Origin: Leuconostoc pseudomesenteroides KCTC 3652
GTDB lineage: Bacteria > Bacillota > Bacilli > Lactobacillales > Lactobacillaceae
Assembly: GCF_014634745.1 (NCBI RefSeq)
Contig: NZ_BMBP01000006.1
Location: forward strand, 1-64,000
DNA: 64,000 nt
Direction: 5' to 3'
Numbering within the stretch: position 1 is the stretch's first letter; each line of letters starts with the position of its first letter. This document shows, piece after piece, positions 1-64,000 of the stretch. The position numbers and the translations under genes were made by a program. The notes below the pieces were generated by a model. It was not told where the DNA came from. It made no database searches and was given only the letters and a program-made list of their open reading frames with translations.

Positions 1-2403
1 CATCAGCTTCAACATCAGTGAGTGACAGCACATCGGCATCAACGTCATTAAGTGACAGCACATCAACATCAGTAAGCGACAGTGCATCGACATCAACATC
101 ATTAAGTGATAGTACATCAGCTTCAACATCAGTAAGTGACAGTACATCAACGTCAACATCGTTGAGTGGTAGTACATCAGCTTCAACATCAGTGAGTGAC
201 AGCACATCGGCATCAACGTCATTAAGTGACAGCACATCAACATCAGTAAGCGACAGTGCATCGACATCAACATCATTAAGTGATAGTACATCCAACATCA
301 GTAAGTGACAGTACATCGACATCAACATCGTTGAGTGGTAGTACATCAGCTTCAACATCAGTAAGTGATAGCGCATCAACGTCAACATCGTTGAGCGATA
401 GCACATCAACATCAGTAAGCGACAGCACATCAACATCATTAAGTGATAGTACATCAGCATCAACGTCATTGAGTGATAGTGCATCAACATCAACATCAGT
501 AAGCGACAGTGCATCGACGTCAACATCAATAAGTGATAGCACATCAACGTCAACATCAATAAGTGATAGTGCGTCGACTTCAACATCATTGAGTGGTAGC
601 ACATCAGCTTCAACATCGTTGAGTGATAGTGCATCAATGTCAACATCATTAAGTGACAGCGCGTCGACTTCAACATCATTGAGTGATAGTACATCAGCTT
701 CAACGTCATTGAGTGATAGTGCATCAACGTCAACGTCATTGAGTGATAGTGCATCAACGTCAACATCAGTAAGTGACAGTACTTCGGCATCAACATCAGT
801 AAGTGATAGTGCATCGACATCAATATCAGTAAGCGACAGTACATCAACGTCAACATCGTTGAGTGATAGCACATCAACGTCAACATCAGTAAGTGACAGT
901 ACATCGACGTCAACATCATTGAGTAACTCGACATCAAGTGAATCAGCAAGTTTGAGCAATTCAACATCATTGAGTGAATCAATCTCAAACATCGACTCCA
1001 CGTCAAAGAGTGAGTTAATCTCGAACAGTGATTCCACGTCAAAGAGCGACTCAATCTCAAACAGTGATTCCACGTCAGTAAGTGACAGTACATCAACATC
1101 AACATCGTTGAGCGATAGCACATCGACATCAACATCAGTAAGCGACAGTACATCAACGTCAACATCAGTAAGCGACAGTACATCAACATCAACGTCAGTA
1201 AGTGATAGTACGTCAACGTCATTGAGTGATAGCACATCAACGTCAGTAAGTGACAGTACATCAATATCAACATCATTAAGTGATAGTACATCAATATCAA
1301 CATCATTAAGTGATAGCGCATCAGCTTCAACATCGGTAAGTGAAAACATTATCATGTCAACTGCCGTTGACCAACCTGAATATGTGGTAGTTGGTAACAT
1401 CGTGCCAGAAGATGAAAAGGGCAACCCAGTGGAGCCAGAGATACCCTACGGACCAGTTAAGCCAGGGACAACAGTTGACACACCATATGGTGATGTTGAA
1501 GTACCAGCCAATGGTGGTGATATCATTATTCAAGTTAAGGTAGCCGTTGATCAACCTGAATATGTGTTAGTGGGTAATATTGTGCCAGAAGATGAAAATG
1601 GTAACTCAGTTGGACCAAAAATTCCATATGGTCCACTCGAACCAAATCCCGCAATTATAACACCCCATGGACCAGAAACACCTGGAATTGTCATCAATAC
1701 ACCCTATGGTCCAGTTGAAGTGCCAGTTAATGGCGGTGATATTATTATCACAGTTGCTACCGAAGTTCCCGGTATTGCTGTTTATGAAAAGACAGCTGTT
1801 GACCAACCTGAATACGTGGTAGTTGGCAACATCGTGCCTCAAGATGAGAATGGCAACCCAGTGGGACCAGAGATACCATACGGACCAGTCGCGCCAGGAA
1901 CCACGATTGACACCCCATATGGCGATGTTGAAGTACCAGCTAACGGTGGTGATATCATTATCCAAGTCAAGGCAGCTGTTGACCAACCTGAATATGTAGT
2001 AGTTGGTAACATCGTGCCAGAAGACGAAAATGGCAACCCAGTGGGACCAGAGATACCATACGGACCAGTCACACCAGGAACCACGATTAACACCCCATAC
2101 GGTTCGGTAATTGTACCGGATGCAGGTGGTGATGTTGTCATTGTTGTCAAGGTAGAAACAAATAAAAAATCTCCAATTAGCGACATCAAGGGTAACCCAA
2201 CAACGACACAAGAGGTTGTGCTACCCGTTGCTAGCTCTAATAACGATGGTCAACCAGTCAATATCGATCATAGTGAAAACACAGACAAGCAGTTACCAAA
2301 AACGAGTGCGTCACAAAATAATGACCATGTTGTAATAAGTGGTTTGATTTTGACAACTTTGTTAGGGTTGCTAGCATTATTGAAAAGAAAAAATAACAAC
2401 TAA
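1..2403 (+). CDS. Serine-rich-repeat cell-wall adhesin, 3' part, with an interrupted frame
   Basis: C-terminal part of a surface adhesin whose start lies left of the window. Codons from base 3 encode an S-x-S-x array (units such as [11 protein letters not shown]). The array changes frame near base 293: the first frame stops at 306-308 and the rest continues in another frame to 2403. About 345 residues of Ser-rich repeat follow, then four [13 protein letters not shown] units, a spacer, the sorting signal LPKTS, a hydrophobic segment ([18 protein letters not shown]) and a KRKNNN tail. Proteins of this family are heavily O-glycosylated, exported by the accessory Sec system and used for adhesion; those accessory genes are not in the window. 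The downstream frame has no convincing ribosome binding site of its own. It is therefore either a disrupted gene, a phase-variable gene or an assembly error in repeats. Confidence 0.85.
3..1344 (+). repeat. Serine-rich repeat array (imperfect 18- and 30-bp units)
   Basis: Tandem imperfect copies of a unit close to TCAACATCAGTAAGTGACAG, encoding S-T-S-x-S-D-S-(T/A)-S. Bases 1-118 and 175-292 are identical over 118 bp, a 174-bp tandem duplication. Between about 925 and 1075 the units are degenerate ([25 protein letters not shown]), which separates two more homogeneous blocks. Such arrays expand and contract readily and are hard to assemble. Confidence 0.9.
1363..2154 (+). repeat. Four copies of a 60-residue [15 protein letters not shown] domain repeat
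   Basis: Units begin at 1363, 1543, 1795 and 1975. Spacings are 180, 252 and 180 bp, so units 1, 3 and 4 are 60 residues and unit 2 is 84. Each unit reads [15 protein letters not shown], then an acidic segment, then [18 protein letters not shown] and GGDIIIQVK. The extra 24 residues in unit 2 lie around [20 protein letters not shown] do not recognise the domain by name; it sits between the Ser-rich stalk and the wall anchor, where MucBP-like or spacer domains are usual. Confidence 0.85.
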
Positions 2404-2420
2404 CCTAGCGAATTAGTTGA

Positions 2421-2460
2421 AAAAACAGATTTAGTTAATCCTAACTAAACCTGTTTTTTT
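2421..2460 (+). terminator. Rho-independent terminator of the adhesin gene
   Basis: AAAACAGATTTAGTTA pairs with TAACTAAACCTGTTTT (one mismatch) around a 4-nt loop and is followed by a T run. It lies 18 bp after the stop codon. Confidence 0.9.
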
Positions 2461-2461
2461 T

Positions 2462-2883
2462 GTAATTTATAATAAGTTGAGAATATTTTTAAAAACGAAC
2501 AATTCTAAAAAATAGTAGGAAATTATTCAAAAATAAAAAAATTTTTTTTAATTACAATGTGAATAAATGTACAAAGCCGATTTAATAGCGATTCTGTTTT
2601 TTAAATGTCAATATGTGGGTGTCCCAATTGTTTATTAGCCAAATAATATAATGATAATGAAATGCTTAATAAACTAGATTTCATCACTACTATTCTTATA
2701 AATATTAGGAAATGAACATTAGTGTGCAAGCACTTTGTGAAAAAAATACAATGTCATGACTAGCTTTTGAGGAACAGCAGTGCGTTGTATTGCGAACAAA
2801 TGTTTGTGAAGACGATTATTGTCATTGTACGCTCAAAAAAGGTCAACTATGCTAGGTGAATAGTGACATTGGAGGAAAAAATA
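2462..2883 (+). promoter_or_regulatory. AT-rich intergenic region with the deo operon promoter region
   Basis: No gene seen. A palindrome GTGCAAGCAC (2724-2733) lies upstream of a TACAAT -10-like hexamer (2747-2752). Further down is TGTTTGTGAAGA (2801-2812), also part of an imperfect palindrome ACAAA-TG-TTTGT. The same 12-mer recurs upstream of the gene at 13597. The SD GGAGG at about 2871-2875 fixes the deoP start at ATG 2884, not the upstream in-frame GTG. Confidence 0.5.
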
Positions 2884-4236
2884 ATGACAATATTTAAAAC
2901 AAAAGCAGTTGTTCAGGCAGATGGCTACCTGAATAAAACACCCCCTTTTCAGTTTATTTTACTATCACTCATGTTTCCATTATGGGGGGCTGCAGCCAGT
3001 TTGAACGATATTTTAATTACGCAATTTAAAGCAGTGTTTACGCTGTCAAATGTTGCCAGCGCATTTGTACAAAGTGCATTTTACTTGGGCTATTTTGTAT
3101 TGGCTATTCCAGCCAGTCGCGTGATTCAAAGGACGAGTTATAAAGTTTCAATTTTAATTGGGCTCGGACTGTATATGGTTGGGTCGCTATTATTCTTTCC
3201 AGCCAGTCAAATGGGCACATATAGCGTATTTTTGATTGCAATATTTGTTTTGGCAACAGGATTAAGTTTTTTGGAAACTAGTGCCAATACTTATTCTAGC
3301 TTGTTAGGTCCTAAGCAACATGCCACTCTGAGACTCAATATCTCGCAAACATTTTATCCTGTGGGATCGATTTTAGGTATTATATTGGGAAAATATCTTA
3401 TTTTTGGCAATGGGAAAAGCTTGGCGCAACAGATGGCAGGAATGAACGCCAGCGAAAAGCTCTCATTTGGCCACAAAGCCTTGGCACACACATTGTTGCC
3501 TTATCAATTCTTACTTGTGGTGTTGGGGGTCGCTTTTATTATCTTGATCTTGACGCAATATCCAAAGAAAAAACACCAGCCGTTAACTGCCGGACACCCA
3601 AATGCCAAACTCTTTGACACACTCAAGTATTTATGGCAAAACAAACCTTTTACAAAAGGCATTCTGGTTGAATTTTTCTATGTTGGTATGCAAACAGCAG
3701 TTTGGAGCTTTACGATTCGGCTTGCTTTGACGTTGAATAGTCATTTTAATGAACGATATGCTAGTAATTTTATGATTTATGCCTATGTTGCTTTCTTTGT
3801 CGGTAAATTTATTGCCAACTTGTTAATCCCAAAATTTGGTGCAGGTCATGTTCTTCTGTCGTACGGTGTGATGGGTATTGTGGCATTGCTCTACGTCACA
3901 TTGGCACATGATGTTTCAGCATTATATGCCTTAGTGTTAGTGAGTGGGTTGTTTGGACCGGGTTGGGCAACCATTTATTCGGAAACGATTAAGACGGTTC
4001 AGGTGCCAGCTCATCGTGAGACAGCCGGTGCTATTTTGGTTATGAGTATTGTTGGTGGCGCGATTTTGCCACTGATACAAGGTGCTGTCGCTGATATGAC
4101 GGATATGTCTACAAGTTTCAGTATTGATTTAATCGCTTTTGCCGTTGTCGCTTGGTTTGCCAAGACAATGGTGCGGCAAGAAAGAGAGGCACAACAGCAT
4201 GACACAAAGAATCAATTTGCCGGAGAAATTATTTGA
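2884..4236 (+). CDS. deoP: FucP-family sugar:H+ symporter, DeoP-like
   Basis: 450-residue major facilitator protein of the fucose permease (FHS) family: long hydrophobic helices starting with FQFILLSLMFPLWGAAASLND, a mid-protein polar loop (PKKKHQPLTAGHPNAKLFD) and 12 probable helices. The FHS family includes L-fucose permease FucP and Salmonella DeoP, the 2-deoxyribose permease. The neighbours (DUF4432 epimerase-like protein, PfkB sugar kinase, deoB, deoD) reproduce the Salmonella deoKPX set, so 2-deoxy-D-ribose or a related pentose or nucleoside sugar is the likely substrate. That is inference from context; fucose or ribose cannot be excluded. It overlaps the next gene by 38 bp, implying coupled translation. 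Confidence 0.75.
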   Translation: MTIFKTKAVVQADGYLNKTPPFQFILLSLMFPLWGAAASLNDILITQFKAVFTLSNVASAFVQSAFYLGYFVLAIPASRVIQRTSYKVSILIGLGLYMVGSLLFFPASQMGTYSVFLIAIFVLATGLSFLETSANTYSSLLGPKQHATLRLNISQTFYPVGSILGIILGKYLIFGNGKSLAQQMAGMNASEKLSFGHKALAHTLLPYQFLLVVLGVAFIILILTQYPKKKHQPLTAGHPNAKLFDTLKYLWQNKPFTKGILVEFFYVGMQTAVWSFTIRLALTLNSHFNERYASNFMIYAYVAFFVGKFIANLLIPKFGAGHVLLSYGVMGIVALLYVTLAHDVSALYALVLVSGLFGPGWATIYSETIKTVQVPAHRETAGAILVMSIVGGAILPLIQGAVADMTDMSTSFSIDLIAFAVVAWFAKTMVRQEREAQQHDTKNQFAGEII

Positions 4237-5218
4237 CCAAGAACCTTATAACATTTATCAAGATGAGCATTTTACGGTGACGACCATGCAATATGATACA
4301 GGCGTTGCTGGTTTGAAAATAAGTAATAATCGTGGCTACATTGTGATACTACCTTTTCAAGGTTTCATGATTTGGGATGCCGTTTTTGATCAATTATCTC
4401 TGAAAATGGCATCGGCATTTGATAAACCTTATTTAGGAACGCAGGTGACTGATACGTATGGTATGTTTCAATTTACATCCGGCGTTTTAGCCAGCGGTAC
4501 GCCTAGTGAGACAGATCAGCACCCATTACATGGTGAATATCCGATGACCAAGCTTGACCATATTTATTTAGAATTTGACCAAGATAATATCATAATTGGC
4601 GGCGAGTATGAGTATGTAAAAGGATTTGGATATCATTATCGAACCCATAATACTGCTATCATGCACGCAGCTTCAGCATTGATAGATATTGGATTAAAAG
4701 TGACTAATCTCAGCAACTATCAAACTATGCCGTTGCAATATTTGAATCATCTCAATTATTGCTATGTTAATGGCGCCACGATGTCAGCTAACGTACCAGA
4801 GAATGCACTGAAATTAAGACGATCAATTCCAGCCCATGTCAAGCCGACAGCCAACTGGCGGGCATTTAACAGAGAACTGCAAGCAAGTGGTGATGTCATT
4901 GAGGTGCTAGATGATGGTAGTCGTTTTGATCCAGAAATTGTCTACATGTCAACAGATTTGCGTCCGTTAGTTGACCGAGCTGTTTTTAAAATGTCACTAC
5001 CAAATGGACCGACATGTGTTACGTCATTTAACACAAAAGAATTACCGTTTGTTACGAGATGGTTGTTACACAATCCTGATCAACAAGTAGCGGCATTTGC
5101 CATTCCAGGTACGAGTCACCCAGATGGGCATAACGCTGCTAGTCAGGCAGGCACTTTAATTCACCTTGCGCCTGGTAAAACACAGTCATTTACGGTTACG
5201 ACTGGAATTGGAGAATAA
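4199..5218 (+). CDS. deoX: Aldose-1-epimerase-like protein (DUF4432, DeoX-like)
   Basis: 339-residue soluble protein resembling the DUF4432 branch of galactose-mutarotase-like beta-sandwich proteins. Visible features are the YIVILPFQGFMIWDAVFD region, the histidine-bearing DQHPLHGEYP segment and the HLNYCYVNGA strand. In Salmonella the corresponding deoX gene sits in the deoxyribose operon; its biochemical role there is not firmly known, and mutarotation of the free sugar is the usual guess. The start at 4199 lies inside the end of deoP (38-bp overlap), preceded by AAGAAAGAGAGG. The ATG of deoK follows 1 bp after its stop. Confidence 0.7.
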   Translation: MTQRINLPEKLFDQEPYNIYQDEHFTVTTMQYDTGVAGLKISNNRGYIVILPFQGFMIWDAVFDQLSLKMASAFDKPYLGTQVTDTYGMFQFTSGVLASGTPSETDQHPLHGEYPMTKLDHIYLEFDQDNIIIGGEYEYVKGFGYHYRTHNTAIMHAASALIDIGLKVTNLSNYQTMPLQYLNHLNYCYVNGATMSANVPENALKLRRSIPAHVKPTANWRAFNRELQASGDVIEVLDDGSRFDPEIVYMSTDLRPLVDRAVFKMSLPNGPTCVTSFNTKELPFVTRWLLHNPDQQVAAFAIPGTSHPDGHNAASQAGTLIHLAPGKTQSFTVTTGIGE

Positions 5219-5219
5219 T

Positions 5220-6146
5220 ATGATAAAAGATATTGATGTATTAGTCATTGGATCAAACGTAATGGATTTAATCAGTTATGTTGATCGTTTACCTCATAAA
5301 GGCGAGACAGTTGAAGCACCAAGCTTTGAAATGGGATTTGGCGGAAAAGGTGCTAACCAAGCAGTAGCTGCCAGTCGATTAGGCGCTCAGGTCGCAATGC
5401 TAACGTGTGTTGGCAACGATAATTTTGGTGTAGAAACACGCGCCAATTTCGTGGCGAATCATATTGACATCAGTGGTGTATTAACAGGGCATCAGAGCAA
5501 CGGCGTGGCGCCAATTTTTGTTGAAAGTAATGGTGACAACCGTATCTTGGTTGTGCAGGGTGCAAACACTGAACTCACACCAGAAGTATTGTTGGATAAA
5601 ATCGACTTGATAAAACGGGCAAAGGTTATTGTGTTGCAACAAGAGGTGCCCATGCCAACTAATATTAAGGCCATTCATTTGGCTAAAAAATATAATATTC
5701 CGATTATATATAACCCTGCACCGGCTCATAAATTACCGTTGGATGTTTTACCAGCTGTGGATTACCTAATACCTAATGAATCTGAATTAACTGCCATTAC
5801 CAAAATGCCAGTGTCAACAGTTCAGGAAACCAAAGCTGCTGCGCGACGATTGTTGTCATTTGGCGTGGCAAATGTCATTGTGACAATGGGCGACCGTGGC
5901 GCACTTTGGATAACTGCAGGTCAAGAAGCAACATTAGTTGATGGTCAAGATGTCAATGCCATTGATACCACTGGTGCAGGTGATGCGTTTGTCGGGGCAT
6001 TTGCACATTATTTTGCTCGAGGCGAGTCACTTGAAACTGCGATTATTCAAGCCAATGCTTATGCTGCATTGTCGGTTATGACACGTGGTACGCAAAAATC
6101 TTATCCCAGCGTCAGTCATCACATGACAAAGGAGGTGCACGCATGA
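5220..6146 (+). CDS. deoK: PfkB-family pentose kinase, probable deoxyribokinase/ribokinase
   Basis: 308 residues. Phosphorylates a pentose at O5 with ATP. The N-terminal PfkB signature [15 protein letters not shown] (substrate-binding glycines) and the C-terminal [13 protein letters not shown] motif with the catalytic Asp are intact. It starts at ATG 5220 behind TTGGAG. A second, clearly ribose-operon-linked RbsK lies at 34443. That, with the deoP/deoX neighbours, argues that this copy is the deoxyribokinase; ribokinase remains possible because the two activities differ by few residues. Its stop overlaps the deoB start (ATGA). Confidence 0.75.
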
Positions 6147-7333
6147 AGTCTTTCAAACGAATTATGGTCATTGTTTTAGACTCAGTTGGTGCTGGTGCAG
6201 CGCCTGATGCAGCTAGCTTTAATGATGTTGGTTCTGATACGATTGGGCATGTTGCGCATGTGTATCATGGTCGGCTTCATTTGCCCAATTTACAAGCAAT
6301 GGGATTGGCAAATTTGCATCATGGTGGTCTTGAGGGTGTTAGCGTCGAAAGTCAACCCATTGGTGATTTTGGTACTATGCAAGAAGTATCCGCTGGCAAA
6401 GATAGTATGGATGGTCACTGGGAAATGATGGGTTTGCCTGTTATGCAAGCTTTAGCGACATTTCCGAATGGGTTTCCCGATGAGCTGATCAACAAAATCT
6501 CTGAATTTGCAAATCGAAAAATTTTGTTGAATCGCCCTTATTCGGGGACAGAAGCGCTCAAGGATTATGGCGAAGAACAGATGGTGACTGGGGGACTGAT
6601 TGTTTACACATCTGGAGACTCGGTGTTACAAATTGCAGCGCATGAAAACGTTGTGCCGGTAGCTGAGCTGTACCGAATTTGTGAATATGTACGTACTTTA
6701 GTAAATCAGCCGCCATATCAAATCGGGCGTGTAATCGCTAGACCGTTTGTGGGTCATGATGCAGGTGATTTTAAACGGACTGCCAATCGTCGTGATTTTT
6801 CTCTTAAACCCACTGGGGAAACGGTATTAACAAAGTTACAAAAAATGAGTGTACCTGTGGTTGGCATTGGTAAAGTTCAGGATATTTTTTCCGGTGAGGG
6901 AATTGATACGGCTTATCATAATGAAAGCAATGACAATGGCATGGTTCATTTGCAGCATGTGATGGACACGACACCTAATGGTTTTGTGTTTACTAATTTA
7001 GTCGATTTTGATGCTATGTACGGGCATCGCAGAGATCCGATTGGTTTTGGACATGCTTTGATGGCATTTGATCAAGAACTTGGTGATGTGTTAGGCAAGA
7101 TGAATCAGGACGATCTTATTATGGTTACAGCTGATCATGGCAACGATCCAACTTTTCAGGGTACTGATCATACACGTGAGGTCGTACCCTTATTGAGCTA
7201 TTCACCAAGACTGACTCAATGCGGACAGACGTTAGGCAGACGCCGAACATTTGCTGATCTTGGGGCAACGGTTTTGGAAAATTTCGGTGGGCAACTAGAT
7301 AATGGGACAAGTTTTTTAGGAGAATTACAATGA
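6143..7333 (+). CDS. deoB: Phosphopentomutase
   Basis: 396 residues, normal length. Interconverts (deoxy)ribose-1-P and (deoxy)ribose-5-P. Alkaline-phosphatase-superfamily metal motifs are present: [12 protein letters not shown] near the N-terminus, the [13 protein letters not shown] region, [18 protein letters not shown] near the C-terminus. The segment that carries the phosphorylated threonine in characterised enzymes (KDT in GKDTxxGHWE) reads [10 protein letters not shown] here, so Ser replaces Thr at that position. SD AAAGGAGG; 4-bp overlaps with deoK and deoD show a tight operon. Confidence 0.93.
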
Positions 7334-8037
7334 GTACACATATTGATGCAAAACAAGGTGACATTGCAGAAGTCGTCTTGTTGCCGGGCGATCCCTTACG
7401 GGCAAAGTTTATCGCTGAAAATTTTTTGGCAAATGTCACCCAATACAACACGGTTCGTAACATGTTTGGATATACAGGTACTTATCAAGGCGTGCGGGTT
7501 AGCGTGCAAGGTTCTGGCATGGGTATTCCGTCATTGTCAATTTATGCCACAGAGCTAATTCAAGATTTTGGGGTCAAAAAAATAATTCGTGTCGGTACAG
7601 CTGGCGGATTGTTACCTGAGCTAGAAATTGGGGATGTCTTGTTAGCAGAAGGGGCGTCAACAGATTCCAATGTCTTACAAGCAACCTTTGGACAGGCAAT
7701 CTCTTTTGCACCTTTAGCTAGTTTTGAGTTGTTGTGTCAGGCACATCAATCTGCTAAACAACTTGATATTCCTGTGCGCGTTGGTAATATTTTTGCTGCT
7801 GATCGTTTTTATAATGATGAAATTGATAATCATAAATTGGCGCAGTATGGTGTTATGGCTGTCGAAATGGAGTCAGCTGGTTTATTCTTGATTGGCGCTA
7901 AATATCATGTTCAAACACTCAGTATTTTGACAGTGAGTGACAATTTAGTGACTCAAAAATACGCTGATGCTAAAATGCGCGAGACTGCATTTCAGGATAT
8001 GATGCGTTTGGCTCTTGCAACAGCTGTTGTAGTTTAA
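7330..8037 (+). CDS. deoD: Purine-nucleoside phosphorylase, DeoD (hexameric) type
   Basis: 235 residues. Phosphorolysis of purine (deoxy)nucleosides to base and (deoxy)ribose-1-P, the substrate of the adjacent DeoB. Motifs of the trimeric/hexameric PNP family: [15 protein letters not shown] (phosphate loop), [16 protein letters not shown], the EMESAGLF nucleoside-binding segment and TVSDNL with the catalytic Asp. The downstream [10 protein letters not shown] carries the conserved Arg. Last gene of the operon. Confidence 0.95.
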
Positions 8038-8052
8038 TTTTGCTACTAAAAT

Positions 8053-8083
8053 AGTGATGCATTTGTTGACAAATGTCATCACT
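8053..8083 (-). terminator. Stem-loop between convergent deoD and tetR-type genes
   Basis: AGTGATG-CATTTGT pairs with ACAAATG-T-CATCACT (one bulge). The tail is weakly T-rich only in the minus direction, so it probably serves the minus-strand regulator and possibly both genes. Confidence 0.55.
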
Positions 8084-8085
8084 TA

Positions 8086-8616
8086 TCAATTGAGTGCAAT
8101 CAGTGTGCTAAATATCTTTTTGTTTGTTTCATTTAATGTTGCTTCAGTTATCCGCCCATTACTTTTGAACCAAGTGATATAGGATTTGATTAACCCAGAA
8201 GAAATATAGACATTAACGAGATATTTCTGCTGTTCATTTTGTATATTAAGTGAATCATTTAGTGACACTAATAATAATTCTTCCAATCGCTGCACTAATT
8301 TGTAGTGCGCATTATTCAAACAAAGTTGACGGAATCCAACAAAGTTGCTTTTTAAAATACGATCAACAGTCTCGACTAAAGACTGGGGTGTGTTGTGGGA
8401 ATGATTCAAGTTATTGACCACAGTTTCGTATATTTCATATTGGTATTCATCAAAAATGTCTGAAATTTTGCTGTAATGAATATAAAAAGTTCTACGACTT
8501 ATGGCTGCATTTTGACATAAATCGACAACGCTAATCTTATCTAACGTCTGATTTTCTAATAAATCGAACAGGCTCTGCCGTAATGCTGTTTTTGTTTGTA
8601 AAACGCGTTTATCCAT
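8086..8616 (-). CDS. TetR/AcrR-family transcriptional regulator
   Basis: 176 residues. The N-terminal helix-turn-helix is recognisable: KISVVDLCQNAAISRRTFYIHYSKISDIF, the TetR pattern with TFYxHY. The C-terminal half resembles TetR_C_8-type regulators common in lactobacilli. It is divergent from the membrane-protein gene at 8712, and a 13-bp palindrome lies between them, so it most likely represses that gene and itself. The ligand is unknown. Confidence 0.85.
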   Translation of the reverse strand: MDKRVLQTKTALRQSLFDLLENQTLDKISVVDLCQNAAISRRTFYIHYSKISDIFDEYQYEIYETVVNNLNHSHNTPQSLVETVDRILKSNFVGFRQLCLNNAHYKLVQRLEELLLVSLNDSLNIQNEQQKYLVNVYISSGLIKSYITWFKSNGRITEATLNETNKKIFSTLIALN

Positions 8617-8656
8617 TTTTAATACACACTTTCTGATTATTTGTTGCTAAAGTCCT

Positions 8657-8688
8657 TTAATTAAAGTATATGATACTACACATATAAT
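8657..8688 (+). promoter_or_regulatory. Promoter of the 8712 gene with a TetR-type operator
   Basis: TATAAT -10 at 8683-8688. The palindrome AGTAT-ATG-ATACT (8665-8677) occupies the spacer between -10 and a weak -35. This is typical of a repressor site; assignment to the adjacent TetR protein is inference. Confidence 0.6.
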
Positions 8689-8711
8689 AAAAATAAAGGA
8701 AGTGTTTTGTC

Positions 8712-9506
8712 ATGTGGGATTTTTTTAATGCTATTTTTGCAAGTTATAATGGCACAGGTTATCAACTATCTCAATTTGTGAAAGCCTTTAGTCCAAGTAA
8801 TCCGCACTATTATTTAGTGCTGATGATTGGTGGGTTGACCTTTGCCATAGGTTTTATTGAATACATTTATAGTTTTCTACTATTAAAGGTCGAGGGGAGT
8901 TCGCCGTATAATATATTGATGCATTCCTATTATTTCGCAATTGACTCAATGGGAATAATTGTGTTTGCTACTGCTTCGCATGCCGTTGGTGGTTTTTGGA
9001 TATTTACTGCAGCAGCAATAGCAGAAGTCATATGGTCGCTGTTTGAAGTTTATAATCTGATTATGTGTGTCTATGTTGAGAGGGAAGAAATATGGGGTGA
9101 CATCTCTATCAAAGAAGCGTGGCAACGAGTTACAGGCTGGGTAATTGTAATGATTGTCACTGTCAACTTATTCAGAGTATTTATGAATGATCCAGCAATG
9201 TTTAAATGGTATATTTTCACTAATATCTTAATGGCTATTATGCCAGGGTTATACTGGGAAAAGCGAGGTACGCAGGTTGGGGCATCGTGGGGATTGGCCC
9301 TTGTCATATTAGTTGGTACTATTAATTCATTTTTACCAACCAACATGTGGGCGCTCGTCAGTCCCTACTTCTCAATTTCTAATAACCCATGGTTCTATGT
9401 GGTAGGTATCGTTGCCATCTTCTTTGCCATCAGAAATCTTTGGGTATTGAAACATTTACCAAGTAAGAAAGAAGTAATGCCATCTGGTAAAAAATATATC
9501 TGGTAA
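8712..9506 (+). CDS. Unrecognised 7-TM membrane protein
   Basis: 264 residues with about seven hydrophobic helices: near residues 36-60, 75-100, 104-132, 145-162, 172-190, 200-218 and 234-255. Acidic and aromatic residues sit within them (FIEYIYSF, AEVIWSLFEVYN). I considered PnuC because of the nearby nucleoside genes, but the sequence does not show that family's pattern. Size and topology would fit a small-solute transporter or a rhodopsin-like fold; no function is assigned. It is single-gene, flanked by strong terminators and under a palindromic operator next to the divergent TetR gene. SD AAAGGAAG precedes ATG. Confidence 0.8.
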   Translation: MWDFFNAIFASYNGTGYQLSQFVKAFSPSNPHYYLVLMIGGLTFAIGFIEYIYSFLLLKVEGSSPYNILMHSYYFAIDSMGIIVFATASHAVGGFWIFTAAAIAEVIWSLFEVYNLIMCVYVEREEIWGDISIKEAWQRVTGWVIVMIVTVNLFRVFMNDPAMFKWYIFTNILMAIMPGLYWEKRGTQVGASWGLALVILVGTINSFLPTNMWALVSPYFSISNNPWFYVVGIVAIFFAIRNLWVLKHLPSKKEVMPSGKKYIW

Positions 9507-9532
9507 TGTCAACCAGTTGATTTTATAAAGAC

Positions 9533-9568
9533 AAAAGCGGTCGCTATCTAATGTTAGCGACCGCTTTT
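9533..9568. terminator. Bidirectional terminator
   Basis: Perfect 14-bp stem AAAAGCGGTCGCTA / TAGCGACCGCTTTT with an 8-nt loop, A-rich on the left and T-rich on the right. It serves the 8712 gene (+) and busR (-). Confidence 0.95.
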
Positions 9569-9581
9569 CATGTGAAATGTT

Positions 9582-10199
9582 TTATTGATAGAAGAAATGT
9601 TGGACGGCTTGATAACTAGTATCATTGCCAACGAAATATAAAGTGTCGCCGGACTCAATGACAGCATAAGGGCCAGGCGAAACAATCAGATCTTCATTGT
9701 GCAAAATGCCGATGACAGTGGCGCCGGTATTTTGCCAAAGGTTTAGCCCACCAATTGATTGATTTAACTTTGGACTTGCTTGATCTAACACTAATTCATA
9801 TGGTGTGAGAGGATTGTGTTGTTGCACACGTTGCGTTTGTTCAAACAAAATTGATAATGCACCTGATAAATTATCAAGTGCCGATTTTTGCTCGTCAATG
9901 AGATCGTTGATTTGAACATGAATATTTTGAATATTAGTTGTTTCTGCTGCCTGATTCAAAAATGACTTGGCTTTTTCCCGTGATAAAATTTCGACGCCAC
10001 TACCATGAACGGCACGCACAATATCCAAATCTGACAAGACATTAATTGCTTTACGAGCTGTTTCCGCAGACACGCCAAATGTAGTTGATAGCGTCGAGCG
10101 CGCATGGAGTTTGGTACCAACACGGTATTCATTATTAACAATTTTTTCTGCAATTAAAAAAGCAATTTTGCGGTAACGCGGTTCTCTGATTTTGGGCAT
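9582..10199 (-). CDS. busR: GntR-RCK_C regulator BusR, osmotic and c-di-AMP-responsive repressor
   Basis: 205 residues. The N-terminal GntR winged helix is ARSTLSTTFGVSAETARKAINVLSDLDIVRAVHGSGVEI. A helical linker (residues 80-120) follows, then a TrkA_C/RCK_C domain (PYELVLDQASP ... ETLYFVGN-like GDTLYFVGNDTSYQAV). This architecture is that of BusR of Lactococcus and Streptococcus, a c-di-AMP-binding repressor of the busA betaine importer. Its divergence from busAA-busAB here confirms the assignment. AGTGACA-like half sites lie in the shared promoter region. Confidence 0.9.
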   Translation of the reverse strand: MPKIREPRYRKIAFLIAEKIVNNEYRVGTKLHARSTLSTTFGVSAETARKAINVLSDLDIVRAVHGSGVEILSREKAKSFLNQAAETTNIQNIHVQINDLIDEQKSALDNLSGALSILFEQTQRVQQHNPLTPYELVLDQASPKLNQSIGGLNLWQNTGATVIGILHNEDLIVSPGPYAVIESGDTLYFVGNDTSYQAVQHFFYQ

Positions 10200-10258
10200 T
10201 TTATATTATCCTAATAATTAAAAATTTGACACAAGTGGCAATCTGTGTAAAAATATAA

Positions 10259-10305
10259 GTTGTCACTTGAAGTAACAACCTGATAATTACAATGGGTTGT
10301 CACTT
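10259..10305 (+). promoter_or_regulatory. Probable BusR operator region
   Basis: GTTGTCACTT occurs at 10259-10268 and 10296-10305 (37-bp period). An inverted copy, AAGTAACAAC, lies at 10270-10279. The pair 10270/10296 forms an inverted repeat with a 16-bp spacer. AGTGAC/GTCACT half sites are what I recall for BusR. A related GTGACAC is at 10344. Confidence 0.65.
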
Positions 10306-10333
10306 TATTTTATAGTTAAATTCGAAAAGAATC

Positions 10334-10406
10334 AAGGAGGAATGTGACACGCGCAGTATTGTTTTATCCCAATCACTGTGTGATGTGCATGCTAAAAAAT
10401 GTCTAA
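10334..10406 (+). promoter_or_regulatory. busAA leader: strong orphan SD, hairpin and possible 20-codon leader ORF
   Basis: AAGGAGG (10334-10340) is 58 nt upstream of the busAA ATG, which itself has no good SD. A GTG at 10344 opens a 20-codon frame (beginning MTRAVLFYPN) whose TAA (10404-10406) overlaps the busAA start. The region also folds: CGCGCAGTATTG (10350-10361) pairs with CAAT-C-ACTGTGTG (10370-10382). The SD-to-GTG distance is short (3 nt), so translation of the leader is uncertain. Confidence 0.4.
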
Positions 10407-11595
10407 AGTAGAAATTAAGCATTTAACCAAGATTTTTGGTAAGCGCCCTAAAGCGGCACTCAAAATGGTTAAGCAAAACAAAAGCAAAAATGAAATTGTC
10501 GAAAAGACAGGGAGTACAGTTGGTGTCTACGACATTAACATGTCAATTGAAGAGGGCGAAATATTTGTCATCATGGGGCTTTCTGGATCAGGAAAGTCAA
10601 CGTTGATTCGCTTGTTAAACCGGTTAATTGAACCGACAGATGGGCAATTGTTTATTGACGGTCAAGAAATTACGAATTTGACTAAAAAACAAATGTTATC
10701 AATTCGTCGCAAAAAGATGAGCATGGTTTTCCAAAACTTTGGTTTATTTCCACACCGTACCTTACTTGAAAACACAGAGTTTGGGCTAGAAATTCAAGGT
10801 GTGCCAAAAGCGCAGCGTCGTCAGCGCGCAGAACAGGCTTTGGATAATGCGCAACTATTATCATTTAAGGATCAGTATCCTAATCAGCTATCTGGTGGTA
10901 TGCAACAACGTGTTGGATTAGCTCGTGCACTGACCAATGATCCTGACATTTTGTTGATGGATGAGGCTTTCTCGGCGTTAGATCCGCTAGTACGTGGTCA
11001 AATGCAGGACGAATTATTAGATTTGCAGGCTAATGTTCAAAAAACAATTATTTTTATCACGCACGATTTGAATGAGGCGTTGCGTATTGGTGACCATATT
11101 GCCATCATGAAAGATGGTCAGTTGCAACAGGTCGGCACTGGAGAAGAAATTTTGACTAATCCTGCAAATGATTATGTCAAAACGTTCGTTGGTGATGTTG
11201 ATCGCACAAAGGTTTTGACGGCTGATAGCATTATGATTCCGGCATTAACTTCTAATATCTCAGTTGATGGACCCACAGTTGCCCTACGCAAAATGTCTGC
11301 TGAAGAAGTCTCTGGTGTTGTGGCGGTTAACCGTCATCGCCAATTTATTGGTTATTTGTCATCTGAAGCGGCGGTTTCAGCTCGACGTGACAAATTGCCA
11401 CTGGCTGATGTTGTTGTTGAAATGCCGACCGTCAAGCCAGATACATTGATATCTGATATCATGCCGATTATTTATGATGCACAAACACCAGTAGCTGTTA
11501 TTGATGATGATAACCGTTTGAGAGGGGTTATCATTCGAGGTGCTGTGCTTAAAGCGTTAGCAGATACGGAAGGAGACGGTGATGACAACGCATAA
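10399..11595 (+). CDS. busAA: Glycine betaine ABC transporter ATP-binding subunit
   Basis: 398 residues. ATPase of an OpuA/BusA-type osmoprotectant importer. Walker [10 protein letters not shown], signature [14 protein letters not shown], Walker [14 protein letters not shown] and H-loop ITHD are intact. A C-terminal tandem CBS region (from about residue 275) is the usual ionic-strength and c-di-AMP-sensing module of OpuA. The start at 10399 aligns with homologues ([14 protein letters not shown]) and an in-frame stop lies just upstream. Overlaps busAB by 14 bp. Confidence 0.95.
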
Positions 11596-13303
11596 TCTGA
11601 TAAATATTCCAAAACTGCCGCTTGAAGATTGGCTTAGTGGTTTCGTTTCATGGTTGACGACCAACTTGTCTGGTTTTTTCAATGCAATTCAGCAAGCTGG
11701 GCAAGCCATTATGGACACCATCACAAATGCGTTGATGGCGGTGCCGATGCCATTGATGATTATTGGTATCACAGCGTTAGCATTTGCAATGACCACTAAA
11801 AAATATGGTTTCCCCATTTTTGCTGCTTTGGGCTTAATGTTAATTGCCAACCAAGGGCTTTGGTCCGATTTGATGAATACAGTGACATTAGTATTGATGG
11901 CATCAGTTGTGTCGTTAATTATTGGTGTTCCTTTAGGTATTTTAATGGCCAAATCGCCAAAAACGGCAGCTGTTGTACAACCTATTTTGGACTTTATGCA
12001 AACAATGCCTGGCTTTGTTTACTTAATTCCAGCCGTTGCTTTCTTCGGTATTGGTGTTGTACCAGGCGTGTTTGCCTCAATTATTTTCGCACTACCACCA
12101 ATGGTTCGTATGACCAATTTAGGTATTCGTCAAGTACCAGTTGATTTAGTTGAAGCTGCAGATTCATTTGGTTCAACCACTTGGCAAAAGCTGATTAAGT
12201 TAGAGTTACCAAATGCAAAAAATACAATTCTGGCTGGAGCTAATCAAACAATTATGTTAGCCTTATCAATGGTTGTAACAGCTTCTATGATTGGTGCGCC
12301 TGGACTTGGGCGTGGTGTTTTGTCGGCGGTGCAACACGCTGATGTTGGTTCTGGTTTTGTGAATGGATTAGGACTAGTTATTTTAGCCATTATTATTGAC
12401 CGATTTGCACAAAAGTTCAATACAAAGCCAGGACAAAAAGCGCCACTTAAGCCATGGCGTCGTTGGACAATTGTCGTTGCTTTGCTGGCTATTGTTGGTG
12501 GTGGTGTTGCTAATGCCATGACAACTAGTCAAACGACTGGTCAAAAAATTAACATTGGTTACGTCGAATGGGATTCTGAAGTTGCTTCATCTAATGTTTT
12601 GGCAGAATCACTTCGCCAGCATGGTTATGATGTTACTTTGACACCATTAGATAACGCTGTTTTATGGCAGTCATTGGCAAACAACCAAGTTGATGTTTCG
12701 GTATCCGCTTGGCTGCCAAACACTCACAAAGCCCTTTATCAAAAATATAAAAATGATGTGACGCTTTTGGGACCAAACTTAAAAGGCGTTAAAACCGGCT
12801 TAGTGGTGCCTGATTATATGTCAGTAAACTCAATTAGTGATTTAACCACTCAAGCTAATAAAACAATCACTGGTATTGAACCTGGGGCAGGAGAAATGGC
12901 GACTGCCGAGAAGACGTTGAAGGCTTATCCGAACCTTTCGGGTTGGAATTTGTCATCATCATCATCTGGTGCCATGGTGTCTGCTTTGGCTAAAGCCTAT
13001 AAAAATAAACAAGATATTGTAGTGACGGGTTGGTCACCACATTGGATGTTTGGTAAGTATCACTTAAAGTATTTAGCAGATCCTAAAAACACCTTTGGTT
13101 CTGCAGAAACAATTAACACGGTTGTTAGTAAAAAACTCAAATCATCAGATCCAAAAGCCTATCAAGTATTAGACAAATTCCATTGGACAAAAGACGATAT
13201 GGAGTCAGTCATGTTAGAAATTCAAAATGGTAAATCACCAAAACAGGCGGCGGCTGATTGGATTAAAAAACACAAAAAGTTAGTTGATAGTTGGTACCAA
13301 TAA
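11582..13303 (+). CDS. busAB: Glycine betaine ABC permease fused to the substrate-binding domain
   Basis: 573 residues. The N-terminal permease (residues 1-320) has several helices and the EAA-like loop [19 protein letters not shown]. The C-terminal OpuAC-type receptor (from [20 protein letters not shown] on) contains the tryptophans ([19 protein letters not shown]) that form the betaine cage. Permease-receptor fusion is characteristic of BusAB/OpuABC of LAB. SD AAGGAG favours ATG 11582 over the GTG at 11579. Confidence 0.95.
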
Positions 13304-13318
13304 TTACCATCAACAATT

Positions 13319-13364
13319 AAAAAGTTTGACTTGTTGTATCAAAGCAATAGGTCAAACTTTTTTT
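13319..13364 (+). terminator. Terminator of the bus operon
   Basis: Perfect 12-bp stem AAAAAGTTTGAC / GTCAAACTTTTT followed by further T residues. Confidence 0.95.
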
Positions 13365-13596
13365 GATGTCATTATTGCCGAGAAACTAACTAATAAATTT
13401 ATTACGCTTAAAAATAGTCATATAGTTCATCATTAATTCTTATCTCTTCACAATTTCTTGGTCTTCAGGTCGTCAATCGCTCAAATTCAATTGTTATCAT
13501 TATTGTATTAGTTAAACAAGCACTTATAAATTTGGTCACATGATGTGTTTGTGAAGATAATGATATCGCATTTGACAATAATATGGAGAATTTAAG
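13365..13596 (+). promoter_or_regulatory. Intergenic region upstream of the GT2 genes
   Basis: No gene seen. It carries TGTTTGTGAAGA (13546-13557), the same 12-mer found upstream of deoP, followed by an AT-rich stretch. SD ATGGAG lies 9 nt before the ATG at 13597. Confidence 0.4.
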
Positions 13597-13896
13597 ATGG
13601 AAAAAAGTAATAAACAAAAAGTAAGAACACGATTAACGATTGGCGCAATTATCATGAGTGCTATGGTATGGCTACTATTCGTCATATTTGCGCACCATTC
13701 TTATGTGATGTTATCAGAAGGATTTATCAATAGTATTGGTTTCCCGTTTCATCCAAATTTGAATACGGTAGCATTAATCCGTCAAGTTATTTTGGTAGCG
13801 ACTGCAGTAACGCTGTTATATACCGCTTTAATGACTTTCAGTCATAATTTAGTGGTGAAGAAAGTGAGCGCCACAAAAAATGTTACTAACAATTGA
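13597..13896 (+). CDS. Small two-TM membrane protein, PgaD/IcaD-like position
   Basis: 99 residues with two hydrophobic helices (about 13-33 and 63-85), a basic N-terminus and a basic C-terminus. It overlaps a processive GT2 synthase, the arrangement of icaD/pgaD with icaA/pgaC, where the small protein is needed for full synthase activity. The role is inferred from gene order and topology; sequence similarity to PgaD is not evident by eye. Confidence 0.65.
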   Translation: MEKSNKQKVRTRLTIGAIIMSAMVWLLFVIFAHHSYVMLSEGFINSIGFPFHPNLNTVALIRQVILVATAVTLLYTALMTFSHNLVVKKVSATKNVTNN

Positions 13897-15130
13897 GATC
13901 ATTTTAATCTTATTAGCGATTTATCCTGTTTTAGGGGCACTCAAATGGTCGTGTGGCTTACTCTTTTATTTAATTTTGAGTAAGAGAAATCATGAATTTC
14001 CAAAACAAAATCATGATTTAGATGAAGTTTTTGCTGTGATTCCGGCCTATAATGAGGAAAAAACCTTGTTGACAACGATTCAGTCAGTCAAAAATCAAGG
14101 GTTGGATAACGATCACATTATGGTGATTGACGACAACAGTAATGATGAAACCGTCAAAATTGCCACAATGGCGGGCGTTAGAGTATACACGAAAAACGAA
14201 AATAAGGGGAAGGCTGATAGTCTTAATTATGCAATCAAATTAATTGATGAATTAGCTGATCCAAATAAGACTGCTTATTTGCTCTCAATTGATGCTGATA
14301 CGATTCTGCAAGCTAATGGTGTGCAACGATTATTAGACTATTTTTACGGGCATAATTATGGCGGCGTGACAGCTAATATGGATGTTGCCAATCGTGAAAA
14401 TGCTTTAGCAAAGTCTCAAGTTGTCGAATTTAGTTCCATAGTTGGTATCATCAAACGTGCTCAGGTCGCTATGACGGGCACAATGTACGCTTATTCCGGC
14501 GCAACGACATTGTATGCAATGGCTGCTTTAAAAGAGGTTGGTGGTTTCAGAGAAGATCGCGCGACGGAAGACATTAGTATAGCATTTGATCACTCTTTGA
14601 ATGGCTATGATGCTGGTTTCGCCCCAGATGTTAAATTTTATATGAATGTGCCAACAACATTGAGAGATTTATATCGTCAACGAAAACGTTGGGCAAAAGG
14701 TGGCATTGAGGTGCTATTCACTAATCTATTGACATCACTTAAGCGTCCTAAAATTATTATGATGTTATTTGATCAATTTTTAACGATTGCTTGGTCGTTT
14801 TCATGGTTGATTATGTCAATTTATCTAGCCTATCGTTTGTTAACAGAATTTTTGAGCGGTGACTTTTATGCCTTGGGTGGGACCATAGGGATATCGTTGA
14901 TTGTCATGACCTTACAAATTGTTGTGGGAACAGTTCAAATATTTATTGCGCTATTAGTTGATGATAATGGTAGTAAAATGGATTACTTCATGTTTGCGCC
15001 ATTGTACTTATTGTTTTATTGGATTGTAAATCCTTTGACGATTATTACGCAGTTCGTACCCGCGTTATTGTCGGTTTACGCTGGCATGGATAAGGGAACG
15101 TGGCAATCTCGCGAAAGAAGTGTTGACTAA
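13880..15130 (+). CDS. Family 2 processive glycosyltransferase (poly-GlcNAc-synthase-like)
   Basis: 416 residues. N-terminal helix, GT-A domain, then C-terminal helices, as in PgaC/IcaA and related synthases. The nucleotide-binding AVIPAYNEEKTLLTTI, VIDDNSND (first Asp), LLSIDADT (DxD), ATEDI (catalytic TED) and the QRKRWAKGG acceptor/product motif are all present. It likely polymerises a UDP-hexose or UDP-HexNAc into an exported exopolysaccharide. The exact polymer (PNAG-like, beta-glucan or other) cannot be read from the sequence. No deacetylase or hydrolase accompanies it. Confidence 0.85.
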   Translation: MLLTIEIILILLAIYPVLGALKWSCGLLFYLILSKRNHEFPKQNHDLDEVFAVIPAYNEEKTLLTTIQSVKNQGLDNDHIMVIDDNSNDETVKIATMAGVRVYTKNENKGKADSLNYAIKLIDELADPNKTAYLLSIDADTILQANGVQRLLDYFYGHNYGGVTANMDVANRENALAKSQVVEFSSIVGIIKRAQVAMTGTMYAYSGATTLYAMAALKEVGGFREDRATEDISIAFDHSLNGYDAGFAPDVKFYMNVPTTLRDLYRQRKRWAKGGIEVLFTNLLTSLKRPKIIMMLFDQFLTIAWSFSWLIMSIYLAYRLLTEFLSGDFYALGGTIGISLIVMTLQIVVGTVQIFIALLVDDNGSKMDYFMFAPLYLLFYWIVNPLTIITQFVPALLSVYAGMDKGTWQSRERSVD

Positions 15131-15146
15131 AGTAATATTTTAATCC

Positions 15147-15179
15147 AGATGGTAGTGGCAATGTGCCGCTATCTTTTTT
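15147..15179 (+). terminator. Terminator of the GT2 operon
   Basis: TAGTGGCA / TGCCGCTA stem (one G-U) with flanking AGAT/ATCT and a T6 tail. Confidence 0.8.
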
Positions 15180-15216
15180 AATGATGTTGAATTTTTTTAT
15201 AAAATTCCGTGATATA

Positions 15217-15245
15217 TTACAACGTTTAGGTATATATGTTACAAT
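15217..15245 (+). promoter_or_regulatory. Promoter candidate for the P-type ATPase
   Basis: TTACAA (15217-15222), 17-bp spacer, TACAAT (15240-15245) with an upstream TG. If used, the 5' untranslated leader is about 310 nt. Confidence 0.5.
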
Positions 15246-15564
15246 ATAAGTATCATACTAATTATAAAAGTAATCATTTTTATTCTTTTTTATCATTATC
15301 TCATGATATCCACAAGAATTAAATTTTGACAGTGAGTGACATTAACAAATGCAATGACTAATTAAGATGACGATGGTTCATTTTTATTTGCACAGCACAT
15401 CATGATAGCGATTGATTTATCCAATCAAAGTCATTTTGTACGGAAGTGCTTGCACGAGATAGTATGCAACTGCCAACATGACAACGCTGGGGAAAACGTG
15501 TCATGGCTACATGATGTAGTTTTACAATCTTCCCATTAATAGTAAACCAACAGGAGGACACTAA
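15246..15564 (+). promoter_or_regulatory. Long structured leader upstream of the cation ATPase
   Basis: No coding potential is seen in about 320 bp. It holds the palindrome GTGCTTGCAC (15446-15455, same core as 2724-2733). It also has a hairpin CATGACA-A-CG / CGTGTCATG around CTGGGGAAAA (15477-15505), followed directly by CTACAT-G-ATGTAG (15507-15519). No known metal riboswitch consensus (yybP-ykoY, M-box) was recognised. SD AGGAGG precedes the ATG. Confidence 0.45.
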
Positions 15565-18204
15565 ATGGAAGCGTTCCGAAAGGGGATTAAAGAAACAATA
15601 ACATCACATCAAGTTGATGTGCAAAATGGCTTATCGTCACAACAGGTGACACAAAGTCGGCAAGAAAATGGTGCTAACGTATTTGACGCTGAGAAAAAAG
15701 TTTCATTATTTAAAAAAATATTACTCAGTTTAAATGACGTTGCTACCATTATTTTATTGATTGCAGCGGTGATTTCATTTGTTGCGACTTATTTAGAATC
15801 AAGTGGTAATTACTTTGAAAGTTTGTTAATTGTTGGTATCGTCGTCATCAATTCAGCATTGGCTATTGTTCAAGAAGGTAAGGCAGAGGATTCGTTAGCA
15901 GCACTACAAAATTTAAACCGCACCCAAGTGAAAGTTTTGCGCGATGGTCATATTGTGCAAATTGACGCTGATGACGTCGTTTTAGGTGATGTTTTAGTTG
16001 TCCAAAATGGTAGTGTCATTGCTGCTGATGCGCGTTTGATTGAATCGGTTGAACTGCAAGCTGAAGAGTCGGCTCTGACTGGCGAAAGCTTACCTGTTGA
16101 AAAAGACGCGAATGCGACATTTGAGTCAGACAATAACATTGATTTAGGTGAACGGATTACAATGGTGTATCGTGGGACCACAATCGTTCATGGACACGGT
16201 CGTGCAGTGGTTACAGCTGTTGGTATGCAAACAGAAATGGGTAAAATTGCCAGTCTGTTGCGTAATGAGTCGAAAACGCCGTTGACGCCTTTGCAACGTC
16301 GCTTAGTGCAATTAGGGAAAAACATTTCTTGGTTAGCGATTGGTGCTGCCGTGATTGTTTTGGGACTAGGCATTGCGCAAGGCATGGATCTTAAGCATAT
16401 CTTTTTGACAGCCATTTCATTGGCAGTTGCGGTAGTGCCAGAAACTTTGGCTGTTATTGTGACGATGACATTGGCGCTTGGTGTGCAAAGGATTGCGCAA
16501 AAGCACGCCATCATTCGTCGTTTGCCAGCCGTTGAGACATTAGGAACAACCAATATTATTGCGTCTGATAAAACAGGTACGTTAACGCAAAACAAAATGA
16601 CTGTTCGCAAAGTTTGGCATGATCAGCACGACGATTTGTTGGATATCGCTGATGGTTTAGATACTTCAGCTCAGGAGGTGCTATCATTGGCCGCCATATC
16701 AACCAATGTGGCGGTTAAATCAGTGAATGATCAAAAGGTCTACGACGGCTTGCCAACTGAAGTGGCCTTGGTACGTGCCATTGAATCAGAAACTTCACGT
16801 GAACAGCTTTTATCACAATATCCACTTGTCGATCAGGTACCATTTAACTCGACAAAAAAGCGTATGACCACTGTTCACAAACGTCCAGAAGGTGGCTACA
16901 TAGCAATCACAAAAGGCGCTTTTGATGTCTTATTGCCAATGGTCAAACATGGCGATCGTCAACGGGCTGAACAAGTGAACAAAATGTTCGGCGAGCAGGC
17001 TTTGCGTGTTCTAACAATTACACACAAAAACTTTGATGTCATGCCAGAAGAACCAACGCAAGATTTCTATGAGCAGGATTTAACTTTGGTTGGTTTAGTT
17101 GGTATCATTGATCCACCACGACCTGAATCAGCGCCAGCCGTCGAAAAAGCACGACAAGCCGGTGTACGTACCATTATGATTACTGGAGATCACGTCGAAA
17201 CAGCCAGCGCAATTGCTCGTGAAATTGGCATTTTGCGTGAGGGTGATCAAACAATTACTGGTTCAGAATTAGCTAAGTTGTCCGATCAAGAATTAGATGA
17301 AAACGTACAAAGTTACAGTGTTTACGCACGTGTGACGCCAACTGATAAAATCAGAATTATCAAATCATGGCAACGTCAGGATGCAACAATTGCCATGACT
17401 GGTGATGGTGTTAACGATGCACCAGCCTTGAAAGCCGCAGATGTAGGTATTTCTATGGGTGAAACAGGAACAGATGTGGCCCGTGAAGCATCAGATATTA
17501 TTTTGACAGATGATAATTTTGCGACGATCATTAACGCCATTTCTGAAGGACGTGGTGTTTATGTTAAAGTCCGTAAAACAATTAATTTCTTATTAAGCGC
17601 TAATATTTCTGAGCTATTAGTGATTTTAATTGCCATGTTGTTAGGCTGGGGTTCACCTTTGTTACCGGTTCATTTGCTGTTCATCAACCTAGTGGCCGAC
17701 GGATTACCGGGTTTTGCACTGAGTCGAGAACCAATGTTGACAAATGTTATGAACCAACCGCCAATGCCCAAAAATGCCAAGTTATTTGGACAAGGGCTTG
17801 ATCGACAAATTGGGTTGAATGCAATATTGTTTGCGGTAGTGACGCTAATTGCCATTTGGATTGGCCAAAAATTAACATTAGGAGGATTACAGCCTAATGA
17901 ACAAGTTGGACAAACAATGGCATTTATCATCTTATCGTTAACTTCGATTTGGCACGTCTTTAATATTCGATCAGAAAAAACGCTGTTTGCAATCAGCTAT
18001 GGTGCCAATAAGTCGCTAGTCAATATGGCGATAATCGCGACATTGATTACTTTAGCTATTTCGTTAGTACCACTGACACAGACATTATTCGGCTTAACAG
18101 CGCTTTCAATTGCTCACTGGGCAGTAATTTTGGTATTGTCAGTATTACCAACTATTGTCATCGAGTTATTCAAACGCATGCGCCCCAACTTATTTAAAGT
18201 CTAA
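15565..18204 (+). CDS. P2-type cation-transporting ATPase (Ca2+/Mn2+ type)
   Basis: 879 residues. Actuator TGES motif (LTGESLPVEKD), phosphorylation site DKTGTLT, hinge TGDGVNDAPALK and ten probable helices match PMR1/SERCA-like pumps. Ion ligands by SERCA comparison: Glu in M4 (VVPETLAV), Asn and Glu in M5 (LSANISELL), Asn and Asp in M6 (NLVADGLP). So site residues are largely kept, but M4 reads PETLAV rather than PEGLP/PEALP and M6 has Ala for Thr. Likely exports Ca2+ or Mn2+; Leuconostoc accumulates much Mn, so Mn2+ deserves consideration. Monocistronic, behind a long leader. Confidence 0.9.
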   Translation: MEAFRKGIKETITSHQVDVQNGLSSQQVTQSRQENGANVFDAEKKVSLFKKILLSLNDVATIILLIAAVISFVATYLESSGNYFESLLIVGIVVINSALAIVQEGKAEDSLAALQNLNRTQVKVLRDGHIVQIDADDVVLGDVLVVQNGSVIAADARLIESVELQAEESALTGESLPVEKDANATFESDNNIDLGERITMVYRGTTIVHGHGRAVVTAVGMQTEMGKIASLLRNESKTPLTPLQRRLVQLGKNISWLAIGAAVIVLGLGIAQGMDLKHIFLTAISLAVAVVPETLAVIVTMTLALGVQRIAQKHAIIRRLPAVETLGTTNIIASDKTGTLTQNKMTVRKVWHDQHDDLLDIADGLDTSAQEVLSLAAISTNVAVKSVNDQKVYDGLPTEVALVRAIESETSREQLLSQYPLVDQVPFNSTKKRMTTVHKRPEGGYIAITKGAFDVLLPMVKHGDRQRAEQVNKMFGEQALRVLTITHKNFDVMPEEPTQDFYEQDLTLVGLVGIIDPPRPESAPAVEKARQAGVRTIMITGDHVETASAIAREIGILREGDQTITGSELAKLSDQELDENVQSYSVYARVTPTDKIRIIKSWQRQDATIAMTGDGVNDAPALKAADVGISMGETGTDVAREASDIILTDDNFATIINAISEGRGVYVKVRKTINFLLSANISELLVILIAMLLGWGSPLLPVHLLFINLVADGLPGFALSREPMLTNVMNQPPMPKNAKLFGQGLDRQIGLNAILFAVVTLIAIWIGQKLTLGGLQPNEQVGQTMAFIILSLTSIWHVFNIRSEKTLFAISYGANKSLVNMAIIATLITLAISLVPLTQTLFGLTALSIAHWAVILVLSVLPTIVIELFKRMRPNLFKV

Positions 18205-18241
18205 AAAGAACCAGCCACAATTTTGTGAGCTGGTTCTTTTT
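18203..18241. terminator. Bidirectional terminator
   Basis: AAAAAGAACCAGC / GCTGGTTCTTTTT, perfect 13-bp stem extended by CACAA/TTGTG. Serves the ATPase (+) and the 18249 gene (-). Confidence 0.95.
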
Positions 18242-18248
18242 GTACTGA

Positions 18249-18713
18249 TTATTTAAGTAATTGGTCTTGTGCGATGATAAATTGGGTGAGCGTTTCATCG
18301 TTAATACGCTGATTATGTTGTTTTAAAAAGCGTCGATACAAAAATCCAATTCTTGGTTGAAAAATAAATGTTGTTGGTGCGCTAAAGTCATCTTCTAATA
18401 GTTGATAAGTTCGAATGGCGCTTGCAATTAAAATTTGTTCTGCCTGATTTGCAATTAACGATAAGTCGTTAGTTTCTTCAAATAAAAATTGTTTCTCAGC
18501 AGCAGCTAATGCTTGCTGAAATTGATTGAGATTGTCTGGTTCGATAGCACTATCTTGAGCAACGCTCAGCATCGTTTGTTTAAAGCTGTCAATGGCAGCC
18601 GGTGTGGCAGCCGATGTTAATTCGAATCGTTCAAACGGCATACCGTTGGGCGTTGTGTGCGTTTCATAGTGAAACCATTGTGGATCAGTTACAAAGTAGG
18701 GGGTGTTAGTCAT
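18249..18713 (-). CDS. Hypothetical protein, third gene of the NatAB-like operon
   Basis: 154 residues, soluble, acidic, no signal peptide or helix long enough for a membrane. An aromatic N-terminus (YFVTDPQWFHYETH) is followed by probable alpha-helices with many Gln and Ala. Not recognised. It starts 24 bp after the ABC permease gene with a weak CAGG SD, so it is probably co-transcribed and may serve the exporter. Confidence 0.7.
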   Translation of the reverse strand: MTNTPYFVTDPQWFHYETHTTPNGMPFERFELTSAATPAAIDSFKQTMLSVAQDSAIEPDNLNQFQQALAAAEKQFLFEETNDLSLIANQAEQILIASAIRTYQLLEDDFSAPTTFIFQPRIGFLYRRFLKQHNQRINDETLTQFIIAQDQLLK

Positions 18714-18737
18714 GTTAAAATACCTGTTAATTAGTAA

Positions 18738-19958
18738 TCATTTTTTCAAAAGCTTTCCGGTAATTTGTTTCATGATGGGTTCGTCTGAATATGATAAGAC
18801 ATTTTTGGCATAAATACCTTGGCCAAACCAAGCTAATAGAATTAAGGAAATAAATGAAATACCAAGTGAAATCAAGGCAGTGGGCCAACCTTCAACATGT
18901 GTGACTAGCCGTACTGGCATCATGGATTGTGAGACAAATGGGACGTAGCTTAATGCGCGAATAGCGATGTTATTAGGCATAAACGTCATGAAATAACTAA
19001 ACATATAGCCAATCATAGCTAAAAATGAAATAGGTTGAACGGCTTGTTGAACTTGTGCGTTGTCATTAATTAACGAAGCAATCATCGCTGTCAATACCAA
19101 ATATAAGGCAACAGCAATGAGTATAAAGGCCAACGCATAGAGCATAAAGCCAGTTGTCACACCATTCAGATTAGACGTAATCATTTTGACAAAAACATTG
19201 TCTTTCAAAAAAATAACTGTAGCAAATCCGGCGATAAGATAAATCAGCATGTGCGTCAAGGCTAATAGAAAGACACCAATTAATTTACCAAAATACTGAA
19301 TGCGAGCAGAAGTGGCTGCCAACAAAATTTCCATGATGCGTGACGATTTTTCGTTGGCGATCGCGTTGGCAATCATTGAGGTATACCACATCACCACAAA
19401 CATCGTAATCACACCAATTGCAACTGCGATGGCGTAATTCGCACCCTCAGTATTGGCACCACTTTCAGACTGATTTGCTTGTTTTACAACGGTTTTGAAG
19501 TTAACCGGCTTCATGAAATCAGCGGTCTGTGCAGCAGTTAAGCCGTACTGCGTAGCCTTTTTGGCTTGTGAGAGTTGATTTAAAATAGTGGCAATATCGT
19601 CTTTTGGTACTTGTTCACTTTTTGGTTGGGTTGTCAGTGTCGCTGAATCTGACTTTAAAGTTAAGACACCATCCAAATTTTCTGATTTTAAGGCTTTGTC
19701 TGCTTGCTTTTCGTTAGTGATTTTGGATATCTTCATGTCCAAATTCTTTGCTGATTGAACAAAAGTAGCTCGTTCGCTGGTTTGACCGATAACGGCCACT
19801 GTGGGCGTTGTGTTGCCCTGCAATTGTGTTACACCAAAGGCGACACCACCAATGACGGCGACAAAAATTAAGGGAGATAGTACCAAAATCCAGTAACCAC
19901 GTGATTTGAAGTTAGCTCTTAGCGTATCTTTAATGACAATATTAAGTTGTTTAATCAT
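18738..19958 (-). CDS. natB: ABC-2-type permease, NatB/YhaP-like
   Basis: 406 residues. One N-terminal helix (GYWILVLSPLIFVAVIGGVAFG), a large extracytoplasmic loop (about residues 40-170), and a C-terminal block of about five helices. This is the NatB topology (Na+ efflux) also shared by other ABC-2 exporters. The start at 19958 is set by SD AGGAGG with 8-nt spacing; it overlaps the natA end by 8 bp. Substrate (Na+, drug or lipid) is not determined. Confidence 0.8.
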   Translation of the reverse strand: MIKQLNIVIKDTLRANFKSRGYWILVLSPLIFVAVIGGVAFGVTQLQGNTTPTVAVIGQTSERATFVQSAKNLDMKISKITNEKQADKALKSENLDGVLTLKSDSATLTTQPKSEQVPKDDIATILNQLSQAKKATQYGLTAAQTADFMKPVNFKTVVKQANQSESGANTEGANYAIAVAIGVITMFVVMWYTSMIANAIANEKSSRIMEILLAATSARIQYFGKLIGVFLLALTHMLIYLIAGFATVIFLKDNVFVKMITSNLNGVTTGFMLYALAFILIAVALYLVLTAMIASLINDNAQVQQAVQPISFLAMIGYMFSYFMTFMPNNIAIRALSYVPFVSQSMMPVRLVTHVEGWPTALISLGISFISLILLAWFGQGIYAKNVLSYSDEPIMKQITGKLLKK

Positions 19959-20844
19959 GAATAGCGACCTCCTGACGGAAAATGTCATCTAATGTCGGTG
20001 GTTGTTGGCTGAATGCTGGAATATAGCCATTTCTCGTTACTAAGTCAAAGACGCGACGTCCAGCAGCTTCATCAGATAAAATCAAATCAAAGCCGGTACC
20101 TTGTTTCGTGACAGTGGCGACGCCTTCAATTGCAGCCAATTCAGTTGCTGTTGTTGGCGATTCAACATACACGCGCGTCCGTCCAAATTGTTCACGGATA
20201 TTTTGGACGGGTCCTTGCAAGACCGTTTTACCGTTTTTAAGCATTGTTAGGTCATCAGAAATTTTTGTGACATTACTCATGTCGTGACTTGAAAAAATGA
20301 TCATAGCACCGTTATCACGCATACGGATGATTTCCGACATCATGAGACTGGTGTTGACTGGATCCAGACCTGAAAAAGGTTCATCCAAAATAATGAAGTC
20401 TGGCTCAAAAATCAAAGATGCAATCATCTGAACTTTTTGTGCGTTACCTTTCGATAAAGTCTGAACCTTATCTGTTGGTTTGCCAACAACATCTAAACGC
20501 TTCATCCATTGAATTAACGATGATTTGGCGTCAGCACGCGACATACCATGTAGTTCAGCAAAGTACAAAACTTGTTCCTCTACGGTACGCTTTTGGTATA
20601 AACCACGTTCTTCTGGCAAAAAACCAATACGTTGTTTGTCTAGTTGGGTGATTGGGTGGTTATCCCACAAAATTCTGCCTGAACTAGGTTGAATAAAGTT
20701 CAAGATCATACGAAATGTGGTCGTCTTTCCAGCGCCATTTTGGCCGATGAGACCCATGACTTTTCCAGGCGTTAAAGTCATATTCATATCAGCAACGGCA
20801 AGATGTGTACCGAATTTTTTGCTGATGTCAGTTAACTGAATCAT
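19951..20844 (-). CDS. natA: ABC transporter ATP-binding protein, NatA/YhaQ-like
   Basis: 297 residues. Walker A GLIGQNGAGKTT, signature LSKGNAQKVQ (variant of LSGGQ typical of the NatA group), Walker B FIILDEPFSGLDP, H-loop SSHD. The C-terminal DUF4162-like extension (VYVESPTTATELAAIEG) is usual for this subfamily. SD GGAGGAG lies before ATG 20844, so the upstream ATGs are rejected. First gene of the operon. Confidence 0.85.
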   Translation of the reverse strand: MIQLTDISKKFGTHLAVADMNMTLTPGKVMGLIGQNGAGKTTTFRMILNFIQPSSGRILWDNHPITQLDKQRIGFLPEERGLYQKRTVEEQVLYFAELHGMSRADAKSSLIQWMKRLDVVGKPTDKVQTLSKGNAQKVQMIASLIFEPDFIILDEPFSGLDPVNTSLMMSEIIRMRDNGAMIIFSSHDMSNVTKISDDLTMLKNGKTVLQGPVQNIREQFGRTRVYVESPTTATELAAIEGVATVTKQGTGFDLILSDEAAGRRVFDLVTRNGYIPAFSQQPPTLDDIFRQEVAIHD

Positions 20845-20869
20845 ATTAAACTCCTCCATGTTCATGTAA

Positions 20870-20918
20870 TCCTATGGTATAGGACCTCTCTTATACTCCA
20901 TTGTGACATAGTTAGCAA
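20870..20918 (-). promoter_or_regulatory. natAB promoter with a 15-bp palindrome
   Basis: Minus-strand -35 TTGCTA (20913-20918), 17-bp spacer, -10 TATAAG (20890-20895). A perfect palindrome TCCTAT-GGT-ATAGGA (20870-20884) sits at about +5 to +20, suitable for a repressor. No regulator gene is adjacent. Confidence 0.6.
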
Positions 20919-20938
20919 GCTAGAACAAGTTAAGATGG

Positions 20939-20967
20939 TTGCATTCTTGCAAAAAAAGAACTATAAC
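20939..20967 (+). promoter_or_regulatory. Promoter of the 69-aa gene
   Basis: TTGCAT (20939-20944), 17-bp spacer, TATAAC (20962-20967). Confidence 0.6.
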
Positions 20968-20994
20968 AGAGTTAAGTAAAGGGGGCCATAAATC

Positions 20995-21204
20995 ATGGCA
21001 GATGAAAAATTTGAAACTTTAGATATTCCAATGAATGAAGTATTTAGTTGGAGCGAGGACAAAACCCCACTACGTGATGCGCTGTGGAATCATTTCATGG
21101 AAGCCAGTAACAAAGATACTTTGTCAACATTGAAGCACTTGAAAGCATTTGAAAAAATGTCTTCTGACGAAGTGAAAACCGAAGCTGCTAAAGTACTACA
21201 ATAA
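20995..21204 (+). CDS. Small hypothetical protein (69 aa)
   Basis: Begins MADEKFETLDIPMNEVFSW. Acidic N-terminal half and a helical C-terminal half (STLKHLKAFEKMSSDEVKTE). No signal peptide, membrane helix or recognised domain. It has its own promoter, a strong SD (AAAGGGGG) and its own terminator, so it is probably a real, well expressed gene of unknown function. Confidence 0.75.
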   Translation: MADEKFETLDIPMNEVFSWSEDKTPLRDALWNHFMEASNKDTLSTLKHLKAFEKMSSDEVKTEAAKVLQ

Positions 21205-21218
21205 GTTAGGCAAAAGAA

Positions 21219-21251
21219 ATTCAAGCGGTGTGGAGCTGCTTGATTTTTTTT
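21219..21251 (+). terminator. Terminator of the 69-aa gene
   Basis: TCAAGCGG / CTGCTTGA stem (one mismatch) followed by T8. Confidence 0.75.
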
Positions 21252-21352
21252 GTCTATATTTTGGTCTTAATTAATTCACAAAACGCGCAAAGATACGCCA
21301 CAATGACTCGCTATAATAAAAGCATAAACTTTTAATGTAGAAGGAATAGGCG

Positions 21353-22381
21353 ATGAATTTTAAAAAAATAGGACTAATGTTAGCAGTGACTGCAATAACG
21401 ATGGCACCATTATTAAGTACTGTTAATGCGGAAGATAACAGTGTTGGTTTGCGCGTTAGCGCCGTTCTGCCAGAAAATCAACGTTCAAACGACATTTCGT
21501 ATTTTGATTTGTTAGTTAAACCAAAGGATCAACAAACACTCGTTGTGAATGTAGTTAATACCACAAATAAGCCACAAACTGTGAATACAGCCGTGAGTGC
21601 TGCTACCACAAATGTCAATGGTGTCGTAGAATATGCCCCATCAAAGAACAAACTTGATCAGTCGGCGCCAATTGATATGGCAAAAATTGCGACTTTACCT
21701 AAGTCAATAGAAATCCCTGCCAATAGCTCAAAAAAATTAGAAGTAAAATTGACCATTCCTGATAAAAATTGGGATGGTGTTGTGGCTGGTGGTATTACGG
21801 TGACACAAGCCGAAGCAACTCAAAGCAGTAGTAACAAAAAAACCGGTGTCACCATTCGAAATCGTTATGCATACGCAATTGGTGTGTTGCTGCAAACAAA
21901 ACAGGATTCAACTGTAACTGAAAAATTGAATTTGGCTAAGGTAACTGCTGGTCAAATTGATGCACGCAATGCAATCATTTCCGAATTGCATAATACTTCC
22001 GAAACATATCTTAAGAAAGTATCTGTGACATCAAAAGTGACGCGTGTCAACAGCAGTAAAGTGCTATACGAAGCTAAGAAGAGCGATATGAAGGTTGCAC
22101 CAAGTTCGATTTTTAACTACCCAATCAATTTAAAAGGACATGCCTTTAAAGCGGGTCGTTATACAATGGATATGACTGTTAAATCTGAAAAAAGCACTTG
22201 GCATTTCAAGAAAAACTTTACTATTACAACTAAAGAAGCAAATGATTTGAATGCCAAGGATATTACAATTGTCCATGACGAAGGCTTCAATTGGTGGTGG
22301 ATTGTTTTGATTGTCGCTATCATACTAGCTCTGGGTGCCTATATTTGGAAACGTCGTCGTAATCAAACTAACAAGAATTAA
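21353..22381 (+). CDS. WxL-interacting protein (DUF916/DUF3324)
   Basis: 342 residues. Signal peptide (MNFKKIGLMLAVTAITMAPLLSTVNA), DUF916-type peptidoglycan-binding domain (SYFDLLVKPKDQQTLVVNV onward), DUF3324-type second domain (NRYAYAIGVLLQTKQ onward). A C-terminal membrane anchor (WWWIVLIVAIILALGAYIW) with a KRRR tail completes it. The family holds WxL-domain proteins at the cell surface. The partner WxL protein is 5.5 kb away at 27839, not directly adjacent as in typical csc clusters. Monocistronic. Confidence 0.9.
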   Translation: MNFKKIGLMLAVTAITMAPLLSTVNAEDNSVGLRVSAVLPENQRSNDISYFDLLVKPKDQQTLVVNVVNTTNKPQTVNTAVSAATTNVNGVVEYAPSKNKLDQSAPIDMAKIATLPKSIEIPANSSKKLEVKLTIPDKNWDGVVAGGITVTQAEATQSSSNKKTGVTIRNRYAYAIGVLLQTKQDSTVTEKLNLAKVTAGQIDARNAIISELHNTSETYLKKVSVTSKVTRVNSSKVLYEAKKSDMKVAPSSIFNYPINLKGHAFKAGRYTMDMTVKSEKSTWHFKKNFTITTKEANDLNAKDITIVHDEGFNWWWIVLIVAIILALGAYIWKRRRNQTNKN

Positions 22382-22384
22382 ACC

Positions 22385-22454
22385 AAAAAACCTAAAAATA
22401 AGTCCCACATCTCTGAAAGATAAAGAGTAGATGTGTGGCTTTTTTAGGTTTTTT
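22385..22454. terminator. Long nested bidirectional terminator
   Basis: Outer stem AAAAAACCTAAAAA / TTTTTTAGGTTTTTT and inner stem CCACATCT / AGATGTGTGG. It separates the convergent WxL-interacting and lectin genes. Confidence 0.9.
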
Positions 22455-22471
22455 GATATAAAATCATGACC

Positions 22472-24091
22472 TTATCGTTCGGCTAGTAGCGTGTAGTGTG
22501 CTAATAGTGTGACGACTTGGCTAAATGAAGATGATTCACTGGCTGGGCTTGGTTGAAAATTAGGCTGAGCAATTTCGTTAAAATCACCTACTGTGTCCTG
22601 AAATAATGCGTATGGTTGATTTTTGGAGACCACATGTTTCTTTTTGGGGGTTGTGACAGCGGGTGATTGTTTCCTGCTGGGTGTTCTTTCAGATTTAGGC
22701 GTGGTATTTTCAATAGTTGGTTGGCTAGTTGATGACGACTGAGGTGTTGCTTGTGGACTGATTGGATTTGTCTTTTGGTCTAGCTGTGCTAGTGCTTGGA
22801 TTGGGTTTGCAGCACTATCAGAGCGTGGGGCAATGTTCTGATTGATCACTGTTTGACTAGGCTTTTTGGCGAGGTGAATCGTGAAATGCCAAGCGGTGTT
22901 ATTGTCCTTTGGCAAAACAAAGCTTCCTGGCCAGTCCGTTTGAGAGATTGTGTAGTCCTTCAACTGTGTCAGGGTCATTATTGGTGAAAAATCAATTTGT
23001 TCACCGGTTTGTCCGGAAAAAATAGCCTTGCGTAGGATTTTTCCTTGGTATTCGAAGTTAATCGTAACGTACTGTGTTAGGGGCTCATAATAATAATCAA
23101 TGCTTTGGTTATCATGATAAGTAAAAATACCGCTGGTATTATTTGGTTGTGACACGAGTTTAAAGCCGGGCAATGATAGTGGCTTTGTTTGGTATGTGTC
23201 ATTGAGTGCGCCAGAAATTTTTTGTGAAGGCGCAATCAGATTGCCCGACTGGTCAAGATAATTGACAGTTAATGAGCTAGTAAAAGGGTGGTAATCGTTA
23301 TGATCAATAATAATTTGTTGCAGGTTATGATTCGCACCAGTTGAAGCCGAAAAGACCAAAGAGATAGGTTGCGCTAAGATCTTTTGGTCAGTGATTCTAT
23401 ATGACCAAGTTTTAGATTGATAGTTAATCAGAATGGTATGCGTACTAGCTTGGTACTTAATTTCAAGTGGCTCAAAGTCATTCGTATCATGCTGCGCTAT
23501 TTCTTTGGCATCTTTTGAAAATGTCTGGATAACGCCAGTCTCATCTGAACCAAAGAAAGCACCAAAAGGGATACCGTTTCCTTGCGTTTTGCCAAATTCT
23601 TCAGGGTCTTTAGTAAAGGAACCAGCATCATCGGAAGCGTTATAGAAAGTGTCTAGCTTGAAACCAAAGACATTGGCAATGCGTCCCAACCCAAAAGCGC
23701 CGCCGTTTGTATGATTGACTTGATCGATATGATCAAATGGTACTAATGCAAAGGCTAAGCCGTCGCCACCACCGCGTTGTTGATTTTTTGAACCTAAATT
23801 AACTTGAAGCGCCATTGAAAAATCTTGTGATAAATCGATGGGCGTATTTTGATATGCGGCCCCTGACAGGGCTGACTGATCTTCAGTTAATGTGAAAATG
23901 TTGCCCTTAATGACAGCAGAGCCATTGGTTGTAAAATGTGAGGTCAGCTGTTGCTGTGTCCAGTGATTTTGTGTGATTAGCACATTTGCATGGGCAATTG
24001 TCGCGGGAATGAGCTGGTTGACGGTTAATAAGGTCGAGCTGAAAGCTAAGAGATAATAAAGGCGATTGATTTTATTTTGCTTGTTCGTCAT
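22472..24091 (-). CDS. Secreted L-type (legume) lectin with MucBP-like repeats
   Basis: 539 residues. Signal peptide, then a bacterial L-type lectin domain (about 40-265). It has QRGGGDGLAFALVP with the conserved Asp, GGAFGLGRIANVFGFKLDTF (NVFGVEFDT-like metal/sugar region) and a SASTGANHNLQQI closing strand. Two MucBP-like modules follow (SLTVNYLDQSGNLI..., YVTINFEYQGK...), then a Ser/Thr/Pro/Gln-rich tail. No LPxT signal is present and the C-terminus (FSQVVTLLAHYTLLAER) is only weakly hydrophobic, so it may be released or held non-covalently. It overlaps the mga-like gene by 4 bp. Confidence 0.85.
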   Translation of the reverse strand: MTNKQNKINRLYYLLAFSSTLLTVNQLIPATIAHANVLITQNHWTQQQLTSHFTTNGSAVIKGNIFTLTEDQSALSGAAYQNTPIDLSQDFSMALQVNLGSKNQQRGGGDGLAFALVPFDHIDQVNHTNGGAFGLGRIANVFGFKLDTFYNASDDAGSFTKDPEEFGKTQGNGIPFGAFFGSDETGVIQTFSKDAKEIAQHDTNDFEPLEIKYQASTHTILINYQSKTWSYRITDQKILAQPISLVFSASTGANHNLQQIIIDHNDYHPFTSSLTVNYLDQSGNLIAPSQKISGALNDTYQTKPLSLPGFKLVSQPNNTSGIFTYHDNQSIDYYYEPLTQYVTINFEYQGKILRKAIFSGQTGEQIDFSPIMTLTQLKDYTISQTDWPGSFVLPKDNNTAWHFTIHLAKKPSQTVINQNIAPRSDSAANPIQALAQLDQKTNPISPQATPQSSSTSQPTIENTTPKSERTPSRKQSPAVTTPKKKHVVSKNQPYALFQDTVGDFNEIAQPNFQPSPASESSSFSQVVTLLAHYTLLAER

Positions 24092-25482
24092 TTTTTCTTT
24101 AACCTTATAATAAGTTCTGCAAGTGCCTGCCAGTCACTGATAGTTGGGGGTTTTTTCCAAATAACCTGTGGTGTAGCAATTCTATCAGATGGTGTGTCAG
24201 ACAAATAAATGTCGCCCTCTTCATAGGACCACTCTGTTATAAATTTGATACTGGCATGACTGATATGATCTTTAAGCATCGCTTCAATCATATGATTCGT
24301 AAAAGGTGAACCCGCAAAATTGACGATAATCGTAATGTTGTCAATTTTAGTGATGTCGATGTAATAAAAAATAATGCTGATGATATTTAAAATAAACGCG
24401 TTTAAATAGGTCGCAGGTATAATCTCTTCAGGTGAATTAATGGCAGGAAACATTGTCTCAACTGAATAGTAAATTGAAGGATAAATATCTTGAAAATATT
24501 GAGTTGATATGTTTTCTTGTGATATAAGCGCCCATTGATTGTTAGTTGTAAACTTTAAGCAATAACGTGCGGCAGCTTGGCTAATTTTTTCAGCATCTTG
24601 TGGTGTACATGACAGAATGTGCTCCTGTAATTTGGGCATTATAATCGTTGACAATCGTTCCAAAATGGGTTGAGCATAGTCAGTAAAAGCGATTGGGGCA
24701 GAAACTTCTAACAAATCAAAAATGTTGAGAGCACTTAGTAAGTGACAAAGCACAAAGTTGTCTTCAGGAATAGCTAAGTGCTGACTAATGGCGTTTGGGA
24801 TTTTGTCATCAACGTGAATATGTTGATCTTCTTGTTGAATGATTGGTGAGCAAATTTTTTGATTATGGGTCAGTTCATTCAAAAAAATACTAATGAGTAG
24901 GCGCTTTTTGTCTGCACCATGCGCATTGATATAGCCTTGAGAGATTAAAAATTGATTTACCTCTTGACTAGCTGTTTTGATGTAGTGATCAAAAGCAGGC
25001 GTTGTGTCGTAATGATTGAAGATGACAAACGCCGCTGAAATGACTGCTTCTGGTGAGTCAAGGTCAATTAGAGTCGATAGGGTATTTTTTTGAATAAAAA
25101 AGTAAGAGGTGTTCCAACCATATTCGGATTCCATATAGTTATAGTTGGGCATTTTACCAGAAATTAAGCGTTGCTCTAATAATAATTTGATTGGGGATAA
25201 TTCAAAAAAATAGCGTGATAGTTGATACAAATGGTAGCGCGTCAATGTCATAGTTTGATAAATAATCCCGCGCTTTAATTCAATCCAGTTAAAACCAAAT
25301 AAAACACTAATATCATTATTCAGTGAATCAAGTGATTCTCGGATCAAATAATCAGATACCTTGAACTGATTTGTTAAGTCGCGAAGCTCAAAAGTGGTTT
25401 GTTTATTTTCCAGTAGTGTGGATAATAATTTGAGCTTTAAAGCATCGTTTTTGTTAATAAATTCATTTAAGATTGAGGACAT
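24088..25482 (-). CDS. Mga-like transcriptional regulator
   Basis: 464 residues. An N-terminal winged-helix region (LKLLSTLLENKQTTFELRDLT) and an Mga HTH domain (YHLYQLSRYFFELSPIKLLLEQ) are followed by a central PRD-like region and a C-terminal EIIB-like fold (NITIIVNFAGSPF ... EGDIYLSDTP). Mga-type proteins activate surface-protein genes and answer to PTS phosphorylation. Co-transcription with the lectin (ATGA overlap) and nearby adhesins make those its likely targets. Confidence 0.8.
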   Translation of the reverse strand: MSSILNEFINKNDALKLKLLSTLLENKQTTFELRDLTNQFKVSDYLIRESLDSLNNDISVLFGFNWIELKRGIIYQTMTLTRYHLYQLSRYFFELSPIKLLLEQRLISGKMPNYNYMESEYGWNTSYFFIQKNTLSTLIDLDSPEAVISAAFVIFNHYDTTPAFDHYIKTASQEVNQFLISQGYINAHGADKKRLLISIFLNELTHNQKICSPIIQQEDQHIHVDDKIPNAISQHLAIPEDNFVLCHLLSALNIFDLLEVSAPIAFTDYAQPILERLSTIIMPKLQEHILSCTPQDAEKISQAAARYCLKFTTNNQWALISQENISTQYFQDIYPSIYYSVETMFPAINSPEEIIPATYLNAFILNIISIIFYYIDITKIDNITIIVNFAGSPFTNHMIEAMLKDHISHASIKFITEWSYEEGDIYLSDTPSDRIATPQVIWKKPPTISDWQALAELIIRLKKK

Positions 25483-25507
25483 AGTATCTTTCCGTTTGTA
25501 AGTATAT

Positions 25508-25560
25508 CAACCCTAGAGTTGGTATTACATTCATTATATTCCGATTGGTGTATCATGCAA
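25508..25560 (-). promoter_or_regulatory. Promoter and palindrome of the mga-lectin operon
   Basis: Minus strand -35 TTGCAT (25555-25560), 16-bp spacer, -10 TATAAT (25533-25538). An imperfect palindrome CAAC-C-CTAG-A-GTTG (25508-25521) lies in the leader and could be an autoregulatory site. Confidence 0.55.
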
Positions 25561-25590
25561 CAAAAAACCCATCAACTATTTTGATGAGCT
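25561..25590 (-). terminator. Terminator of the CnaB adhesin gene
   Basis: Minus-strand CTCATCAA / TTGATGGG stem with T6 tail. Confidence 0.8.
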
Positions 25591-25596
25591 TTGTTG

Positions 25597-27525
25597 TTAG
25601 TTGCGATACTTTTGATACCATATCAGAGTAATAGTAGTCATTACCAATGCTAAGCATACTAGAGGTACTGTCGTTTTAGCTTCTGCGCTAGTATTTGGCA
25701 AGTTCTGCTTTTCAGTAGCAGTTTCTAAAGTGCTAGTTGCGGACGAATTTGGAGTGACTGGTGAACTTGGGTCTATCGGTGTTGGGTTAACAGGTGTCAC
25801 TGGATCGATTGGTTCAGGTGTTGGCGTCAAATGATTGATTAGATTATAACCTGATACTTCCGTTTTATAGCCTGATACCTTGTCTTCAGTGATGTGATAA
25901 ACAATTTTTTTGCCGGTTTCGTCGTACTTTGGCAAATTAGTGAACTTGTATGCCCAGTTGTCTGCCGCGCTAACCGTTTTTGTTTGGATAATCTTATCAC
26001 CTATTAGCAAGTTAACTTTGATACTTTCAGGACGCAGACCAGCTTGATTGTTGCTGTCGTCCCAAGTTTTCGTTCCAGAAACTGTGGTGATATCAGATAG
26101 CGTGTTGGTAAAATTATTACCGTTCTGTGTTGAAACATAGTGATCAACTGCTTCTTCTTTGACAGTATAAGTATAGGCATCACCATTAGCATCATATTTT
26201 GGCAAATTAGTGAATGAATATTGCCAGTTTGTCTCTTCAGAAACGGATTTACTATCAATTTTTACACCATTTTGGTAAAGATCAACGATGATTGCGTCAG
26301 GACGTAATCCTTCAGCGTTGTTATCATCTTGCCAAGTTTTCGTTCCTGATACAGTTTCAGTGGTTTCGCCACCACCGCCACCACCATTATCTGGTGTATA
26401 GATATCTACGGTATGCGTTTCTATATTGTCACCAGTAAGCTGACCAGCATTTTCATACTTGGAAGATTGACCGCCATCGGTCGCACGAGAGTCATAATTA
26501 ATTAGAACGGTATCACTAAAATCACCAATATTGATATGGAATTGCGTGTCTGAATCGTAAGAGATTGCGTCAGCCGGCACATCACTACTTTTTGTGAAAT
26601 CTGTAAAAGTAGCGTTGTAAGAACCGTGAATTGCAGCCACTGTACCGTTGACAACTTGTTGATTGTCGCCAATGAAGTCTGTATAAACACCATTTTTAAT
26701 CTTTTCTTGTGTTAAATTCAGTCTCACTGTCCAATGAATAAGTGTTGGATCATTAGAATCAACTGTTCCCCATTTATACAAGACTTCATTTGGATCTGGT
26801 GTTGGATTACCATCAGGGTCAACATGAATGGTTTGACCATTTGTTCCCCAATCAATCGGTACATCTGTATCTTCTTCTACTTGGCTATGATTCCAGTGAA
26901 CCCAAATGTTGAAAGAACCACTTATACCATTTTTGGCTGATTCCGCTGCATAATCAGTGAATGTAATCGTTACTTTACCCGTTGTGTGATCAGCCACAGC
27001 ATGCCCAATGACATTGCCGGCAGCGTCCTTAATGTCAAATGTGACATCAGATTGCAATGTCAATACTGAAGGCACATTGACCGACATTGTATCTCCGGAC
27101 TTAATAGCAGTTCCTGCGGGAATGTTATAGTCCCAATGAGCTTGCATATTGTCATAAATCCCAAAATTTGTTTTGGGGTTGCCGTTCTCATCTTGTAATT
27201 CGGCGTGTGTTACGAACTGGTCACCCCAGTCTGTTTCTTTCAAGGCAGGCGCACGAGATTGTGCTTGTGTATTGGCTAATTGGTTGTTAGCTTTTTGATT
27301 TTGTGTGGTTGGTAAGCTTGATGACTTCTCAGCGTTGACTGGAAGCGTTGTTGCCTTTGTTGTTTCTTGTTGTTTGGCAACATCAGTTCTGTTATTGTTT
27401 GTGGTGCTTGATCGGGCAACTGGTGTTTCAGTTGTCGCACTCTGTGTGGCTGCAGCTATTGGGGTTGCAGCGAAAGTGCTCATCATGACCACTAAACTAA
27501 ACAGCGTGGTAAATTTTTTGAACAT
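25597..27525 (-). CDS. CnaB-repeat surface adhesin with LPNTS sorting signal
   Basis: 642 residues. Signal peptide (MFKKFTTLFSLVVMMSTFAATPIAAA), low-complexity linker, and an N-terminal adhesin region (about 100-395) of SdrG/Collagen-bind type (WGDQFVTHAELQDENGN, SGSFNIWVHWNHSQ). A Gly6 hinge leads to two CnaB domains with SGTKTW lysines and TVKEE / HITED glutamates expected for isopeptide bonds. Pro-rich spacer, LPNTSAEA, hydrophobic segment and KYRN tail end it. Start 27525 is fixed by SD AGGAG; the longer upstream frame has none. Confidence 0.9.
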   Translation of the reverse strand: MFKKFTTLFSLVVMMSTFAATPIAAATQSATTETPVARSSTTNNNRTDVAKQQETTKATTLPVNAEKSSSLPTTQNQKANNQLANTQAQSRAPALKETDWGDQFVTHAELQDENGNPKTNFGIYDNMQAHWDYNIPAGTAIKSGDTMSVNVPSVLTLQSDVTFDIKDAAGNVIGHAVADHTTGKVTITFTDYAAESAKNGISGSFNIWVHWNHSQVEEDTDVPIDWGTNGQTIHVDPDGNPTPDPNEVLYKWGTVDSNDPTLIHWTVRLNLTQEKIKNGVYTDFIGDNQQVVNGTVAAIHGSYNATFTDFTKSSDVPADAISYDSDTQFHINIGDFSDTVLINYDSRATDGGQSSKYENAGQLTGDNIETHTVDIYTPDNGGGGGGETTETVSGTKTWQDDNNAEGLRPDAIIVDLYQNGVKIDSKSVSEETNWQYSFTNLPKYDANGDAYTYTVKEEAVDHYVSTQNGNNFTNTLSDITTVSGTKTWDDSNNQAGLRPESIKVNLLIGDKIIQTKTVSAADNWAYKFTNLPKYDETGKKIVYHITEDKVSGYKTEVSGYNLINHLTPTPEPIDPVTPVNPTPIDPSSPVTPNSSATSTLETATEKQNLPNTSAEAKTTVPLVCLALVMTTITLIWYQKYRN

Positions 27526-27838
27526 GCTTTCTCTCCTTCTGTTATTCATTTGTTCATCAGAAATTCTAACAGGGGACGACCTCATCTCATTCTCAAAAAT
27601 TTAATTCAAAATCAAAAAAATAAAAAAAAGACGATAATCGTTATGGTTAAGGCGCTTGAGACGATATGTAAAAGGTAGTAATAGGTTCAAAAAAAAGTCA
27701 TAATCTTGCTGTTTCGTTCACTGTTAAGTTATCAGTTATTCGACGAAACTTCACAACTTTTAGAGATAATAGTCTTGTGGAGAAGTGATAAATATTACCA
27801 CGTGACCACAACATACATAAAAGGAAGAGGTATATATT
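27526..27838. promoter_or_regulatory. Divergent intergenic region between CnaB adhesin and WxL protein
   Basis: No gene seen. Palindrome ACGAT-A-ATCGT at 27631-27641 next to an A-rich run. SD GGAAGAGG precedes the WxL gene. Promoters are not clear enough to assign. Confidence 0.35.
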
Positions 27839-28396
27839 ATGACAGTCTACACAAAGACAATCACCGCTGGCTTAGCATTATTATTAGCTGGCGCGCCATT
27901 AGTTGGCACAGTGAGTGCTGATAACATAGCTAACTCAAATGGAACGGTATCGTTTTCAGATCAAGATGGTTCGTTAGTGCTCGCATCAGCAGATAATGTG
28001 ACGTTCCAAAATCAGGACTTATCAAACATTTCTGATTTTACGCCTGACGCTTCCAACGGAACCACGGGTAAGGTAACGTTGGAACAAACATCGGCTAATC
28101 CAAGTGGTACTTATAGTATTCAAGTTCAACAAACGGGTGACTGGAATAACAGTTATTCGAACACGATGGCTACAGCAGAAGCTTTGCCAATCATGTATAA
28201 TTCAATGCCGTTATCAAGTCCAGTAACCTTTGTAGACAGCGCAGCGGCTCCGGCACGTGGTGTAAGTACTAAAGCTTTTAACCATGATTCAAAAAGTTTT
28301 GCGTTAGATTTGTCAGGTACTGGTGATCTTAGTAATGCTTTGGACCAAAGCTTGTTATCTGAACTGACATGGACGTTGACAAATAGTGTAGAATGA
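27839..28396 (+). CDS. WxL-domain surface protein
   Basis: 185 residues. Signal peptide ending SADN (cleavage near residue 27). The WxL domain occupies most of the mature protein, with TGDWNNSYSN as the upstream W region and the C-terminal motif SELTWTLTNS near the end. WxL proteins bind peptidoglycan non-covalently, and a WxL-interacting protein is encoded at 21353. Short, single-domain form (CscB-like). Confidence 0.88.
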   Translation: MTVYTKTITAGLALLLAGAPLVGTVSADNIANSNGTVSFSDQDGSLVLASADNVTFQNQDLSNISDFTPDASNGTTGKVTLEQTSANPSGTYSIQVQQTGDWNNSYSNTMATAEALPIMYNSMPLSSPVTFVDSAAAPARGVSTKAFNHDSKSFALDLSGTGDLSNALDQSLLSELTWTLTNSVE

Positions 28397-28648
28397 GTTT
28401 AGTTTCAAAGTGTTGTTTGTTGGCAAGCGTTTAAGTAATTTTAGTGTGGCGGCTTGACGTTGTCACAGCTAAAAAAGCTAGGCATACACGGCGTTCTAAA
28501 ATGGCGATTGTATTTTTACTGGGGTAAGGAGCGCCAGTAAAGTCTTAACTGGTGCCAGTAATGAAACGACATAATGGGGATACGCTTGCCACATAATACT
28601 TTGTTCAGACTCGGTAGAAAAAATGACAATTTTGTCGTTTTTTTTTTG
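28397..28648 (+). ncRNA. Structured non-coding segment ending in a terminator (candidate)
   Basis: No ORF. TTTACTGG (28515-28522) pairs perfectly with CCAGTAAA (28534-28541). GCGCCAGT (28531-28538) can instead pair with ACTGGTGC (28548-28555), so the two hairpins are mutually exclusive. A terminator AAAAAATGACAA / TTGTCGTTTTTT ends the segment at 28618-28648. It could be the long 3' UTR of the WxL mRNA, an attenuator or a separate small RNA. Confidence 0.35.
28618..28648 (+). terminator. Terminator downstream of the WxL gene
   Basis: AAAAAATGACAA / TTGTCGTTTTTT with a minimal loop and a T10 run. Confidence 0.85.
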
Positions 28649-28759
28649 AACATGACTATATGATATTAGATGTCACCAAGGAGCACAGTCATTAATTTGT
28701 TCATGATAAGATCTTGCTTTCGCCTCAGAATGGGCACAATTTTTGATTAAAATGAGGTT

Positions 28760-28821
28760 GTAAATAAGCGATGATATTATTTACAGATAGATAGCAGCTA
28801 TTGGCGGATTGACGCTAATAG
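28760..28821 (+). promoter_or_regulatory. Two inverted repeats upstream of the LecB-like gene
   Basis: GTAAATAA-N9-TTATTTAC (28760-28784) is a perfect 8-bp inverted repeat and a candidate operator. CTATTGGCG / CGCTAATAG around GATTGA (28798-28821) is a 9-bp hairpin in the probable 5' leader, followed by SD AAGGGG. No convincing -35/-10 pair was found between 28650 and 28850. Confidence 0.45.
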
Positions 28822-28849
28822 AATCAAGAATAGAAAAGGGGAACAAACA

Positions 28850-29230
28850 ATGTTAAAAGAAGTTAAAAATGAAGCACTTTCATTTCCAAAAGGCGTTTTC
28901 TTCTTAGTCAACATGACGACGCAAACTAGTGCGCCGATGGACGTGACAATTGAGGATGAAAATGGTGCACAATTGTTTCACGGTAGCCGAACAGGGACTG
29001 ATCCTTTACCAGTAATTAGTGGAACATTTACTTCATTAAGTGGAAAAGCAAGAATTATCATTCGCTGTGAGACAGCTACTAATCTTGATGTGCTATCTGA
29101 GCATTTGGACATAAAAAAAGCAGATGGTGGTCTAATCATGCGAGAATATGTCTATGTCGCTGAAGACTCGACTGACGCAGACTATAATGATCTCTATGTG
29201 TCAATTGTTGGTTGGCAACATAAAGGATAA
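28850..29230 (+). CDS. PA-IIL/LecB-like calcium-dependent lectin
   Basis: 126 residues, no signal peptide. The order of landmarks matches Pseudomonas aeruginosa LecB (PA-IIL). GVFFLVN (Asn21) stands for the GVTAFAN calcium Asn, and MTT occupies the sugar-specificity loop (SSG in PA-IIL). A central TFTSLSGKARIIIRCE strand region corresponds to LNSGSSGKVQVQV. The acidic loop EDSTDADYND (Glu105, Asp109, Asp111, Asn113, Asp114) matches EDGTDNDYND. The protein ends in Gly126, as PA-IIL ends in Gly114, whose carboxylate completes the neighbour's calcium site. All expected calcium ligands are therefore present. Sugar (fucose, mannose) is not determined. It lies between surface genes and the rbs regulator, and a strong terminator follows. 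Confidence 0.75.
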   Translation: MLKEVKNEALSFPKGVFFLVNMTTQTSAPMDVTIEDENGAQLFHGSRTGTDPLPVISGTFTSLSGKARIIIRCETATNLDVLSEHLDIKKADGGLIMREYVYVAEDSTDADYNDLYVSIVGWQHKG

Positions 29231-29240
29231 ATATTTGATG

Positions 29241-29264
29241 GGCAACGGTTTGTTGCCTTTTTTT
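29241..29264 (+). terminator. Terminator of the LecB-like gene
   Basis: GGCAAC / GTTGCC stem, 5-nt loop, T7. Confidence 0.9.
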
Positions 29265-29388
29265 GTTGCAGTGCGCTATATCAGTTTTATGATTAACGTT
29301 TATGATATACAAACAGAAAAGTGGCGAGTTTTATTATTTTGCGTTATATTAATTTGAAAAAGCTAAATAATGAAAGGAATAGAACTAA

Positions 29389-30390
29389 ATGAAAAGGGTA
29401 TCAATTAAAGATGTAGCCAAGTCGTCAGGTGTTTCAACGACAACTGTATCTCAAATTTTGAATGGTAAAGGTGGACGCTTTTCCGACCAAACCAGAGACA
29501 GAGTTTTCAAAGCACGTGATGAGCTTGGCTATATTGCTAGTATTGCGGCCAAAACTTTAAAAGGTTTTCATTCCATTTTGATTGGTGTAATCGTGCCATC
29601 TTTTCGCCTTCCATTTTTTGCCAACTTAATTGAAAGTATGGAGAAACATGAAGCGTACGGCGTACGTTTGGTATTTTTTGCTGCAGCAGATAATAAAATT
29701 GAAAGTGCCATTCGTTCATTAGTTGCAAGAGGTGTCGGTGGGCTGATTATTGGCAGATCAATTCCAGAAAGCATGAAAATTTATCAACTGTTAGCTAAAC
29801 AGCATATTCCTTACCTGGTGTTAGATCAAAATAGTAATCAGCAAGCGCATGACCGTATCATTGTAGATGAGTTTCGAGGTGGGGGACTAGTTGCTAATCA
29901 TTTCATAGGTTTAGGACATACGAAATTGGCTATCGTTTCGCCTCAAAAAATGACACATAATATGTTGCAGCGCCAGCAAGGGTTTGTAGAAGTGTTAGCC
30001 CCAAAAAATATTCAGCCCATCATCATCAATACGGCAGATTTGTCAAAGCATAGTGGTTATGCTGTGACAAAAAAAGTTATTGCCAGTAAAGTTAGTGCTG
30101 TTTTTGTATTGAATGATGCGATGTCATTGGGTCTAATAAGGGGCCTTATTGATAGTGGTTTGAATATTCCCAGAGACATTTCTCTGGCAGGTTATGATGA
30201 CGACGATTATGCACAATTTGTAACGCCAGCTTTAACTACGGTCAGTCAACCGGTTACGGACATTGGGATTTCAGCGATCAAACTTTTAATGAATAGAATT
30301 AATTATCCAAACTTGCCCGCGCAAATTCAGAAATTCAATTTAACGTTGATAAAACGTGAATCCACTAGCATCTATGGCGGAACTGCATAA
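29389..30390 (+). CDS. rbsR: LacI-family regulator, ribose operon repressor
   Basis: 333 residues. N-terminal HTH and hinge (SIKDVAKSSGVSTTTVSQILNG), periplasmic-binding-protein-like effector domain, and C-terminal GYDDDDYAQFVTPALTTVSQP. Adjacent to rbsDACBK, so RbsR is the natural assignment. It has its own promoter (TTGCAG 29266-29271, 16 bp, TATGAT 29288-29293). The operator is probably the GAAAGCGCTTACA element at 30478-30490. Confidence 0.88.
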   Translation: MKRVSIKDVAKSSGVSTTTVSQILNGKGGRFSDQTRDRVFKARDELGYIASIAAKTLKGFHSILIGVIVPSFRLPFFANLIESMEKHEAYGVRLVFFAAADNKIESAIRSLVARGVGGLIIGRSIPESMKIYQLLAKQHIPYLVLDQNSNQQAHDRIIVDEFRGGGLVANHFIGLGHTKLAIVSPQKMTHNMLQRQQGFVEVLAPKNIQPIIINTADLSKHSGYAVTKKVIASKVSAVFVLNDAMSLGLIRGLIDSGLNIPRDISLAGYDDDDYAQFVTPALTTVSQPVTDIGISAIKLLMNRINYPNLPAQIQKFNLTLIKRESTSIYGGTA

Positions 30391-30439
30391 ACAATTTTGA
30401 CAAAATTTATATTTCTAATCATTTAATTGTGCTTTTCCC

Positions 30440-30490
30440 TTGACATTGAGATAACTAAGCGGTAAATTATAAATAAAGAAAGCGCTTACA
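30440..30490 (+). promoter_or_regulatory. rbs operon promoter with cre/RbsR operator
   Basis: TTGACA (30440-30445), 17-bp spacer, TAAATT (30463-30468). GAAAGCGCTTACA (30478-30490) at about +1 fits both cre (CcpA) and a LacI-family operator. Confidence 0.8.
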
Positions 30491-30552
30491 TTATTTGTTC
30501 AGCTTATTTTTTTGAACTAAAAGTAATACGTTTTACTAAAGAAGGAGAAGAA

Positions 30553-30951
30553 ATGAAAAAAATCGGCGTATTGAATTCGGATCTATCAGCTGTCATTGCT
30601 GATATGGGACATCAAGATTGGTTAGCAGTCGGGGATGCTGGTACTCCAGTACCTAAGGAAACTTCAAAAATTGATTTGAGTGTCAAAAATGGGTTGCCAC
30701 ACTTTATAGACGTACTGGATACAGTTCTAATAGAATTGGAGGTTCAAAAAATTTATTTAGCGGAAGAAATTAAAGCAGCCAATCCTGAAATCTTAACAGA
30801 AGTGAAGAATAGATTTTCTGATCGGGTCATCATAGAATTTATTTCCCATGAACAATTAAAGCAAAACTTAAAACGTAGCAAAGCATTTGTTAGAACTGGT
30901 GAAATGACACCGTATGCTAATATCATTCTTGAAAGTGGTGTCGTATTTTAA
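30553..30951 (+). CDS. rbsD: D-ribose pyranase
   Basis: 132 residues, normal length. Converts beta-D-ribopyranose to the furanose form used by ribokinase. [30 protein letters not shown] contains the catalytic His/Asp region (MGHxD), and the C-terminal [13 protein letters not shown] is diagnostic. First gene of the operon; SD GAAGGAG. Confidence 0.95.
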
Positions 30952-30972
30952 TGAAAAGGAAAAGTGAAAAAC

Positions 30973-32466
30973 ATGAAAATTGATATGCTCGGTATTTCTA
31001 AATCATTTGGTAATAATCATGTTTTACGGGACGTAAACTTTCATTTGGATAATGCTGAAGTGCATGCATTAATGGGTGAAAATGGTGCCGGTAAGTCAAC
31101 ACTAATGAATATTTTGACTGGGTTACTGAATGCTGACTCAGGACAAATTTTGGTTGACGACAAAGAAGTACATTTCAATGGACCCAAAGACGCAGAAGAA
31201 CATGGTATTAGTTTTATTCATCAAGAAATGAATAATTTCGGTGAGATGACCGTTTTAGAAAATATGTTTCTGAACAAAGAAGTAAAAAATAAGTGGGGCA
31301 TGATTGATGAAAAAACAATGCGTGCAGAAGCGTTAAAAATATTCCAAACGTTAAATATTAATTATAATTTAAACGCAATGATTGGTGATCTAAGCATTGG
31401 TGCACAGCAAATGATTGAAATCTCTAAGGCAATGATGTCTGAAGCCAAAGTGATTATTATGGATGAACCAACAGCGGCTTTAACTAATTCTGAAATCACA
31501 TCGTTGTTTAAAACGGTTAATCATCTAAAGGCGCAAGGTGTCAGTTTTATTTATATTAGTCACCGTATTGAAGAAAATATGGAAATTGCTGACAAAATTA
31601 CAATTATGCGTGATGGCCACACGGTTGATGAATCATTTATTTCTGAAACAAACGTTGAAAAAATAGTAACTAATATGGTGGGTAGAGATATTGGTGATTT
31701 TTATCCTGAACGACACGCTGAGACAGGCAAAACGGTTTTAGAAGTTACTCACTTGGAAAGTAATGATAAGTTTCATGATATTAATTTCACGGTTAAAGAG
31801 GGTGAAATATTAGGATTTTCAGGATTAATGGGATCGGGTCGAACTGAAATTATGCGTGCCATTTTTGGAGTTGATCATCGAAATGGTGGTGATGTTGCCA
31901 TCAATGGTAACAAAGTCAAAATTATGTCACCTTCAGATGCCATTAACCAAGGCATTGGATTTGTAACTGAAAATCGTAAAGATGAAGGTTTGATTTTAGA
32001 TTTCTCAGTTTCTGAAAATATTATAATGGCTAGCTTAAAAGATTTAGTCAAAAAACATTTCATAGATGAAAAAGTGAAAGATGACTTTGTGAATTTGCTA
32101 GTAAAACGTTTAACTATAAAAACAGATGGTACAAACATTGATGCTGGTAGTTTATCAGGTGGTAATCAACAAAAAGTAGTTTTGGCAAAATGGATTGGTG
32201 CTGGCAGTAAGATATTGATCCTGGATGAACCAACTAGAGGTGTTGATGTTGGAGCTAAACGAGAAATATATGATCTTATCAATGAATTAACTAATCGTGG
32301 GGTCGCTATTATTATGGTTTCTAGTGACCTGCCAGAGGTTCTGGCAATGAGCGATCGCATTGCTGTGATGTATGAAGGGAATATGATGGCTATTGTTGAT
32401 AATAGTTCACATGTAACAGAATCAGACATTATGACACTTGCAACTGGAGGAAAAGCGAATGACTAG
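30973..32466 (+). CDS. rbsA: Ribose ABC importer ATP-binding protein
   Basis: 497 residues. Two fused ATPase domains: Walker A GENGAGKST in the first, a variant GLMGSGRTE in the second. Signatures are LSIGAQQMIEIS and LSGGNQQKVVLA, Walker B IIMDEPTAAL and ILDEPTRGVD. ATG 30973 is chosen because MKIDMLGISKSFG aligns with RbsA starts; an in-frame GTG at 30964 lies closer to the SD AAAAGGA and cannot be excluded. Overlaps rbsC by 8 bp. Confidence 0.95.
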   Translation: MKIDMLGISKSFGNNHVLRDVNFHLDNAEVHALMGENGAGKSTLMNILTGLLNADSGQILVDDKEVHFNGPKDAEEHGISFIHQEMNNFGEMTVLENMFLNKEVKNKWGMIDEKTMRAEALKIFQTLNINYNLNAMIGDLSIGAQQMIEISKAMMSEAKVIIMDEPTAALTNSEITSLFKTVNHLKAQGVSFIYISHRIEENMEIADKITIMRDGHTVDESFISETNVEKIVTNMVGRDIGDFYPERHAETGKTVLEVTHLESNDKFHDINFTVKEGEILGFSGLMGSGRTEIMRAIFGVDHRNGGDVAINGNKVKIMSPSDAINQGIGFVTENRKDEGLILDFSVSENIIMASLKDLVKKHFIDEKVKDDFVNLLVKRLTIKTDGTNIDAGSLSGGNQQKVVLAKWIGAGSKILILDEPTRGVDVGAKREIYDLINELTNRGVAIIMVSSDLPEVLAMSDRIAVMYEGNMMAIVDNSSHVTESDIMTLATGGKAND

Positions 32467-33445
32467 TACTAGAAATGAACAGAAAGTGGTGAAAGAAGTG
32501 AAAGACAGAAAAATATTGCAGCAATTGTCAGGATTAGGACCAGTTCTTGCACTGATAGTACTAGCTTTAATTACGACGGTGATGAATCCAAGTTTTCTTG
32601 ATCCCAACAACTTGCTCAATCTTTTGCGACAAGTATCAATAAATGGTTTGATTGCCTTTGGTATGACCTTTGTCATATTAACAGGTGGTATTGATTTGTC
32701 GGTTGGTGCTATTTTGGCACTGACATCAGCACTTTCAGCAATGATGATTACAAGTGGTGTGCCAACATTGATTGCTATGTTAATCGGTATTGTATTTGGT
32801 GGTCTGTTAGGTGGTCTGAATGGGCTGATTATTACAAAAGGCGGAGCTGCACCATTCATCGCTTCGTTGGCGACAATGACAATTTTTCGAGGTGCAACCT
32901 ATGTGTTCACTAACGGTAATCCGATTACAAGCAAAGCCATGAACAATAGTTTTATTTTCCAATTTATTGGGCGCGGTTACTTTTTCGGCATTCCGGTGCC
33001 TGTCATTATCATGTTGATTTCATTCTTTATTCTGTACATTCTGTTACACAAAATGACATTTGGACGTAAGACCTATGCATTAGGTGGTAATGAAAAAGCT
33101 GCATTTGTATCAGGTATTAAAGTCAATATAACAAAAACATGGATTTACGTTATTTCCGGCATTATGAGTTCAGCTGCTGGTATGATTTTAATTTCACGTT
33201 TAAGTTCGGCACAGCCGGATGCAGGAACAGGTTTTGAAATGGACGCTATTGCTGCGGTCGTATTGGGTGGCACTTCACTTGCCGGTGGTCGTGGTCGTAT
33301 TTTCGGAACATTAATTGGTGCATTGATTATTGGAACACTAAATAACGGTATGAATTTGATTGGTATTTCTAGCTTCTATCAGCAAATTGTCAAAGGAATT
33401 GTGATTATTATTGCTGTTTTGTTAGACCGTCGAAAGAAAGCTTAA
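32459..33445 (+). CDS. rbsC: Ribose ABC importer permease
   Basis: 328 residues, BPD_transp_2 family, about ten helices. Diagnostic segments: VILTGGIDLSVGAILAL, GLLGGLNGLIITKG, ALGGNEKAAFVSGI, VLGGTSLAGGRGRIFGT. ATG 32459 has SD TGGAGG with 8-nt spacing inside the rbsA end, so the upstream in-frame ATG is rejected. Confidence 0.95.
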   Translation: MTSTRNEQKVVKEVKDRKILQQLSGLGPVLALIVLALITTVMNPSFLDPNNLLNLLRQVSINGLIAFGMTFVILTGGIDLSVGAILALTSALSAMMITSGVPTLIAMLIGIVFGGLLGGLNGLIITKGGAAPFIASLATMTIFRGATYVFTNGNPITSKAMNNSFIFQFIGRGYFFGIPVPVIIMLISFFILYILLHKMTFGRKTYALGGNEKAAFVSGIKVNITKTWIYVISGIMSSAAGMILISRLSSAQPDAGTGFEMDAIAAVVLGGTSLAGGRGRIFGTLIGALIIGTLNNGMNLIGISSFYQQIVKGIVIIIAVLLDRRKKA

Positions 33446-33464
33446 GTGAGGGGTTTAAATTATT

Positions 33465-34421
33465 ATGACAAAGAAAATATTAGGTATTGCTGTTGGTGCT
33501 TTAGCACTGATTTACGCTATTGTGTTCGTTGTTTCCGGTCGAGCCGTGTTCTCTATCAGCAATCCCTTTCAAACGAATACGGTTTTGCAGCACAAGAAAC
33601 CGAGTGAATTAAAAATTGGTGTTTCTCTCTCTACTCTCAATAATCCTTTCTTTATTTCTATCAAACAGGGCGTTACAGAAACAGCTAAAAAATCTGGATC
33701 AAAAGTTCAGGTTTACGATGGACAAAATAGCACTAATAAACAGAGCAATGATGTTGAAGATTTAATTCAAAAAAAAGTTGATGTATTAATCATTAACCCA
33801 GTTGATTCCTCAGCTATTACACCGGAAGTGAAGTCGGCTAATGAAGCTGGTATTCCAGTTATCACAATTGATCGTTCATCAGATGGTGGAAAAGTGTTGA
33901 GCTTAGTTGCTTCTGATTCAAAAGAGGGTGGCAAAATGGCTGCTGACTTTATGATTAAAACACTGGGAGAAAAAGCAAAAATTGCTGAGTTGCAAGGGAC
34001 TCCAGGAGCTTCTGCTACGCGTGAACGCGGTGCTGGATTTGATAATACTGCTAAAGGGCATTTAGATATTGTGACAAAACAGACTGCAAATTTTGATCGT
34101 ACGGAAGGCTTAAATACTGCTGAGAATATTGCTCAAGCTCACCCTGACATCAAAGGATTGTTTTCTCAAAATGATGAAATGGCTTTAGGTGCTGTCCAAG
34201 CACTAAAATCAAATCCTGATATCGTTATTGTTGGATTTGATGGTTCTGTTGATGGCATTAATGCAGTCAAAAAAGGACAGATGGCAGCTACTGTGGCTCA
34301 AAAACCAAAAGAAATGGGTAAATTAGCAGTTCAAGCTGCATATAAATATTTCAAAGGCGAAAAAGTATCAAGTCAAATCAAATCACCTCTAGAATTAATT
34401 GTAGCGGATAAATATAAATAA
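33465..34421 (+). CDS. rbsB: Ribose-binding protein with N-terminal membrane anchor
   Basis: 318 residues. Peripla_BP_4 fold: KIGVSLSTLNNPFFISIKQG, INPVDSSAITPEV, ASDSKEGGKMAADF, FSQNDEMALGAVQAL, VGFDGSVDG are typical RbsB segments. The N-terminus is one hydrophobic helix (ILGIAVGALALIYAIVFVV) followed by SGRAVFS, with no lipobox Cys, so anchoring is by the uncleaved helix or the protein is released. Most Gram-positive RbsB proteins are lipoproteins. Confidence 0.92.
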   Translation: MTKKILGIAVGALALIYAIVFVVSGRAVFSISNPFQTNTVLQHKKPSELKIGVSLSTLNNPFFISIKQGVTETAKKSGSKVQVYDGQNSTNKQSNDVEDLIQKKVDVLIINPVDSSAITPEVKSANEAGIPVITIDRSSDGGKVLSLVASDSKEGGKMAADFMIKTLGEKAKIAELQGTPGASATRERGAGFDNTAKGHLDIVTKQTANFDRTEGLNTAENIAQAHPDIKGLFSQNDEMALGAVQALKSNPDIVIVGFDGSVDGINAVKKGQMAATVAQKPKEMGKLAVQAAYKYFKGEKVSSQIKSPLELIVADKYK

Positions 34422-34442
34422 CTATTTGAAAGGTTTGAAATA

Positions 34443-35390
34443 ATGAACAAGGTTGTCGTGATTGGAAGTTTAAACATAGATCTCATTACAAAAATAGGCC
34501 GCTTGCCACTGCAAGGAGAAACTATGTCTGTCAGGGAACAAGTAACAAGTTTTGGTGGAAAAGGTGCAAATCAAGCAGTTGCTGCAGCCAGACAAGGATC
34601 AGAAGTGACGTTTGTTGGCGCTGTGGGTAATGATGAAAACGGCGACGCTTTTAAAAAATTGTTACGTCAAGAAAATATCAACACGGATTATATTGTTTCA
34701 AAACAACAAAGTACAGGTTCGGCGGTTATTTTATTAGAAGAAAACGGGCATAATACTATTTTAGTAAATGGCGGAGCTAACGCTCGTCTAGATGTTGCTG
34801 ATATTCAAAATGCAAAACAGGTGATTGAGAAAGCAGACATTGTCGTTGCACAATTAGAAGTCCCAAGTGAAACTGTTATTGAAGCTTTTAAAATTGCCAA
34901 GAATGCAGGCGCAATGACTGTTTTGAATCCTGCTCCAGTTAGAAAACAATTAGATCAAGAACTCATCAATTATACTGATCTCATTGTTCCAAACGAAACT
35001 GAAGCAGCTGCACTAGCCAATGAAAATCCGACAACTGAAGTGGCAGTCATCGAAAAGACTATTTATCACAAATTGCAAGGGCAAGGATTAGAAAATGTTA
35101 TTATTACGTTGGGTGATAAAGGCGTTTACTATAAGGTTTTGAACAAAAGTCAGCTCTTACCAATTTTTAAGGTACAGACATTGGATACTACTGCAGCAGG
35201 AGACACATTTATTGGTACAATCGCTGCTAACTTACATGCTGATTATGCTAACTTAGAAGAAACTTTGTTGCGAAGTAGTTTAGCTAGCTCGATTGCAGTT
35301 AGTCGTGCAGGTGCAATTGCATCTATTCCTAACAGTAAAGATATTGAGGAACAGTTTAAAAAAAATAATGATAATACGAGGGTATTATAA
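34443..35390 (+). CDS. rbsK: Ribokinase
   Basis: 315 residues. PfkB kinase producing ribose-5-[18 protein letters not shown] and DTTAAGDTFIGTIA motifs are present; the second reads DTTAAGD, Ala for the first Gly, still common in this family. Overlaps the rpiA start by 1 bp (TAATG). Confidence 0.95.
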   Translation: MNKVVVIGSLNIDLITKIGRLPLQGETMSVREQVTSFGGKGANQAVAAARQGSEVTFVGAVGNDENGDAFKKLLRQENINTDYIVSKQQSTGSAVILLEENGHNTILVNGGANARLDVADIQNAKQVIEKADIVVAQLEVPSETVIEAFKIAKNAGAMTVLNPAPVRKQLDQELINYTDLIVPNETEAAALANENPTTEVAVIEKTIYHKLQGQGLENVIITLGDKGVYYKVLNKSQLLPIFKVQTLDTTAAGDTFIGTIAANLHADYANLEETLLRSSLASSIAVSRAGAIASIPNSKDIEEQFKKNNDNTRVL

Positions 35391-36064
35391 TGACAAAGCA
35401 AGATCTTTTTAAGCAAAAAGCAGCAAGAGCCGCCCTTGATTACATTAAAGACGGTATGATTGTTGGATTGGGCACAGGCTCTACTGTTAGCTTTTTGTTA
35501 GATTATATTTCTGAAAAAGAACTAGATATCACAGGTGTCACAACATCTAAAGATACGTCAAGAAAATGTCGTGCTTTGGGCATAAGAGTCGTTGATATTG
35601 ACATGGTTGATCATATCGATGTCACCATTGATGGTGCTGATGAAGTAGATGCCTACATGAACGGTATCAAAGGTGGTGGTGCTGCATTATTAATGGAAAA
35701 AATTGTCGCAAATAATTCTAAAACTAACATTTGGATTGTAGATGAAACCAAAGTTCATAGTGTATTAGGATCATTTCCATTGCCTATTGAAATTATTTCA
35801 TATGGTAGTGGTAAGTTGATTCAAAACTTTGAAGAAAAGGGTTACCATCCGGTTCTACGTCTTGACAATGCCGGGAATCCAGTTGTGACAGATACAGGGC
35901 ACAACATCATTGATTTGAATTTGCATTATATTGATAATCCTCAAGAATTAGCAGAATATTTAGAAAGCCAAGTTGGTGTTGTCGAACATGGTCTGTTTAT
36001 AAATATTGCAGATGTTGTCATTATTGGTGGTGAACAAATTGTCACTCACAATAGAAAGCAATGA
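35390..36064 (+). CDS. rpiA: Ribose-5-phosphate isomerase A
   Basis: 224 residues. VGLGTGSTVSFLLDYI phosphate-binding loop, DVTIDGADEVDA with the catalytic Asp, GGGAALLMEKIVA. Converts ribose-5-P to ribulose-5-P, leading to xylulose-5-P and phosphoketolase in heterofermenters, so its place at the end of the rbs operon makes metabolic sense. Confidence 0.95.
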   Translation: MTKQDLFKQKAARAALDYIKDGMIVGLGTGSTVSFLLDYISEKELDITGVTTSKDTSRKCRALGIRVVDIDMVDHIDVTIDGADEVDAYMNGIKGGGAALLMEKIVANNSKTNIWIVDETKVHSVLGSFPLPIEIISYGSGKLIQNFEEKGYHPVLRLDNAGNPVVTDTGHNIIDLNLHYIDNPQELAEYLESQVGVVEHGLFINIADVVIIGGEQIVTHNRKQ

Positions 36065-36094
36065 TGTGACAAAGAGTTTTATTGTAATACTGTT

Positions 36095-36125
36095 TAAAAA
36101 AAGCATGGCGGCGCCTTGCTTTTTT
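36095..36125 (+). terminator. Terminator of the rbs operon
   Basis: AAAAAAGCA-T-GGC / GCC-T-TGCTTTTTT stem with a short loop. Confidence 0.9.
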
Positions 36126-36139
36126 GTTGTCTTGTATGT

Positions 36140-36221
36140 TTGACAATGTTCGGATTTTTCACGTACAATAGGAAAGTAACTAATTAACTGAAAAAATTGA
36201 TTTCTAGCAAGTTGCTTGCTA
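36140..36221 (+). promoter_or_regulatory. tgt promoter and leader hairpin
   Basis: TTGACA (36140-36145), 18-bp spacer, TACAAT (36164-36169). TAGCAAG-TTG-CTTGCTA (36205-36221) is a 7-bp perfect hairpin just upstream of SD TATGGAG. No preQ1 riboswitch pattern recognised. Confidence 0.65.
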
Positions 36222-36237
36222 AATATGGAGAAATAAC

Positions 36238-37458
36238 ATGGCAAAATCAGAACATCCGGCAGTGTGGTATGAACATCTGCATACCGAGAAGTACACTGGC
36301 GCAAGACGTGGCCGCATTCACACGCCGCACGGCACATTTGAGACGCCAATGTTCATGCCGGTTGGTACACAAGGAGCCGTTAAAGGCGTTGGCACGCGTG
36401 AATTAAAGGATATTGGGGCTCAATTTATTTTGAGCAATACCTATCACTTATGGGTTCGTCCTGGGGATGAGTTAATCGCGCAAGCTGGTGGTTTACACAA
36501 ATATATGGGTTGGGACCAAGCCATATTGACTGATTCAGGTGGCTTCCAAGTCTTCTCACTGGCTGACGCTCGTAAGCTCAAAGAAGAAGGCGTCACTTTC
36601 CAAAACCACGTCAATGGTGACAAGATGTTTCTCTCACCTGAAGTGGCGATGAGAATTCAGAACAATTTGGGTTCAGATGTCATGATGCAACTGGACGAAG
36701 CCATTCCGTACTTTGAGACTTATGAATATATTAAGGAATCAATGCAACGGTCATTACGCTGGGCCGAACGCGCGCAAGTTGCCCACAAAAATCCTGACAC
36801 TCAAGCGCTGTTTGGTATTGTCCAAGGCGCTGGTTTTAAAGCATTGCGTACGGAGTCTGCTAATGGCTTAGTTGGCATGGACTTGCCTGGTTATGCAGTT
36901 GGTGGTTTATCAGTTGGTGAATCTAAAAAAGAAATGAACCGCGTGCTTGATTTTACTATGCCACTGTTGCCAGAAGACAAGCCGCGCTATCTTATGGGCG
37001 TGGCAGCACCTGATTCGTTGATTGACGGCGTTATTCGTGGGGTTGATATGTTTGACTCGGTGTTGCCCACTCGAATTGGTCGTAAAGGTACCTTAATGAC
37101 ACGCTTTGGTCGTGTCGTCATCAAAAATTCAAAGTACAAAAATGATTTCACGCCATTGGATCCAGATTTGAGCTATTACTCACCCAATCCAATTCGTCGT
37201 GATCAATTTGGTAACTTAGCACAATATGATTTGCCAGATTACAACCCATTCCAAAATCTGACACGCTCATACTTGCATCACTTGTTTAACGCTAATGAGT
37301 TACTGGGGGCGCAATTAGCTTCAGAGCACAATTTGCGCTTCCTGCTACAATTCATGGAAGATATGCGCACAGCGATTGAAAACGATGAGTTATTGGCTTT
37401 CCGTGAGACAGTCATGGAAGAATACGGTTACAACAAACCAAATGCACGTCTTTTTTAA
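36238..37458 (+). CDS. tgt: Queuine tRNA-ribosyltransferase lacking the zinc-binding cysteines
   Basis: 406 residues. Exchanges G34 for preQ1 in GUN-anticodon tRNAs. Catalytic landmarks are intact: [11 protein letters not shown] (general base Asp), [28 protein letters not shown] (nucleophile Asp). The expected CxCxxC of the C-terminal zinc site (usually ...CDCYTCKNYTRAY...) is replaced by a longer insert ending [17 protein letters not shown], and only the His (SEHNLRF) of the four ligands remains. The whole protein contains no cysteine; even the usual DEC and FDC positions are DEA and FDS. Confidence 0.9.
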
Positions 37459-37538
37459 ATTTGGTACAATAGAGATACTAGTGAAATTGTGGGCTTTAGT
37501 CAAAATATGCTCACAGAATGAAGAAAGTAGGATATAAC

Positions 37539-37904
37539 ATGTCTTGGAATTTGATTTTGCCATTGGTGATTATCGTGGCAATGTTTTGGTTTATGTCACG
37601 TCAACAAAAAAAGCAACGTGAACAACAACAAACTATGCAAAGCAGCTTGCAAAAGGGTAGTGAAGTTGTCACAATCGGTGGCTTACATGCCGTTGTGGAC
37701 AGCGTCGACAACGCTGCAAAAACTGTTGATTTAGACGCTGAAGGCGTTATTTTGACATTTGAATTGTCAGCAATTCGTACAATCAAGAACCCTGTTGCGC
37801 CTGTGGCAGACAAGCCAACAGTTGATGACTTGAAGCCAGCCGAAACAGTTGAAGAAACAGAAAAGATTACTGATGATACTGACAAGCCATCAGATAGCAA
37901 GTAA
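37539..37904 (+). CDS. yajC: Preprotein translocase accessory subunit YajC
   Basis: 121 residues. One N-terminal helix (LILPLVIIVAMFWFM) followed by RQQKKQREQQQ and a KGSEVVTIGGLHAVV core, then an acidic Thr/Asp-rich tail. Accessory of SecDF/SecYEG. ATG 37539 is chosen for SD TAGGAT; the longer frame from 37518 adds seven residues. The tgt-yajC order is common in bacteria. Confidence 0.93.
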   Translation: MSWNLILPLVIIVAMFWFMSRQQKKQREQQQTMQSSLQKGSEVVTIGGLHAVVDSVDNAAKTVDLDAEGVILTFELSAIRTIKNPVAPVADKPTVDDLKPAETVEETEKITDDTDKPSDSK

Positions 37905-37921
37905 ATTTTCTTAACGGTATA

Positions 37922-37952
37922 ATAAAAGGGAGCGAAAGCTTCCTTTTATTTT
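37922..37952 (+). terminator. Terminator downstream of yajC
   Basis: AAAAGGGAGC / GCTTCCTTTT stem (one G-U) with a GAAA loop and T-rich tail; it ends directly before the SD of the next gene. Confidence 0.75.
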
Positions 37953-37961
37953 GGAGAAAAT

Positions 37962-38696
37962 ATGAAAACACATGCATTAACCATGTCGGATGGTACAAAA
38001 ATTGTTTATGATGAATATGGGAATGACACACTAACAACTGTTTTGTTGTTGCATGGTAACGGTAGTTCTGCGCGTCATTTTAAGCGACAATTGCCAACCT
38101 ATGCCGCACACTTACATGTCATTGCGATTGACTCAAGAGGGCATGGTCGCTCTAATAATAGACAAACGGATATTAAGATTACTGATTTAATTAGTGACAT
38201 TGAACAAATTCGTATGACGTTACACGTTGATCAAGTGGTCATTTTGGGTTACAGTGATGGCGCCAACATCGCTATGAAATATGCCATAAAATACCCGCAA
38301 CATGTGTCGCGTTTGGTACTTAATGCGCCTAATTTGACTTCAGAAGGCGTCTACAAAATTCTTTGGTGGGGAGATAATGTTGCACAAGTCGCGACTGCGG
38401 CAATGGCACCTTTCAGTGCTTATGCTAAGCGGCGTCATGAGCAATTACATGTGATGAGCGAACCGCTCAATATTACGTGTCAGCAATTGTCAGATTTAAC
38501 CATTCCTACATTGCTAGTCATCGGTGAGTTTGATTTGGTCAAGCGTCGCCATATCGAGCATATTGCTGAAATAATGCCACATGCGCAAGTCATGATTTTA
38601 AAGGGACATGGGCATTTTGTTACTTACACCAACCCGCGTAAGTTTGCGCAATTGGTGGCACCGTTTTTAATAGGGGGAAATGATGCAAAAATTTAA
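37962..38696 (+). CDS. Alpha/beta hydrolase
   Basis: 244 residues. HGNGSSARHF oxyanion region, nucleophile elbow GYSDG (Ser98 region), acid in VIGEFDLV, His in KGHGHFV. Cytoplasmic, no signal peptide. Substrate unknown; candidates are esters or lactones. Overlaps mprF by 14 bp, so the two are translated together, which hints at lipid- or envelope-linked work. Confidence 0.85.
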   Translation: MKTHALTMSDGTKIVYDEYGNDTLTTVLLLHGNGSSARHFKRQLPTYAAHLHVIAIDSRGHGRSNNRQTDIKITDLISDIEQIRMTLHVDQVVILGYSDGANIAMKYAIKYPQHVSRLVLNAPNLTSEGVYKILWWGDNVAQVATAAMAPFSAYAKRRHEQLHVMSEPLNITCQQLSDLTIPTLLVIGEFDLVKRRHIEHIAEIMPHAQVMILKGHGHFVTYTNPRKFAQLVAPFLIGGNDAKI

Positions 38697-41235
38697 ACAC
38701 TTATTATTACGATTGGTTATTCCAACCATTACCTTGATTTTGGTGACACAACTAATCATTATGACACGTGAAATTACCTGGCAGGCAATTTGGTCAAGTA
38801 TTAACGACGTGGCATGGTGGCAAGCTGCTATCTTGATTTTGCTGGGTTTGTTGGCGGTGCTGCCAACTTTATATAATGACCAATTATTAAGTCGCTGGCA
38901 GGGGTATCAGCTGAGTAATAGCGAGTTATTACAACGTTCATGGCTCATTAATGTGATTAACCTTAACGTTGGTTTTTTTGGTGTCTTGAGCGTGTTGTTA
39001 CGGCGCATTTTTTATAGTGACCAAGCGCGTAAGAATGGCGTGAAACCCTTCTTACAAATGTATTTTTTGGGACAAACTGGTTTACTGTTATCGGCAGTAT
39101 TAGTTTTATTTGATTTGTTAGTTTGGCATAGTCACTATTTTTCCGATGAAATCGGTTGGTTGGCCATATTAATCATTGTTGGGATTACCGCTTTGGCAGT
39201 ATCATTGAGTTCACGTTTGAAAGCTTGGGATAGACTGACTTGGCCAGTTGCTGGCAAATTAATGTTAAATGCTGTGGTTACTGTTAGTGCGCAAATGATT
39301 TTGTTTTTAATCATCGGCATTATCATTAATGTTAAATTAAGCTGGTTAAATATTTTAATTGTCTTCGTTATTGCTAGCACAATTGCCCTGATTTCAATGG
39401 CGCCGGGTACTTGGGGCGCGTTTGAAGTGGCGGTTTTATTGCTGATTAGTTTGTTTGGTATATCTCGTGTTGACGGTGTCATTTGGCTCATTTTGTATCG
39501 TGTGACCTTTAATTTAGTACCATTATTGAGTGCGCTGGGTTTGCTATTTTTCCGGCTATCAAAACAAATTAATCATAATTTTCGTGGCGTGCCACATTAT
39601 GTTGCGCAAGCCGTGGTACATCGTTTGGTGACGATCGCGCTTTATTTATCTGGTATTTTACTGGTGTTATCTGGTACGATGCCTCAAATCGTTGAGCGAA
39701 TACCATTATTTAACCAACTTAGATTGTGGCCGATTACTTATGCATTGGCTAATCAATTGCCTAGTATTCTATTAGGATTCTTAATTTTGATGAACGCACG
39801 TGGTGTGGCTAATCGTGTAGCGCGTGCTTATCAATCAACTATTATTGTTTTAAGTCTGACAGTCGTATATGTGCTATTTTTCTATCGCCATCTATTGCCA
39901 CTGATTTTGATTGGCTTAGTATTAATGGCAGTTATTTTTAGCAAAAAAACATTATACCGCTCACAGTTTATACACGCTTGGGAAGAACAAACCATTGATG
40001 GTGTGATATGGGGCGCCCTGATTGCTGGTTACTTAATGTTAGGCTTCATACATGTGCCAAGTATTCATCGTCACTTCACACATGTTGGTCATTTACCATC
40101 TATTCATTGGTGGTGGCTAGGAGCCATTACGATAGCGATTGTCGCGATTTCTGTTTGGCTGTTAGCACAATTTTTGCATGCCAAACAACGGCCATTAGGC
40201 ACTGAATTTGATGAAAAGCGTGTACAAGATATCTTATCAATTGGTGACAACCATTATACCAGCTTGATTTTTTTGGGCGATAAACGACTTTATTTTTATC
40301 AAGTTGAGGAACATGATGTTGTTGGTTTACAGTTTAGATTAGTCAATAATAAGGCTATGGTGATGGGTGATCCATTTGGGGAATCACGTTATTTTGCTGA
40401 AGCCATGCAAGATTTTGTTGAGGCGGCTGATCGACTCGGCTACGTACCTGTATTTTATGAGGTCAGTGAGCGTGTAGCGATGCTAGCTCATGAGTTTGGT
40501 TATGACTTTTTCAAACTAGGTGAAGAGGCGCATGTTAATCTTGCTGATTTTTCAACGGCTGGTAAAAAAATGCAGAATATTCGTTCAGAAATGAATCAAG
40601 CTGGTCGCGCTGGCTTTGAATTCAAAGTTTTGACACCACCATTCAGTCCAGACGTCATTGCGCAAATGCAGGCAATTAGTGATGAATGGTTAGCTGGTCG
40701 CGATGAAAAAGGTTACTCATTAGGTTTTTTTGACCCTAATTATTTGCAACGTGGCGAGGTGGCCATTTTGGAAAAAGATGATCGCATTGAGGCGTTTGCT
40801 TCATTGGTGGTTTCACACACAGAAAAGCAGATGGCAGTTGACTTAATGCGCTTCACCGCCTCAGCACCTAATGGGGTGATGGATGTTCTCTTTGTTAATG
40901 TCTTCAAGTATGCAAAGTCGCAAAACTATGAAACTTTTAATTTAGGCATGTCACCCTTAGCCAATGTTGGACTTCATCGGCAAAGCTTTGGACGCGAGCG
41001 ATTAGCTAACTTAGTCTATCAATTCGGATCCAAAGTTTATTCCTTTGAAGGCTTACATCACTACAAAAATAAATTTTCTCCTAAGTGGCAGGCAATGTAC
41101 ATTGCCTATTCGAGAAAAAGCAGCATTATTGCTGTGATGATTGGACTACTGAAGGTTGATAATAAGGGAGTGGCTCATGCACCAGAAATAGATTTGCGTT
41201 ATACTAAAGACAATTTGGATGAGGAGGGCAATTAA
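38683..41235 (+). CDS. mprF: Phosphatidylglycerol lysyltransferase MprF
   Basis: 850 residues. The N-terminal LPG flippase domain (about 14 helices, residues 1-500) includes ISMAPGTWGAFEVAVLLL. The C-terminal DUF2156 synthase has VMGDPFGE, YEVSERVAMLAHEFGYDFFKLGEEA and FNLGMSPLANVG. It adds Lys (or another amino acid) to phosphatidylglycerol, lowering surface charge and giving resistance to cationic peptides. ATG 38683 sits 5 nt from GGGGG and is preferred over ATG 38680. Confidence 0.93.
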   Translation: MQKFKHLLLRLVIPTITLILVTQLIIMTREITWQAIWSSINDVAWWQAAILILLGLLAVLPTLYNDQLLSRWQGYQLSNSELLQRSWLINVINLNVGFFGVLSVLLRRIFYSDQARKNGVKPFLQMYFLGQTGLLLSAVLVLFDLLVWHSHYFSDEIGWLAILIIVGITALAVSLSSRLKAWDRLTWPVAGKLMLNAVVTVSAQMILFLIIGIIINVKLSWLNILIVFVIASTIALISMAPGTWGAFEVAVLLLISLFGISRVDGVIWLILYRVTFNLVPLLSALGLLFFRLSKQINHNFRGVPHYVAQAVVHRLVTIALYLSGILLVLSGTMPQIVERIPLFNQLRLWPITYALANQLPSILLGFLILMNARGVANRVARAYQSTIIVLSLTVVYVLFFYRHLLPLILIGLVLMAVIFSKKTLYRSQFIHAWEEQTIDGVIWGALIAGYLMLGFIHVPSIHRHFTHVGHLPSIHWWWLGAITIAIVAISVWLLAQFLHAKQRPLGTEFDEKRVQDILSIGDNHYTSLIFLGDKRLYFYQVEEHDVVGLQFRLVNNKAMVMGDPFGESRYFAEAMQDFVEAADRLGYVPVFYEVSERVAMLAHEFGYDFFKLGEEAHVNLADFSTAGKKMQNIRSEMNQAGRAGFEFKVLTPPFSPDVIAQMQAISDEWLAGRDEKGYSLGFFDPNYLQRGEVAILEKDDRIEAFASLVVSHTEKQMAVDLMRFTASAPNGVMDVLFVNVFKYAKSQNYETFNLGMSPLANVGLHRQSFGRERLANLVYQFGSKVYSFEGLHHYKNKFSPKWQAMYIAYSRKSSIIAVMIGLLKVDNKGVAHAPEIDLRYTKDNLDEEGN

Positions 41236-41238
41236 ACA

Positions 41239-41901
41239 ATGCCAATGCATGAATATTTTATGGGCATGACACAACTAGAGCTCATTAATCGCGCGCCGGG
41301 ATTTTTCAAATATCAACCCCACAACGTAGCGGCGCACTCTTGGAAAGTGACGCAAATCGCGCAGTTTTTAGCGGATGTTGAGGAACAAAATGGTGCCAAA
41401 ATTAATTGGCAATCGGTTTATGAAAAAGCCTTGAATCATGATTACACAGAACGATTTATCGGTGATATCAAAACACCCGTGAAATATGCGACCTCAACCT
41501 TACGGTCGATGTTAGCTGACGTAGAAGATTCAATGACCGAAAATTTTATCAAAACAGAAATCCCAACACAATTTCAAGCGGCTTACACACGAAGGCTTGG
41601 TGAAGGTAAAGACGACAGCATTGAAGGACAAATTTTGTCCATTGCAGATAAAATTGACCTGATGTATGAAGCGTATGGCGAACTTGAAAAGTTTAATCCA
41701 GAACCAGTCTATGTTTCAATTTTCCAAAGCAGTTTAGAAGCACTTTCTGAGTATCAATCGATGGCGAGTGTTAAGTATTTAGCCACTGAAATTTTACCAG
41801 ACATTTTCCACGAAACTTTCATCCACAAAGCATTGTTATATGATCTAGCGAAAAGTCTACTACCTGATTTCGCTGCGAAAGTTAATAAGCCAACACAGTA
41901 A
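41239..41901 (+). CDS. HD-domain phosphohydrolase, YfbR-like
   Basis: 220 residues. Metal ligands of an HD fold are visible: AAHSWKV (His), NHDYTERFIGD (His-Asp), ILSIADKIDLMYEAYGE (Asp). YfbR-type proteins are 5'-deoxynucleotidases; substrate here is not proven. SD GAGGAGG lies within the mprF end, so it belongs to the same transcript. Confidence 0.8.
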   Translation: MPMHEYFMGMTQLELINRAPGFFKYQPHNVAAHSWKVTQIAQFLADVEEQNGAKINWQSVYEKALNHDYTERFIGDIKTPVKYATSTLRSMLADVEDSMTENFIKTEIPTQFQAAYTRRLGEGKDDSIEGQILSIADKIDLMYEAYGELEKFNPEPVYVSIFQSSLEALSEYQSMASVKYLATEILPDIFHETFIHKALLYDLAKSLLPDFAAKVNKPTQ

Positions 41902-41928
41902 AATTTACCATTTAGAAAGGCAAATATA

Positions 41929-42588
41929 ATGAAATTATATGTTGTACGTCACGGGCAAACCATCTTTAATCAACTCAACAAAGTACAAGGGTGGGCTGAT
42001 ACACCACTTACTAAAAAAGGTGAAAAAGATGGGAAAATGGCTGGTCAACGACTAAAAAATGTCAAATTCAATGCTGCTTATTCTTCAGATACGTCGCGTG
42101 CTATCCACACGGCTGAGTTTGTCTTGGCTGAAAACAATAATCCCACGCCACAGTTGAAGTTTATGCCTGAATGGCGTGAATATTTTTTCGGGAGCTTTGA
42201 AGGTGGTAGCAACGATATTATGTGGGGTGCTGTCGCTGATGCATTCGATGTTAGCGAAAAAACGCCTGATGCGATTGCTGAGTCAATACATGATATGACG
42301 GCTATCATGAACAAAATTCATGAAGTAGATCCGCAACATATTGGCGAAACTGCCGCTGATTTTTGGCAACGTATGTCGGGGGCATTGGACCACTTGAAAG
42401 CCAAGCATCAACCCAACGATAATATTCTAATTGTGACTCATGGACAACTGATCGGTAATTTGGCGCAACACTATGCTCATCTTAATGACGCCCAGCGTCC
42501 TCGTAATGGTGCTGTTGCCGTGTTTGATTTGGATGACAGTGGTTTGAGAGTGACTCATTTTAATGATTTGGAAACTAATTTCATCTAA
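41929..42588 (+). CDS. Histidine phosphatase family protein
   Basis: 219 residues. N-terminal RHG motif (YVVRHGQTIFN), Arg (SSDTSRAIHTAEF), acid (EWREYFFGSFEG) and second His (IVTHGQLIG). A 2H-phosphatase of the PhoE/GpmB type; substrate unknown. Last gene of the yajC-mprF region. Confidence 0.88.
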   Translation: MKLYVVRHGQTIFNQLNKVQGWADTPLTKKGEKDGKMAGQRLKNVKFNAAYSSDTSRAIHTAEFVLAENNNPTPQLKFMPEWREYFFGSFEGGSNDIMWGAVADAFDVSEKTPDAIAESIHDMTAIMNKIHEVDPQHIGETAADFWQRMSGALDHLKAKHQPNDNILIVTHGQLIGNLAQHYAHLNDAQRPRNGAVAVFDLDDSGLRVTHFNDLETNFI

Positions 42589-42649
42589 AAATAGATGTAT
42601 TTAAAAATTCTTTACTTCTACTAGCAAATAAAATAAACCTTTTAGCCAT

Positions 42650-42679
42650 GATGTTTTCACGATTGTTTCTGAAAACATC
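42650..42679 (+). terminator. Terminator before the MFS gene
   Basis: Perfect 10-bp stem GATGTTTTCA / TGAAAACATC with a 10-nt loop and a moderately T-rich tail. Confidence 0.7.
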
Positions 42680-42713
42680 ATTGTTATTTTCTTCACAAAA
42701 ATTTGATAAACGA

Positions 42714-42743
42714 TTGACATTTTAGAGTGGAACCGGTTACAAT
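42714..42743 (+). promoter_or_regulatory. Promoter and cre of the MFS-sucrose phosphorylase operon
   Basis: TTGACA (42714-42719), 18-bp spacer, TACAAT (42738-42743). TGGAACCGGTTACA (42728-42741) fully matches the cre pattern TGNAANCGNTNNCA and lies between the promoter boxes. A LacI-type sucrose repressor site would look similar. TCTTCACAAA (42690-42699) upstream is the reverse complement of a motif at 2803 and 13548. Confidence 0.8.
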
Positions 42744-42780
42744 ATTATGGTAAGTGATTATCATAATTGAAGGAGATAAC

Positions 42781-43971
42781 ATGGTTAAACAAGATAGCCT
42801 GCTCACTAAGATTGCGTTTTTGGGCATTTCATTTGTCTTGACAAGTGCGTATGCTATTAACGGGGCATTGCCACAAATGACTGAGGCATTGCACATTTCA
42901 TCGACAGAGGCGCAGGTTTTGGCAACAACACCATCCATTACGGTGACAGTTTTTGTCCTATTGAGCAGCTTTATAGCTGCAAAGCTAGGTGACAAGAACA
43001 CTATCATTTTAGGTGTGACATTAGTAGGGTTAGCTGGTATTGTGCCAATGTTCACTGACTCGTACGTGATCATATTAGCATCACGGACAATACTGGGTGC
43101 TGGGTTAGGTATTTTTAATTCATTGGCAGTTTCTATGATTGCAGTGATGTACAATGGTAAAACACGTGCGGCGATGCTAGGATATCGCGCAGCTGCTGAA
43201 CAAGTGGGGCAAGCCGTTTTGACTTTGCTAGCCGGCTTGTTACTGGCGTTTGGATGGCGCGCAACATTTTTGGTCTATTTGATTGCCTTTCCAATCTTAT
43301 TCTTATTCATCAAACGCGTGCCTGATACCTCAGAGATGACGCCGTTACAATCGTCAAAATCTGAAAAGACAACAGTTGAAAAAATAACGCGAATTAGTCC
43401 CTTAGTGCTTGTCTTTACACTATTTGCTGCATTTTTAGTGATTGATTACATGGCCATCCAATTGAGCTTCCCTTTTATGGCAACTGAATTAAAAGGTGAA
43501 GGGTATAATACATCCCCAATCTTATCAGCGATGCTAATTGCTGCAACAGTTGGTGGCGTAACTTATGGCTGGTTTGTGGCGACTTTTGGTCGCTTCACAC
43601 TGCAAATTGGTTTGGTATTGATGGCAGTCTCTAACTTCTTAGTGGCCTTTTCACATGGCAATTTCATCATGTTGATTGCAGGGGTACTACTGATTGGTTT
43701 CCCACTACAATTAATTTCACCATTCATTTTTAATCAATTACCAAAATTGGGACCAGTTGCGCGTCAATCGTTGATTACTTCAATCATTTTGATTGGATTT
43801 AATGTTGGGGTCTTCGTTGAACCAATGTTTGTGGCGACTTTTGCCAGCTTGATTGGTCACGGTGGTGGCAGTGCTGCCGCATCAGCGTATGCTACAATTC
43901 CTTATTTGGGATTAGTACTGCTCATTATCGCAATCGTTACAGTTATTACTAGCAGAAAACAGGAGAAATAA
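42781..43971 (+). CDS. MFS transporter linked to sucrose phosphorylase
   Basis: 396 residues, 12 helices, with the AraJ/DHA1-like pattern ([16 protein letters not shown] between helices 2 and 3, [13 protein letters not shown]). That subgroup contains drug and sugar efflux proteins rather than classical sugar symporters. Its stop is 2 bp before the sucrose phosphorylase ATG and they share a cre-controlled promoter. This suggests a sugar-related substrate: sucrose uptake or export of a product such as fructose. ATG 42781 has SD GAAGGAG. Confidence 0.75.
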
Positions 43972-43973
43972 TA

Positions 43974-45446
43974 ATGGAAATTCAAAACAAAGCAATGTTG
44001 ATCACTTATGCTGATTCGTTGGGCAAAAACTTAAAAGATGTTCATCAAGTCTTGAAAGAAGATATTGGAGATGCGATTGGTGGGGTTCATTTGTTGCCTT
44101 TCTTCCCTTCAACAGGTGATCGCGGTTTTGCGCCAGCCGATTATACTCGTGTTGATGCCGCATTTGGTGATTGGGCAGATGTCGAAGCATTGGGTGAAGA
44201 ATACTATTTGATGTTTGACTTCATGATTAACCATATTTCTCGTGAATCAGTGATGTATCAAGATTTTAAGAAGAATCATGACGATTCAAAGTATAAAGAT
44301 TTCTTTATTCGTTGGGAAAAGTTCTGGGCAAAGGCCGGCGAAAACCGTCCAACACAAGCCGATGTTGACTTAATTTACAAGCGTAAAGATAAGGCACCAA
44401 CGCAAGAAATCACTTTTGATGATGGCACAACAGAAAACTTGTGGAATACTTTTGGTGAAGAACAAATTGACATTGATGTTAATTCAGCCATTGCCAAGGA
44501 ATTTATTAAGACAACCCTTGAAGACATGGTAAAACATGGTGCTAACTTGATTCGTTTGGATGCCTTTGCGTATGCAGTTAAAAAAGTTGACACAAATGAC
44601 TTCTTCGTTGAGCCAGAAATCTGGGACACTTTGAATGAAGTACGTGAAATTTTGACACCATTAAAGGCTGAAATTTTACCAGAAATTCATGAACATTACT
44701 CAATCCCTAAAAAGATCAATGATCATGGTTACTTCACCTATGACTTTGCATTACCAATGACAACGCTTTACACATTGTATTCAGGTAAGACAAATCAATT
44801 GGCAAAGTGGTTGAAGATGTCACCAATGAAGCAATTCACAACATTGGACACGCATGATGGTATTGGTGTCGTTGATGCCCGTGATATTCTAACTGATGAT
44901 GAAATTGACTACGCTTCTGAACAACTTTACAAGGTTGGCGCGAATGTCAAAAAGACATATTCATCTGCTTCATACAACAACCTTGATATTTACCAAATTA
45001 ACTCAACTTATTATTCAGCATTGGGAAATGATGATGCAGCATACTTGTTGAGTCGTGTCTTCCAAGTCTTTGCGCCTGGAATTCCACAAATTTATTACGT
45101 TGGTTTGTTGGCAGGTGAAAACGATATCGCGCTTTTGGAGTCAACTAAAGAAGGTCGTAATATTAACCGTCATTACTATACGCGTGAAGAAGTTAAGTCA
45201 GAAGTTAAGCGACCAGTTGTTGCTAACTTATTGAAGCTATTGTCATGGCGTAATGAAAGCCCTGCATTTGATTTGGCTGGCTCAATCACAGTTGACACGC
45301 CAACTGATACAACAATTGTGGTGACACGTCAAGATGAAAATGGTCAAAACAAAGCTGTATTAACAGCCGATGCGGCCAACAAAACTTTTGAAATCGTTGA
45401 GAATGGTCAAACTGTTATGAGCAGTGATAATTTGACTCAGAACTAA
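43974..45446 (+). CDS. sucP: Sucrose phosphorylase
   Basis: 490 residues, GH13 subfamily 18. Sucrose + Pi gives glucose-1-P + fructose, saving ATP. Nucleophile Asp in [10 protein letters not shown], acid/base Glu in [10 protein letters not shown], stabilising Asp in TLDTHDGIG. The sequence reads like the well-known L. mesenteroides enzyme throughout. SD CAGGAG lies in the end of the MFS gene. A terminator follows at once. Confidence 0.98.
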
Positions 45447-45470
45447 ACTATATTTGAATCAATTTCTAAG

Positions 45471-45499
45471 AACTGTTTCCTGAGGGAAGCAGTTTTTTT
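45471..45499 (+). terminator. Terminator of the sucrose phosphorylase operon
   Basis: AACTGTTTCC / GGAAGCAGTT with a TGAG loop and T7. Confidence 0.9.
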
Positions 45500-45521
45500 G
45501 CTGATAGTGGGAAATATTATA

Positions 45522-45550
45522 TTGACAGACAAAGTAATTTATTTTATACT
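45522..45550 (+). promoter_or_regulatory. Promoter of the ABC exporter operon
   Basis: TTGACA (45522-45527), 17-bp spacer, TATACT (45545-45550): near consensus, so probably strong and constitutive. Confidence 0.8.
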
Positions 45551-45618
45551 AAACTCACTGTTCAAAAGCTTTAAAAATTGTGCGCTGTCAATTACAGTGT
45601 GTTGAAAGAGGGAATGAC

Positions 45619-47340
45619 ATGCAAATTTTAAAAGACCATGCTAAACCATATTGGCGTGATATTACGTTTTCAATATTGGCGGTGATTGTCATGGCAGGTG
45701 CGTCGCTATGGCAACCGCGACTATTGCAGAATATCATGAAGGCAATTATTGCAGATAATCAAAGTCAAGTGATGCAATATGGTATTCAATTATTGGTACT
45801 AGCAGTGATTGGATTAGTTGCTGGTGTTATCAATACGATTTTCGCCGCAAAAGTCTCACAATCAATTGCAGCGGACGTTCGAGCAAACGAATACAAAAAA
45901 ATTCAATCGTTTTCATTTGGTAATATCGAAAAATTCTCAGCAGGAAACTTGGTTGTTCGGATGACTAATGATGTCAACCAAGTGCAACAACTTGTCATGA
46001 TGTTTTTGCAATCATTGACGCGTATTCCTATTTTGTTTGTTGGGGCTTTCATCCTTGCGTTGATGACGTTACCACGTTTGTGGTGGATTGTGGTGTTGAT
46101 GGTCATCTTGATTGCGCTATCATCACAAATTGTGTTCAAGCAGATGGGTAAATTTTTTACACGTATTCAAAAGTTGATTGACAAAACGAATACATTGGCT
46201 AAAGAAAACCTGCAGGGCGTTCGAGTAGTAAAATCGTTTAATCAAGAGCAAAATGAAACAACGCGTTTTACTGAAAATTCTGATGAATTAACACATGTTA
46301 ACACGACGATTGGGTATTTATTTTCAACGATGATTCCCATGTTTATGTTAATTTCTTATGTGGCAATTGGTGCTGCCGTGTTATTTGTTGGTCGCGGCAT
46401 TATCCAACATCCAAGTGATTTAGCTGCAATTACATCATTTATTTCATATCTCATGCAGATTTTCTTTGCCATTATGATTGGTGGCATGATGTCAACATTT
46501 GCTTCGCGTGGATTTGTCTCGTTAGCGCGTATCAAAGAAGTGCTCGATACTGAACCTGATTTGACATACGATACTAATGCGGAAGACCTTGACTTGAGCG
46601 GGGATGTCTCATTCAAAAATGTTGCCTTTACTTATCCCGGTGATCAAAAACCTGCCTTAGAAAATATTTCGTTTGATGTTAAGTCTGGTGAAATGATTGG
46701 TATCGTTGGTGCAACTGGTTCTGGGAAAACGACTTTAGCACAATTGATTGCGCGTTTGTATGATCCATCAGCAGGTGAAGTGACCGTTGGTGGTGTGAAT
46801 TTGAAGCACGTGAATGAAAAATCACTGCGTCGTGCTGTTTCGTATGTACTGCAACGCGCTATCTTATTTAGTGGTACAATCGCTGGTAATTTAAGACAAG
46901 GTAATCAAGGCGCAAGCGAAACAGAATTACAAAAAGCTGCTGAAATTGCACAAGCTGCGGAGTTCGTTAACCGTTACGATGATAACTTTGAACACGAGGT
47001 TGAAGAACGTTCAGCCAATTTCTCCGGTGGTCAAAAACAACGACTCTCAATTGCGCGTGGCGTGGTCGGAAATCCTAAAATTTTGATTCTAGATGATTCA
47101 ACATCCGCCTTGGATGCGCGATCTGAAAAACTAGTGCAAGAAGCGCTTGACCGTGATTTGAAAGGTACCACAACTTTTGTGATTGCTGAAAAAATTAGCT
47201 CCGTATTACACGCAGATCGGATTTTGGTGCTTGATGAAGGGCAACTTGTTGGTATTGGGTCACATCAAGAATTATTGCAAACATCTTCTATTTATACTGA
47301 AATCTACGAGACACAGAAAGCGAAAGGAGCGAACGCATGA
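45619..47340 (+). CDS. Heterodimeric ABC exporter half-transporter, LmrC/BmrC-like
   Basis: 573 residues: six-helix ABC_membrane domain then ATPase. Walker [10 protein letters not shown] and signature [10 protein letters not shown] are intact. Walker B is followed by Asp instead of Glu ([11 protein letters not shown]) and the H-loop His is Glu (VIAEKISS). This is the pattern of the half that contributes to the degenerate ATP site in LmrCD/BmrCD/TM287-288 exporters. ATG 45619 has SD AGAGGG. Overlaps its partner by 4 bp. Confidence 0.88.
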
Positions 47341-49118
47341 CTGATATTAAACGCGCGATTGTCTATTTCGCAAAATATCTTAAACGCTATTGGCTTAGTT
47401 TATCTTTTGTGACGGTTGTAACAGTTATTTCTATTTACTTTGAAGTGAAAGCGCCAGTTTATATGGGTCAAGCAATCACTGAATTGGCTAATTATGTTGG
47501 TCAATATATGAATCCACAGACCCAGCAAACTGCCAGTATGACGCCGTTTTACAAAGCGCTTGGCTTGATGATGTTGTTCTTCGTTGTGACTGCAATTACT
47601 ATGTTCATTTCAAGTTTTATTTCCAGTCGTATTAGTGCGGAAGCTTCTGGGCGTATGCGAATTGGTTTGTTTGCCAAATTACAACGGATGACAATTAAGT
47701 ATTTTGATACGCATCGAGACGGTGAAATTTTGTCATTGTTTACGTCTGACTTGGATAATATTTTCAACGCGATGAACCAAGCTATTTTCCAGTTATTGTC
47801 ACAATTTGCCTTGTTTGTCGGTGTTATCTTGATGATGTTTAATCAAAATGTGAAACTTGCATTAGTGACGATGGCTTCAACGCCTGTTGCAATTATTGTT
47901 GCGTGGTTTGTCATTAGTCGTGCACGTCATTATATTGATCAACAACAAGATGCCACTGGTAAAATGAATGGTTACATCAACGAGCAAATTAACGGTGAAA
48001 AAATCATTATTACGCAAGGCCTGCAAAAGGAGTCGATTGCTGGATTTGCCCCACATAATGAAACTGTCAAACAAGCAACTTTTAGGGGTCAAGTATACTC
48101 AGGTATGTTGTTTCCTTTGATGCAAGGACTATCTTTGCTTAACTTGGCAATCGTGATATTCTTTGGCTCGTGGTTGGTTGTGCATGATGGTATGGATAAG
48201 TCGGTGGGCTTAGGCTTGATTGTAGTCTTCGTTAATTATTCACAGCAATATTATCAACCGATTACACAAATTACGTCGATTTACAACATGCTTCAATTGG
48301 CTGTTACTGGTGCCCGCCGTTTGAGTGATGTTGATGAACAAGTAGAAGAAATCTCACCAGTCAATGGTCAAAAACTGACTGGTGTATCATCAAACGTGAC
48401 ATTAAAAGATATTCATTTTGCCTATCAAGAAAATAAAGAAATCTTGCACGGTGTCTCAATTGATGTTCAAAAAGGTGAAATGGTCGCACTAGTTGGACCA
48501 ACTGGTTCTGGTAAGACAACAGTGATGAATTTATTAAATCGCTTTTATGATGTGACAGGAGGTGCTGTTACATTTGATGGTGTTGATGTCCGTGACCTAG
48601 ATCTCAAATCGTTGCGGGAGCATGTTGGCATTGTGTTACAAGATTCTGTGTTATTTAGTGGCACAATTGCTGATAATATTAAATTTGGGGATCCTGAAGC
48701 TAGTGATGAAGCGATGATTGATGCAGCTAAGCAAGCCAACATTCACGATTTTATTATGACCTTGCCTGATGCTTATCAAACCAAAGTAGACGACGAAAAC
48801 TCGATATTTTCAACGGGTCAAAAACAGTTATTATCAATCGCAAGAACAATTTTGACAAATCCATCATTTTTAATTTTGGATGAAGCGACCTCAAACGTTG
48901 ATACAGTTACAGAAGCAAGAATTCAAGCAGCAATGGATAATGTCATTGCTGGACGGACCAGTTTTGTGATTGCACATCGCTTGAAAACAATTTTGGGTGC
49001 AGATAAGATTGTGGTTTTGAAGGATGGTCAAGTTATTGAAGAAGGTTCCCACGAAGCACTAGTTGCTGAAGGTGGTTTTTACGCCGAATTGTATCATAAT
49101 CAAATGGTATTTGAATAA
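47337..49118 (+). CDS. Heterodimeric ABC exporter half-transporter, LmrD/BmrD-like
   Basis: 593 residues. Walker [10 protein letters not shown], Walker [12 protein letters not shown] with catalytic Glu, H-loop VIAHRL. The signature is altered to [10 protein letters not shown] (Thr for the first Gly). Together with the partner this gives one consensus and one degenerate ATP site. Substrate may be drugs, peptides or lipids. Confidence 0.88.
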
Positions 49119-49126
49119 ATAATTTT

Positions 49127-49157
49127 AGCCACTAATTTCGAAAAATTAGTGGCTTTT
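49127..49157. terminator. Terminator of the ABC exporter operon
   Basis: AGCCACTAATTT / AAATTAGTGGCT perfect stem with T4. Confidence 0.9.
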
Positions 49158-49205
49158 CATTAGAAGAAAAAATGATAATAATCACTGCTAAAAAGCGGGT
49201 CGTTA

Positions 49206-49270
49206 TTGGAAGGAAAACGCTTAAAATGTTATACTATTACTATTGCGTTTCGTATGCACGTTTAACGTGC
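49206..49270 (+). promoter_or_regulatory. Promoter and leader hairpin of the glycolipid/LTA operon
   Basis: TTGGAA (49206-49211), 18-bp spacer, TATACT (49230-49235). GCACGT-TTA-ACGTGC (49256-49270) is a hairpin just before SD TGGAGGAG. Confidence 0.65.
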
Positions 49271-49291
49271 GTTTAATTTTTGGAGGAGACA

Positions 49292-50518
49292 ATGAACATT
49301 GGTTTGTTTACGGACACGTATTTCCCACAAGTCAGTGGGGTTGCGACCTCAATCAAAACTTTAAAAGAGGCATTAGAAGCTCAAGGACATCAGGTATACA
49401 TATTTACTTCGACGGATCCAAAAGTGCCCAAAAATAAATTTGAACCACACATTTATCGTTTTTCAAGTGTGCCCTATCTTGGCTTTAAAGACCGACGCTT
49501 GGCTTTTCGTGGCCTAATTCAAGCGGTTGAAATAGCTAAGTCAGTCCAGCTTGATATTGTACACACACAAACTGAATTTTCACTCGGTTTATTAGGTAAA
49601 TTTGTGGCGCGACAACTCAAAATTCCGGCTGTTCATACGTATCATACGATGTATGAAGATTACACGCATTATTTTGCTAAAGGTATGCTGATTGGACCAA
49701 ATGGTGTGGGTCGCATTATGAAGGCTTATATGATTGGTATGGCTGGTGTCATTGCGCCTTCTAAATTAGTGCAAGATACACTCATTCGTTATGGTATTAC
49801 AGCGCCAATGCGTATCATACCAACAGGAGTATCCTTACCAAAACACCGTGCCACGCAGATTAATTTACGTCAAAACTATCATTTTTATGACACACAGCCA
49901 ATTATTCTGTCTTTGGGTCGATTGGCTTTTGAAAAAAATGTTGCTATGACGATTTCGATGTTTTCGGAGTTGCTGCAAGTGATGCCGGATGCGCGTTTGG
50001 TCATTGCCGGTGATGGACCGGCTAGAAAATCTTTGTTTGAGCAAGTTGCGGAGCTTGAATTAGATGACAAAGTTATTTTTACAGGAATGGTTAATCACGA
50101 AGATATTGGTGATTATTACCAAATGGCAGATGTATTCGTCAGTTCATCGGACACAGAAACGCAAGGTTTGACATTTATTGAAGCCATGGCAGCCAATCGT
50201 CCTTTTGTGGCGATTCATTCCCCATATCTGGATAATTTAGTTGATAATGAAGCGATTGGAACCTTAGTCAGTGATTATGATGAATTGTTAGCAGCGGTTC
50301 AAAAATATCTTGAACGCCCGAATTCGTCGGTAGATGAGCAAGTACGTCAAGCCAAAATGAAAGATGTTGATGCGACAAAATTTGCGGAACGTGTTTTAGC
50401 GTTTTATCAAGATATTTTGGCCGACTACCATGCTGATGATGTCGATGATGAGTATCCCAATGATGAAGAGGTGGGATATATGAAGCGTATCTTACGCAAT
50501 CCATTTAGGAGAAATTAA
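49292..50518 (+). CDS. GT4 glycosyltransferase, monoglucosyl-diacylglycerol synthase type
   Basis: 408 residues. GT-B fold of family 4: N-terminal NIGLFTDTYFPQVSGVATS, VHTYHTMYEDYTHY, and C-terminal sugar-nucleotide motif SSSDTETQGLTFIEAMAA (E-x7-E). Resembles alMGS/LafA-type 1,2-diacylglycerol 3-glucosyltransferases that start the LTA glycolipid anchor. The following genes (second GT4, LafC-like, LtaS) support this. ATG 49292 chosen for SD spacing. Confidence 0.85.
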   Translation: MNIGLFTDTYFPQVSGVATSIKTLKEALEAQGHQVYIFTSTDPKVPKNKFEPHIYRFSSVPYLGFKDRRLAFRGLIQAVEIAKSVQLDIVHTQTEFSLGLLGKFVARQLKIPAVHTYHTMYEDYTHYFAKGMLIGPNGVGRIMKAYMIGMAGVIAPSKLVQDTLIRYGITAPMRIIPTGVSLPKHRATQINLRQNYHFYDTQPIILSLGRLAFEKNVAMTISMFSELLQVMPDARLVIAGDGPARKSLFEQVAELELDDKVIFTGMVNHEDIGDYYQMADVFVSSSDTETQGLTFIEAMAANRPFVAIHSPYLDNLVDNEAIGTLVSDYDELLAAVQKYLERPNSSVDEQVRQAKMKDVDATKFAERVLAFYQDILADYHADDVDDEYPNDEEVGYMKRILRNPFRRN

Positions 50519-51526
50519 TTGAAAGTTTTACTTTACTTTGAAAATCAAAAGTTAATTGCAAAGTCTGGTATTGGTCGTGCCTTAAAGTTGCAACAAGAGG
50601 CGCTGTCACATACTGACGTGGTTGTCACAACTGACCCTAAGTCAACAGATTATGATATTTTGCACATTAACACTTATGGTGTTGAGAGCCATCACATGGT
50701 TAATAAAGCGCATAAGTCAGGGAAAAAAGTGGTTTATCATGGTCACTCTACCTATGAAGATTTTCGTAATTCATTTATTGGCTCTAATATGATTGCGCCT
50801 CTGTTTAAGCGTTATCTTGTCTCGTTGTATTCCAAAGCTGATGCGATCATCACGCCAACACCTTATTCTAAGCAACTTTTGCGCGGCTATCGTCTGAGTC
50901 AACCCATTATGCCAATATCAAATGGCATAGCTCTTGAAAAATATGCACACGATGACGAAAAAATCCGTCAATTCAGAGATTACTTTGATCTATCGGATGA
51001 ACAGAAAGTCGTCATGAGTGTTGGACTATTTTTTGAGCGAAAGGGTATTTTGGATTTTGTTGAATTAGCAAAGCGACACCCTGAATATGTATTCATTTGG
51101 TTTGGTTATACTGATTTGAGATTAGTCCCGGGCAAAATTAGTCGCCTCATTAAAGGCGATCATCCACGAAATTTAATTTTTCCGGGTTATATTACTGGTG
51201 ATGTGATTCGTGGTGCCTTTCAAGGTGCTGATTTATTTTTATATCCATCCTATGAAGAAACTGAAGGTATTGTTGTGCTCGAAGCATTAGCTTCAAAGCA
51301 AAATGTATTGGTGCGCGACATTCCGGTTTATCACAATTGGCTACAAGATGGCAAAAATAGTTACAAAGCCCGCAATTTTGATGAGTTTGAAAATAAAATG
51401 CAACAAATTTTAAATGGTGAATTAACAGATTTGCGAGATGAGGGGTATCAATTAGCAAAAGCTCGTAATTTACCGGAAATTGGTCAACAGTTAAAAGCTG
51501 TTTACACGAGTTTATTGGGGAAGTGA
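50519..51526 (+). CDS. GT4 glycosyltransferase, second step of the glycolipid anchor (CpoA/LafB-like)
   Basis: 335 residues. Starts with TTG right after the previous stop (SD AGGAG, 7 nt). KSGIGRALKLQQEAL, YHGHSTYEDFRNSF and PSYEETEGIVVLEALAS (E-x7-E) are family motifs. Length and sequence style match pneumococcal CpoA and listerial LafB, which add galactose (or glucose) to Glc-DAG. The sugar donor cannot be told here. Confidence 0.82.
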   Translation: MKVLLYFENQKLIAKSGIGRALKLQQEALSHTDVVVTTDPKSTDYDILHINTYGVESHHMVNKAHKSGKKVVYHGHSTYEDFRNSFIGSNMIAPLFKRYLVSLYSKADAIITPTPYSKQLLRGYRLSQPIMPISNGIALEKYAHDDEKIRQFRDYFDLSDEQKVVMSVGLFFERKGILDFVELAKRHPEYVFIWFGYTDLRLVPGKISRLIKGDHPRNLIFPGYITGDVIRGAFQGADLFLYPSYEETEGIVVLEALASKQNVLVRDIPVYHNWLQDGKNSYKARNFDEFENKMQQILNGELTDLRDEGYQLAKARNLPEIGQQLKAVYTSLLGK

Positions 51527-51535
51527 GTCTTAACA

Positions 51536-52561
51536 ATGTTAAAACGCGATAGATTATCAATCATTATTGTGACCGTTTTAACCGCGGGTGTCATCTATTT
51601 TTTAACGCGGGAATTACGTGGCAAAGGAAAGCAACTTGAAGAAGCATTGAAACATCTTGATTGGCGTTGGTTAGTGGGTGGTCTCTTGATGATGATCGTT
51701 TCAATTGCCTTTGAAGCCGCGGCAACAAGAGTGTTATTGAACAAAACGGACCGAAAAAACACTTCCTTTTTTGCTTTATTACGAGTGCCTTTATTGAACT
51801 TATTGGGTACAGGCGTGACGCCTTTTGCAACTGGTGGACAACCAGCACAATTGTATGGTTTAGCAAGAGCTGGTGTTGAATCTGGTCGGGCAATGTCTGT
51901 CATTTTGATGAAATTTTTAGTCTATCAAGTTGTTGTCGTGCTATTCTTTATAGTGGGTTATGTTGCGGCAGATACATTTATCTATTCACAAGTTGCGCCA
52001 ACCTTTGCGACATTCATTCCATTTGCGATTGCTATTCACGCGGTTGTTATTGTGGGCATTGCCTTGGTGATGTTTTGGCCATCTTTGACTTTACGTCTAG
52101 TTGATTTTGTAGCTCCACTATTTAAGCGCATTATGTCAAAGCAACGGTTTGAGAGTGTTATTGCAACGACAAAACAAAAAATTGATAACTTTCATGAAGA
52201 GTCACGACGAGTTATTAGTAGTTGGCAATCATTAGTTGGTTCATCAATACTGACAATGATGCAGTTGATTGTTTTTTATTTAATTCCTTATTTTGTTATC
52301 CGTGCCTTTGGTTATGCGTCGGTAAATCCTTGGTTGATAGTCACTATGAACATCATGATTGTTATGGTGATTTCGTTGTTTCCTATTCCAGGTGGCGTTG
52401 GTGGCGCGGAATTGAGTTTTCAGTTATTGTTTTCACCATTCGTTAAAAATTCAGCAACATTGATTCTAGTCATTTTAATTTGGCGATTAATTACGTATTA
52501 TTTTGGCATATTTGCTGGTATCATTGCATATATAATACCAGCACGAAAAAATGTGAGGTAA
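51536..52561 (+). CDS. UPF0104 (LPG_synthase_TM) membrane protein, LafC-like
   Basis: 341 residues, about eight helices. GTGVTPFATGGQPAQLYGL and FPIPGGVGGAELSFQLLF are UPF0104 signatures. Homologues sit in laf/LTA loci and are thought to help glycolipid or LTA assembly; the same fold makes up the MprF flippase domain. Immediately downstream of the two GT4 genes. Confidence 0.85.
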   Translation: MLKRDRLSIIIVTVLTAGVIYFLTRELRGKGKQLEEALKHLDWRWLVGGLLMMIVSIAFEAAATRVLLNKTDRKNTSFFALLRVPLLNLLGTGVTPFATGGQPAQLYGLARAGVESGRAMSVILMKFLVYQVVVVLFFIVGYVAADTFIYSQVAPTFATFIPFAIAIHAVVIVGIALVMFWPSLTLRLVDFVAPLFKRIMSKQRFESVIATTKQKIDNFHEESRRVISSWQSLVGSSILTMMQLIVFYLIPYFVIRAFGYASVNPWLIVTMNIMIVMVISLFPIPGGVGGAELSFQLLFSPFVKNSATLILVILIWRLITYYFGIFAGIIAYIIPARKNVR

Positions 52562-52565
52562 GAAC

Positions 52566-52829
52566 ATGGACAATGACGGACGTCATACAAGTGATTTGAA
52601 GCAAATCTTAAGTCGACTGCGAGCGATGATTGATTCAACCGATAATGCTGTTCAAATTCGTCGTTTTGACGCATTTGGCATTGAAGCGTTACAGGTCACT
52701 TATGACCAGTTAACACAAATATGGACAGTTCGAGAACATCGAGAGGTGCGACAATTCCAATTTGATGATATTGACCTCGTAGCGATTGAAGTTTATGATG
52801 TGCTACATGATTTTAAACTAATTTATTAG
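52566..52829 (+). CDS. ykuJ: YkuJ family protein (DUF1797)
   Basis: 87 residues. LKQILSRLRAMID ... FDDIDLVAIEVYDVLHDF matches the YkuJ pattern (FDNIDMVSIEIFELL in Bacillus). Small cytoplasmic protein of unknown role, widely conserved in Firmicutes. Lies inside the LTA operon with 4-bp spacing from the LafC-like gene. Confidence 0.85.
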   Translation: MDNDGRHTSDLKQILSRLRAMIDSTDNAVQIRRFDAFGIEALQVTYDQLTQIWTVREHREVRQFQFDDIDLVAIEVYDVLHDFKLIY

Positions 52830-52869
52830 GAGAGCACCAAGCAATTTTCTTAATTTAGCAAGGAGTGCG

Positions 52870-55011
52870 TTGACGACAATGAAACGTTTATTAAAATTAA
52901 TTTCTAGTCCTAAAACATGGTGGCGACAAATAAAACGTACGATGGATACATCGGCGCCCATCGTTTGGTTTTTTATTCTGAATGTGATGTTGGTTTGGCT
53001 GAAAATGTTTGCCGAGTATCATATGAACTTTAACTTGGGTGCGGAAGGCGCAACGCAGCAATTTTTGTTGTTTTTAAATCCAATTCCAACGGCTATTATC
53101 TTTATTAGTATCGCTCTCTATTTTCGTGGCGCATTAAGTTACTGGTTGGCGATTATTTTCAATTTAATTCAATCTGCTTGGCTGTTTGCAAACATGTTGT
53201 ATTATCGAGAATTTTCTGACTTTCTATCGATGGGAATTTTAGGGTCGGGCAGTTCAACCGGGAACAATCTTGGTAAATCTATCGCTGCAATTATTCATTG
53301 GACGGATTATTTAGTTTTTATAGATATCATTATTTTGATTGCGCTGGTCATCTTTAAGCAGTTAACAATTGATCGAAAGGGTGTTCAGAAAAAATTTGCC
53401 ATTTTGACAACACTTTTCGGTGTGATCTTAATGTTTGTTGACTATGGTATTGCGTCAACGAATCGTTCAGGATTATTGACGCGTTCGTTTGATAATAATT
53501 ACATTGTTAAATATCTTGGGTTGAATGAATACGCTGTGTTCAATGCCGTTCAAACTTATAATCAGACAGAAAGTCGAAAGCGTGCTAAGCCAACCGATTT
53601 GGCAAAAGTTAAAAAGTTCGTTGCAACGCAAAAATTACCAGACAATATTCAATATTATGGCACGCAAAAAGGCAAAAATGTCTTTATGATTCATTTGGAG
53701 TCATTCCAACAATTTTTGATTGATTATAAAGTTGACGGTCAAGAAGTAACGCCTAATTTGAATAAGTTTTATCATGACCAAAATACGTTGAGTTTTGATA
53801 ACTTTTATAATCAAGTGGGACAAGGTAAAACTTCTGATGCCGAAATGATGCAAGAGAATTCATTGTTTGGTTTGGCAACTGGTTCCGCAATGGTTAAATA
53901 TGGTACTAATAATACGTTTGAGTCACTGCCAGCTATTTTGGGGCAACGTGGTTATACGACGGCTGCTTTCCATGGGGATGTTGCTAGTTTTTGGAACCGA
54001 GACAATACCTACAAGTCATTTGGCTATGATTATTTCTTTTCAAAATCTTATTACCCTAACGCCAACAAAGCAAATTATAATGTTGGTTACGGTATGAAGG
54101 ATAAGATATTCTTAAGGGACAGTGCGCAATATATTGAACAATTACCACAACCATTTTATGCAAAGTTAATCACAGTTACTAATCATTATCCATACGATCT
54201 AGATAAGCAAAATATTGATTTTCCAGCTACCAAAACAGGAGATAACACGGTTGATGGTTATGTTCAAACCGCGCATTATTTGGATCAGTCCTTTGGTGAG
54301 TTAATGGCATACCTTAAGAAAGTTGGTCTCTACAATAATTCAGTGTTTGTGCTTTATGGTGATCACTATGGTATTTCCGAGAACCATCAGCCAGCAATTG
54401 CACAATTACTTGGCAAAGATAAGGTGACAAATTACGATTTAGCTAATTTCCAAAAGGTACCATTTATGATTCATGCAACAGGTTTGAAAGGTGGCATTGA
54501 TCATACCTATGGTGGTGAAATTGATATGATGCCAACTTTGCTGGACTTATTGGGTGTGCCAGATGATGGCATGACTATGTTTGGACAAGATATGTTATCG
54601 AGTGATTATAAAGGCAAGGTTGTTTTCCGAGATGGTGATTGGATCACGCCAACTTATACCAAGTTTAATAATCAATATTTCAACACACAAACAGGCCAGC
54701 AGGTGACAGAGAGTTCGGATAAGCAACTCAAAAAGGTTGCTAAAACGATGTCCGATTATGCCACGAAAGTGCTTGGCTATTCAGATGACGTTATTACTGG
54801 TGATTTGTTGCGATTTGATACATCACGGTCAGACTTCCATGCGGTAAACAAAAAAGATTATGATTACAAGAAGTCTGCTGGTTTAGCAGCGTTGAAACAG
54901 GCGCAAAAGAGTAATCCATCAAGTATTTTGGCCCAAAATAAGGGAAAATCAACATTAAGCGATTATGTCACAGATGCCCCTGAGTTAAAAAATGAGAGTT
55001 CAGATAAGTAA
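52870..55011 (+). CDS. ltaS: Lipoteichoic acid synthase (LtaS family)
   Basis: 713 residues. About five N-terminal helices then an extracellular sulfatase-fold domain. HLESFQQF holds the metal Glu, NQVGQGKTSDAEMM the catalytic Thr, and LYGDHYGISENH the C-terminal Asp-His metal ligands. Polymerises glycerol-phosphate from phosphatidylglycerol onto the glycolipid anchor made by the preceding genes. Start at TTG 52870 (AAGGAG 4-5 nt away) is preferred; ATG 52879 is the alternative with 13-nt spacing. Confidence 0.95.
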   Translation: MTTMKRLLKLISSPKTWWRQIKRTMDTSAPIVWFFILNVMLVWLKMFAEYHMNFNLGAEGATQQFLLFLNPIPTAIIFISIALYFRGALSYWLAIIFNLIQSAWLFANMLYYREFSDFLSMGILGSGSSTGNNLGKSIAAIIHWTDYLVFIDIIILIALVIFKQLTIDRKGVQKKFAILTTLFGVILMFVDYGIASTNRSGLLTRSFDNNYIVKYLGLNEYAVFNAVQTYNQTESRKRAKPTDLAKVKKFVATQKLPDNIQYYGTQKGKNVFMIHLESFQQFLIDYKVDGQEVTPNLNKFYHDQNTLSFDNFYNQVGQGKTSDAEMMQENSLFGLATGSAMVKYGTNNTFESLPAILGQRGYTTAAFHGDVASFWNRDNTYKSFGYDYFFSKSYYPNANKANYNVGYGMKDKIFLRDSAQYIEQLPQPFYAKLITVTNHYPYDLDKQNIDFPATKTGDNTVDGYVQTAHYLDQSFGELMAYLKKVGLYNNSVFVLYGDHYGISENHQPAIAQLLGKDKVTNYDLANFQKVPFMIHATGLKGGIDHTYGGEIDMMPTLLDLLGVPDDGMTMFGQDMLSSDYKGKVVFRDGDWITPTYTKFNNQYFNTQTGQQVTESSDKQLKKVAKTMSDYATKVLGYSDDVITGDLLRFDTSRSDFHAVNKKDYDYKKSAGLAALKQAQKSNPSSILAQNKGKSTLSDYVTDAPELKNESSDK

Positions 55012-55017
55012 GAATGG

Positions 55018-55061
55018 CGAACAAGGTTCAACTAGAACATTTGTTCGTTTTTTGATATAAT
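55018..55061 (+). promoter_or_regulatory. SOS box and uvrB promoter overlapping the ltaS terminator
   Basis: AGAACATTTGTTCG (55034-55047) matches 13 of 14 positions of the Firmicutes LexA/DinR box CGAACN4GTTCG. TATAAT (55056-55061) with TAGAAC (55033-55038) at 17 bp forms the promoter. CGAACAA (55018-55024) pairs with TTGTTCG (55041-55047) followed by T6, and GTTC/GAAC pair inside, so the same DNA is a terminator for ltaS. Confidence 0.8.
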
Positions 55062-55114
55062 GAAACAAGATTGTCTCAAAAAATAGTGACAAGGTGACGA
55101 AAAGAGAAAATAAT

Positions 55115-57127
55115 ATGATTGAACACCAAACAGATCATGAATTTGAAGTGGTCTCCAAATATAAACCAACCGGTGATCAGCCGCAAGCCATCGAGCAGCT
55201 AGTCAGTGGCTTAAATAATAATGTAAAGGAACAAATTCTACTTGGCGCTACGGGAACCGGTAAGACTTTTACTATTTCCAATGTTATTAAGGATGCGCAA
55301 AGACCAACATTAGTGCTCAGCCATAATAAAACATTGGCAGGACAACTTTATAGCGAATTAAAAGAATTTTTTCCAAATAATGCTGTTGAATATTTCGTAT
55401 CCTACTATGATTATTATCAGCCGGAAGCTTATGTACCAAGTTCTGATACTTTTATTGAGAAAGATTCCGCTGTCAATGATGAGATTGATAAATTGCGTAA
55501 CTCAGCAACAAGCGCACTGTTAGAACGACGTGATACCATTGTAGTGGCTTCTGTCAGTTCAATTTTTGGATTGGGTGATCCACATCAATATAAAGATCAT
55601 GTGATTAGTTTACGGGTGGGCTATGAGTATGGTCGCGACCAGCTGATGCGTGACCTGATTGACGTTCAATTTACTCGTAATGATATTGATTTTCATCGTG
55701 GTACTTTCCGAGTCCGTGGTGATGTTGTCGAGATTTTCCCAGCCTCACAAGATGAGATGGCGTTACGCGTAGAATTTTTTGGGGATGAAGTTGATCGTAT
55801 TCGAGAAATTAATTCCTTAACGGGTGAAACAGTGTCAGAACGTGAACATGTTGCTATTTTTCCTGCTAAGCACTTTATGACAGATGACGATCAAATGCGT
55901 GTCGCCCTTGAAGGCATTCGCCAAGAAATGAACGAACAAGTTACAAAATTTGAAAAAGAAGGCAAATTAATCGAGGCACAGCGGATTAAACAGCGCACGG
56001 AATATGATTTAGCAATGCTTGAAGAAATGGGATTTGTTGGTGGTATAGAAAACTATTCACGTTGGATGGATGGTCGACAAGCTGGAGAGCCACCATTTAC
56101 ACTCCTAGATTTTTTCCCAGATGATTTTCTCATCGTAGTGGATGAAAGCCATGTGACAATGCCACAGGTGAGAGGCATGTTTAATGGTGACAAGGCACGT
56201 AAGGAGACATTGGTTAACTATGGTTTTCGATTGCCAAGTGCTTTAGATAATCGACCATTGACACTACCGGAATTTGAGCAACATGTGAATCAAATCATTT
56301 ACATGTCAGCCACACCGGGTGATTATGAAATGAACCGTGTAACACCAGAGCATATTGCACAGCAGATTATTCGCCCAACCGGTCTGCTCGATCCCGAGGT
56401 TGAAGTACGCCCAGTTATGGGTCAAATTGATGACTTAGTGGGTGAAATTAATTTGCGATCGAAATGTGATGAACGCGTCTTCATTACGACGCTTACTAAG
56501 CGAATGGCAGAAGATTTAACTGATTACTTGAAAGATTTGGGCATTAAAGTTGCCTACTTACATGCTGACATCAAGACATTAGAGAGAACGGAAATTATTC
56601 GTGATTTACGTTTAGGGAAGTATGATGTTTTGATTGGCATTAACTTGTTACGTGAAGGTATTGACGTGCCTGAAGTGTCCTTAGTGGCTATTTTAGATGC
56701 GGATAAGGAAGGCTTTTTGCGTAATCCACGCTCATTGATTCAAACCATTGGTCGTGCAGCACGTAACGAAAATGGTCATGTCATCATGTATGCCGATAAA
56801 ACCACCGCGTCGATGGCAGAGGCAATGGCAGAAACTAGTCGACGTCGTGAGATACAGATGGCATATAATGAAGCGCATGGTATTACGCCAAAGACCATTA
56901 AAAAGGAAATTAGGGATCTGATTTCGATTACGCATGCTGCTGTTTCGGATGACAAAGCAGTTGATTTGACGCAAGTGGCATTTGATGATTTGCCAGCAGA
57001 TGAGCAACAGGCTATTATTGATAATTTGACGGCACAAATGAAAGCAGCTGCTAAAGCGCTGGACTTTGAAGAAGCCGCTCAATTACGTGATAGTGTCATG
57101 ACATTAAAAACACGTGCTGGTCATTAA
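55115..57127 (+). CDS. uvrB: UvrABC excinuclease subunit B
   Basis: 670 residues. Walker A GATGTGKT, beta-hairpin [17 protein letters not shown]-like VDESHVT, helicase motif [11 protein letters not shown] and the C-terminal UVR coiled-coil ([15 protein letters not shown]). ATG 55115 matches family starts; the preceding in-frame GTG at 55094 is not needed. SOS box upstream. Confidence 0.97.
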
Positions 57128-57162
57128 CCAACACCATTTAAATTAATTTAAAGAGAAAAAGA

Positions 57163-60024
57163 ATGGCAAAAACACAAATAGAAATTCGTGGTGCACGTGC
57201 ACACAATCTAAAAAACATTGATGTTGATATACCAAAAGATCGTTTGACTGTTGTCACGGGTTTGTCGGGATCTGGCAAATCATCGTTGGCATTTGATACT
57301 TTATATGCCGAAGGGCAGCGTCGTTATGTGGAAAGTCTAAGCTCTTATGCTCGCCAGTTTTTAGGTCAAATGGATAAACCAGACGTTGACTCGATTGATG
57401 GGCTATCACCTGCGATTTCAATCGATCAAAAAACAACCTCCAATAATCCAAGATCAACGGTTGGCACTGTTACAGAAATTAATGATTATTTTAGATTGTT
57501 ATATGCGCGAGTTGGTCGCCCAGATGATCCGGATGATGGCACAAAAATTATGTATACAATTGATCAAATGGTCAATGACGTACTCGAGCGGTTGCCTGAG
57601 GGGAGCCGATTGCAGGTTTTTGCACCAATTATTCAGCAACAGCGCGGCTCCCATGCTTCAGCATTTGATGTGATGCGGAAACAAGGCTACATTCGCGCCC
57701 GTGTTGATGGTGATTTGATTGAGTTAGACTCAGACAATAAGACATTAGATAAAAATGAAGCACACGATATTGATGTTATGGTTGACCGCATTGTTTTACG
57801 TGATAATTCTCGATCACGTTTATATGATTCAATTGAGTCAGCAGTGCGTCTCGCGGCTGGGCGCGTGACAATTGAGGTCGTATCACGAGATGAAAAAGCA
57901 GAATCAATTGTTTTAAGGTATTCTGATCATTACCTTGGCGAATTGAAAGATTTTCGTGTTGGTCGGCTAGAGCCACGACTATTTAGTTTTAATGCACCGC
58001 TAGGTGCTTGTGAATTTTGCCAAGGATTAGGCGTTACCCGTGAGGTTGATATTGATTTGGTTATTCCGGATCGGCACAAATCGCTTAACGAAGGGGCCAT
58101 CGTACCGTGGAATCCTATTTCATCTAACTATTATCCTGAAATGCTAAAGCAGTTTGCCGAACAATTCAAAATTGATATGGACAAACCGTTTGAGAAACTA
58201 ACTGCTAAACAACAAACACTCATCTTAAATGGCTCTGGCAATAAAGATTTTCATTTCCATTATGAAAATGATTTTGGTGGTGTTCGTGATGTTGACATAC
58301 CATTCGAAGGTGTGATTAACAACATTTCTCGTCGTTTTAACGAAACTAATTCTGACTTTACACGGGATCAGATGGCCAACTATATGACAGAGTTAACTTG
58401 TAAAGCATGTGGTGGCTATCGTTTGAACCCGGCAGCTTTATCAGTGAAAATTTCGGGCAAGCATATTGGTGAAGTTTCTGAAATGCCTGTTGACCAAGAA
58501 CTTAATTTTTTTAATGGTATCAGCTTGGGTCAACAAGATACAGAAATTGCGGCACCAATTATTAAAGAAATTAAAGATCGTTTGGGATTTTTGGAAAGTG
58601 TTGGCTTAAAGTATTTAACGCTTTCTCGTTCTGCTCGGACACTATCCGGTGGCGAGTCACAGCGTATTCGCTTGGCTACGCAAATTGGTTCTAATTTATC
58701 TGGTGTGTTATATGTTTTAGATGAACCATCTATTGGGCTGCACCAAAGGGATAATGACATGCTTTTGGCATCATTACAACGCATGCGTGATTTAGGTAAT
58801 ACGTTAGTAGTTGTGGAACATGATGAGGACACAATGCGTGCTGCTGACTACCTAATTGATGTTGGCCCTGGTGCTGGTGAACTTGGTGGAAAAATTGTTG
58901 CCAGTGGCACACCGGCGATTGTAGAGGCCAATCCCAACTCCTTAACGGGGCAATATCTATCCGGTAAAAAGTATATTCCCGTGCCGATTAAGCGTCGATC
59001 AGGAAATGGTGAGTACATTACCATTAAAGGCGCTAAAGAAAACAACCTTAAAAATGTCACCGTGAAGTTTCCTTTGGGGAAGTTTATTGCTGTTACTGGG
59101 GTGTCTGGATCAGGAAAGTCAACGTTAGTTAACACGATTTTAAAACGAGCCCTCAAGCAAAAACTAAACAATAATTCTGAAAAACCTGGCCGTTTTCGTG
59201 CCATTGATGGTGTTGAAAATATTGAACAAGTTGTTGACATTGATCAATCACCAATCGGGCGGACGCCTCGTTCAAATCCTGCTACTTATACTGGCGTATT
59301 TGATGATATTCGTGATTTGTTTGCACAGACAAATGAAGCAAAAATGCGTGGCTACAATAAGGGGCGGTTTTCATTTAATACCAAAGGAGGGCGTTGCGAA
59401 AATTGTCGTGGTGATGGTGTTATCAAAATTGAAATGAACTTTTTGCCAGATGTCTATGTGGCTTGTGAGGTATGTGGTGGCACACGTTATAATTCTGAGA
59501 CACTTGAAGTGAGCTACAAAGGCAAAAATATTTCACAAGTACTGAATATGACAGCAACTGAAGCACTTGATTTTTTTGCACCAATTCCTAAAATTGCCCG
59601 AAAATTGCAAACCATTAATGACGTTGGATTAGGGTATGTCAAATTGGGTCAATCAGCCACAACACTTTCTGGTGGCGAGGCCCAGAGAATGAAGTTGGCG
59701 TCGGAATTGCATCGTCGTACTAATGGTAAAACAATGTATATTTTGGATGAACCAACCACGGGACTTCATACAGATGATATTGCGCGTCTACTGCAAGTTC
59801 TTGAACGGTTGGTTGATGCTGGTAATACAGTGGTTGTGATTGAACATAATTTGGACGTGATTAAATCTGCAGATTGGTTGATTGATATGGGACCTGAAGG
59901 TGGTGCAGGCGGTGGTGAGGTATTAGTCACGGGCACACCCGAAAAAGTCATGAAAACAGAGCAGTCCTATACTGGACGTTATCTCAAAACAATTATTGAA
60001 CGTGACTTAGATCGCGGTAAATAG
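57163..60024 (+). CDS. uvrA: UvrABC excinuclease subunit A
   Basis: 953 residues, full length. Two ABC ATPase modules ([11 protein letters not shown] and [23 protein letters not shown] and [12 protein letters not shown]). Intact zinc modules: CEFC...CKAC and CENC...CEVC. Co-transcribed with uvrB (35-bp gap). Confidence 0.98.
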
Positions 60025-60076
60025 TTGCATTTCCATTAAAACGTGGTATAGTTATTAAATGTAAGTAAGATTGCTA

Positions 60077-60106
60077 GAGTAATTAATTGAAAAATATTGA
60101 TTACTC
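60077..60106 (+). promoter_or_regulatory. Leader hairpin upstream of the 40-aa gene
   Basis: GAGTAATTAAT / ATTGATTACTC, an 11-bp stem (one G-U) with an 8-nt loop, 40 nt before the ATG. Confidence 0.5.
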
Positions 60107-60146
60107 CGTCCCTATTTGCAAAAAAACAAATTGGAGATCTCATACA

Positions 60147-60269
60147 ATGACAGAAAAATTAGACATTGCCTCAGCGGCTCGCAAGTTGAAAAGTCCTAAT
60201 ATTAAGACGCGTAAGCGTGCTCTAAAGGCAATTCATGACCTTGCCCGTCAAAAAACAGTTTCTAAGTAA
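60147..60269 (+). CDS. 40-aa basic protein (possibly a putative metal homeostasis protein)
   Basis: Begins MTEKLDIASAARKLKSPN and is rich in Lys and Arg, helical, without a signal peptide. ATG 60147 has SD TTGGAG; the longer frame from 60087 has none. I recall similar small lactobacillal proteins being auto-annotated as putative metal homeostasis proteins, but this is from memory and no metal ligands (Cys, His cluster) are visible. It has its own leader hairpin and terminator, so it is a real unit. Confidence 0.65.
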   Translation: MTEKLDIASAARKLKSPNIKTRKRALKAIHDLARQKTVSK

Positions 60270-60274
60270 CAGGT

Positions 60275-60306
60275 AGTCGTCCTACAAAATTGTGGGGCGA
60301 CTTTTT
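60275..60306 (+). terminator. Terminator of the 40-aa gene
   Basis: AGTCGTCCTACAA / TTGTGGGGCGACT (three G-U) with T5. Confidence 0.85.
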
Positions 60307-60345
60307 GTGTTAAAATGAAGTTAGTTTTTGGAAAGGTTAAAAAAT

Positions 60346-61314
60346 ATGAACCCTAAAATCGTGATTATTGGTGGCGGTTCCGGTTTGCCAGTTATCATTA
60401 AGCCTCTAGTCAGAGAAGCGGTTGATTTATCGGCCGTGGTGACTGTTGCTGATGATGGTGGCTCGAGCGGACTGCTAAGAGATTACATTAATATCGTGCC
60501 ACCAGGTGATATTCGTAATATTTTGGTGGCAATGGCCGATGTCGATCCAGAAATATTAAAGCTCCTACAATATCGTTTTCATGCAGAAGACGAATTCTTC
60601 GCTGAACATGCTGTGGGTAATTTAATTATTGCTGCGATGACGGAAATGCAGGGTAACATTTTTGATGCTGTGCAACGGTTAGCAACGTTTTTGCACGTCT
60701 GTGGTCACGTCTATCCTGTTTCAAATGAGCCGTTAGTTTTACATGCAGAATTTAAAAATGGATCGACTTTGGCGGGTGAGTCTGAAATTACGCATGCGCA
60801 TCAAACAATTGATCATGTGTGGGTCACTGGTGATGAACCAGGTGAGGAACCGAAAGCAGCACCGGAAGTTGTGACAGCAATTATGAACGCTGACATGGTA
60901 GTGTATGGGCCGGGTAGCTTGTTTACTTCGATTTTACCAAATGTTGTGGTGCCAGAAGTGAGACAGGCTCTCCAGCAAACATCAGCCAAACAAGTCTATA
61001 TTGCTAATATCATGACGCAAAAAGGCGAAACAGATGCCTATACAGATGCACAACATTTGCTAGCCCTTAATGCACATATTGGTGCACCCGTTGTTAATTA
61101 TGTTGTTTCAAATAGTAAAAAGGTACCAGACGATTTCGTTGATTTTCAGAAGTGGAATGAGATTTCGAAACAAGTTAAACTTGATGAATCAGCTGTAAAG
61201 GTTCAGGGCGCTCAGCAAATTGCGGGTGATTTTTTGCAATTACGTGATGCTGGGGCCTTCCATGATGGTCAAAAGATTGCTGATAAGTTGATGGAAATTT
61301 TAGGAAAAAAATAG
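60346..61314 (+). CDS. yvcK: YvcK/GlmR-family protein (gluconeogenesis factor)
   Basis: 322 residues. IGGGSGLPVIIKPL nucleotide-sugar-binding start, VTVADDGGSSG, PPGDIRN, YGPGSLFTSI: CofD-like Rossmann family. In Firmicutes it controls central carbon flow into peptidoglycan precursors. ATG 60346 chosen over 60328 because GGAAAGG lies at the right distance. In most relatives rapZ precedes it; here it does not. Confidence 0.92.
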   Translation: MNPKIVIIGGGSGLPVIIKPLVREAVDLSAVVTVADDGGSSGLLRDYINIVPPGDIRNILVAMADVDPEILKLLQYRFHAEDEFFAEHAVGNLIIAAMTEMQGNIFDAVQRLATFLHVCGHVYPVSNEPLVLHAEFKNGSTLAGESEITHAHQTIDHVWVTGDEPGEEPKAAPEVVTAIMNADMVVYGPGSLFTSILPNVVVPEVRQALQQTSAKQVYIANIMTQKGETDAYTDAQHLLALNAHIGAPVVNYVVSNSKKVPDDFVDFQKWNEISKQVKLDESAVKVQGAQQIAGDFLQLRDAGAFHDGQKIADKLMEILGKK

Positions 61315-62259
61315 ATGTCTTACGCTGCTGAAGTAAAAAAGGAACTAACTGGTTTGATTGTGCATGGCGGTAATGCCAAGGCAGAGTTATCGGCACTCAT
61401 GCGCATGAATGGCGTCAGCACACTCGGGCTAGATCAAAGCATTCGCGTTCAGACCGAAAATGCGGCAATTGCTAGACGCATTTACACGCTTTTAAAACAA
61501 AGTTATGATAATGTTGAGGTCGAAGTGACAGTCAGTGATCACAACCATTTGTCTCGACATAAGTCATACGGTGTATTGTTGAAAAGCCAGATCGATGATG
61601 TGCTAAATGACCTTGGGGTTGATCCTTTTGGTCTTCATCCAGAGATTCCATCGCGTCTTCTAAATCAAGTCGATAAAAAAAGATCTTTTTTACGTGGCGC
61701 TTTTTTGGCGACGGGTTCTGTCAATTCGCCGGAAAAAGCAAATTATCATTTAGAAATCTATACGACACATGAAGAACTAGGCGAGCAACTTTTGATAATG
61801 ATGTCCGGGTTTGATTTGCCAGCCAAAATGACTGATCGCGGTAATGGTTTCATTGTCTATTTAAAACGTGCTGAGAAAATTGTTGATTTTTTACAAACTA
61901 TCGGTGCAACGCAATCTATGCTGAGATTTGAAGACATTAGAATGATGCGTGATATGAGAAATTCGGTGAATCGGTTAGTCAATGCTGAAACAGCCAACAT
62001 GCAAAAAACGGCGATTGCCGCTAATAAGCAGGTGTCACAAATTCAGACGATTGCAAAGCAAATCGGTGGTTTGGATTTTCTGCCCCAAAAGCTTCGAGAA
62101 GTGGCACAGGCGAGACTAGATAATCCGGATGAATCATTGGCAGAACTAGGTGAAATGTTAGAAATTAGTAAATCAGGTGTTAATCATCGTATGCGAAAAT
62201 TAAAACAATTGGCAGAAATGATTGAAGCTGGTGAAGCGTATGATTTGACTAAATTGTAA
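61315..62259 (+). CDS. whiA: DNA-binding protein WhiA
   Basis: 314 residues. LAGLIDADG-like N-terminal fold ([25 protein letters not shown]) and C-terminal HTH ([22 protein letters not shown]). Sporulation/division regulator family found in all Gram-positives. Starts directly after the yvcK stop. Confidence 0.95.
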
Positions 62260-62263
62260 ATTT

Positions 62264-62290
62264 TTAGCACTCACGCTGTTAATGTGCTAA
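62264..62290 (+). promoter_or_regulatory. CIRCE operator (HrcA) upstream of clpP
   Basis: TTAGCACTC-N9-ATGTGCTAA, only two mismatches from the CIRCE consensus TTAGCACTC-N9-GAGTGCTAA. It may also act as the whiA terminator stem. No CtsR heptad repeat (GGTCAAA) was seen. Confidence 0.85.
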
Positions 62291-62345
62291 AATAATAATA
62301 AGTTAATTATTTGAATTAACCAAGCTAGGATACGAGGTAAAATTT

Positions 62346-62948
62346 ATGTGGCCCGGAGTTATTGAACAAACTGCAAATGGACGTGAAAACTATGATTTAC
62401 CATCACGTTTATTAAAAGATCGTATTATTTTGGTTCAAGGAGAAGTCGAAGATAGTATGGCAACCTCGATTGTTGCTCAGTTACTATTTTTGGAAGCTCA
62501 AGATCCAAACAAAGAAATTTCAATGTATATCAACTCACCAGGTGGTTCTGTTACAGCCGGACTATCGATTACTGACACAATGAACTTTATTAAGGCGCCG
62601 GTAACAACAATCGTGATGGGCCTTGCGGCATCAATGGGTACTATTATTGCTGCTTCAGGTGAAAAAGGTCATCGTTATATGTTGCCAAATGCCGAGTATT
62701 TAATTCATCAGCCAATGGGTGGTGCTGCCGGTGGCACACAACAGACAGACATGGCAATTATTGCTGAACAATTGACCAAAACACGTGCAAAGTTGAACAA
62801 AATTTTGGCTGATGCTTCTGGTAAAGATTTGGATCAAATCGCGCACGATACTGAACGTGATAACTGGATGAGTGCCGAAGAGACATTGGAATACGGCTTT
62901 ATTGACGGTATTTTAACAAAGTCTGGTGATAAGCCTATCTCAAAATAA
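62346..62948 (+). CDS. clpP: ATP-dependent Clp protease proteolytic subunit
   Basis: 200 residues. Catalytic Ser in GLAASMGTI, His in LIHQPMGG, Asp in [10 protein letters not shown]. General protein quality control with ClpX/C/E. Order yvcK-whiA-clpP is typical. Confidence 0.98.
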
Positions 62949-62971
62949 AAACAACCGAGAGGTTGTTTTTT
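62947..62971 (+). terminator. Terminator of clpP
   Basis: AAAACAACC / GGTTGTTTT with a GAGA loop and T-rich tail. Confidence 0.9.
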
Positions 62972-62978
62972 AATGCAG

Positions 62979-63110
62979 AAAAAAAGCAGCTTCATCACGG
63001 CTGCTTTCATGAATTTAGATGTTGCGGGCATCTAAAAAATTCGAAGGAGAGTCATCTAGCGATGACGTTATTTAGGAGAGTTTCCAGCGCGTGTTGCTCT
63101 GGAATATCTA
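62979..63110 (-). ncRNA. Candidate small RNA with two anti-Shine-Dalgarno loops
   Basis: Read on the minus strand: hairpin 1 TTCCAG/CTGGAA (63082-63104); single-stranded CTCTCCTAAA (63071-63080); hairpin 2 GTCATC-GCTA-GATGAC (63051-63066); single-stranded CTCTCCTTCG (63042-63051). Hairpin 3 TTTAGATG/CATCTAAA (63014-63036) and terminator GCAGC/GCTGC with T7 (62979-63007) complete it. A promoter-like TTCACA-N17-TAGATA lies just upstream. About 125 nt, no ORF. UCUCCU is complementary to AGGAGA ribosome binding sites. Confidence 0.5.

Positions 63111-64000
<890 letters not shown>

Follow-up and report, generated by a model that had tools for sequence, protein, structure and literature searches.

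The region between clpP and the D-lactate dehydrogenase gene (ldh) of Leuconostoc pseudomesenteroides KCTC 3652 raises the question of whether a small regulatory RNA (sRNA) is encoded on its minus strand and, if so, by what means it would act. This intergenic region of 317 nt lies within a contiguous stretch of 64,000 nucleotides (the window), itself part of a 2.1-Mb genome (G000), and its neighbours yvcK, whiA, clpP and ldh are ordinary genes, all on the plus strand. A preliminary description had proposed a trans-acting sRNA that blocks translation through exposed sequences complementary to Shine-Dalgarno (SD) sites. Of that proposal, the minus-strand sRNA gene stands as the best reading, since the fold is strand biased and its terminator-like end is found in the minus direction only, whereas the anti-SD function is plausible, with predicted pairing at control level. 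The interpretation placed first here, held tentatively and at a little under an even chance, is a lineage-restricted intergenic sRNA gene of the pair L. pseudomesenteroides and L. falkenbergense, transcribed from the minus strand and acting by anti-SD pairing.

Architecture of the minus-strand element

The minus strand from 63104 to 62978 is predicted to form four consecutive hairpins, with a minimum free energy (MFE) of -36.2 kcal/mol. The features of the element and of the sequence next to it are as follows, with the basis of each given in brackets.

62978..63104, minus strand: candidate sRNA body of 127 nt with four hairpins (fold z-score, structure, identity in the sister genome)
63082..63104, minus strand: hairpin 1, TTCCAG.GC ... 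GC.CTGGAA (MFE structure)
63074..63080, minus strand: anti-SD-like copy 1, CTCTCCT, in linker 1 (sequence match, pairing probabilities)
63051..63066, minus strand: hairpin 2, GTCATC-GCTA-GATGAC (MFE structure)
63045..63051, minus strand: anti-SD-like copy 2, CTCTCCT, the first C of which pairs in hairpin 2
63011..63042, minus strand: hairpin 3 (MFE structure)
62978..63008, minus strand: hairpin 4 and tail, resembling an intrinsic terminator (MFE structure, sequence)
62950..62971, no strand assigned: clpP terminator-like hairpin, AACAACC-GAGA-GGTTGTT followed by a T run (formed in the 226-nt fold)

The four ordered minus-strand hairpins of the preliminary description are present in both the MFE and the centroid folds, and the 6-bp inverted repeat of hairpin 2 is also listed on the plus strand by the hairpin scan. 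The 5' end of the candidate is uncertain and may lie at 63104 or as far upstream as about 63163. Stability differs between the strands, the 127-nt body having a z-score of -4.30 on the minus strand vs -2.19 on the plus strand (500 shuffles), while a 140-nt piece (63104-62965) gives a z-score of -3.71, with 0 of 200 shuffles equally stable. Tiling the whole window in 127-nt pieces on both strands gave 1006 z-scores, of which 7, the locus included, are at -4.30 or lower; the tiled values are rougher than the 500-shuffle ones as they derive from 30 shuffles each. The strongest outlier of the tiling is found at 18162-18288 (z -7.4 minus, -5.0 plus), where convergent ORFs flank what is probably a strong bidirectional terminator.

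Hairpin 4 consists of a 9-bp stem, a 9-nt loop and a T7 run, and is terminator-like in the minus direction only. The terminator with seven T described earlier is recognisable as a terminator-like hairpin, four of its seven T lying within the stem. Its omission from the hairpin scan is probably due to the scan accepting loops of 3-8 nt only. The clpP terminator-like hairpin at 62950..62971 is T-rich past the stem on both strands and could serve the minus strand as a back-up terminator.

Both CTCTCCT motifs reported previously were recovered (63080-63074 and 63051-63045) and are mostly unpaired in the 127-nt form, with unpaired probabilities of at least 0.96 for all positions excepting the first C of copy 2, and of 0.99-1.0 for copy 1. 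Exposure of copy 1 varies with the length of the RNA: in a 186-nt form its unpaired probability falls to 0.14-0.23 at three positions, so that an RNA starting at about 63163 would have three copy 1 bases mostly paired. The double motif CTCTCCT-N15-30-CTCTCCT occurs once each in two of the 19 genomes of the genus and is absent from the other 17, and its reversed control occurs once, in G010. The well-ordered anatomy of the element is real, and is that of an ordinary kind of candidate sRNA.

On this anatomy, transcription of the minus strand would start near 63103 or 63163 and end at about 62978, at hairpin 4. The exposed CTCTCCT linkers would then pair with SD sequences of the AGGAGAG type and so keep ribosomes from binding several mRNAs.

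Known regulatory RNAs and putative targets

Within the window, no match to an Rfam family attains the gathering threshold. A lax Rfam search of 62900-63270 returned 10 weak matches (E up to 10), the best with an E of 0.19 and no csRNA among them. The best minus-strand match, to the Bacillus sRNA ncr1015 (E 0.57, 22.7 bits vs a threshold of 60), concerns the terminator end and was taken as chance. 6S RNA, which forms one long hairpin, gave no match to the element and was set aside. Among the open-access matches listed, titles and abstract beginnings name no such RNA in Leuconostoc or at this locus, and the available part of a survey of 6S RNA in lactic acid bacteria does not describe the clpP-ldh locus (PMC8414754).

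The closest parallels are offered by three groups of Gram-positive sRNAs. The csRNAs of the CiaRH regulon in Streptococcus are small RNAs encoded between genes that combine stem-loops and an intrinsic terminator with unpaired anti-SD sequences; they are under the control of a CiaR direct repeat, NTTAAG-N5-WTTAAG, located upstream of the -10 (PMC3091779). The same source counts 61 of them, 32 with two stem-loops, 16 with a terminator only and 13 of more complex form, and an unpaired CAU faces the start codon in 53 of the 61 (PMC3091779). The element shares the unpaired anti-SD sequence and the terminator with the csRNAs as there described (PMC3091779), but unlike most of them possesses four hairpins, and inspection by eye found no CiaR repeat upstream of the body, where a single ATTAAG is preceded 5 nt upstream by CTTTAT, which is not TTTAAG-like. 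A csRNA-like CAU does lie 10 nt 5' of copy 2, at a distance fitting that of a start codon, but by eye it is paired in hairpin 2; 5' of copy 1, none was seen within the 127-nt body.

LhrC of Listeria carries several redundant CU-rich motifs able to pair with the SD region, and is known as five homologous copies with three UCCC sites (two in loops) under LisRK control (PMC4132741). The element likewise repeats a CU-rich motif able to pair with the SD, the property described there for LhrC (PMC4132741). Unlike LhrC, it is single-copy and bears its two CTCTCCT in linkers. RoxS is grouped with RsaE as a C-rich sRNA. RsaE and FsrA are introduced in the same source as C-rich sRNAs of low-GC Gram-positives with a motif directed against the SD (PMC4132741). 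From LhrC, RsaE/RoxS and FsrA alike the element differs in that its 127-nt body lacks UCCC and that it matches no Rfam family at threshold. By analogy, it would work like the csRNAs and LhrC while being a member of neither family; the comparison is worded as one of working rather than of identity because the CiaR repeat (by eye) and the multicopy and UCCC features are absent. If expressed, the element would represent an anti-SD sRNA in a food-fermentation genus, outside the streptococcal and listerial families.

The genome holds 35 matches to AGGAGAG-N3-10-ATG vs 4 to the reversed pattern. Of 30 loci fetched, 29 were examined (a position filter dropped L063), and 24 of these open ORFs of at least 81 codons. 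The remaining 5 of the 29 open ORFs of at most 24 codons, about the control number, and the plus-strand ORF at the present locus is one of these. Sites similar to the complements of the linkers were counted as well: that of linker 1, allowing up to 3 mismatches in 16 bases, has 23, the locus itself among them, vs 28 for the reversed control, and that of linker 2 has 12, again including the locus, vs 10. For possible targets, complementarity beyond the SD core, the part that pairs, stayed at the level of the control. Over 83 start regions on a single contig, in silico replacement of the motifs weakened the mean predicted pairing from -6.5 to -3.5 kcal/mol. The cofold score is crude, lacking a full treatment of site accessibility, and covers these regions and candidates preselected from 34 loci. 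Motif-dependent scores of this kind are expected of any CU-rich anti-SD stretch.

The three best target candidates are L048, L070 and L052, with the start regions of the first two scoring best. These two start regions have no match in the sister genome by blastn, an empty result which alone says little. The product of L048 is a RepA_N replication initiator of 96 aa, while that of L052 has no Pfam family. L052/L108 is the best candidate present in both species, with the TAGGAGAGT core kept; pairing around the SD spans 12 bases at the L052 site and only 9 in the sister (by eye). No single target stands out for the candidate sRNA.

Two observations concern these loci in their own right. About 45 nt upstream of the SD of L052 and L108 lies a cre-like palindrome, GAAAGCGCTTTC, conserved in both species and followed by a 94-aa ORF without family match. 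At G000:C2:117586-118522, two neighbouring genes (L047 and L048) are both led by AGGAGAG, and with L048 encoding a short initiator of the plasmid-type RepA_N group, the segment is possibly mobile or plasmid-derived.

Distribution and divergence of the locus

The element was found by blastn in 2 of 19 genomes of the genus, its own, where it is single-copy, and that of the sister species L. falkenbergense. A 20-base piece of it retrieved one record from a collection of genome contigs, L. falkenbergense LMG 10779, the own genome possibly being excluded from that collection. The element was absent from a plasmid collection searched at the DNA level, and a 20-base pattern from it had no match in viral contigs; a single 24-nt match in a phage DNA search (E 0.6) was taken as chance. 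A covariance model, built from the two identical sequences, was run with stricter filters on 397 genomes of the family, evenly sampled from a larger group, and gave 7 at E of 1 or below, of which only the own (1.9e-34) and sister (1.8e-34) genomes are strong. The remaining five, at E 0.13-0.34, were attributed to chance. As only two copies were found and both are identical, there is no covariation to count.

With laxer filters, 7 of the 19 genus genomes matched the model at E of 10 or below, five of them besides the pair (E 0.26-10). These five were rejected as homologues, the CTCTCCT pair being absent from the alignments of four; re-scoring gave E values of 0.0023-0.079, smaller only through the little, preselected DNA that was searched. 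The best of them, L109, is situated between two ORFs, presumably NusG-like and rplK-like. A similar hairpin-plus-terminator-like stretch, matching the model weakly and without CTCTCCT, occurs in G017 and G008 (L110 1501-1629, plus strand; L111 1501-1629, minus strand), and is possibly another structured RNA.

In the clpP tree, the own and sister genomes are sisters with support of 100/99 or better. The next relatives, G013, G010, G014 and G018 (grouping support 88/91), harbor a different sequence after clpP, apparently another gene. The clpP-ldh distance was measured in 14 of the 19 genomes, leaving out those four and L019 (in which ldh is nonetheless present), and amounts to 316-317 nt in the pair vs 125-274 nt in the other 12, 11 of which do not exceed 210 nt. 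The gap of the pair exceeds those 11 relatives by about 105 nt or more. Most simply, the element would have been gained in this species pair, loss or fast divergence elsewhere being the alternatives.

Overall, the own and sister sequences show 5,096 differences in 48,885 aligned positions (10.4%), as mapped from plus-strand matches of at least 1000 bases, shorter and minus-strand matches being dropped. The element is contained in a difference-free run of 285 nt (62898-63182), the longest in the 48,885 aligned bases. The second longest, of 202 nt at 42662-42863, surrounds the start of an ORF at 42754. Of the 14 intergenic regions in which 80 or more bases are aligned, delimited by gene limits chosen by hand, that between clpP and ldh has the lowest divergence (6/317, the next being 4/86), and a 57-nt gap elsewhere is also without difference. 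Elsewhere in the window, about 8 kb with ORFs (28146-36119) lie between collinear blocks, with no match above 300 nt to the sister stretch listed, and may be an island particular to the strain or species.

Divergence is also low in the adjoining parts of both flanking genes. In the last 41 codons of clpP there are 2 third-position differences, against 49 in 200 codons overall (permutation 0.0003), and the first 48 codons of ldh have 1, against 44 in 244 (permutation 0.00035). Selection on the RNA alone is disfavoured because synonymous sites of clpP and ldh are affected as well. A recombination tract at about 62826-63411 would explain the low divergence as well as selection would, and on these alignments conservation gives neither proof nor refutation of function.

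Such a tract is central to the strongest rival account, according to which the element is a structured, non-regulatory stretch of terminator hairpins and chance palindromes, identical in the two species through recent recombination, with any minus-strand transcript being promoter noise ended by the hairpins. The depressed synonymous divergence on both flanks agrees with this, as does a coding stretch at 58783 that is nearly as undiverged (9 differences vs 8 in 586 nt). Promoters at chance level, the lack of homologues found in the searches above and targets not exceeding the control point the same way. What it explains less readily is a fold whose stability is rare in the window and biased to the minus strand, a complete terminator-like end together with two exposed identical motifs, which exceed the order of leftovers, and an intergenic gap that exceeds those of 11 of the 12 measured relatives by about 105 nt or more. 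We regard this account as a serious possibility, though one that would hold in the minority of cases. A silent element would show that terminator-rich intergenic sequence readily mimics an sRNA.

If the preferred reading of a lineage-restricted sRNA gene is correct and the element is expressed, its restriction to two sister species would make it a useful case for following the origin of such RNAs. A more specific version can be envisaged, in which a very young regulatory RNA gene arose in the clpP-ldh interval of the ancestor shared by the two Leuconostoc species, with two anti-SD copies tuned to AGGAGAG start sites, and works as a multi-target translation repressor. This version is considered unlikely, but if true it would provide a tractable case of sRNA birth.

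Start of transcription and the opposite strand

Three promoter-like sites are available upstream of the hairpins.

63105..63133, minus strand: TTCACA-N17-TAGATA, the site of the preliminary description; weak, start at about 63098, within hairpin 1
63110..63137, minus strand: TTTATT-N16-TATTAT, alternative site; start at about 63103, score at chance level
63170..63198, minus strand: TTATCA-N17-CATAAT, alternative site; start at about 63163, best minus-strand score (13.6), at chance level

Scores were judged against a background of 300 shuffles of the 186-nt region, whose best scores have a mean of 13.7, and by this measure no minus-strand promoter exceeds chance, the best reaching 13.6. Both alternative sites outscore the first. 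The promoter TTCACA-N17-TAGATA claimed earlier exists as sequence but scores 12.5, below the shuffled mean, and would place the start inside hairpin 1; it was not retained. Over the 317 nt between clpP and ldh, the own and sister sequences differ at six positions only, all within 63183-63192, in the spacer of TTATCA-N17-CATAAT, both hexamers of which are unchanged in the sister. This confinement would fit a promoter at 63170-63198, though the differences form a single cluster.

This site, 63198-63170, lies directly upstream of the ldh promoter region and points the other way, with two terminator-like hairpins ahead of it in the minus direction, which could also suggest a divergent transcript from the ldh promoter region. 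The hairpins would then mainly terminate, shielding clpP from antisense read-through, with no action in trans. Termination of a stray transcript, however, needs one hairpin rather than four with duplicated exposed motifs, and the promoter scores no better than chance, for which reasons little credence is given to this explanation.

Short ORFs cross the element on both strands, encoding 24 aa (63062-63136) and 57 aa on the plus strand and 65 aa on the minus strand. That the functional strand is the plus strand, where AAGGAGAG-N10-ATG opens the 24-codon ORF and CTCTCCT would merely complement its SD sequences, is improbable: AGGAGAG is indeed followed by ATG at 63045-63064, in a pattern strongly enriched in the genome (35 vs 4) and mostly situated at long ORFs, but matches leading to ORFs as short as this one are about as numerous as the control expects (5 of 29), the 24-aa product has no family match, the best promoter-like site on the plus strand in 62950-63060 scores only 11.0, lower than on the minus strand, and both the fold and the T run favour the minus strand.
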